Shown one piece after another: positions 1 to 26,228 of a stretch of DNA of 26,228 nt (its first letter is position 1; each line of letters opens with the position of its first letter). The position numbers and the translations under genes are program-made. Origin of the DNA: a virus; IMG/VR virus record IMGVR_UViG_3300037010_000905, positions 1-26,228 of that record; one strand, 5' to 3'. The notes under the pieces are model-generated. The model was not told where the DNA came from and ran no database searches. It saw only the letters and a program-made list of their open reading frames with translations.

Positions 1-7
1 GGGCGTC

Positions 8-232
8 ATGGGGTTGAAAGAGGGCACCTATTTAGCCGAGGCGCTCACTACAGCAAGTGGCCATGCGGACACCTATATGTTTGAGGGAACCACCCTCAAT
101 GTCCTGCAAGCCTGGGGCAATCCAGAGTATAAGTTCTGGGCGTTGCCGCTTCACGACGAGCGGTGCGGGGAAGCCTGCTACCAGTTTGTTGAGCGGTGGA
201 TGGAAGTGCCTGCCGACCAGGATCCCCGATGA
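8..232 (+). CDS. Small phage protein, unknown function (start may lie upstream)
   Basis: This 74-residue product is not recognised. The ATG at 8 is only seven bases from the window edge, no ribosome binding site is visible, and the frame is open upstream, so the true start may be outside the window. It is acidic and aromatic, with two cysteines near residues 53 and 57 and no membrane segment or signal peptide. Its stop TGA overlaps the next ATG (ATGA at 229-232), the translational coupling used all along this cluster of small genes. That context, rather than any motif, supports it as a real gene. Confidence 0.6.
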   Translation: MGLKEGTYLAEALTTASGHADTYMFEGTTLNVLQAWGNPEYKFWALPLHDERCGEACYQFVERWMEVPADQDPR

Positions 233-429
233 GCCAGCACTACTTGAACCTTCGCATCAAGAACACCATTTCAGACGCTGTGGGAGATCTGCTCTACTAC
301 CACCGCAAGGAAGACTCAGAACTTCCGGTAGGGTGCATTGACCAAGCCGTTCACGACGGGGTAATCACTATTGATGAAATGGTTGAGGAATTCCATCGCG
401 AGCTGGTCAAGGGCATCGAGCGTGGGTAG
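229..429 (+). CDS. Small acidic phage protein, unknown function
   Basis: This 66-residue product is unrecognised. The ATG at 229 was chosen because it overlaps the preceding stop as ATGA; an earlier in-frame ATG at 196 lies deep inside the upstream gene. The sequence looks helical, with an acidic stretch near residues 48-56 (ITIDEMVEEF), and has no cysteines in pairs or membrane segment. It is part of the polycistronic cluster of small coupled genes between 8 and 2525, which in phages often encode early, host-directed or accessory proteins. No function can be read from the sequence. Confidence 0.6.
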   Translation: MSQHYLNLRIKNTISDAVGDLLYYHRKEDSELPVGCIDQAVHDGVITIDEMVEEFHRELVKGIERG

Positions 430-802
430 GCTCCCCCGGCTGACCAGCAGCATAACCGAGATCCTAGCGGCGCAGAGCGAAGCGCATCGCAACGGGCATC
501 TGCTGGTATGGACGGACTTGGCTGGGCAGCGCAGCATTGGCGTATGCGAGTGTGGGGCCAGCATGAGAATAAATGGCGACAATGCGTTCCAGCCAGTCGT
601 GATCACTGGCACTGATATGCTGCACAGCGATATCCAACTTCTGAATAAGGGGGAGTCGGCGTCGGAGCGCAGGAGACTGTTAGGCACGCCCCACCCCTCT
701 ATACCTGTCGTGCCAAAGCCGGGACCTGGAGAAAGGCCACCCCTAACGGCTGACTTTGCAAGACAGCAGACCGCATCATTACAGTGGAAGAAAAAGCGAT
801 GA
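422..802 (+). CDS. Phage protein, unknown function, GTG start
   Basis: This is a 126-residue product starting at GTG 422, which overlaps the previous stop by eight bases and has AAGGG about ten bases upstream. The frame is open back to an ATG at 371, but that would overlap the upstream gene by 59 bases. Residues 25-50 contain a short cysteine pair (CECG) in a segment that could be a beta-rich fold (HLLVWTDLAG, RSIGVCECGA). The C-terminal third is rich in Pro, Arg and Lys and probably disordered. No family is recognised. Confidence 0.55.
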   Translation: MGRLPRLTSSITEILAAQSEAHRNGHLLVWTDLAGQRSIGVCECGASMRINGDNAFQPVVITGTDMLHSDIQLLNKGESASERRRLLGTPHPSIPVVPKPGPGERPPLTADFARQQTASLQWKKKR

Positions 803-1047
803 TTGCCGTGTCAACCTCAGAGCAGTTGCTTATGGAATCCAGGGCGCGTAGCGGGGCACCCGTGGCCAGCCTTACCCTGAAGCATGTCAGGCGTGCGCCA
901 GACGGCCCCTGGGTGCCCCTCTACCAGCTTAACCTATACGGGGCCATGCGCCGCACGCTGAGCGCGCAGGATGGCTTGGTTTTGGAAGTATTGTTTGACC
1001 TTTACGCCCCGAAGGGCGCGATCATAAGGAGGTATAGGTGGAGATGA
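799..1047 (+). CDS. Small phage protein, unknown function
   Basis: This 82-residue product has its ATG at 799 overlapping the upstream TGA (ATGA). A possible GTG at 784 adds five residues but would sit over the purine-rich stretch GGAAGAAAAAGCG that looks like the ribosome binding site for 799. The protein is basic, ends in RRYRWR, and has an alternating hydrophobic pattern in the middle. It is not recognised. Confidence 0.55.
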   Translation: MIAVSTSEQLLMESRARSGAPVASLTLKHVRRAPDGPWVPLYQLNLYGAMRRTLSAQDGLVLEVLFDLYAPKGAIIRRYRWR

Positions 1048-1403
1048 AGGAATTCATGCACTTACTCGCTAGGGAAAATCCCGGCAAACAGATTCTTGAG
1101 TGGGCGTGGAGATGGAAACTTGCTCATCCGAGGGGCACGGTAAGCGAGTTCTTTCTGGCTCAGAAGGCCAAGGGGAACGACGGAGAAGTGCGGGGCGTCT
1201 GGGCAGGTCCGACGACCAGTAATCTCTACTGGTGCTTCATTAACATGCTGGACTACCGGGGGAGCAAGAAGGTGTGGAACGACAGCCTGCACTGTCGCGC
1301 CATCAATGCTTTGGCCCGCAAGTGCGGATACGGGGGTCTGTATGGAATGACACGCAATGCAGTTGCTGAGGCATTGGCGCGGGCTTACGAGGAGGAAGCA
1401 TGA
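1038..1403 (+). CDS. Phage protein, unknown function
   Basis: This 121-residue product is unrecognised. Two starts are possible. GTG at 1038 lies four bases after a perfect AAGGAGGT (1026-1033). ATG at 1044 lies ten bases after it and forms ATGA with the previous stop. GTG is given because of its better spacing. The protein is tryptophan-rich (ILEWAWRWK near residues 19-27) and looks helical throughout, with a basic middle. It overlaps the next gene by four bases. Confidence 0.6.
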   Translation: MEMKEFMHLLARENPGKQILEWAWRWKLAHPRGTVSEFFLAQKAKGNDGEVRGVWAGPTTSNLYWCFINMLDYRGSKKVWNDSLHCRAINALARKCGYGGLYGMTRNAVAEALARAYEEEA

Positions 1404-1720
1404 CAGATGTCATTATCAGATGTATTCTCGGAGCGGTCGCGCTTGGGGCGCTGCTCGCGGTAGGGATACTTGTGCTCTGTGCATTCTCGGGTCTTTTATT
1501 TCAGTACGAGGTTTGCCGGAGCTATCTTAGGAAGGCGGCGTTCTTGTTCATGAGAATACCGCTTGGTCACGGCGAGTGGGGCATAGTCGCCCTGTGCCCC
1601 CTTCCTGTTATTCTGAAAAGCCTTGACTACCCGTGGGATTATCACGGAGAAACCAGGGCCAAAGAAGCCGTGGCCAAGATGAAGGATGACCGAAACTTGA
1701 TCAATGCGGCGGAGCTATAA
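1400..1720 (+). CDS. Small membrane protein, unknown function
   Basis: This 106-residue protein has one clear N-terminal membrane segment (about residues 5-34, very rich in Leu, Val, Ala and Gly). A second weakly hydrophobic stretch lies near residues 60-72 (WGIVALCPLPVIL). The tail is charged. The start ATG 1400 overlaps the preceding TGA, with a GGAGGAAG ribosome binding site just upstream. It probably sits in the host inner membrane. Function is unknown; holins and superinfection-exclusion proteins can look like this, but nothing here identifies one. Confidence 0.6.
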   Translation: MTDVIIRCILGAVALGALLAVGILVLCAFSGLLFQYEVCRSYLRKAAFLFMRIPLGHGEWGIVALCPLPVILKSLDYPWDYHGETRAKEAVAKMKDDRNLINAAEL

Positions 1721-1911
1721 TGTCCTACAAAGTTTCTCCAGTGATATCACAGGTATGCGCCCTTACCAATGCGAAGGGCGCTCTAAAGGAAGGTGTGTCT
1801 GGAAGTATGTCTGATATCACCATTATTCGCGAGGATCCAATGTCGCTCACTACCCCCGTAAACCGCCACGAGCGACGGAAGCAGAACAAACTCCGCAGGC
1901 AGGTCCTATGA
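1720..1911 (+). CDS. Small basic protein, unknown function
   Basis: This 63-residue product has its start ATG overlapping the previous TAA by one base (TAATG). The C-terminal part is strongly basic (NRHERRKQNKLRRQ), a type of tail seen in many small phage proteins and possibly nucleic-acid binding. The middle carries two in-frame Met codons that could be alternative starts (SMSDITI and PMSLTTP). Coding is supported mainly by its position between two coupled genes. Confidence 0.5.
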   Translation: MSYKVSPVISQVCALTNAKGALKEGVSGSMSDITIIREDPMSLTTPVNRHERRKQNKLRRQVL

Positions 1912-2057
1912 CTGACTTCTTGGCGTTCTGTGTCACTGGTTTTTGGAAGTTCTGTGGCATACTTATCGTTATCTACACACTAGGCTGGTTTGCCATCAAG
2001 CTCACCCAAGCCGCGCTGACAGGGTTGGCGCTTATGATATGGGGGCCTAAGCAATGA
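1908..2057 (+). CDS. Small membrane protein, unknown function
   Basis: This is a 49-residue product from ATG 1908 to TGA 2057. It begins MTDFLAFCVTGFWKF and continues with a hydrophobic, aromatic stretch up to about residue 45, enough for one or two membrane passes. The start overlaps the upstream stop (ATGA), and its own stop overlaps the next ATG (2054). The overlaps on both sides are the main evidence that this very short frame is translated. Confidence 0.5.
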   Translation: MTDFLAFCVTGFWKFCGILIVIYTLGWFAIKLTQAALTGLALMIWGPKQ

Positions 2058-2275
2058 TCCAAACAGTATTCATAACCGATGTGGGTGTTGACTACACCGA
2101 ACGAACGGCTACCGGCTGGTGCTCAGCCACAGTGTTCTCCAGAGCTCAGCGCCCCGTGGGCGCAGAACGCTATACGATGACTGTCGTGTGCGAGGGCATC
2201 ACAACACCTACTCAAGCAGAGAGACTGGCTAAATGGATCTTGGCACAAGGCCCCTCAGTTCAGGTGGATATATGA
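2054..2275 (+). CDS. Small phage protein, unknown function
   Basis: This 73-residue product has an ATG at 2054 that overlaps the previous TGA. It appears to be a small soluble alpha/beta fold: a beta-rich first half (TVFITDVGVDYT, TGWCSATVFSR) followed by a helix (PTQAERLAKWILAQ). No motif is recognised. Coupling to membrane-protein genes on either side suggests co-expression only. Confidence 0.55.
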   Translation: MIQTVFITDVGVDYTERTATGWCSATVFSRAQRPVGAERYTMTVVCEGITTPTQAERLAKWILAQGPSVQVDI

Positions 2276-2376
2276 TCAAAATAGCAATCATCCTAGCAGT
2301 GTTCCTGGGGGTGGCCTACCTTTGGTATAGGCGTCAGGAGAACCACCGAAAGAACTTCAAGGGGCTGCACAAATGA
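2272..2376 (+). CDS. Very small single-pass membrane protein
   Basis: This 34-residue product starts at ATG 2272 (ATGA overlap with the previous stop) and ends at TGA 2376. Residues 2-19 form a hydrophobic membrane segment. They are followed by a basic tail (YRRQENHRKN), so an N-out, C-in orientation is expected from the positive-inside rule. Function is unknown. It is supported by the stop/start overlaps at both ends. Confidence 0.45.
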   Translation: MIKIAIILAVFLGVAYLWYRRQENHRKNFKGLHK

Positions 2377-2525
2377 GCAAGTGGGAGCGAGCAGGGTGGT
2401 TCGTTTACGGAATGATCCTGGCTGTTCTAGCAGTTAGGCAGACGCAGGTATCCGAGCGCGTCATTGTGTCCGCCTTTTCAGTTGTGTTCGTGACAATGGC
2501 GCTCACAGGCAGGCCAAAACATTGA
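2373..2525 (+). CDS. Small membrane protein, last gene of the first cluster
   Basis: This is a 50-residue product from ATG 2373 (ATGA overlap) to TGA 2525. It has two short hydrophobic stretches (about residues 8-21 and 30-44) separated by a charged loop, so it may be a hairpin of two membrane helices. It ends the coupled series that began upstream of 229. The following 134 bases are untranslated and carry a promoter. Confidence 0.45.
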   Translation: MSKWERAGWFVYGMILAVLAVRQTQVSERVIVSAFSVVFVTMALTGRPKH

Positions 2526-2548
2526 GCAAAGTTTGATGCAGCTTTGAC

Positions 2549-2576
2549 TTGCGTCTGATTTGTTGGGGCCTATACT
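2549..2576 (+). promoter_or_regulatory. Promoter of the 2660 gene (sigma70-like)
   Basis: TTGCGT (2549-2554), 16 bases, then TATACT (2571-2576), with a downstream context GGCCTATACTT. The same arrangement recurs upstream of the genes at 4267, 6963, 11584 and 17903. An alternative -35 TTGACT at 2544 would need an unusually long 21-base spacer. Expected transcription start is about 2583, leaving a 77-base leader. Confidence 0.55.
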
Positions 2577-2659
2577 TGTGCATGTAGGGTAATGGCAGCA
2601 TCCCGCGGCCACCCCTTCTAACCAGTGGCTCACGCCACCCTGTTACTAAGGAGCCTATC

Positions 2660-3073
2660 ATGGCTGCTACTTCCACCAAGATCCCCGCTGGCTCGCGCCC
2701 CGCCCCGGTGCTCCCCGCCGCTCCTCCCAAGGCGAAGGTCCAGCCCATCAAGCAGGCCAACGTCCCCGAGGGCGTCGCCAAGGCCGTCCGCAGCCACCTT
2801 GCTGACCGCCCCACCTGTGCCGCCATCCGCAAGGAGGTCGCGAACAGCGACATCATCACCAAGGCGGCCGACACCACGGCGCGGCAGGGGTCGCTGCGCT
2901 ACAACATCATGAAGGCCATCCAGGAGTCCAAGACGGTGGCTGAGGCCATCGCCAAGGAAGTCCACGGCCCCGGCAAGCACGCGGCGGCGGACAAGCCCTA
3001 CCGCATCAAGCGGGTGGACGTCGGGTTCGCGCGGGCCAACGGGCTCATCACGCTGACCAAGGCGGCCAAGTAG
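2660..3073 (+). CDS. Basic Pro/Ala/Lys-rich protein with a C-terminal domain shared with the 17903-18550 product
   Basis: This 137-residue product follows an excellent ribosome binding site (AAGGAG, six bases before ATG 2660). Residues 1-35 are Pro/Ala/Lys-rich and probably disordered. Residues 36-75 look helical. From about residue 80 the sequence aligns with the end of the 17903-18550 product: G-x-x-R, I-x-x-x-I, TVAEA, YRI, D-x-x-FA, N-x-LI-x-L. The strongly basic composition suggests nucleic-acid binding, but this is inference. Codons end mostly in G or C, clearly more so than in the neighbouring genes, which fits high expression or a separate origin. It has its own promoter and a downstream hairpin, so it may be expressed as a single gene. 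No named family is recognised. Confidence 0.8.
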   Translation: MAATSTKIPAGSRPAPVLPAAPPKAKVQPIKQANVPEGVAKAVRSHLADRPTCAAIRKEVANSDIITKAADTTARQGSLRYNIMKAIQESKTVAEAIAKEVHGPGKHAAADKPYRIKRVDVGFARANGLITLTKAAK

Positions 3074-3083
3074 TCAAACCTCC

Positions 3084-3111
3084 ATGGGCCGGGGCGTAGG
3101 CCCTGGCCCAT
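3084..3111 (+). terminator. Hairpin after the 2660 gene, possible terminator
   Basis: A 12-base-pair stem with one G-T pair and a GTAG loop: ATGGGCCGGGGC pairs with GCCCTGGCCCAT. There is no T-run after it, so it is either a weak or factor-dependent terminator, or an mRNA-stabilising element that reduces flow into the 3131 gene. It lies between the stop at 3073 and the next ribosome binding site. Confidence 0.5.
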
Positions 3112-3130
3112 GACCTATTCTGGAGCGATC

Positions 3131-3343
3131 ATGTATTCCGAAGTAGACTACAAGTCCAAGAAGGCCATGAAGGAAGCCATCGTCGCAAGGGGTGACGCTG
3201 GCGGTGTCTACAACCCAGGGCTCGGCGGGGAACCACCCACGAACGGAGTGGTCACACTGGAAGGCCCTCACTACCCCAAGCCTCACACTTGGTATGCGCG
3301 GGTCCAACTCAAGGACGGCCTCATCGTGAAGGTGCTGCAATGA
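3131..3343 (+). CDS. Small conserved phage protein, unknown function
   Basis: This is a 70-residue product. ATG 3131 was preferred over ATG 3110 because GGAG lies six bases upstream and because 3110 falls inside the hairpin. The sequence runs from a Lys-rich helix (YKSKKAMKEAIVARG) to a Gly/Pro-rich core with VTLEGPHYPKPHTWYA, ending in short strands. The EGPHYPKPHTWYA-type core resembles small conserved proteins I associate with many tailed phages, where no function has been assigned. The stop overlaps the next start. Confidence 0.65.
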   Translation: MYSEVDYKSKKAMKEAIVARGDAGGVYNPGLGGEPPTNGVVTLEGPHYPKPHTWYARVQLKDGLIVKVLQ

Positions 3344-3474
3344 TCAACGGAAAGCACAGGAAGAAGGAGCAGGATAAGAAGGCCAAGGCCCTGGCCATCA
3401 AGAAAGACATGCGCGATAGGGCCAAGAAGACCGAAGTGGAAAGCGCGCGAAAGAAGACAACGGGCGGTGCCTAA
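3340..3474 (+). CDS. Very small lysine-rich protein
   Basis: This 44-residue product starts at ATG 3340, in ATGA overlap with the previous stop. Nearly half its residues are Lys, Arg, Asp or Glu, so it would be a single charged helix; a nucleic-acid or protein-binding peptide is possible. An earlier frame start at 3289 lies inside the upstream gene and was not used. Function is unknown. Confidence 0.5.
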   Translation: MINGKHRKKEQDKKAKALAIKKDMRDRAKKTEVESARKKTTGGA

Positions 3475-3677
3475 TGGTGATGCACCACGCTGAACGAAAT
3501 GGTGACTCTGTAAAGGTTTCTGGGCGATGCCCGTTCTGTGGGAAAAGCTGGGAAGTAATGATGGATCTTCACCGCTATGCTCAGTGGCAAGGGGGATCAG
3601 AAATGGTCCAGCGTGTGTTTCCAGAAATGAGTGCCGACCAACGAGAGCTTCTTATCACCGGAGTGTGCTGTGACTGA
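3474..3677 (+). CDS. Small zinc-finger-like phage protein
   Basis: This is a 67-residue product with ATG 3474 overlapping the previous TAA (TAATG). A second in-frame ATG follows at 3480. It carries CPFCG near residues 19-23 and a C-terminal CC pair at 65-66, a plausible four-cysteine zinc site closing the two ends of the protein. The end RELLITGVCCD resembles a small conserved phage family with a C-x-x-C knuckle and a terminal Cys pair. Its role is unknown. Confidence 0.65.
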   Translation: MVMHHAERNGDSVKVSGRCPFCGKSWEVMMDLHRYAQWQGGSEMVQRVFPEMSADQRELLITGVCCD

Positions 3678-3999
3678 CGCGACGCTTTACCGCTTCACCG
3701 CCTCAACCATGGGACCGACAAACCCCCGAGAGAACGAAATAGTGATTGGGGTTGGCGATCTAGAGTACGGAACTTCACTGGTTAAGAATCTGATATGCTT
3801 GGCTGCATTGTTTGACCCTGTGGTCATAATGTTGGCCAAGGGTCTCCCGCATGAGATCTGGTGTGCGGAGAGGATTCACAGCATTGACTTCTGGGCGCAG
3901 GATGTAAAGAAGGTTGGGGGCCAGCTTGGATACAATGAAATAGAATCCAAGTGGCAAACTCAGGAAGAGTTCGCGCGTGAGGCACTAGGTCCTGAGTAG
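3670..3999 (+). CDS. Phage protein, unknown function, GTG start
   Basis: This 109-residue product starts at GTG 3670, overlapping the previous stop by eight bases. The frame is open further upstream to 3631, but that would overlap far more. The sequence is mixed alpha/beta with a hydrophobic middle (LVKNLICLAALFDPVVIML, about residues 36-54), more likely a buried core than a membrane helix. It is unrecognised. It ends the block that began at 3131. Confidence 0.55.
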   Translation: MTDATLYRFTASTMGPTNPRENEIVIGVGDLEYGTSLVKNLICLAALFDPVVIMLAKGLPHEIWCAERIHSIDFWAQDVKKVGGQLGYNEIESKWQTQEEFAREALGPE

Positions 4000-4202
4000 G
4001 GGCCAACTTTTCAGACTTTGAATTGGAAGCACACTGCGAGGCCCTGGTTTGGGGCGCTGTGCGCTGGTGTGGCGGGGCCTTCAACTGGGCACCAGATGGC
4101 CTCAGGCACTGCTCAGAGGTGTGGGGCAGGGTGGTATGCTGTGGGGCCACCCGGCCCGCCATGTTGCCTCTACGAGCCTGTGTTAGGGACCAAAAGGTTG
4201 AT
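4000..4202 (+). other. Gap without a convincing gene; one open frame lacking a good start
   Basis: From 3996 to 4220 one + frame is open and reads like protein (for example ELEAHCEALVWGAVRWCGG), but its only start candidate is TTG at 4023 with no ribosome binding site. A second overlapping frame from TTG 4018 is equally unsupported. The stretch is G-rich and contains a small hairpin (GGGCC and GGCCC near 4144-4158). It could be a decayed gene, a gene with an unusual start, or leader DNA ahead of the promoter at 4203. Confidence 0.4.
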
Positions 4203-4231
4203 TTGCGCCGATATTATTGATGCCGTATGCT
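4203..4231 (+). promoter_or_regulatory. Promoter of the 4267 operon (sigma70-like)
   Basis: TTGCGC (4203-4208), exactly 17 bases, then TATGCT (4226-4231). The -35 is identical to those at 6898 and 17842. Expected transcription start is near 4238, where a five-pair hairpin (GGGCC, AAGC, GGCCC; 4238-4251) would form the very 5' end of the mRNA. Gene start follows at 4267. Confidence 0.6.
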
Positions 4232-4266
4232 TTAGGTGGGCCAAGCGGCCCTAAAAAGGGATAACC

Positions 4267-4494
4267 ATGGAAACGACGGGCACCCCAAGAGAACCAGAGT
4301 TCAGTCAAACCATCACACAAGCTTCAAGCGGCTTCGCCTCCAAGTGCTGCTATGACGAACCCGCCCCCCGCAAGGGGCCGAGTTTCCGGTATAACCCAGA
4401 CACTTACCGCTACGAGCCACAGCTTGTTTCCTTCACAGACTTCGATAAGTCGTTCCTTACGCAGCTTGGGTGGGATGCCTCGAGGGTCAAGTGA
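4267..4494 (+). CDS. Small phage protein, unknown function
   Basis: This 75-residue product starts at ATG 4267, with AAAAGGGAT about seven bases upstream and a promoter at 4203-4231. It is polar and aromatic, with a Cys pair (KCCYDEP) near residues 27-33 and a Tyr/Pro-rich middle. There is no membrane segment. The stop overlaps the next GTG (GTGA at 4491-4494). It is not recognised. Confidence 0.6.
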   Translation: METTGTPREPEFSQTITQASSGFASKCCYDEPAPRKGPSFRYNPDTYRYEPQLVSFTDFDKSFLTQLGWDASRVK

Positions 4495-4646
4495 TTATCT
4501 TCTGGATAATTCTTCTGTGTCTACTGCTGGGGTTCAGATTGCCAGCTATCATGGTAATACTTGGACTGATAATGCTTGGCTCCTTGGTGAAATTTCTGAC
4601 GGCAGGAGTACCAAGCATGAGTATCAGGGGCAGGGGCAACAATTGA
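4491..4646 (+). CDS. Small membrane protein, GTG start
   Basis: This 51-residue product runs from GTG 4491 (GTGA overlap with the previous stop) to TGA 4646. Residues 1-38 are almost entirely hydrophobic, enough for two short membrane helices with one Arg between them (around residue 16). The tail SIRGRGNN is basic. The sequence looks like a genuine small membrane protein rather than chance. Function is unknown. Confidence 0.5.
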   Translation: MIIFWIILLCLLLGFRLPAIMVILGLIMLGSLVKFLTAGVPSMSIRGRGNN

Positions 4647-4762
4647 TGCAAATAGAAATTGCATTGAGTAGTGGCGACATTTATGCTTGCATATGGGCAT
4701 TGTGCCCACACAAGGAGGCCAGCAATGGGCCACGACCTAATCGCCCGCAACCAGAAGTCTAA
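4646..4762 (+). CDS. Doubtful very small gene
   Basis: A 38-codon frame starts at ATG 4646 (TGATG overlap with the previous stop) and runs 38 bases into the 4725 gene. There is only a weak ribosome binding site (CAGGGGC). It fills what would otherwise be a 78-base gap, and the start/stop overlap fits local style. The peptide has no recognisable feature, so this may be untranslated. Confidence 0.25.
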   Translation: MQIEIALSSGDIYACIWALCPHKEASNGPRPNRPQPEV

Positions 4763-4979
4763 AGTTCGCGGTCCTGTGTTCTTTGTAGGTCTTGCTACTT
4801 TCCACCGGCGGCGTGGGACGAAACATTACACGGTGCGCCTTGAAGTTCACCGGATGGGCCGTGTCTACGGCACCATCCTTTATACTCCGGAGGAAGTATT
4901 CTTCGTGCCTCTTGAAACTAAGCCGGAAATTGAACCTTGCCACTGTGATGACTGCGTTAGGAGGGCTGCCAGTGTCTGA
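4725..4979 (+). CDS. Small phage protein with C-terminal Cys/His cluster
   Basis: This is an 84-residue product. ATG 4725 was chosen because AAGGAGG (4712-4718) lies six bases upstream; the longer frame from 4671 has no such site. It is basic and beta-rich (KVRGPVFFVGLATFHRR, KHYTVRLEVHRMGRVYG). The C-terminal CHCDDC near residues 73-78 could bind a metal. It overlaps the next gene by eight bases. Not recognised. Confidence 0.6.
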   Translation: MGHDLIARNQKSKVRGPVFFVGLATFHRRRGTKHYTVRLEVHRMGRVYGTILYTPEEVFFVPLETKPEIEPCHCDDCVRRAASV

Positions 4980-5346
4980 ATCCTACATTCTTTACAGAAC
5001 GCAGGTTGCTAACAGAAGGGTAGAAGTTGGCAGCATCCTTTGTGGCACGATGCGTGGCGCACTCCTGAAAGTGATTGAGGTCCGCACTAATGGGGGCCTC
5101 TTGGCCGAGACCTATGGTGAGTTCTTACACGGCCACATCACCCCCGCAGTCAAACCACGCCGGACTGCGCTGATACAGCCTCATTCTGATAGTGCCAAGA
5201 TCTACAGTGTCCCGAGTGCTGATGGCGAGTATAAAGGCGGCGTGTATCACTGCTGCTACCGGCATGTCACCTTAGTGCCGGTATCGGAAGTCACATGCAC
5301 CTGCCTCAACGATGGGTCTACCATCATCAACCGCAAGATTCTATAG
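4972..5346 (+). CDS. Phage protein, unknown function, GTG start
   Basis: This 124-residue product starts at GTG 4972, which has a strong AGGAGGG (4959-4965) six bases before it. The frame is open back to 4792, but that part is a shadow of the 4725 gene. The N-terminal half is beta-rich (GSILCGTMRGALLKVIEVR). The C-terminal half has several cysteines (HCCYRH, TCTCLN) that could form a zinc site. No family is recognised. Confidence 0.6.
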   Translation: MSESYILYRTQVANRRVEVGSILCGTMRGALLKVIEVRTNGGLLAETYGEFLHGHITPAVKPRRTALIQPHSDSAKIYSVPSADGEYKGGVYHCCYRHVTLVPVSEVTCTCLNDGSTIINRKIL

Positions 5347-5355
5347 GAGCCTAGC

Positions 5356-5544
5356 GTGGCCATCCACAAAAGCATCACCACAGAACGCGTCGAAGAAATG
5401 ATCGAAAGAGACGACTGTGAAGGAATCTGCACAGCCTGCGGAGAGGATGCCTACGGGGTTGAACCCGATGCGCGAAACTGCGAGTGCGAGTGCTGCGGGG
5501 CGCGTAAGGTGTTCGGTGCCGAAGAACTTCTTTTCATTGTTTGA
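5356..5544 (+). CDS. Small zinc-ribbon-like phage protein
   Basis: This is a 62-residue product starting at GTG 5356, with AGGAG six bases upstream. It carries a clear four-cysteine arrangement, CTACG near residues 25-29 and CECECCG near 42-48, with GVEPDARN between. The pattern CxxCG, GVEPDA, CxxCG, then GAEELL resembles a small conserved family found in many phages and presumed to bind zinc. The N-terminal part is a charged helix. Function is not known. Confidence 0.7.
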   Translation: MAIHKSITTERVEEMIERDDCEGICTACGEDAYGVEPDARNCECECCGARKVFGAEELLFIV

Positions 5545-5553
5545 GGGGCACAA

Positions 5554-5751
5554 ATGAATAAGATCTTTCACATCCACGGATGGGCGTCAGACGGAAAGCC
5601 GCTTATCCGGTATGGGACTGAGATCATGGGCGCGGCTCTCGGTAAGAAAGACCGAGCAACTCTGGCTGCGCTTGAAGTCGGAGAGTCCTTCAGCCCTTTG
5701 TTCACAACCCCGTCAGGTAAGATTGCCTACCGTGTGGAGCGTATCAAGTGA
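5554..5751 (+). CDS. Small phage protein, unknown function
   Basis: This 65-residue product has its ATG at 5554 preceded by GAGGGG. It is basic and beta-rich (KIFHIHGWASDGK, SGKIAYRVERIK). Its stop forms GTGA with the start of the RadC-like gene, so the two are translationally coupled. The SFSPLFTTPSGKIAYRVERI end suggests a small compact domain. Not recognised. Confidence 0.55.
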   Translation: MNKIFHIHGWASDGKPLIRYGTEIMGAALGKKDRATLAALEVGESFSPLFTTPSGKIAYRVERIK

Positions 5752-6377
5752 AATCACCATCTGTCCATGAACAAATCAGAACCTATGGTGGAGAGACACT
5801 GTCAAATGAACAGATCATTGACCTGTTGCTCCCAGGCATGGGGCCGGGGCAGTTGGGCGCTTGGCGTCCAGACGAGCTTATTAGAATGAGTTGCCAGCAG
5901 CTTATGGATGAATGCGAGTTGACAAAGCTCCAAGCATCTCGGATCGTAGCTATTGGCGAATTCGTCCGCAGGTGCGGGGTCCCATCAAAACACACTTGCA
6001 TCACCACGCCCCGGTTGGCCGGAGAATATCTACTTCCAAAAGCTAAGGGGTTGACAGAGGAGGTATTTGGTGTCGTGTGCCTTAACTCCAGAGCGCGCGT
6101 TATATCTGATCGTATTGTCTCAAAGGGAACGTCTACAGGGACTCTCGTTGGACCACGCGAAGTTCTTAGAGAAGCGCTTCTTAGAGGGGCCGTGTCCGTG
6201 CTCGTGTGGCACAACCATCCGAGCGGCGATTCAAGCCCTAGCCGAGAAGACATATCTCTCACTCGACGTCTCCGCGAAGGATGCGAAGCTATCGGAGTTC
6301 CTCTTGCGGACCACATCATTGTGGGCGCAGACACCTATCACAGTTTCAGAGCCTCGGAGGGCTGGGATGTTAGATGA
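5748..6377 (+). CDS. radC-like: RadC-like JAMM-domain protein
   Basis: This 209-residue product starts at GTG 5748 (GTGA overlap). Residues 1-75 match the helical, helix-hairpin-helix-like front of RadC (LTKLQASRIVAIGEF). Residues 85-209 form the JAB/MPN (RadC) domain. The JAMM zinc motif is intact: H155-N-H157, seven residues, S165, two residues, D168. Length is close to chromosomal RadC (about 220). RadC family members occur on plasmids, prophages and phages, but their reaction is not established; the metalloprotease-like site suggests a hydrolase acting on a protein or on DNA-linked adducts. It sits upstream of the replication genes. Family assignment is firm, role uncertain. Confidence 0.85.
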   Translation: MKSPSVHEQIRTYGGETLSNEQIIDLLLPGMGPGQLGAWRPDELIRMSCQQLMDECELTKLQASRIVAIGEFVRRCGVPSKHTCITTPRLAGEYLLPKAKGLTEEVFGVVCLNSRARVISDRIVSKGTSTGTLVGPREVLREALLRGAVSVLVWHNHPSGDSSPSREDISLTRRLREGCEAIGVPLADHIIVGADTYHSFRASEGWDVR

Positions 6378-6783
6378 ACGCTTCAAACTTAAATGCAAGC
6401 TCATGGCCACACTGAGGGCTGGATCCTGGGGAAGGCGGATCGGTGGAGGATTTGGGTATCTGGCCAGCGAGGATGAAGTTGAGCGTATCGCGCAAATGAT
6501 AATGGACAGAGTAGAAAGCACCGAGGCCCCCGCTAAGACCATCAGCCCCCAGCGCCCCAGCCGGGAAGAGAAACTGGCTGGCTCCTTTATTAGTGTCCAA
6601 AATGTAGCTCCTGAGGGCCTGTTACTAGAGGAAGAAGACATTCCTTTGTGGGCATATAAGACCATCGTTAAGGAAGGTATCAACAAGCTCGCGGATAGTA
6701 TCTGTATGCGTTTTCCAGATAGTCTATATTCTCGCGTCGCCAGAGAAGAGCAAGCATACCTGCTGAAGCAGCTTGGTCTGTAA
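6367..6783 (+). CDS. Phage protein, unknown function
   Basis: This is a 138-residue product from ATG 6367, overlapping the RadC-like gene by 11 bases. The same frame is open back to 6067, but that stretch is a shadow of the RadC-like gene. The start region is basic and Gly-rich (GSWGRRIGGGFG). The middle is Pro-rich and the C-terminal 50 residues look helical (LADSICMRF, REEQAYLLKQLGL). No motif is recognised. It closes the operon that begins at 4267. Confidence 0.6.
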   Translation: MLDERFKLKCKLMATLRAGSWGRRIGGGFGYLASEDEVERIAQMIMDRVESTEAPAKTISPQRPSREEKLAGSFISVQNVAPEGLLLEEEDIPLWAYKTIVKEGINKLADSICMRFPDSLYSRVAREEQAYLLKQLGL

Positions 6784-6795
6784 AGCGGGGCCGCA

Positions 6796-6878
6796 GAGCG
6801 CATCAGGGCTGGGCCATGGCTGGGCGGTGTGCCCAACATGGCCCAAAGCCTTGAGCGGGCACCTGAGCGCATCGGGGC
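6796..6878 (+). repeat. Pair of 14-base direct repeats in the gap upstream of the primase-helicase
   Basis: GAGCGCATCAGGGC at 6796-6809 and GAGCGCATCGGGGC at 6865-6878 differ at one base and lie 69 bases apart, flanking the hairpin at 6810-6845. Short repeats next to a replication gene could be protein-binding sites or part of an origin. With only two copies, chance cannot be excluded. Confidence 0.35.
6810..6845 (+). terminator. Long hairpin after the RadC-like operon
   Basis: A nine-pair outer stem (TGGGCCATG with CATGGCCCA) encloses a four-pair inner stem (GGGC with GCCC, loop GGTGT), separated by a small internal loop (GCT opposite AA). It lies 27 bases after the stop at 6783 and has no T-run. 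It may terminate the upstream operon with help from a factor, or it may be a structural element of an origin. Confidence 0.45.
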
Positions 6879-6897
6879 GCGTTCCCATTGGCGGCCC

Positions 6898-6926
6898 TTG
6901 CGCTTTACCGTGGCAGGGCCTAACAT
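6898..6926 (+). promoter_or_regulatory. Promoter of the primase-helicase operon
   Basis: CCCTTGCGC (-35 hexamer TTGCGC, 6898-6903), 17 bases, then TAACAT (6921-6926). Both boxes and their flanks are very close to the promoter at 17842-17870 (CCCTTGCGCTT-ACCG shared except one base). Expected transcription start is near 6933, 30 bases before ATG 6963. Confidence 0.65.
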
Positions 6927-6962
6927 TACCTTCCGGCCATTTATGCAGCTATAGGGGTTAGC

Positions 6963-9008
6963 ATGAGTAATAAGCTCCAAACCAGTGAAGATGTTATGGC
7001 TGAAATGCTTGACAAAATTGGAAAATCAGGCCTAACTGAAAAGCACGCCGCTCGGCTTGGATTCGACACATACACGGCACAAGAGTCGCTGAACTCTAAC
7101 CTGCCGTTTCCCAAGGCTGGGTTTAAGATTCCCTACTATGATCTTTCCGGCAATGAAACAAAATTCTGGCGCTTTCGTTATCTTGAATCAACCCTAAGCG
7201 CGTGGGACAAAGCGGCTGGTAAGAAAGAAATGCGCTACTGTCAGCCAAAGGGTTCGTTGAACGAGCTATACCTGCCCCCGCTAGTTGATTGGGCAAAGAT
7301 AGCTGTAGATACAACTGTCGCAGTTATCATTACAGAGGGGGAATTGAAGGCGGCCTGTGCCTGCGCCGCTGGGTTCCCAACCATCGGTTTAGGCGGCGTC
7401 TGGTGCTTCAGATCAGCCGCAAATCACATGCACCTTCTTCCGATGTTTGATGAGTTCAAGTGGGATCAGCGAACAGTCTTCATTTGCTATGACTCCGACG
7501 CTGCTGTGAACACGAAAGTGATGTCGGCAGAGAACGCCCTGGCCAGAGAACTGACCCTGCTGGGAGCTATGCCATTCGTCGTTCGCCTACCTCAGACAGC
7601 CCCGCCTCTTAAAACGGGGCTTGATGATTATTTGGTTGAGGAAGGGGTGGGGGCATTGAAGGCTGCCCTGCAAGAAGGTGTAGAGTGGCGGGCAGCAAAG
7701 GAGTTATTCCGGCTAAACGAAGAAGTCGTGTATGTCAGAGATCCTGGTGTCATTCTTCGGCTAGATAACATGCAGAAAATGACTCCTATGAGTTTCACTA
7801 ACCATGCCTACGCGAACCGTAGGTATTTTGAAGAAGTCATTGGCTCCAAGGGTGTGAAACTTGTAGAGAGGAGTGCTCCAGTAGAATGGATGAAGTGGCC
7901 CCTTCGCGCAGAAGTTGCCCGCTGCGTCTACAAACCGGGCGAAGACCACTTCTACAAGGGGGCGATGAATACATGGCCCGGATGGGGCTGCTTTCCCGCC
8001 GAGGGATCTGTTCAGCCGTGGGAAGAACTCATGGAATATATGTTCAATGTTGAAGACATCCCAGAACGAGCCAAAGATCGAAAGTGGTTTGAGCAATGGC
8101 TGGCCTACCCGCTTCAACATCCCGGCGAAAAGCTCTATACCGCCGCTGTTTTCTGGGGAACAAGGCATGGCACAGGTAAGTCGCTGATCGGGTATTCCAT
8201 GATTAAGATTTATGGAAAAAATGGCACTGAGATCGGCGACCGTGACCTTCATGCTTCGTTCAATGAGTGTATGGAAAACAAGCAGTTCATCATGGGCGAG
8301 GAAATAACTGGCGGAGATAAGCGGGCCGTGGCTGATCACATGAAGTCAATGATCACCCAAAAGCAGATCAGGTTGAATGTCAAATACATCCCGAGCTACA
8401 CGATCGATGACTGCATCAATTACTATTTCACAAGTAACCATCCAGACGCATTCTTCCTAGAGGATACGGATCGTCGGTTTTTTATTCACGAAATAAACGC
8501 ACCTCCGAAGCCGTTCAAATTCTATACAGACTACATGACTTGGTTGAACGGCAGTGGCGTCAACGCATTGTTTGACTATCTACTGAAGATTGACTGCACC
8601 GGCTTCAATCCACAGGGAGCTGCCCCCATGACGGTATCTAAACAAGAAATGATTGATAATGGCAAGAGTGATATTGCCGCATGGGTCGCGCTACTTAAAG
8701 ATCAGCCAGACTATGTGACGCGCCTGGGTGGTGTGACCTTGAAACATCGTCTTTGGTCTGCCACAGAGCTTCATTCAATATACGATAAAGATGGGCGTGG
8801 CAAGACGACAGTAGGGGGAATGGCTAGAGAATTGGCGCGGGCAGGTATTGAGAAAGCTGCAGAAGGGGCGAATATTTTCACTGACCATGGTATGCAAAAA
8901 CTATGGATTATTCGGCCGATTCCACACACGGTATCTCCTGCTGAATTGTCTGAAATGTATCTCACAGAACGGGGGATTGCGTGCAAGAAAACTACTACAA
9001 AGTTCTAG
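6963..9008 (+). CDS. Primase-helicase: TOPRIM (DUF3854-type) plus SF3-like helicase (DUF5906-type)
   Basis: This 681-residue protein starts at ATG 6963 with AGGGG six bases upstream. Residues 50-215 form a TOPRIM primase-like domain, with acidic residues at E125 (VIITEGELKA) and D177/D179 (FICYDSDA). Residues 340-560 form a superfamily 3 helicase ATPase: Walker A GTRHGTGKS (399-407), Walker B FIMGEE (442-447), and the FTSNHPDAF to DRRFF sensor region (489-507). The C-terminal 120 residues look like a winged-helix DNA-binding part. This architecture is known from phages and plasmids, where it primes and unwinds the template. There is no N-terminal zinc finger. It heads a transcription unit with its own promoter, and its last 28 bases overlap the J-domain gene. 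Confidence 0.9.
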   Translation: MSNKLQTSEDVMAEMLDKIGKSGLTEKHAARLGFDTYTAQESLNSNLPFPKAGFKIPYYDLSGNETKFWRFRYLESTLSAWDKAAGKKEMRYCQPKGSLNELYLPPLVDWAKIAVDTTVAVIITEGELKAACACAAGFPTIGLGGVWCFRSAANHMHLLPMFDEFKWDQRTVFICYDSDAAVNTKVMSAENALARELTLLGAMPFVVRLPQTAPPLKTGLDDYLVEEGVGALKAALQEGVEWRAAKELFRLNEEVVYVRDPGVILRLDNMQKMTPMSFTNHAYANRRYFEEVIGSKGVKLVERSAPVEWMKWPLRAEVARCVYKPGEDHFYKGAMNTWPGWGCFPAEGSVQPWEELMEYMFNVEDIPERAKDRKWFEQWLAYPLQHPGEKLYTAAVFWGTRHGTGKSLIGYSMIKIYGKNGTEIGDRDLHASFNECMENKQFIMGEEITGGDKRAVADHMKSMITQKQIRLNVKYIPSYTIDDCINYYFTSNHPDAFFLEDTDRRFFIHEINAPPKPFKFYTDYMTWLNGSGVNALFDYLLKIDCTGFNPQGAAPMTVSKQEMIDNGKSDIAAWVALLKDQPDYVTRLGGVTLKHRLWSATELHSIYDKDGRGKTTVGGMARELARAGIEKAAEGANIFTDHGMQKLWIIRPIPHTVSPAELSEMYLTERGIACKKTTTKF

Positions 9009-9313
9009 GTGTTCCGCCATCAGCTGCAATGTCAGAGATCAGAGAAGCCTACTGGAATGTCGCCAGGGCAAACCACCCCGATCTAAATCCTAACGGGGCA
9101 GGTATCATGTCCGCTGCTGCAGAAGCCTATGGCGTTCTATCCGACGATAAAAAGCGCATTCGTTACGACAGTTTGCTGGACTTTACATTGACTAAGTGCC
9201 CAGAATGTGACGGTCGCGGAACGACTTTGCGCGTGACTGGTTTCAGTAAAACGGGCGCTCATACTGAGAAATGTAAAGCCTGCAATGGAGAAGGCTATGG
9301 AAATAAAGGCTAA
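8981..9313 (+). CDS. DnaJ-like J-domain protein with two zinc-knuckle motifs
   Basis: This 110-residue product starts at GTG 8981, inside the end of the primase-helicase gene, after GGGGGA. Residues 4-66 are a J-domain (YYKVLGVPPSA, the invariant HPD at 32-34, and a closing helix with YD). Two CxxCxGxG-type motifs follow: CPECDGRG (73-80) and CKACNGEG (98-105), half of the four found in cellular DnaJ. It lacks the peptide-binding C-terminal domains. It should stimulate host DnaK, possibly recruiting it to remodel replication proteins, as lambda P and host DnaJ do; that role here is inference from its position. Confidence 0.85.
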   Translation: MQENYYKVLGVPPSAAMSEIREAYWNVARANHPDLNPNGAGIMSAAAEAYGVLSDDKKRIRYDSLLDFTLTKCPECDGRGTTLRVTGFSKTGAHTEKCKACNGEGYGNKG

Positions 9314-9689
9314 GTTTCTTTCTAAGATAAGAATTGAAGGAGATTGCTGGCTGTGGATCGGGGCACTAACAGACGACGGTTATGGGCTAGTGAACATAAA
9401 TGGAACAAGCAAGCGCGCTCATCGTGTTGTCTTCGAAGCGCAAGTTAGAAAACTTTCCTCAAAGGAACTCCTGTCTGCGACTTGCGGTAACAGGAACTGT
9501 GTCAACCCAGCCCATATGGAGATCATATCGCCAGAGAACCTTCGTTGTCGAAATCAAGCCGCGCACAATGCAACTCTTTCTCAACTGTGCTCCAAAGGGC
9601 ACAAGTTAGATGAGAATCGTAAGTGCCGGATATGCACCAATGACTACATGCGCGGCTACATGCGCCGAAGGCGCAAAGAAGCAAAATAG
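9297..9689 (+). CDS. Free-standing HNH endonuclease-like protein, first His missing
   Basis: This is a 130-residue product. ATG 9297 is preferred over ATG 9285 because GGAGAAGG lies directly upstream of it. It shows the phage HNH plan: an N-terminal W-x-W-x-G segment (CWLWIGA), HRVVFEA, then TCGNRNCVNPAHM with the Asn and second His. The position usually occupied by the first His, two residues before the Cys (HTC in many relatives), is Ala (SATC). A second Cys set near the C-terminus (CSKGH, CRICTNDY) could bind zinc, followed by a basic tail. Such genes behave as mobile intron-less homing nucleases. It overlaps the J-protein gene by 17 bases. It may be catalytically altered. Confidence 0.75.
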   Translation: MEIKAKFLSKIRIEGDCWLWIGALTDDGYGLVNINGTSKRAHRVVFEAQVRKLSSKELLSATCGNRNCVNPAHMEIISPENLRCRNQAAHNATLSQLCSKGHKLDENRKCRICTNDYMRGYMRRRRKEAK

Positions 9690-9691
9690 AG

Positions 9692-9721
9692 TTGGCGCGG
9701 AAACCAAACGAGCAGTATAAT
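9692..9721 (+). promoter_or_regulatory. Promoter of the ligase operon
   Basis: TTGGCG (9692-9697), 18 bases, then a perfect TATAAT (9716-9721). It lies directly after the HNH gene stop and 20 bases before ATG 9742, so the transcript would have a short leader of about 14 bases. The -35 differs from the TTGCGC class in this window. Confidence 0.6.
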
Positions 9722-9741
9722 ATATTAAGGGGCTGGGCACT

Positions 9742-9963
9742 ATGGATGAAGCAGTCAGAACCTCTCTGGTAGAAGTATCACGGAATATCCATGTATGTGA
9801 AATGAAACTTGAGCACCTTTCTCGGTCAATGGTTGGGAGGTCGCACCATGAAAAAGAAATAGCACAAGAACTCCAGCAGTGCCGCGCTCGTATAGACTGG
9901 CTGGTTCAGCCACACCCGCAGACAAACGCCCAAGTGAAAGAAGCACAATCAAAAGACTTGTAG
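9742..9963 (+). CDS. Small probable coiled-coil protein
   Basis: This 73-residue product starts at ATG 9742 after AAGGGG and directly downstream of the TATAAT promoter. The first 55 residues have a regular hydrophobic heptad-like pattern with many charged residues (VRTSLVEVSRNIHVCEMKLEHL, in part), which suggests one or two coiled-coil helices. The tail is polar. It precedes the ligase gene by ten bases. No family is recognised. Confidence 0.6.
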   Translation: MDEAVRTSLVEVSRNIHVCEMKLEHLSRSMVGRSHHEKEIAQELQQCRARIDWLVQPHPQTNAQVKEAQSKDL

Positions 9964-9973
9964 AGGAGCAGGC

Positions 9974-10891
9974 ATGGCAATCAGGGGAATGAAGGCGGCC
10001 ACCGCGCCCATGGATCTTCGCAAGATGCGTCTTCCGAAGTATGGCAGCACCAAGATCAATGGCGTGCGCGGGATCGTTGTTGATGGCGTATTGATGAGTT
10101 ACAACATGAAGCCCATCGTCAACGACTTCACGCAGGCCATGTTCGGTAGGACAGAATTAAATGGCTTCGATGGAGAAATCGTAGTCGGAGCCCCAAACGA
10201 CCACAATTCACTTCGCAACACAATGAGCGCCATTACTAGGCACCACGGGGAGTGTGATGTTCATTTTTATCTCTTTGATAATTACCTGTTAGAGGCAGAT
10301 TATCACCGCAGGTACGAAAATCTATTGTGGCAGCGCGATACTGGAAAGTGGCACGGCGTGTGCGACCGACTTGTGGTAGTTGAACAGAAAGTCATCGCGA
10401 CACATGAAACTCTGGAAGAATTCGAAGAAGACGTCTTGAATCGCGGCTTCGAAGGGATCATGCTGCGCCGTATCGACGGTCGCTACAAGTTCGGGAGAAG
10501 CACCCCTGGCGAGGATGACCTGTGGAAAGTAAAGCGGTTCGTTGACGCAGAGGCCGTGGTAATCGGCTTCGAGGAGGGAATGCACAATGCCAACGAACTT
10601 CAAGTGAACGAGCTGGGTAAGGCCAAACGGACTTCCCACAAAGAAAACAAAGTCCCAAAAGGCACCCTCGGAGGGCTGCTGGTTCGGGGAGTGAACGGCC
10701 AATACAAGGGCATTGAATACCGAGTTGGCCTAGGATTCGATCAGCTAACTGCCCAAGAAATCTGGAACAATCAGGATACCTGGCTGGGAAAGATCGTCAA
10801 GGTGAAATACTTCCCAGTGGGAAACCTCAACAAACCGGCCCATACTTCCTTCGAAGGAGAGTTCTTGGGCGAGCGGCCAGAGGGAATGTGA
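9974..10891 (+). CDS. ATP-dependent DNA ligase
   Basis: This 305-residue protein seals nicks in duplex DNA through a ligase-AMP intermediate, joining lagging-strand fragments and repair nicks. The nucleotidyltransferase motifs appear in order: I KINGVRG with catalytic K27; the DGE signature (66-68); III FYLFDNY (98-104); IV EGIMLRR (160-166); V WKVKRF (184-189). An OB-fold of about 85 residues completes the protein, a compact phage-size enzyme. Motif I has Asn instead of the usual Asp (KxDG becomes KING). It lies in an operon with three small genes under the promoter at 9692. Assignment is firm; activity depends on whether the Asn is tolerated. Confidence 0.9.
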   Translation: MAIRGMKAATAPMDLRKMRLPKYGSTKINGVRGIVVDGVLMSYNMKPIVNDFTQAMFGRTELNGFDGEIVVGAPNDHNSLRNTMSAITRHHGECDVHFYLFDNYLLEADYHRRYENLLWQRDTGKWHGVCDRLVVVEQKVIATHETLEEFEEDVLNRGFEGIMLRRIDGRYKFGRSTPGEDDLWKVKRFVDAEAVVIGFEEGMHNANELQVNELGKAKRTSHKENKVPKGTLGGLLVRGVNGQYKGIEYRVGLGFDQLTAQEIWNNQDTWLGKIVKVKYFPVGNLNKPAHTSFEGEFLGERPEGM

Positions 10892-10933
10892 GGTCTTCCA
10901 AGCGCAGACTGATTTCCTACTACGGAGCTTGAA

Positions 10934-11206
10934 ATGATCGACACGCCTCGTCTTAAAGAACTTCTCAGCGGAGAGTACAGCGGGAAAACCGTGTTCCTTC
11001 TTGGCCAGAAACAGGAGTGGATGGTTGAGCAGTTCATCTGCGATGAAAAGGATCTGAAACGCCTGGGTGGGGCACACCTCGCCAGCGCCGAAATGGTCAT
11101 AGCAGATCTATTGACTCTGCTAGACAAGGCCCGTGACTATGTGACCGACAGTGAACTTCGTGCAGAAATCACCCGCGTAGCGCCCCAGAAAGAGAGTACA
11201 CAATGA
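10934..11206 (+). CDS. Phage protein, unknown function
   Basis: This 90-residue product starts at ATG 10934, preceded by GGAG, after a 42-base gap in which no promoter is seen. It looks mixed alpha/beta (KTVFLLGQKQEWMVEQFI) with a long C-terminal helix. There are no metal or nucleotide motifs. It is coupled to the next gene by ATGA. Unrecognised. Confidence 0.6.
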   Translation: MIDTPRLKELLSGEYSGKTVFLLGQKQEWMVEQFICDEKDLKRLGGAHLASAEMVIADLLTLLDKARDYVTDSELRAEITRVAPQKESTQ

Positions 11207-11502
11207 AGTGCTTCATTATTGGTCTAGATGAAGGTGGAAAGATCATGGCACGATCACGATATGCAGTTGAAACGAAGGCCATAATGGGAGAGATTGGCCC
11301 GAAGCCAGGAGAATACGCGCTTGACATCCTCCGGTTTCCCACAAAACTTTTCAGACTTGGCCTTGAAGTAGAAGACATGATAGTATGCGTCTTTGACCCA
11401 ACACCAACCGAGACACTGGTCCGTGGGCACACACTGACTGCGAACATCAATGGCGACGACAAACTGTGGCCCAAGGAAGAAGTGGACTACTACAAAATTT
11501 GA
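11203..11502 (+). CDS. Phage protein, unknown function
   Basis: This 99-residue product has ATG 11203 overlapping the previous stop (ATGA). A second in-frame ATG about 14 codons on (GGKIMARSRY) has AAGGTGGAAAG ahead of it and could be the true start. The protein is rich in short strands (ALDILRFPTKLFRLG, DMIVCVFDPTPTE), perhaps a small beta domain. It ends the ligase operon, 13 bases before the next promoter. Confidence 0.6.
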   Translation: MKCFIIGLDEGGKIMARSRYAVETKAIMGEIGPKPGEYALDILRFPTKLFRLGLEVEDMIVCVFDPTPTETLVRGHTLTANINGDDKLWPKEEVDYYKI

Positions 11503-11515
11503 CGGTATCCTGCCC

Positions 11516-11544
11516 TTGCACATGAGGGTTTGGACGCCTACACT
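11516..11544 (+). promoter_or_regulatory. Promoter of the 11584 / ssDNA-binding protein operon
   Basis: CCCTTGCAC (-35 TTGCAC, 11516-11521), 17 bases, then TACACT (11539-11544), in the GCCTAnACTT context shared with the promoter at 2549. Expected start is near 11551, immediately followed by a hairpin (GCCCG, CAC, CGGGC; 11554-11566). The gene starts at 11584. Confidence 0.65.
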
Positions 11545-11583
11545 TAAACCACGGCCCGCACCGGGCACACTTTGGAGGGCCTC

Positions 11584-12015
11584 ATGGCCAAAACGAAAAC
11601 CCCTGTTCCCGAGTTAGAAGTTCCCGAAACAACTGAGTTCCAAGTTCCCGAAAGCCTCGCAGCTTGCGCCGACTTGCTATACTCTACCCGTGAAATGCGG
11701 CTGGGTATTGAAAAGCAGGTTGATGCGCTGAAGCAATGCGAGACACAGCTTCGGGACCACCTGATCAACACGCTGCCCAAGGGCGAAGCTTCCGGGATCG
11801 CGGGGCGCATCGCACGCGTCGCCATCGTGGTGAAAGAAGAGCCGCAGGTGCAGGACTGGGATGCCTTCTACAGTTACATCAAAGAGCATGACGCCTTTGA
11901 TCTGCTGCAGAGGCGTATGTCGGCCCCAGCAGTCAAGGCGCGTTGGCAGGAAGAAGAAACCGTGGCAGGGGTGGGCGTCTTCAACAACGTCACCATTTCT
12001 CTGCGAAAGGTGTAA
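11584..12015 (+). CDS. Conserved replication-module protein with coiled-coil region, unknown function
   Basis: This 143-residue product starts at ATG 11584 with GGAGG five bases upstream; an in-frame TTG at 11572 is not needed. Residues 1-25 are Pro/Glu-rich. Residues 27-62 form a long charged helix or coiled coil (MRLGIEKQVDALKQCETQL). Residues 65-143 hold a compact beta-alpha part with GIAGRIARVAIVVKEEP and WDAFYSYIK. It resembles uncharacterised phage proteins I associate with the gene just before a single-stranded DNA-binding protein, as here. It may act with that protein, but this is inference from linkage. Confidence 0.7.
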   Translation: MAKTKTPVPELEVPETTEFQVPESLAACADLLYSTREMRLGIEKQVDALKQCETQLRDHLINTLPKGEASGIAGRIARVAIVVKEEPQVQDWDAFYSYIKEHDAFDLLQRRMSAPAVKARWQEEETVAGVGVFNNVTISLRKV

Positions 12016-12241
12016 GAATCTGTGGCGGATGTGAGTTGAGCTCGGGGTCGCACCCTAAAGCTGAAACAACATTCTGAGTTCGGAGAACCATCACGGCGCG
12101 GGTGCCGAACCAATACCCTAGTCGCAATACCTACGAGGTTTGAGTCCTACTGGTAGACAGAAGGGCGGTCAGTGATGGGCCACTTAATTTCAACGCTGAG
12201 TGCAGGCAGATCCCTGCACAGTTCACTAGTGGAGCAGCACC
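12016..12241 (+). other. 226-base untranslated leader or spacer with several possible hairpins
   Basis: No credible gene, tRNA or promoter of the local type is seen. Possible structure: GTTCGG (12078-12083) pairs with CCGAAC (12105-12110), enclosing CAC/GTG. CTAC/GTAG with AGG/CCT forms a hairpin at 12131-12156. A seven-pair hairpin GTGCAGG with CCTGCAC lies at 12200-12219, just ahead of the ribosome binding site GGAG at 12231-12234. It may be a translational control region for the ssDNA-binding protein. A single leader peptide of 13 codons starting at GTG 12102 is possible but unsupported. Confidence 0.4.
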
Positions 12242-13000
12242 ATGGCAAAGAAAGAAGTGTCCGCGCCTGTCGTAACACAGGTCAACACCTGGGATCAGCA
12301 GCTTGCTGATGCCGCAGCAGAAGTTTCCAGTATGGAGGCCGGAAACAGCAGTTTCATCAGCACCCGCAACGGAATTCTGTCCTACAACGGAGTGCCGATT
12401 CCCGGTAACAAGCTGAATGTCGTGGTAATCAACCACGCCATGGAGAACCACTACTACACAGAGCGCTTCGATCCGGACAGTCCTGCGAGCCCGGTATGCT
12501 TCGCGTTCGGAACGGACGAGGCTACCATGGCTCCGCACGAACTTAGTTCGGAGCCGCAGGCAGAGAAGTGCGCGAGCTGCCCACGAAATCAGTTCGGTTC
12601 TGCTGATACGGGTAAGGGGAAGGCGTGCAAGAACATCCGGCGCCTTGGCGTCATCACCGAAGACGACCTGGAAGACGTCAAAGCCGCTACCCTGGCTGTG
12701 ATCAAGGTTCCCGTCACCAGCGTTAAGCCCTGGAAGGCATACGTCCAGAGTTTGAACAACACGCTGCGTCGCCCTCCGTTCTCCGTAGTAACGCAGATTG
12801 CGCCCGTGCCGCATCCGAAGCACCAGTTTGAACTGACCTTCAAGCTGGATGCCCAGATCACCGACGGGGACGACCTGCAGGCGATCCTGGACCGGCGCGA
12901 TGCCACCATGGAAGAACTGTGCCGCCCATATGCGCCCCCTGCGACGCAGGACGAGGCCACGGAGCAGCCCCAGAAGCCTCAGGGAAAGCGCAAGTTTTAA
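12242..13000 (+). CDS. Probable single-stranded DNA-binding protein with zinc site
   Basis: This 252-residue product starts at ATG 12242 after GGAG. The N-terminal part includes an OB-like beta-rich region (NGILSYNGVPIPG, KLNVVVINHAMEN). A four-cysteine cluster follows at C86, C110, C113 and C129 (KCASCPRNQFGS and GKACKNIRRL), a pattern I know from phage proteins annotated as ssDNA-binding. Residues 140-220 add another beta region. The C-terminal 35 residues are Pro/Gln/Glu-rich and disordered, as in other SSBs. It would coat ssDNA during replication and recombination. It is followed by a strong terminator, consistent with being the end of a highly expressed unit. Family inferred by pattern, not by search. 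Confidence 0.7.
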   Translation: MAKKEVSAPVVTQVNTWDQQLADAAAEVSSMEAGNSSFISTRNGILSYNGVPIPGNKLNVVVINHAMENHYYTERFDPDSPASPVCFAFGTDEATMAPHELSSEPQAEKCASCPRNQFGSADTGKGKACKNIRRLGVITEDDLEDVKAATLAVIKVPVTSVKPWKAYVQSLNNTLRRPPFSVVTQIAPVPHPKHQFELTFKLDAQITDGDDLQAILDRRDATMEELCRPYAPPATQDEATEQPQKPQGKRKF

Positions 13001-13012
13001 CTGTGGCCGCTA

Positions 13013-13048
13013 CAGGCCCACAGGGGTTCAGGCACCTCTGTGGGCCTG
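13013..13048 (+). terminator. Strong hairpin terminator after the ssDNA-binding protein gene
   Basis: A 14-base-pair stem with one G-T pair and an eight-base loop: CAGGCCCACAGGGG pairs with CCTCTGTGGGCCTG. It is followed by CTTTAT, a short T-rich stretch, so termination is probably partial. It lies 12 bases after the stop at 13000 and seven bases before the ribosome binding site of the next gene, so read-through feeds the polymerase operon. Confidence 0.75.
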
Positions 13049-13066
13049 CTTTATGGAGGAATAGTC

Positions 13067-13309
13067 GTGGCAAACCCAAACTACCTCGTTAGGGACCACC
13101 AAAGCATCAACTACTGGTTGGTAGTCCTTAGGACATGGCGCACGCTCACAGCTTTCTTGAGTAAAACTACTGATGAGGAAGCCTGCTGGTCTCTTCTTAA
13201 GTTTGAGAAAGAACAGCAGAACCGGCCACTCTTCGTGAAGCGAATCTACGGCAAGGCCTCAATCCTACGGGCTCGCAATGAGCGCGCCAAACTGAAAGGC
13301 ACCAAGTGA
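13067..13309 (+). CDS. Small basic protein upstream of DNA polymerase, unknown function
   Basis: This 80-residue product starts at GTG 13067, with GGAGGA six bases upstream. It looks helical and basic, with an aromatic N-terminal half (INYWLVVLRTWRTL) and a C-terminal KRIYGKASILRARNERAKLKG. Small proteins of this look precede polymerase genes in a number of phages, in my recollection without a known role. Its stop forms GTGA with the polymerase start. A polymerase accessory role is possible only by linkage. Confidence 0.6.
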   Translation: MANPNYLVRDHQSINYWLVVLRTWRTLTAFLSKTTDEEACWSLLKFEKEQQNRPLFVKRIYGKASILRARNERAKLKGTK

Positions 13310-15165
13310 GTATTCCTAACCCATGGATCCTTGACTTTGAGACTGAGGCCATTGGGGGCAGGCCTGACTATCCGCCTGTTCCTGTAAGCTTCAGCATCCA
13401 GAGCCCAAGAGACGAAGTTCAACGGTTCTACGCCTGGGGCCACCCCACGGAGAACAACTGCACCTATGATGAAGCTGTCGCCGTTCTCCATGAGTGCTGG
13501 GATAGCGGAGAGCCGATTCTGTTCCACAACATGAAGTTTGACATAGATGTCGCTCAGCATCACATGGGGTGCGGTGATATTGAATGGCAGCGCGTTCATG
13601 ACACCATGTTCCTTCTATTCCTGATGGATCCCCATGCGCGGCTTCTGTCATTGAAGCCAAGCGCCGAGAAACTTCTGAATATGCCTCCTGATGAACAGGA
13701 CGCTGTTCGTGATTGGCTAGTCGCTAACGGGGTGTGCAATGACACAAAGGGGTGGGGAGCGTTCATATGCAAGGCCCCTGGATCACTTGTCGGAACTTAC
13801 GCCGAGGGCGATGTTATCCGGACCAAACTTCTTTTCGAGCTACTCTACCCACAGGTGGTGGAAGCTGGAATGCTTTCGGCTTACGACCGAGAGCGAGAGC
13901 TTATGTTCATTCTGCTCCAGAATGAACGCGAGGGTGTCCGAGTTGATCTGAAACTTTTGAAGAAAGACCTGGCCATTTACGAAGCTGCTATGGGAAAAGT
14001 GGAGGCTTGGGTCCGAGAGCGCTTGGGCGTGGCGGAACTGAACTTGGACGCTGCGGCGCAAGTAGCTAATGCCCTAGACGCGAGTGGTGTAGTCACACAG
14101 TGGCATCTTACGAAGACCGGCAAGCGCTCCACAGCCAAAGATAAGATGACCCCCGACATGTTCACAGACGAGCGGGTTAGTCAGGCGCTGGGCTATCGGA
14201 GCCGGCTCTCCACCCTGCTCGGCACCTTCATGCGAAATTGGTATGATGTTGCCGTGAGATCAAACGGAATCATCTATACCAACTGGAGCCAAGTTCGCCA
14301 ACCCGGTTCCGGAGATGGAAGCAAGGGGGCGAGAACTGGCCGTATGTCAAGCAGCCCGCCGTTCATGAACATTGCCAAAGACCTAGAAGAAAAGAGCGAC
14401 GGGTATGTCCACCCTGCGTTCTTGGATGTTCCAGAACTCCCAGCCATTCGCAAATACATTCTTCCTGACCATCCAGGAGATCTCATTCTACACCGAGATT
14501 ATAGTCAGCAGGAGCTACGAGTGCTGGCGCATATGGAAGATGGGGACTTCATGGCCGCGTATGTAGCGAACCCAGCCATGGATGTTCATGAGTATGTCAG
14601 GCAAGAAATCAAGCGCCTTACGGGGGTGGAATACACCCGGTCGCAGGTGAAGCAGGTGAACTTTGGTATCATCTATGGTATGGGCTATGGAGCCTTGGCC
14701 AAGAAACTTGACAGCACAGTAGATGTCGCCAAGGACATCAAGACTGCACAGCGACGGGTTCTTCCAGGGGTGGCATCTTTGGAGAAGTCAATTAAGAAAA
14801 TCGGCGGTTCCGGAGGTTTCATCACTACCTGGGGCGGTCGGCGCTACTTCGTGGAGGAGCCCAAGATCGTAAAGGGCGCAGCAATGTCGTTTGAGTATAA
14901 GTTGCTCAACTACCTTATTCAAGGTAGCGCGGCGGATATCACAAAACAGGCTCTGATCAACTACCACAAAATGAAAAAGCATGGACGATTCCTTATCACG
15001 GTTCATGACGAAATCAACATCTCCGTTCCTAAAGAATACGCCGATGAGGAAATGGAAATTCTCAAGAAAGCCATGAACTCCGTGCCACTTGATGTTCCCC
15101 TGCTATCTGATGGTAAAGTCGGGCCTAACTGGGGAAATATGAAGAAGTTCGTGGACAAAGAATAG
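13306..15165 (+). CDS. Family A DNA polymerase with 3'-5' exonuclease domain
   Basis: This 619-residue replicative polymerase starts at GTG 13306 (GTGA overlap). The exonuclease domain (1-185) has all three motifs: D10-x-E12 (LDFETE), N75 and D79 (FHNMKFDID), Y165 and D169 (YAEGD). The polymerase domain (about 200-619) has motif A DYSQQELR (398-405), motif B R445, K449, F453 and Y457 (VKQVNFGIIYG), and motif C VHDE (566-569). The TGRMSSS thumb/palm segment is present. No 5' nuclease domain is present, as is usual for phage PolA enzymes. Phe at 453 matches E. coli Phe762, which disfavours dideoxynucleotides. Identification is firm. Confidence 0.97.
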   Translation: MSIPNPWILDFETEAIGGRPDYPPVPVSFSIQSPRDEVQRFYAWGHPTENNCTYDEAVAVLHECWDSGEPILFHNMKFDIDVAQHHMGCGDIEWQRVHDTMFLLFLMDPHARLLSLKPSAEKLLNMPPDEQDAVRDWLVANGVCNDTKGWGAFICKAPGSLVGTYAEGDVIRTKLLFELLYPQVVEAGMLSAYDRERELMFILLQNEREGVRVDLKLLKKDLAIYEAAMGKVEAWVRERLGVAELNLDAAAQVANALDASGVVTQWHLTKTGKRSTAKDKMTPDMFTDERVSQALGYRSRLSTLLGTFMRNWYDVAVRSNGIIYTNWSQVRQPGSGDGSKGARTGRMSSSPPFMNIAKDLEEKSDGYVHPAFLDVPELPAIRKYILPDHPGDLILHRDYSQQELRVLAHMEDGDFMAAYVANPAMDVHEYVRQEIKRLTGVEYTRSQVKQVNFGIIYGMGYGALAKKLDSTVDVAKDIKTAQRRVLPGVASLEKSIKKIGGSGGFITTWGGRRYFVEEPKIVKGAAMSFEYKLLNYLIQGSAADITKQALINYHKMKKHGRFLITVHDEINISVPKEYADEEMEILKKAMNSVPLDVPLLSDGKVGPNWGNMKKFVDKE

Positions 15166-15201
15166 GCTGTCCAGAAGTAAGCTCAATTGAAAGGAGAAGT
15201 G

Positions 15202-15873
15202 ATGGCCCGAGAAAAAGCGGAACAGATCACAGCATGGTCGTTCTCGCGCTACAAGGCATATGAGGCCTGCCCCTTCAAGGCAAAGCTGGCCTTTATCAAT
15301 AAGATGAAAGAACCCCCCAACACAGCCATGGATCGTGGTATCAGAATTCACAGTTTGGCGGAGGCTTTCGTCAACGCCAAGGAAGGAACACCATGCCCCC
15401 CTGAGCTGGAACTCTTTGAAGAAGATTTCCTAGAGGCTCGCAAAATGCACCCGGTGGTTGAATGCGAGTGGGCCTTCACCAGTGTCTGGGAACCGACAAG
15501 CTGGTTCGGCAAAGATGCGTGGTGCCGGGTCAAGACTGATCTCACCTACACGAATGGTAACGAACTTATCGTCGTGGACCATAAGACCGGAAAGCGCAAT
15601 GAAGATCACAAAGAGCAGCTGTCGCTATACGCTCTGGCGGGGTTCATCATTAACCCCGACATCGATGTCGTTAGGGGTGCTCTTTGGTATCTGGATCAAG
15701 GATCCCCGATCGTTGATCAAGTCTACTCGCGGAACCAAATGGGTGAACTGGCCGATGCGTGGGAAGAAAAGACACGCCCCATGTTGAACGACACGATCTT
15801 CGCTCCAAAGCCCGGGAACGCCTGCCGCTGGTGTCACTGGAAGAAGAGTAACGGCGGACCCTGCAAGTTTTAG
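15202..15873 (+). CDS. RecB/Cas4-like PD-(D/E)xK exonuclease with four cysteines
   Basis: This is a 223-residue product. ATG 15202 follows AAAGGAG by five bases; an in-frame TTG at 15187 is rejected. It has the RecB-family fold: SFSRYKAYEACPFK (N-terminal), H50 in RGIRIHSLAEAF, D113 in VKTDLT, D126-x-K128 in VVDHKTGK, and Q139 in EQLSLYA. C23 with C208, C211 and C221 match the iron-sulfur site of Cas4/AddB-type nucleases. Such phage nucleases resect DNA ends for recombination. It follows the polymerase by 36 bases and precedes another nuclease gene. There are no cas neighbours and no CRISPR array, so a replication role is more likely than an adaptation role. Confidence 0.9.
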   Translation: MAREKAEQITAWSFSRYKAYEACPFKAKLAFINKMKEPPNTAMDRGIRIHSLAEAFVNAKEGTPCPPELELFEEDFLEARKMHPVVECEWAFTSVWEPTSWFGKDAWCRVKTDLTYTNGNELIVVDHKTGKRNEDHKEQLSLYALAGFIINPDIDVVRGALWYLDQGSPIVDQVYSRNQMGELADAWEEKTRPMLNDTIFAPKPGNACRWCHWKKSNGGPCKF

Positions 15874-15882
15874 AGGTGGAAC

Positions 15883-16356
15883 ATGCTGCTACAAAAGATT
15901 AACGAAGAGCGAAGTTACTCGTGCTGCGAAGTGATGCAACCCCCCGGCCACTACAGAGTTGATGTCGCCATCGCGCCCCGGATCAAGAATCTACCCCAAC
16001 CTGTGACAATGCACGTCTATAAGTGCCACAAGTGCTACCGTAAGATGCTGACGGAACACGACTTAAAGGTCTTAGAAGTGAATGGCGTGCAGGGACCGAC
16101 AGTGGTGTGGGCCAGGCACCACGGCATCAGAGCTACTAAGCTCCAAGGGCCTGGCAATCGTTCACTTCCTGACTACGAGTTTTGGATCAAAGGCGGAAGG
16201 CCAAAACTGATGGAGTTCAAACGCCCCGGAGAACTTCCAACTGCGCTTCAGGAAGACACCATTGCGAAGTTTGCTGCGGATGGCTACGTGGTTGAAATAC
16301 ATGATGACAAGTACTCTGCCATCGCTTCTCTGCAAAGGTCACTAGATGCTCGTTGA
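15883..16356 (+). CDS. VRR-NUC domain nuclease
   Basis: This 157-residue product starts at ATG 15883, nine bases after the previous stop. Residues 75-157 form the VRR-NUC domain of the PD-(D/E)xK group: G81-x-x-A-x-KL, PD (96-97) in SLPDYEF, E111-F-K113 in MEFKRPGE, Q123, then GYVVEIHDD. Residues 1-60 carry a separate part with CC (14-15) and CHKC (48-51), a probable zinc site. VRR-NUC proteins cut flaps or junctions and, in phages, often stand next to an SNF2-type helicase, as here: the next gene starts 11 bases before this one ends. Confidence 0.85.
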   Translation: MLLQKINEERSYSCCEVMQPPGHYRVDVAIAPRIKNLPQPVTMHVYKCHKCYRKMLTEHDLKVLEVNGVQGPTVVWARHHGIRATKLQGPGNRSLPDYEFWIKGGRPKLMEFKRPGELPTALQEDTIAKFAADGYVVEIHDDKYSAIASLQRSLDAR

Positions 16357-17821
16357 AACCGCCCGCCCCGCAGTTCCCTGGGTTCCTCACAATTACCAGA
16401 AGAATGTGATGAAGTTCATGTTAGAGAACTCGGCGGCGGGGCTGTTTCTGGACCCCGGACTGGGGAAAACATCATGCACCTTTGGGACGCTGAAAGTTCT
16501 TAAAGCAAAGGGCATGATGAAAGCCGCTTTGGTCATTGCACCACTACGAGTCTGCTACGCAGTATGGCCACGTGAGGCCGAAAAGTGGAGAGACTTTAAT
16601 GACATGAAGGTGGTAGTGCTGCATGGAAAAGACAAAGAAACCAACCTCTCAATTAAAGCGGACATATATGTCATTAACCCGGAAGGGCTGGAGTGGCTAT
16701 TCTCTGATCTGCGCTTTAAGAAATTGGCCCCAGATATTTTGGTGATTGACGAGAGTAGTCGGTTCAAGCACACCCAGACCAAGCGCTTCAAGTTTCTCAA
16801 ACCCTGGCTGAAAACATTCCGAAGGCGCTATATTCTTACTGGAACACCCGCCCCCAATGGACTACTGGATCTATTTGGGCAGATCTATATCCTAGATCTA
16901 GGAAAGTCCTTTGGTCCCTACATTACGAAGTTCAAGAACGACTTCTTTGATCCTTCGGGGTTTGGGGGTTTCACTTGGCGACCGAAGCCCAATACAGCAG
17001 AGCGCATCAACGAACTGCTCAAGCCGCTAACCATTCGGCTTGAGGATAAGGACTACTTAGAAATTCCGCAGATTGTGACTAGCCCAGAAACAGACATTAT
17101 CATTGACCTGCCTGACGAAGCTCGGAAAATCTATCATGACCTGGAAAAGGAAATGATAGCCAAGCTATCCGAGACCGAAGTTCTGACAGCATTGAGCGCG
17201 GCAACCGCAAGTATGAAATGCAGACAACTCGCGAATGGCTGCGTCTACAGACAACTAGAATACGCGCCTGCTATGAAGGAGGATAGGTGGCACTATGTCC
17301 ATGATGAAAAGATTAGGGCGCTTGAAGATTTTGTTAGTGAGCTTAATGGAAAACCTCTGCTTGTTGCCTACGAGTTCGTTCATGACATGGAAAGGATTCG
17401 TAAGGCGTTTCCAACCGCGACGTTCGTTGCAGACATCTCGGCATCCAAATTCGCTGATGTTGAGCGTAGATGGAACGCAGGGGAAATTGAAATGCTGGTG
17501 GGGCACCCCGCCTCAATTGGTCACGGACTCAATCTGCAGGAAAGCGGAAACCACATCATCTTCTATGGCCCCACCTGGGATCTGGAGTTATACGACCAGT
17601 TCATTAAGCGCATCCTGCGACAAGGTAACAAGAGTTCCCACGTCTTCGTGTATCATATCCTAGCAAGAAATACCGTGGATTTCGCTGTGATGCGAGCGCT
17701 GCGGGGAAAGGCAAAGGTTCAGAGCAGCCTACTTGCGTCGCTTAAGGACTACGCATCTGAAGTTGAGTTCAATCCAACCGGAAGCGAAGCGGCGCGTGCG
17801 ATCATGAAAAATCTAATTTAG
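16346..17821 (+). CDS. SNF2-type superfamily 2 helicase
   Basis: This 491-residue protein starts at ATG 16346, overlapping the VRR-NUC gene by 11 bases. Two RecA-like domains are visible. The first has the Q-like motif HNYQKNVM (15-22), Walker A LDPGLGKT (35-42), motif Ia APLRV, motif II DESS (135-138) and motif III LTGTPAPN (164-171). The second has the motif IV-V region GHPASIGHGLNLQ and motif VI QFIKRILRQG (both near residues 390-430). The DESS box and GTPAPN place it among Swi2/Snf2 proteins. It would translocate on duplex DNA, remodelling forks or recombination intermediates together with the coupled nuclease. Assignment is firm; the exact role is inferred. Confidence 0.93.
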   Translation: MLVETARPAVPWVPHNYQKNVMKFMLENSAAGLFLDPGLGKTSCTFGTLKVLKAKGMMKAALVIAPLRVCYAVWPREAEKWRDFNDMKVVVLHGKDKETNLSIKADIYVINPEGLEWLFSDLRFKKLAPDILVIDESSRFKHTQTKRFKFLKPWLKTFRRRYILTGTPAPNGLLDLFGQIYILDLGKSFGPYITKFKNDFFDPSGFGGFTWRPKPNTAERINELLKPLTIRLEDKDYLEIPQIVTSPETDIIIDLPDEARKIYHDLEKEMIAKLSETEVLTALSAATASMKCRQLANGCVYRQLEYAPAMKEDRWHYVHDEKIRALEDFVSELNGKPLLVAYEFVHDMERIRKAFPTATFVADISASKFADVERRWNAGEIEMLVGHPASIGHGLNLQESGNHIIFYGPTWDLELYDQFIKRILRQGNKSSHVFVYHILARNTVDFAVMRALRGKAKVQSSLLASLKDYASEVEFNPTGSEAARAIMKNLI

Positions 17822-17841
17822 CATTTTGTTCCTCACCCCCC

Positions 17842-17870
17842 TTGCGCTTGACCGATGGAAGTGCTAACCT
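17842..17870 (+). promoter_or_regulatory. Promoter of the 17903 gene
   Basis: CCCTTGCGC (-35 TTGCGC, 17842-17847), 17 bases, then TAACCT (17865-17870). It is the closest match to the promoter at 6898-6926. Expected transcription start is near 17877. That makes the ATG at 17855 unusable and points to GTG 17903 or the internal ATG 18179 as the start. Confidence 0.6.
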
Positions 17871-17902
17871 TGGTTTGCGCTACTTTTCTGAACGGGTTCC
17901 AA

Positions 17903-18550
17903 GTGACTGAAACTTACCAACTCCGCTGTGATCTACACCGCCACATCGCCTTATTTATCGGAACCAGTGGCAATCAAGCCTTTTACATCGCCAAAGAGAA
18001 ATCTAAGGTTGATGTGCTTAAGACCAACCGTGCAGCCTTTGACAAGGAATACTGCATGGAGGTTACCGAGTATTCATTAGCGGACTTCGCTAACCGAACG
18101 CTCAAATTAAAAGAACTAGGGGTGCAAATCACCTCTCGGGCTGCGGCCCATCTCAACACCATCTCAAAGGAGCCACTCATGGCCAAGGTCCAGAAGATCC
18201 AGGAACCCGCGTCGGAAACCCCGGTCGTCCCCGCTGCCAAGCCTGTGAAGGAACCCAAGACTCCTAAGGAGCCCAAGGCCCCCAAGCTCAACGAAGACGG
18301 CACCATCATCGAGCCCACCCCGCGCAACCGCCGGGAAAAGATCGATGGTGACCGAAAGATCAAGGTGGTGGGTGTGAACCCTGCACGACTCGGGACCACG
18401 CGCCATGCCATCGTGGAGTTCATTCTCGGTGCCCGGACCGTGGCCGAGGCGCTGGATAACAGCGTGGTTCGCAAGGATGGCACCGAGTACCGGATCGGTA
18501 TGCCCGACATCTACTTCGCTCTGGAAAACAAGCTGATCGAGCTCATCTAG
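17903..18550 (+). CDS. Two-part basic protein; C-terminal domain shared with the 2660-3073 product
   Basis: This 215-residue product is given from GTG 17903, the first start after the predicted transcription start. The frame is open back to ATG 17855. Residues 1-92 form a separate alpha/beta part of ordinary composition (VTETYQLRCDLHRH, TLKLKELGVQ). From the internal Met (18179) the protein changes to Pro/Lys/Glu-rich sequence (EPKTPKEPKAPKL), then a C-terminal domain. There, G-x-x-RHAIVEFIL, TVAEAL, YRIGMPDIYFA and NKLIEL align with the end of the 2660-3073 product. Codon use shifts to strong G/C endings at the same point. Either a long fused protein or a short form from 18179, or both, may be made. 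Function is unknown; nucleic-acid binding is plausible. Confidence 0.7.
   Translation: MTETYQLRCDLHRHIALFIGTSGNQAFYIAKEKSKVDVLKTNRAAFDKEYCMEVTEYSLADFANRTLKLKELGVQITSRAAAHLNTISKEPLMAKVQKIQEPASETPVVPAAKPVKEPKTPKEPKAPKLNEDGTIIEPTPRNRREKIDGDRKIKVVGVNPARLGTTRHAIVEFILGARTVAEALDNSVVRKDGTEYRIGMPDIYFALENKLIELI
18166..18181 (+). promoter_or_regulatory. Strong internal ribosome binding site and ATG inside the 17903 gene
   Basis: AAAGGAG (18166-18172) lies six bases before an in-frame ATG GCC at 18179. This is a near copy of the AAGGAG-six-ATG GCT start of the paralogous gene at 2660. It would give a 123-residue protein with the same architecture as the 2660-3073 product. It is much stronger than any site before GTG 17903. 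Confidence 0.65.
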
Positions 18551-18570
18551 CCGTCGGCCCCCATAATACG

Positions 18571-18600
18571 CCCCGACTGTGGTTTAGTCCGCAGCCGGGG
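18571..18600 (+). terminator. Hairpin between the 17903 gene and the modification cluster
   Basis: CCCCGACTGTGG pairs with CCGCAGCCGGGG (12 pairs, one A-C mismatch, one T-G) around a TTTAGT loop. It starts 20 bases after the stop at 18550 and has no T-run. It may be a partial terminator or an mRNA 3'-end stabiliser. No promoter of the local class is seen between it and ATG 18621, so downstream genes may depend on read-through. Confidence 0.45.
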
Positions 18601-18620
18601 CGAAGTTCTCTGGAGTGTCA

Positions 18621-19577
18621 ATGAAAACTGTGGTGTTCAGTTTCAACCCCCCCACACCCGACGGCTCGCTGGCAAATGCACGAACTGCGACTTTTATTGC
18701 CGACACGCTCGATGTTCCACTTATCTGTGATAAGAATATTGCGGATGTTGAGGCCGATGTCCTCATTCTTGTGGCGGGTGTTTTCATGTATTGTCGTTGT
18801 CTGCCGGAAGTTGGCGCCGCTGTAGAAAAAGCCAAGCGCGTCGTCTGGGCACAGAATGACTACACCATCAAGCCCCCGCTTGCAGACGGAACTGCCGAAA
18901 GTCCTTTCAGAAAAGCATTCAGGAACCGTAGGTCTGCGGGGTTGCCCGATGTTGATTTCTGGTCTACTATGCGCAAAGCTGGCGAGAAAACGCCGTTCAG
19001 TGCATGGGTGAACTGGAATCAGATGGCGTATGAAAACGCCATTAGCGACGAAGCTTTTGAGCTGAATCGTGAACATGCCGTTGAGTCGTTCATCTACTAT
19101 GGGGCGGATAGGCTGGGGCGCAAGGACTACTTTGACTGGTATTTCAATGGACAGAAGGCTCCATTGACTATCAGTTCTTTTAGCAAGTCAATGTCTCGCT
19201 ACGAAGACGACGCAGATATTATTCCTGCGTTCAAGCGCACGGAGTTCTTTGACCGATTGGGCCAGTATTCCGCCGGGCTATACCTGGAGGACAAACGCTC
19301 GCACGCCGAGTTCACCAGCCCTGCCACGCGGTTTTATGAGATGCTCCGCGTAGGCGTTGCCATGTTCTTTCAGCCACAGTCGGTGCCCATGTTAGCGAAG
19401 GCTGGGTTCGATGTTGCGCCCTTTGTGGCCACACCGGGGCAGCTACCAGACGCACTCAGCAGGGCCACAGAGGTAGCTCGCCAGCAAAGGGCGCTATGGG
19501 GTGGCAGGCCCTACATTCAGCACCTAAAGGAACAGCTTTTGCGAGAGCACGCACGCATCCAGGAGGGTGTCAAATGA
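18621..19577 (+). CDS. Putative glycosyltransferase-like protein (GT-B style)
   Basis: This is a 318-residue product. ATG 18621 is preceded by TGGAG; an in-frame GTG at 18615 adds two residues. The N-terminal half has Rossmann-like strands (KTVVFSFNPP, ADVLILVAGVF, KRVVWAQNDYT). The C-terminal half has a segment typical of GT-B nucleotide-sugar transferases: YSAGLYLEDKR, SPATRFYEMLRVGVAMFFQP, then a Gly/Pro loop. In the first half NxxTP-like sugar-donor loops are not obvious. It overlaps the next gene, of the thymine hypermodification family, by four bases. A role in adding a group to modified DNA bases is therefore likely. The donor and the reaction cannot be read; the glycosyltransferase call itself is moderate. 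Confidence 0.5.
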   Translation: MKTVVFSFNPPTPDGSLANARTATFIADTLDVPLICDKNIADVEADVLILVAGVFMYCRCLPEVGAAVEKAKRVVWAQNDYTIKPPLADGTAESPFRKAFRNRRSAGLPDVDFWSTMRKAGEKTPFSAWVNWNQMAYENAISDEAFELNREHAVESFIYYGADRLGRKDYFDWYFNGQKAPLTISSFSKSMSRYEDDADIIPAFKRTEFFDRLGQYSAGLYLEDKRSHAEFTSPATRFYEMLRVGVAMFFQPQSVPMLAKAGFDVAPFVATPGQLPDALSRATEVARQQRALWGGRPYIQHLKEQLLREHARIQEGVK

Positions 19578-20419
19578 GTAATCCTATGCGCGTAGACGAC
19601 CTGTGCTACTGGATCAAAGAGCGCCATTCCATCTACACCAAGAAGCAAGCCGGAGAACCGAAACCTTGGACCCAGGATCCAATCCTGCAAAGTTATCGGT
19701 TCTGCAATGTTTATAGAAATCTCGATACAGTGACAGAATGGATCCACACAAACTGGATGAACCGCAACGATCCTAATATGTTCGTGGCCATGACCATCGC
19801 ACGCTTCGTGAACTGGCCAGACACCCTTGAAGAAATGGGGTTTCCGTTGCCGTGGAATCCAGAGCGTTTTATATCCGTCATGCATGATCGCCGAAACAGG
19901 AATGAAAAGGTTTATAGTGGAGCCTACATTGTGTCCACCAATGGCCGAGCCATGGACAAGGCCGAGTATCTCGCCTTCTTCGTCATCCAGCCCATCTGGG
20001 ACAACCGCATTGATGTTCGCCCAAAGAAGGGGGACACTCTTGAGTCCTTCTACCAGCGGCTTATCAAATTCGATGGGCTGGGTAGCTTCATGGCCGGGCA
20101 GGTGATCGCCGATCTGAAGTACGACATGTTCAGCCCATTGTCAGAAGCAAGCGATGAATTCAGCTGGGCGACCAGTGGGCCTGGGAGTCGGAGAGGTATG
20201 AACATTGTGATCAATAAACCCCCCGAATCTCCTATTACTGAAAGGGTGTGGCGAGGGAACCTGGCAATCCTTCATCAAGCCGTTCAGGACAGACTCGCCC
20301 CCTTGGGTATGCCGCCACTCTCCGCACAAGACTTACAAAATTGCTTGTGTGAGTTCTCGAAATACACCAAGGTAGTCACCGGGACCGGCACACCCCGTTC
20401 CGGGTACCCAGGGAGGTGA
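19574..20419 (+). CDS. Thymine hypermodification protein (aGPT-Pplase / 5-hmdU DNA kinase helical family)
   Basis: This 281-residue product starts at ATG 19574 with AGGAGGG six bases upstream. It shows the conserved line of this family: PWTQDPILQSYRFCNVYR (31-48), a helix-hairpin-helix-like FDGLGSFMAGQVIADL (166-181), W199-to-GPGS (202-205) and RGMN, and the closing DLQNCLCEFSKY (253-264). The family was predicted from DNA-glycosylase-like helical folds and linked by genome context to phages that carry hypermodified 5-hydroxymethyluracil. It is expected to act on already polymerised DNA bearing hydroxymethyluracil. The neighbouring thymidylate synthase-family gene fits exactly. I do not see a separate P-loop kinase domain. 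Family assignment is good; the precise reaction is uncertain. Confidence 0.8.
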   Translation: MSNPMRVDDLCYWIKERHSIYTKKQAGEPKPWTQDPILQSYRFCNVYRNLDTVTEWIHTNWMNRNDPNMFVAMTIARFVNWPDTLEEMGFPLPWNPERFISVMHDRRNRNEKVYSGAYIVSTNGRAMDKAEYLAFFVIQPIWDNRIDVRPKKGDTLESFYQRLIKFDGLGSFMAGQVIADLKYDMFSPLSEASDEFSWATSGPGSRRGMNIVINKPPESPITERVWRGNLAILHQAVQDRLAPLGMPPLSAQDLQNCLCEFSKYTKVVTGTGTPRSGYPGR

Positions 20420-20422
20420 ATA

Positions 20423-21415
20423 GTGGAATTCCGCGCAAGAAATCTTACACAGGTGATGGCCGCGTGCCTTCCTAAACTTATAGAGGGAACCTCAGAGTCC
20501 TCGCGTAACGGGCCGGTGATCTTAATTGACGAGCCGGTGATCCTCACTTACGAGAAACCTTGCGAGCGGGTGATATTCTCCTCCACACGCGACGCCAACC
20601 CGTTCTTTCACCTAATGGAAGCTCTGTGGATGCTGGCGGGGCGCGAAGATGTTGAGTTCCCCACCAGGTTCAATTCAAAGTTCAGTCAGTTCTCAGACAA
20701 CGGTGTGATCTTCAATGGGGCCTACGGGTTCAGGTGGAGGACTTACTTTGATGTGGATCAGATTGAACTGGCTGTCAAAGAACTAATGGGGAATCCGGGG
20801 TCAAGACGCGTAGTCATCGGAATGTGGGACCCAATGTATGATCTTGGTTCCACGAGCAAAGACATTCCGTGCAACACGCATATCTATCTGAGCATCCGAG
20901 AGAACTCTGGACTACTGGATATGACAGTGTGCAACCGAAGCAACGACGCAGTCTGGGGGGCCTTTGGTGCAAACGCTGTTCACATGAGTATTCTTCAGGA
21001 ATACCTGGCGGCGGCAATCGGAGTGAAAGTCGGGCTCTATCGTCAGATCACAAATAACCTTCACTTCTACTCGGATACCTTCAGTGCAGAGAAACTATCA
21101 CGCATCGCGGCCGAGTGTGCATCAGATACGGCGTATTCACTAGGCCATATCCGCCCCTACCCACTGATCTCCATTTCTCCCGAATGCTGGATGACTGAGC
21201 TCCGCGCGTTCCTGGCAAATCCATCTACGAGGCCCGAGCACTACCACGATGGATTTTTCGCCAAAGTGGCGGCCCCCATGTTCGCCGCTTGGGAGGAACG
21301 GAAGGCTAATGGAAATACACCTAAAATGAACCGACTCATAGAAGGCATCGCTGCTTATGACTGGCGCGTGGCCTGCCAAGAATGGGTTATCCGTAGGAGT
21401 AAGAAAGATGTATAG
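20423..21415 (+). CDS. Thymidylate synthase-family enzyme, candidate dUMP hydroxymethylase
   Basis: This 330-residue protein starts at GTG 20423 after GGAGG. TS-fold landmarks are all visible: Y101 in AYGFRWR, the phosphate-binding R128-R129 (SRRVVIGMWDP), catalytic C150 (IPCNTHIY), R172-S173 and D175 (CNRSNDAVWG), N184, and H214/Y216 (NLHFYSD). N184 sits where thymidylate synthase has the Asn that selects dUMP and where T4 dCMP hydroxymethylase has Asp, so dUMP is the likely substrate. The usual PCHxxxQ is PCNTHIY, and the Trp that closes the TS active site seems absent from the loop before Y101. Coupled to a hypermodification gene, it more likely makes 5-hydroxymethyl-dUMP than dTMP; TS activity is not excluded. 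Confidence 0.85.
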   Translation: MEFRARNLTQVMAACLPKLIEGTSESSRNGPVILIDEPVILTYEKPCERVIFSSTRDANPFFHLMEALWMLAGREDVEFPTRFNSKFSQFSDNGVIFNGAYGFRWRTYFDVDQIELAVKELMGNPGSRRVVIGMWDPMYDLGSTSKDIPCNTHIYLSIRENSGLLDMTVCNRSNDAVWGAFGANAVHMSILQEYLAAAIGVKVGLYRQITNNLHFYSDTFSAEKLSRIAAECASDTAYSLGHIRPYPLISISPECWMTELRAFLANPSTRPEHYHDGFFAKVAAPMFAAWEERKANGNTPKMNRLIEGIAAYDWRVACQEWVIRRSKKDV

Positions 21416-21911
21416 AAGACTGAGGTTCCTCTATGGCGGGCTTGCCACCAAACGATTCCACACCCTGCGGACCATCCAGGAGAACACCGTCGGACATCAC
21501 TCTTGCGGAGTGGCGCTACTTGTTGCGGAGTTGTCAGAATCAACGCCTCGGGCAGAACTTCTACTCGCGTGCTTACGGCACGACCTCGCCGAACACAAAT
21601 CCGGTGACTCTCCTGCGCCTGCCAAGCGTGAGGGCGGCTTCGGTGAACTTCTGAATGATTACGAGTCCAAGCTCCTAGAAGAGCAGTGGGGCAAGGCGGG
21701 GCTGACTAGCGATGAGTTCAGAATCTTCAAGATTGCTGATTGCTTGGATGGCATCATGTTCTGCATCAGTGAGCGCACCATGGGCAACCGTCATCTTGAT
21801 GGGGCCTACAGGAATTTCCGTTCCTACATTGAGGAACTGCAACCGACTAATCATGAGAGTTACATCATCGGGGTCGTATGCGCCCCTTGGAGGGAACTTG
21901 TCAATGGGTAG
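21408..21911 (+). CDS. HD-domain phosphohydrolase, YfbR-like 5'-deoxynucleotidase candidate
   Basis: This is a 167-residue product. ATG 21408 was chosen because AGGAG (21395-21399) lies eight bases upstream; the longer frame from 21357 is inside the previous gene. Metal ligands of the HD family are visible: H30-H31, the H58-D59 pair in CLRHDLAEH with E62, and the GDSPAP segment (66-71) common in YfbR-like dNMP hydrolases. A later acidic residue (KIADCLD) supplies the final ligand. Such enzymes remove phosphate from deoxynucleoside monophosphates. Next to a dUMP-using enzyme it could lower a competing nucleotide such as dTMP, but the substrate is not readable. Confidence 0.75.
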   Translation: MYRRLRFLYGGLATKRFHTLRTIQENTVGHHSCGVALLVAELSESTPRAELLLACLRHDLAEHKSGDSPAPAKREGGFGELLNDYESKLLEEQWGKAGLTSDEFRIFKIADCLDGIMFCISERTMGNRHLDGAYRNFRSYIEELQPTNHESYIIGVVCAPWRELVNG

Positions 21912-22305
21912 CCCAAACGAAAGACAGGTCGGGGGTGGCCACTACAAATCTGAGTTTCAGCATTGGGATTTTGTGCTGGGGGTCTTGGGGGGCCGCTATC
22001 TTGAGGGATGTCTCACCAAGTATGCGAGCCGTTGGCGCAAGAAAAACGGCCTGCAAGATCTTGACAAGGCAGAGCATTACCTTGACAAACTCATTGATAC
22101 TGTGGGGGCAAATCAGAACACCTATCGCGGAGCTCCTGACGAGGCAATTCGGCCCGCTGCTCGTATGGCGCGTAGGTTCGCAGAAGTCAACGAACTGGAC
22201 AATAACGAGACGGCCATCATGGTGCGCGTCGCAACATGGCGCACCGTAGCCGATCTGGAGGCAATTAGGGTTCATATCGCCCAGTTGAGGCTTTTGGCTC
22301 CATAA
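21904..22305 (+). CDS. DUF3310 protein (phage nucleotide kinase-like)
   Basis: This 133-residue product starts at ATG 21904, overlapping the HD gene by eight bases, with GGAGGG upstream. Residues 6-70 match the DUF3310 pattern: GGGHYKS, a hydrophobic helix, KYASRWRKKNGLQDLDKA, then HYLDKLID. The family is widespread in phages, sometimes labelled nucleotide kinase-like, without proven activity. The C-terminal 60 residues are an extra helical part (AARMARRFAEVNEL). It is the last gene before the convergent terminator. Confidence 0.75.
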   Translation: MGSPNERQVGGGHYKSEFQHWDFVLGVLGGRYLEGCLTKYASRWRKKNGLQDLDKAEHYLDKLIDTVGANQNTYRGAPDEAIRPAARMARRFAEVNELDNNETAIMVRVATWRTVADLEAIRVHIAQLRLLAP

Positions 22306-22337
22306 ACAAGCCGTTCTGCGGCCTCGAAGTAAACTTT

Positions 22338-22380
22338 AAGCCCCACGGGTAGGCCCATTTAAGCCTACTTCGTGGGGCTT
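22338..22380. terminator. Bidirectional terminator between convergent operons
   Basis: A long stem, AAGCCCCACG with CGTGGGGCTT (10 pairs), continues through a small internal loop into GTAGGC with GCCTAC. The loop is CCATTTAA. On the + strand it is followed by CTTGT, and on the - strand by TAAAGTTTA. It lies 33 bases after the + strand stop (22305) and 17 bases after the - strand stop (22397), so it can end both transcripts. Confidence 0.85.
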
Positions 22381-22396
22381 CTTGTACAGCCAGAAG

Positions 22397-22702
22397 CTAC
22401 CTGTTCTGGCAGACCACGGCAAAGGTGCGCTCTGTTACGCGCCCCCCTGCTGTCGTAATCTGGCATGTGACAAAGTATGTTACGCCCGCTGTTCCGCCCG
22501 AGATCCAAGTCGTTGCATCCGTGGCTCCCTTGGAGTTCGCGCCCAGCGTCAATCCGACTGGGGTGGCAGACCACGCCACAGAAGCGATGGTGTCCACGCC
22601 GGATTCAAGGTACAGGCTCCAGTCAACCGTGTAATCCAAATTCTCGGAAGGATCTTTTGTGATGCTGGGCATAGAGCCATTCCAGGTTCCGGTAAAGCTC
22701 AT
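22397..22702 (-). CDS. Small virion protein, possible fibre-tail adaptor type
   Basis: This 101-residue product starts at 22702 with AGGAG seven bases upstream on the - strand, and forms ATGA with the preceding gene's stop. It is beta-rich with an Ig-like look: LDYTVDWSLYL, SVAWSATPVGLTLG, TTWISGGTAGVTYFVTCQI, and RTFAVVC. The order (DYxVDWS, SxxW, WxSGGTAG, TTxxGR) resembles small phage structural proteins that I associate with the neck or tail-fibre adaptor region. It is the last gene of the - strand virion operon. Confidence 0.6.
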   Translation of the reverse strand: MSFTGTWNGSMPSITKDPSENLDYTVDWSLYLESGVDTIASVAWSATPVGLTLGANSKGATDATTWISGGTAGVTYFVTCQITTAGGRVTERTFAVVCQNR

Positions 22703-23994
22703 GACAGTCTCCTATTTTCGTATGGGACATAGACACGCCTAACTTCAGACTCTACGGGTGTGACCCTGATATCCGCTGGCACCATGATACTACGGTTCTC
22801 CGCCTCTACGGTAACTGTTCTTGTTGAATCATGAAAACTAGTCGTATAGAACCGGTCCGCTGCGCCTGCTCCGGTCGCCCCGCCTTGTGCTGCTGGCGAC
22901 AGCGCAATCTGATTAAGAGCAGCGCCGCTCCCACAAGCTCCGCCAACTACTGAAGGAGCCAGCGCCTTTGAGAACGACGCTGCTCCATTCCCGACAGCTC
23001 CCCCACTCAGGGGCGGGGCCATAAGCCTGCCGAAGATCGCTGATCCAGACGCTGTGGCCCCGCCCGACGCTGTCGTGGCCAACGACATAGAATAGACTGC
23101 CGAGCCAGAGCCACTTGCTCCGCCTGAGCCTATGAACGAGTCGTTGAGCGATGAGGTCTGCGAGACCGTTGCTGCGCCAGATCCTACTCCGCCTCCTGAG
23201 GTCGTAGGGGCCAGCGATATTGAGTAAACAGCGGAGCCTGCTCCAGAACCTCCGCCTGAGATGACGGGAGACATTGCTACTGAGTAGACGGCAGAACCAG
23301 ATCCGAGCGAGCCACCAGCTGCGAATGGCTGTAACGACATAGAATAGACTGCCGAGCCAGATCCTACTCCGCCTCCTGAGACCGTGGGGGCCAGGGCCAG
23401 CGTAGCAGGGGCAAGCCCGCTGCCCATACCACCGCCAGAGGCACTCGTGGATAGCGCAAGGTTAGCTTGGGCGCTACCGCCTGCCAGCGCCCCGCCAAGG
23501 CTCCCAGGGGCCATACTTATGGAAGCAGTGCCGGCTCCTGAGCCACTTGCCCCACCCACTCCGACAAATACATCATTAAGCGCTGAGATCTGCGATACCG
23601 TTGCAGAGCCAGAACCCAAGCCGCCGCCGCTGATAATGGAAAAGAGTGCTATGGCCGCTGTCGCCAGACCCGCGCCAAGCGCACCCCCCAGTCCAACTCG
23701 TACTTCGCCCTTTAGAGCAGCGCCCGTGCCCACTGCGCCGCCAAGAGCAGTGGTGACTAAGGAGATCTGATATGACCCGGCACCAGAACCAGCCGCACCT
23801 CCGACAGAGTCAGGGGACATAGCCTTTGAAAAAGTTGCTAGGCCCGTTCCAACTGCTCCGCCAGATCCAGTGAACGAGTCATTCCTAGCAACGGTCGTGA
23901 TTACAGTTGCAGCTCCAGACCCGCTGGCACCACCTGTTCCTGTGAAGGAGTCAGCGATACCAGTGGGTGTTTGCAGTGCGAGTAAGAGGCCCAT
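22699..23994 (-). CDS. Gly/Ser/Ala-rich 18-repeat virion protein
   Basis: This is a 431-residue protein with GGAG upstream of its ATG (23994). Residues 13-379 are about 18 tandem repeats of 18-25 residues built on SGGGxGSGSAVYSMSLxP, with small changes. Residues 380-431 form a separate non-repetitive end, with TVTVEAENRSIMVPADIR and RRVYVPYENRRL. The regular Gly-Gly-x-Gly-Ser-Gly turns and short strands suggest an elongated stacked fold, as in a fibre shaft or a glycine-rich adhesin. It has no cleavable signal. Placement among virion genes supports a structural role, possibly host contact. No named family is recognised with certainty. Confidence 0.7.
   Translation of the reverse strand: MGLLLALQTPTGIADSFTGTGGASGSGAATVITTVARNDSFTGSGGAVGTGLATFSKAMSPDSVGGAAGSGAGSYQISLVTTALGGAVGTGAALKGEVRVGLGGALGAGLATAAIALFSIISGGGLGSGSATVSQISALNDVFVGVGGASGSGAGTASISMAPGSLGGALAGGSAQANLALSTSASGGGMGSGLAPATLALAPTVSGGGVGSGSAVYSMSLQPFAAGGSLGSGSAVYSVAMSPVISGGGSGAGSAVYSISLAPTTSGGGVGSGAATVSQTSSLNDSFIGSGGASGSGSAVYSMSLATTASGGATASGSAIFGRLMAPPLSGGAVGNGAASFSKALAPSVVGGACGSGAALNQIALSPAAQGGATGAGAADRFYTTSFHDSTRTVTVEAENRSIMVPADIRVTPVESEVRRVYVPYENRRLS
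22863..23958 (-). repeat. Tandem repeat tract coding for the Gly-rich repeats
   Basis: About 18 copies of a 54-75 base unit, visible in DNA as well as protein. A 24-base stretch around ATAGAATAGACTGCCGAGCC occurs at about 23088 and again at about 23339. CCAGATCCTACTCCGCCTCC occurs at about 23178 and 23359. The high DNA identity between some units indicates recent duplication or recombination between copies. Confidence 0.75.
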
Positions 23995-24015
23995 GACTTA
24001 CTCCAGACTGGGCAT

Positions 24016-25479
24016 CTACTCCCAATAACCTGTGAAAGCGACAGTGATGAGCAAATTGCCCGCCGTGGTGACGGTGCCTTGGTTGCGAAGGCCGATGGCG
24101 ACACGCTCTCCGGGGTTGATCACAATGGGGGCGGAACTCAGATCAAGCGAGAGTCCTGCGGGGTTTGCCATCGCGCCAAGAGCCGCCGCCGCCTGATAGA
24201 CCTCGATGCCCAGCGGGATACGGCGATGGCACTTGACAGTGGCCGAGGCAAATGAAGCCGAGTCAGCCGCAGTCACAAGAGTATCGGCGCTGGCTCCGTA
24301 GAGAAGCTGGTAGACATTGATCAGCGGGCCACCAGTCAGGGCCACTTCCACCATCGAGTAGAGCTTTACTCCGGTAATGTAGAGCGTCCGAGGGGTGGCG
24401 TTGATTCCGCCCACCGGGTTGACGTAGTTGCAGAGCAGGCCCTCGGTGTTTGCCGTGAGTGTGGGCAGAACTCGGAAGATTCCACCCAGGCCAGTGAACT
24501 GCGCAGCGGCAGACGCGGCAACTAGAGCAGCGGCAGCGGCAGGGGCCGCTGTGGCTGCGACAGCGGTGGAAATCAAGGAGGTGTGCCCGTTCTGGCCCTG
24601 GGCAGCGTTCAGGCCCATGCCGCACATCTGATGACCCCAGGGCTTGCTGGTGGCCCAATCTGCCAGACCAACGGAAACATTGCATATTTTCCATTGCATC
24701 TGCGGAGAGCCCGAAACTAGGGCCGCGTTGCGGAACTGCATCGCAAGCGGCAGCGCGTAGCTGAGGAAAGGGGTGCCGTTAGCGGCAGGAACTTCGATGG
24801 TCCCGATCAGTTGATCGCCTGTGCCGTAGCCGCCGCGCCAGAATCGGACCCGATTCTCTCCGATAGTTATGGTGAAAGACGCCTGCGATCCGGGAGTCAG
24901 GGTGGGGGTCAGGCAGTCTACCTGGGTTTCCACACCGTTGTAGTTGATGACCCCGAAAAGTCCTGCACTAGAGTAGCGGAAGAACGCGCCCTCAACGGGG
25001 GCGACGATGCCCGTGGTGGGCACAAAAAGACCGAACTCCACGATCTGATTCGCCAGCGGAGCCACGGTGGGGTAGCCACTGAACTCAACATAGGTTGGTG
25101 TGGTCTGGATCAGCGGGAAATGCCTCCAGGAAGAAATGGCGACACCGCTACTGGCTGCGGAGGTTGAGTTGGCATTGAGCAGTAGTGAACCAGAGCCCTC
25201 GGTCGCAGTCATACTGGCGAGCACCGTTTTCCACAGTCCGGTATTCTGAGCCGTGGTATTGAATGAATCGTTGAACAGCAGCGTGTCTGTGCCGACTCTC
25301 AATTTGTAGTCGGGGCTTGTTTCTGGCTCCATGTAAAATTTTGTGCCAGTTACCGCCCCATCATCGTTCTCTGTATGGATAGAAACCGGACCAATAGTGT
25401 CTTCGGATTGAGGTAGCGCAACTTTGAGGTTGCCAGACGCATCCAGATTTGCGCCGGTAATCAGAACATCTAAAGCCAT
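24016..25479 (-). CDS. Large virion protein, lectin-like and beta-rich
   Basis: This 487-residue product begins at 25479 with AGGAG upstream on the - strand. Its parts are a short N-terminal domain (MALDVLITGANLDASGNLK); a jelly-roll or lectin-like part at about 60-280 (TLLFNDSFNTTAQNTGLWK, SFTITIGENRVRFWRGGYG); an Ala-rich helical linker near 305-330; and a C-terminal beta domain ending PGERVAIGLRNQGTV to AFTGYWE. It resembles large tail or baseplate-attached proteins of phages, perhaps binding carbohydrate. No catalytic motif is seen. Confidence 0.65.
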   Translation of the reverse strand: MALDVLITGANLDASGNLKVALPQSEDTIGPVSIHTENDDGAVTGTKFYMEPETSPDYKLRVGTDTLLFNDSFNTTAQNTGLWKTVLASMTATEGSGSLLLNANSTSAASSGVAISSWRHFPLIQTTPTYVEFSGYPTVAPLANQIVEFGLFVPTTGIVAPVEGAFFRYSSAGLFGVINYNGVETQVDCLTPTLTPGSQASFTITIGENRVRFWRGGYGTGDQLIGTIEVPAANGTPFLSYALPLAMQFRNAALVSGSPQMQWKICNVSVGLADWATSKPWGHQMCGMGLNAAQGQNGHTSLISTAVAATAAPAAAAALVAASAAAQFTGLGGIFRVLPTLTANTEGLLCNYVNPVGGINATPRTLYITGVKLYSMVEVALTGGPLINVYQLLYGASADTLVTAADSASFASATVKCHRRIPLGIEVYQAAAALGAMANPAGLSLDLSSAPIVINPGERVAIGLRNQGTVTTAGNLLITVAFTGYWE

Positions 25480-25488
25480 CTTTTTCTC

Positions 25489-25773
25489 CTAAGCCCAAGC
25501 CCATTGAAGGTTGAAGGTGCCTTGCATCTTTTCAGTGCAGCGTCCGTAAATCGTGAAACCTGTGCTGGCAACTAGAGCCCCGGTAGTCACCCCAATCATG
25601 GCCGCAGCATAAGCGTGGTCGTTTAATGTATGGTCTGCTGTGGGCTTCGCGACAATCCACGCATCCGTCTCTGACCCATCGACAATAGAACCCTCCCCAG
25701 TGATGACAACAGAAGCCTCGTTGGAGCCAGGGAAGGCACCGAAGTCGATGACGGCTGTGCCCTTGTTGGCCAT
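25489..25773 (-). CDS. Small virion protein, unknown role
   Basis: This is a 94-residue product whose ATG at 25773 has GAGG upstream on the - strand. It is beta-rich and cysteine-poor (GTAVIDFGAFPG, ASVVITGEGSIV, DAWIVAKPTADHT, STGFTIYGRCTEKM, FNLQWAWA). Its small size, beta content and location between two structural genes suggest a head-tail or decoration-type component. It is separated from the next gene by 9 bases, so it is part of one operon. Confidence 0.6.
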   Translation of the reverse strand: MANKGTAVIDFGAFPGSNEASVVITGEGSIVDGSETDAWIVAKPTADHTLNDHAYAAAMIGVTTGALVASTGFTIYGRCTEKMQGTFNLQWAWA

Positions 25774-25786
25774 GGTGCTACCTCAC

Positions 25787-26203
25787 TTAATCGTTGGACA
25801 CAGAGGCGTAGGTGATCTTTGGGGTGACTGTCAAAGAGTCACTATTGGCAAAGGTCTGGCCCGCGCCTGCATAGAGACGCTCAGCCCAGTAGAGGGTCCC
25901 TGACGAAGCCCCCACTAGGAAATACCCGACCACTGTGATCGCACCAGTCCAAGAGAAGACCTGGGCAGTTCCGTAAGTGCTGGTGGTAGGAGACCCGGCA
26001 ACGGCCGCATTCCACCCAGCTCTAGTCAATGTCTTGGCTGCGTAGCCTGACCCAGTGCATTCTGTGAACGAACCCGCAGTGCTAGAGTTGATAGCATCGT
26101 AGTTATTCGAGTAGAGTTTTAGGGTAAGGGCCTCAGGACTTGCGTTCTTGAGAGCGTTGTCCATCATCAGGGCTTCGCCGACGTTCGGAATAACAAGGGT
26201 CAT
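25787..26203 (-). CDS. Virion protein, unknown role
   Basis: This 138-residue product has its ATG at 26203 preceded by AGGAG. An N-terminal helix (EALMMDNALKNA) is followed by beta-rich sequence: LTLKLYSNNYDA, FTECTGSGYAAKTL, AQVFSWTGAITVVGYFLVG, LYWAERLY. The order (LKLYxNNY, FTE-x-x-GSGYA, GYFLV, WAER) matches small structural proteins I associate with many tailed phages near the neck and tail genes. It is the first - strand gene in the window; its promoter must lie beyond the right edge. Confidence 0.65.
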   Translation of the reverse strand: MTLVIPNVGEALMMDNALKNASPEALTLKLYSNNYDAINSSTAGSFTECTGSGYAAKTLTRAGWNAAVAGSPTTSTYGTAQVFSWTGAITVVGYFLVGASSGTLYWAERLYAGAGQTFANSDSLTVTPKITYASVSND

Positions 26204-26228
26204 GACTGCTCCTAAGTGTGGGGCCGCG

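Follow-up and report, generated by a model that had tools for sequence, protein, structure and literature searches.

Phages with 5-hydroxymethyl-deoxyuridine (5-hmdU) in their DNA convert 5-hmdUMP to the triphosphate and polymerise it. The HMUDK_hel family (PF18723), a family of unclear role found in 5-hmdU DNA systems, takes its name from the 5-hmdU kinase, and its gene lies beside the kinase gene in M6 and SN1. Sugar-decorated thymine is the 'base J' of trypanosomes and had not been reported in phages up to a 2019 paper. The beta-glucosyltransferase (BGT) of phage T4 glucosylates 5-hydroxymethyluracil (5-hmU) in vitro, in duplex only opposite a mispaired G (PMC4111573); a helper for 5-hmU:A pairs would thus be useful. 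TAGT is a known family of DNA-base glycosyltransferases, GT-A enzymes by a published model, and Brig2 is a host defence that excises modified thymine (both PMC13216743).

Here we analysed a 26,228-nucleotide stretch of viral DNA (the window; IMG/VR record IMGVR_UViG_3300037010_000905), in which positions 18621-21911 form a tight operon for a glycosyltransferase (GT), an HMUDK_hel protein, a thymidylate synthase (TS)-family enzyme and a YfbR-like HD nucleotidase (Table 1). The first-pass annotation had placed four adjacent genes there and taken them for a candidate thymine hypermodification cluster; their coordinates were recovered in the window, and the reading as a thymine-modification operon is supported. 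The GT gene starts at an ATG, with an in-frame GTG 6 nt further upstream, and its end overlaps the HMUDK_hel start by the four nucleotides ATGA, with AGGAGGG just upstream. The TS-family gene starts at a GTG preceded by GGGAGGTG, and the start of the HD gene may lie nearer 21408 than 21357. We consider it probable that the cluster is a minimal 5-hmdU glycosylation pathway, in which 5-hmdUMP would be made, polymerised and then glycosylated, with HMUDK_hel presenting the base.

Table 1. Genes of the putative thymine-modification operon, with coordinates in the window
Feature	Coordinates	Strand	Evidence
GT-B glycosyltransferase, predicted 5-hmdU DNA glycosyltransferase, 318 aa	18621..19577	+	AF2 model, PDB matches, invariant residues
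HMUDK_hel protein (aGPT-Pplase1), predicted 5-hmU-reading base-flipping partner, 281 aa	19574..20419	+	PF18723, AF2 model
Thymidylate-synthase-family enzyme, predicted dUMP 5-hydroxymethylase, 330 aa	20423..21415	+	PF00303, phrog_5131, PDB relatives, residues
YfbR-like HD 5'-deoxynucleotidase, up to 184 aa	21357..21911	+	PF12917, HD PF01966

The TS-family enzyme matched Thymidylat_synt (PF00303) with E 1.4e-17 and phrog_5131 with E 1e-111, and among PDB relatives was nearer to CMP 5-hydroxymethylase (E 2.6e-17) than to TS (E 6.5e-9). The catalytic C150, R172, D175 and the dUMP-type Asn N184 were kept in 80 of 80 aligned TS-family rows, and the active-site positions W80 and W83 of TS were never Trp in these rows. 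Residues and nearest relatives thus agree with the earlier assignment of this protein as the maker of 5-hmdUMP, and it is likely a dUMP 5-hydroxymethylase. The HD protein scored 37.4 bits against YfbR-like PF12917 (E 2.7e-9, cut-off 25.9) and 24.7 bits against HD PF01966 (cut-off 22), with the HD residues visible (LLACLRHDLAEH); it probably trims competing dNMP pools. A reading confined to nucleotide metabolism, with a true TS, an HD pool regulator and unmodified thymine, could draw on the fold and catalytic residues that the enzyme shares with thymidylate synthases, but the closer affinity to the hydroxymethylase, the loss of both conserved active-site Trp and the inclusion of PF18723 in the operon make it very improbable.

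The GT gave no family match in Pfam and PHROGs searches, and 40 homologues yielded only weak Glyco_trans_1_2 matches, in five of them, against Pfam; a PDB sequence search with the GT profile returned chance matches only, and PF09198, the family model of T4 BGT, had no match in the window or its relatives at E 1. The AF2 model (pLDDT 94.5, pTM 0.91) found T4 BGT as its best PDB match (Foldseek E 1.9e-9); 293 of its 318 residues superpose on that enzyme, with Z 21.1 and an rmsd of 3.5. The residues R164, R167, D224, R237 and E240 align with R191, R195, D258, R269 and E272 of T4 BGT and are invariant across the 40 homologues; the equally invariant D80 pairs with the catalytic base D100 of T4 BGT in one of three alignment modes only. 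By sequence the resemblance to T4 BGT is weak and restricted to the C-terminal half (hhalign E 7.8e-4, probability 25%). What had been called 'GT-like' is therefore, as modelled, a real glycosyltransferase with a GT-B fold and UDP-sugar-binding residues, and its place in the operon points to 5-hmdU in DNA as the acceptor. GT-B folds are generic, however, and bacterial small-molecule and protein glycosyltransferases also match the model with Z 15-17, while no curated DNA-GT family match was found for the protein; it might thus act on an acceptor other than DNA, for example the lipopolysaccharide of the host, a structural protein of the phage or some small molecule, its operon place being incidental and the DNA containing 5-hmdU or dT. 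This we regard as unlikely, because T4 BGT takes ranks 1-4 and T4 AGT ranks 7-10 in the PDB ranking, with the best cellular enzyme at Z 17.1 against 21.1 for BGT, and because the GT overlaps HMUDK_hel here, is linked to it and to TS in most clusters, and shares its slot with TAGT, as detailed below.

HMUDK_hel matched PF18723 with E 3.5e-44 and 151.7 bits, above the gathering score of 25, and a PDB sequence search with its profile gave chance matches only. Its AF2 model (pLDDT 95.1) is all-helical, and a structure search with the 19574 product ranked a modification enzyme first, PUGT, the 5-PmdU glycinyltransferase of phage PaMx11, at Z 11.7, which is a moderate fold match; next, at Z about 10, came a queuine salvage enzyme (DUF2419) and DNA glycosylases of the helix-hairpin-helix type. 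The modelled fold is like that of helix-hairpin-helix, base-flipping DNA glycosylases, so the label 'aGPT-Pplase' used at first is misleading, no pyrophosphorylase function being needed, and the protein would present or flip 5-hmU for a catalytic partner. No GT-HMUDK_hel fusion was found among the GT clusters.

Pairing of a GT with HMUDK_hel, which the first-pass annotation considered unusual, is recurrent. Among 36 non-redundant GT clusters from IMG/VR, HMUDK_hel was linked in 30, which excludes a chance association, and TS in 27; in most of the six clusters with HMUDK_hel undetected, the GT lies near a contig or locus end. A sample of 77 non-redundant HMUDK_hel loci contained the GT in 31, TAGT in 16 and an amino-acid transferase in eight, never together, and seven clusters had no recognised partner. 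TAGT usually sits in the same place as the GT; sister loci and the isolate LuckyBarnes have it immediately upstream of HMUDK_hel. It is an unrelated glycosyltransferase, since the TAGT family model (PF20691) had no match in the window or its relatives and profile comparison showed no detectable similarity, by which a TAGT kinship of the GT was rejected. In this sample the kinase accompanied the amino-acid transferase in 8/8 clusters and TAGT in 0/16 (p 2.5e-5). In the 51 clusters drawn by HMUDK_hel alone, the lack of overlap between GT and TAGT is a weaker test (p 0.083), and the lack of a kinase beside TAGT stays strong (p 4.5e-5).

The lack of a kinase and an amino-acid transferase, noted earlier for the window, extends to a ~90% identical, apparently complete 60.5 kb genome that carries the same cluster. 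No 5-hmdU kinase was found in either by tblastn and profile search, nor by a Walker-A scan of the 60.5 kb genome, and tblastn with M6 gp51 found no amino-acid transferase (aGPT-Pplase2/AADT) in either. The kinase profile recovered held-out kinases in 6/7 controls and missed the divergent EP_H11 kinase, so that absence by profile alone is not proof, and the Walker-A scan covers this gap. The idea that a kinase merely lay beyond the fragment was dropped in view of this relative. A phosphate route of the M6/ViI type, with 5-hmdU phosphorylated by a kinase from elsewhere, an amino-acid-derived group attached and the GT acting as a later decoration, would fit the kinase-derived name and neighbourhood of HMUDK_hel, the TS and HD genes common to M6 and this cluster, and the 15 of 31 GT clusters that do carry a kinase, where the GT works beside phosphate chemistry. 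Set against the 60.5 kb genome and the absence of any cluster with both GT and amino-acid transferase (0/39 with either one, 0/31 GT clusters), it appears quite unlikely here.

Under the glycosylation pathway that we favour, the TS homologue would convert dUMP to 5-hmdUMP while the HD nucleotidase would lower competing nucleotide pools; 5-hmdUMP would pass to the triphosphate and be polymerised into DNA; and after replication the GT-B enzyme would glycosylate the 5-CH2OH group of 5-hmdU in DNA, using a nucleotide sugar as donor, HMUDK_hel finding and flipping the 5-hmU:A base for it through its DNA-glycosylase fold. For the transfer step, fold and donor-site residues come from models and alignments, the acceptor is what we infer from the operon, and the sugar on the product is a prediction. 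As the hydroxyl itself would be the acceptor, phosphate activation is unneeded, and neither a kinase nor an amino-acid transferase would be expected. The parsimonious product is an O-glycosylated, base-J-like 5-hmdU, so the suggestion that the final base may be new holds for phages as far as checked, though not as a chemical idea.

These results predict that thymine hypermodification in phages has a branch that adds a sugar without any kinase and extends past the window, since 31 of 77 sampled HMUDK_hel clusters have the GT, half of them kinase-free, and 47 have a glycosyltransferase when TAGT is counted. More tentatively, a widespread undescribed GT-B family may place glycosyl-5-hmdU in phage DNA, and HMUDK_hel, instead of belonging to the kinase, may act as a general adaptor that reads 5-hmU and flips the base for exchangeable partners (GT-B, TAGT, kinase, radical-SAM); we rate this proposal as possible but somewhat less likely than not. 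The results also suggest a testable job for HMUDK_hel, which would be to offer 5-hmU to one or another catalytic partner. For mapping 5-hmU, a DNA glycosyltransferase that works on regular 5-hmU:A pairs would be of use, because T4 BGT acts on duplex 5-hmU only in the G mispair (PMC4111573), and sugared thymine bears on host defences such as Brig2 (PMC13216743).

Two phages were considered as precedents and set aside: YerA41, with a ~1 kDa thymidine substitution, for which the genes lack a comparable description, and SP-15, whose glucosylated dihydroxypentyluracil relies on ThyX-type enzymes and on another set of genes. M6/YuA-type (5-NedU) phages share the gene order HMUDK_hel, TS, HD nucleotidase, and M6 gp58 is 45% identical to the TS-family enzyme here, but GT takes the place of the kinase upstream of HMUDK_hel, and the P-loop kinase, amino-acid transferase, PLP enzyme and M6-type radical-SAM enzyme were not detected. 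In the cultured Escherichia phages EP_H11 and IME392, a GT homologue (23%) belongs to a single gene run with HMUDK_hel, TS and HD, but near the GT these phages also encode a P-loop kinase and a deacetylase of the PIG-L type. In TAGT-HMUDK_hel-TS clusters (Brevibacterium phage LuckyBarnes; IMG/VR L051, L055, L087 and L104), a glycosyltransferase is likewise directly upstream of HMUDK_hel, the TS-family enzyme is present and the kinase absent, but TAGT is GT-A (published model, PMC13216743) and the enzyme here GT-B. The base J pathway of kinetoplastids (JBP1/2 and JGT) yields the kind of product predicted here, DNA in which 5-hmU bears an O-linked sugar, but there 5-hmU arises by a TET/JBP dioxygenase on DNA and not, as predicted here, at the nucleotide level via a TS homologue; Tet_JBP (PF12851) had no match in the window or the relative, nor in control genomes. 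In T4, the gene for BGT, a GT-B DNA glucosyltransferase, is likewise the neighbour of a TS-family hydroxymethylase gene, gene 42, for 5-hmC glucosylation, which speaks for the favoured pathway; the GT fold is the same and five donor-site residues align, whereas the GT here lacks a PF09198 match, the predicted base is uracil and not cytosine, the Asn being kept, and the cluster adds HMUDK_hel.

The first-pass annotation had described four adjacent genes in the window, which is an entire IMG/VR fragment of 26,228 bases, and the genes do lie on one strand, overlapping or almost touching, with three of the four backed by family searches. An ATGA overlap, accompanied by a strong ribosome-binding site, joins the genes of the predicted GT-B glycosyltransferase (GT) and the PF18723 protein (HMUDK_hel), and the cluster surroundings encode DNA polymerase A, an SNF2 helicase, a Cas4-like nuclease and a DUF3310 protein. 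Elsewhere in the window, a Gly/Ala/Ser-rich protein with repeated SGGGxGSGSA-like units adjoins tail-like genes, and no tandem repeat was detected in its gene at the DNA level.

Coordinates of the cluster genes and of other features in the window and in related records
Feature	Record	Coordinates	Strand	Length (aa)	Family search
GT	window	within 18621-21911	shared by the four	318	no match
HMUDK_hel	window	within 18621-21911	shared by the four	281	match
Thymidylate synthase (TS)-family enzyme	window	within 18621-21911	shared by the four	330	match
HD nucleotidase	window	within 18621-21911	shared by the four	184	match
Gly/Ala/Ser-rich protein	window	22699-23994	minus	431	
HNH-like gene	window	9285-9689			
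GT/HMUDK_hel gap	L009	4617-5070			
IU_nuc_hydro and HMUDK_hel	L056	9105-10831			
Second architecture	L011	8229-13566			
GIY-YIG gene	L011	9157-9771			
Pentapeptide-repeat proteins	L020 (G001)	14142-14888; 16193-16876			
EP_H11 gene row	L030	7301-13616			
LuckyBarnes cluster	L166	837-4852			
GT C-terminal-half relative, S13	L031	8704-9555			
GT C-terminal-half relative, Ci1	L032	8608-9537			

With the AlphaFold2 model of GT (40 homologues as input, pLDDT 94.5), Foldseek ranked T4 beta-glucosyltransferase (BGT) first (E 1.9e-9), and VIA-align yielded Z 21.1 over 293 residues for BGT, versus 17.1 for the top cellular enzyme, SenB, and 16.9 for T4 alpha-GT. Profile comparison aligned the C-terminal halves of GT and BGT (E 7.8e-4). 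GT R164, R167, D224, R237 and E240 matched BGT R191, R195, D258, R269 and E272, which serve BGT in UDP-glucose binding, in all three alignment modes, and D80 matched D100, the BGT catalytic base, in one of three; all these GT positions are invariant across the GT family. A distant relative of the GT C-terminal half sits between uvsY and uvsW in the T4-like Cronobacter phage S13 and Citrobacter phage Ci1, with no HMUDK_hel noted near.

The solved structures nearest to TS were CMP 5-hydroxymethylases (E 2.6e-17), with thymidylate synthases behind (E 6.5e-9). In an alignment of 80 rows, every row keeps the catalytic Cys as well as the Asn that marks the uracil type under the family's Asn/Asp rule, and none has either Trp of the active-site pair that matters in thymidylate synthase. 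For HMUDK_hel (model pLDDT 95.1), the structure search placed the PaMx11 phage 5-PmdU glycinyltransferase on top (Z 11.7), and queuine salvage enzymes of the DUF2419 type came next, along with DNA glycosylases of the helix-hairpin-helix class (Z about 10); because helical models reach middling Z easily, these matches are moderate evidence that HMUDK_hel is probably an amino-acid transferase paralogue on a base-flipping scaffold.

The lack of kinase and transferase genes, noted earlier for the window, extended to G001, a 60,490-base contig that has the same cluster and matches ~86-94% along most of the window length. Its ends, both within the same DUF3310 gene, share a 247-base overlap that includes 11 mismatches, and window sequence spans the junction, so G001 appears to be a full genome whose assembly drew on mixed strains, on the basis of a 95.5% terminal overlap, not an exact repeat. 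Kinases of phage M6 and of the relative L011, and the M6 amino-acid transferase, found no match in G001, where the only plausible P-loop candidates from Walker-A scans were the terminase, helicase and DUF5906 proteins. A kinase profile, which recovered held-out kinases in six of seven control records, matched nothing in G001 and other kinase-less relatives except a 9.6-bit scrap on the contig of L126. Two pentapeptide-repeat proteins of G001 lie upstream of the window-shared region.

Profile searches across all open reading frames (on the best 80 of the 403 HMUDK_hel relatives that IMG/VR yielded with confirmation at the sensitivity used, plus 52 GT relatives) gave 77 non-redundant HMUDK_hel clusters, a sample skewed toward the window's relatives, in which GT (31), the unrelated glycosyltransferase family TAGT (PF20691; 16) and amino-acid transferase (8) never overlapped. 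A kinase was present in 8/8 amino-acid transferase, 0/16 TAGT and 15/31 GT clusters; on the GT tree, about four changes account for its gain or loss, and the window's group is one among several kinase-less lineages. Where recognised, the gene directly upstream of HMUDK_hel was GT (10), TAGT (10), kinase (6) or radical-SAM (4), and a nucleoside-hydrolase-like gene holds this place in L056. GT and HMUDK_hel, overlapping in the window, are ~450 bases apart in the close relative L009, possibly by insertion.

A second architecture, in L011 (69,180 bases, with a terminal repeat of 127 bases) and further L13x-L14x loci, orders HMUDK_hel, GT, P-loop kinase, TS and HD, with a radical-SAM/SPASM gene added in eight clusters; glycosylation and phosphate chemistry coexist there, making the product hard to guess. 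The GIY-YIG gene between HMUDK_hel and GT of L011 and the HNH-like gene of the window are likely homing endonucleases. In cultured Escherichia phage EP_H11, a PIG-L-type deacetylase, an unknown protein, GT, HMUDK_hel, kinase, TS and HD stand in a row, which suggests an amino-sugar on thymine. Cultured Brevibacterium phage LuckyBarnes has TS, two TAGT glycosyltransferases and HMUDK_hel overlapping head to tail, with no annotated kinase nearby.

In M6-type phages, 5-hmdU in DNA is phosphorylated by a kinase before further groups are added (PMC6449724). In the window's predicted pathway, the hydroxymethyl oxygen of 5-hmdU would attack a sugar nucleotide, and since a glycosyltransferase needs no phosphorylation, the missing kinase fits, as it does in TAGT clusters. 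In vitro, T4 BGT can convert 5-hmU to base J, and in duplex DNA it does so only where 5-hmU faces G (PMC4111573); HMUDK_hel may flip 5-hmU out of A pairs for GT, which would overcome such a limit. Up to a 2019 paper, base J had not been reported in phages, and a search of mostly open-access literature found no later report. The predicted pathway would follow the T4 logic, in which a nucleotide is hydroxymethylated, polymerised and glycosylated, on uracil whereas T4 acts on cytosine, joined to an accessory protein from thymine-hypermodification systems.
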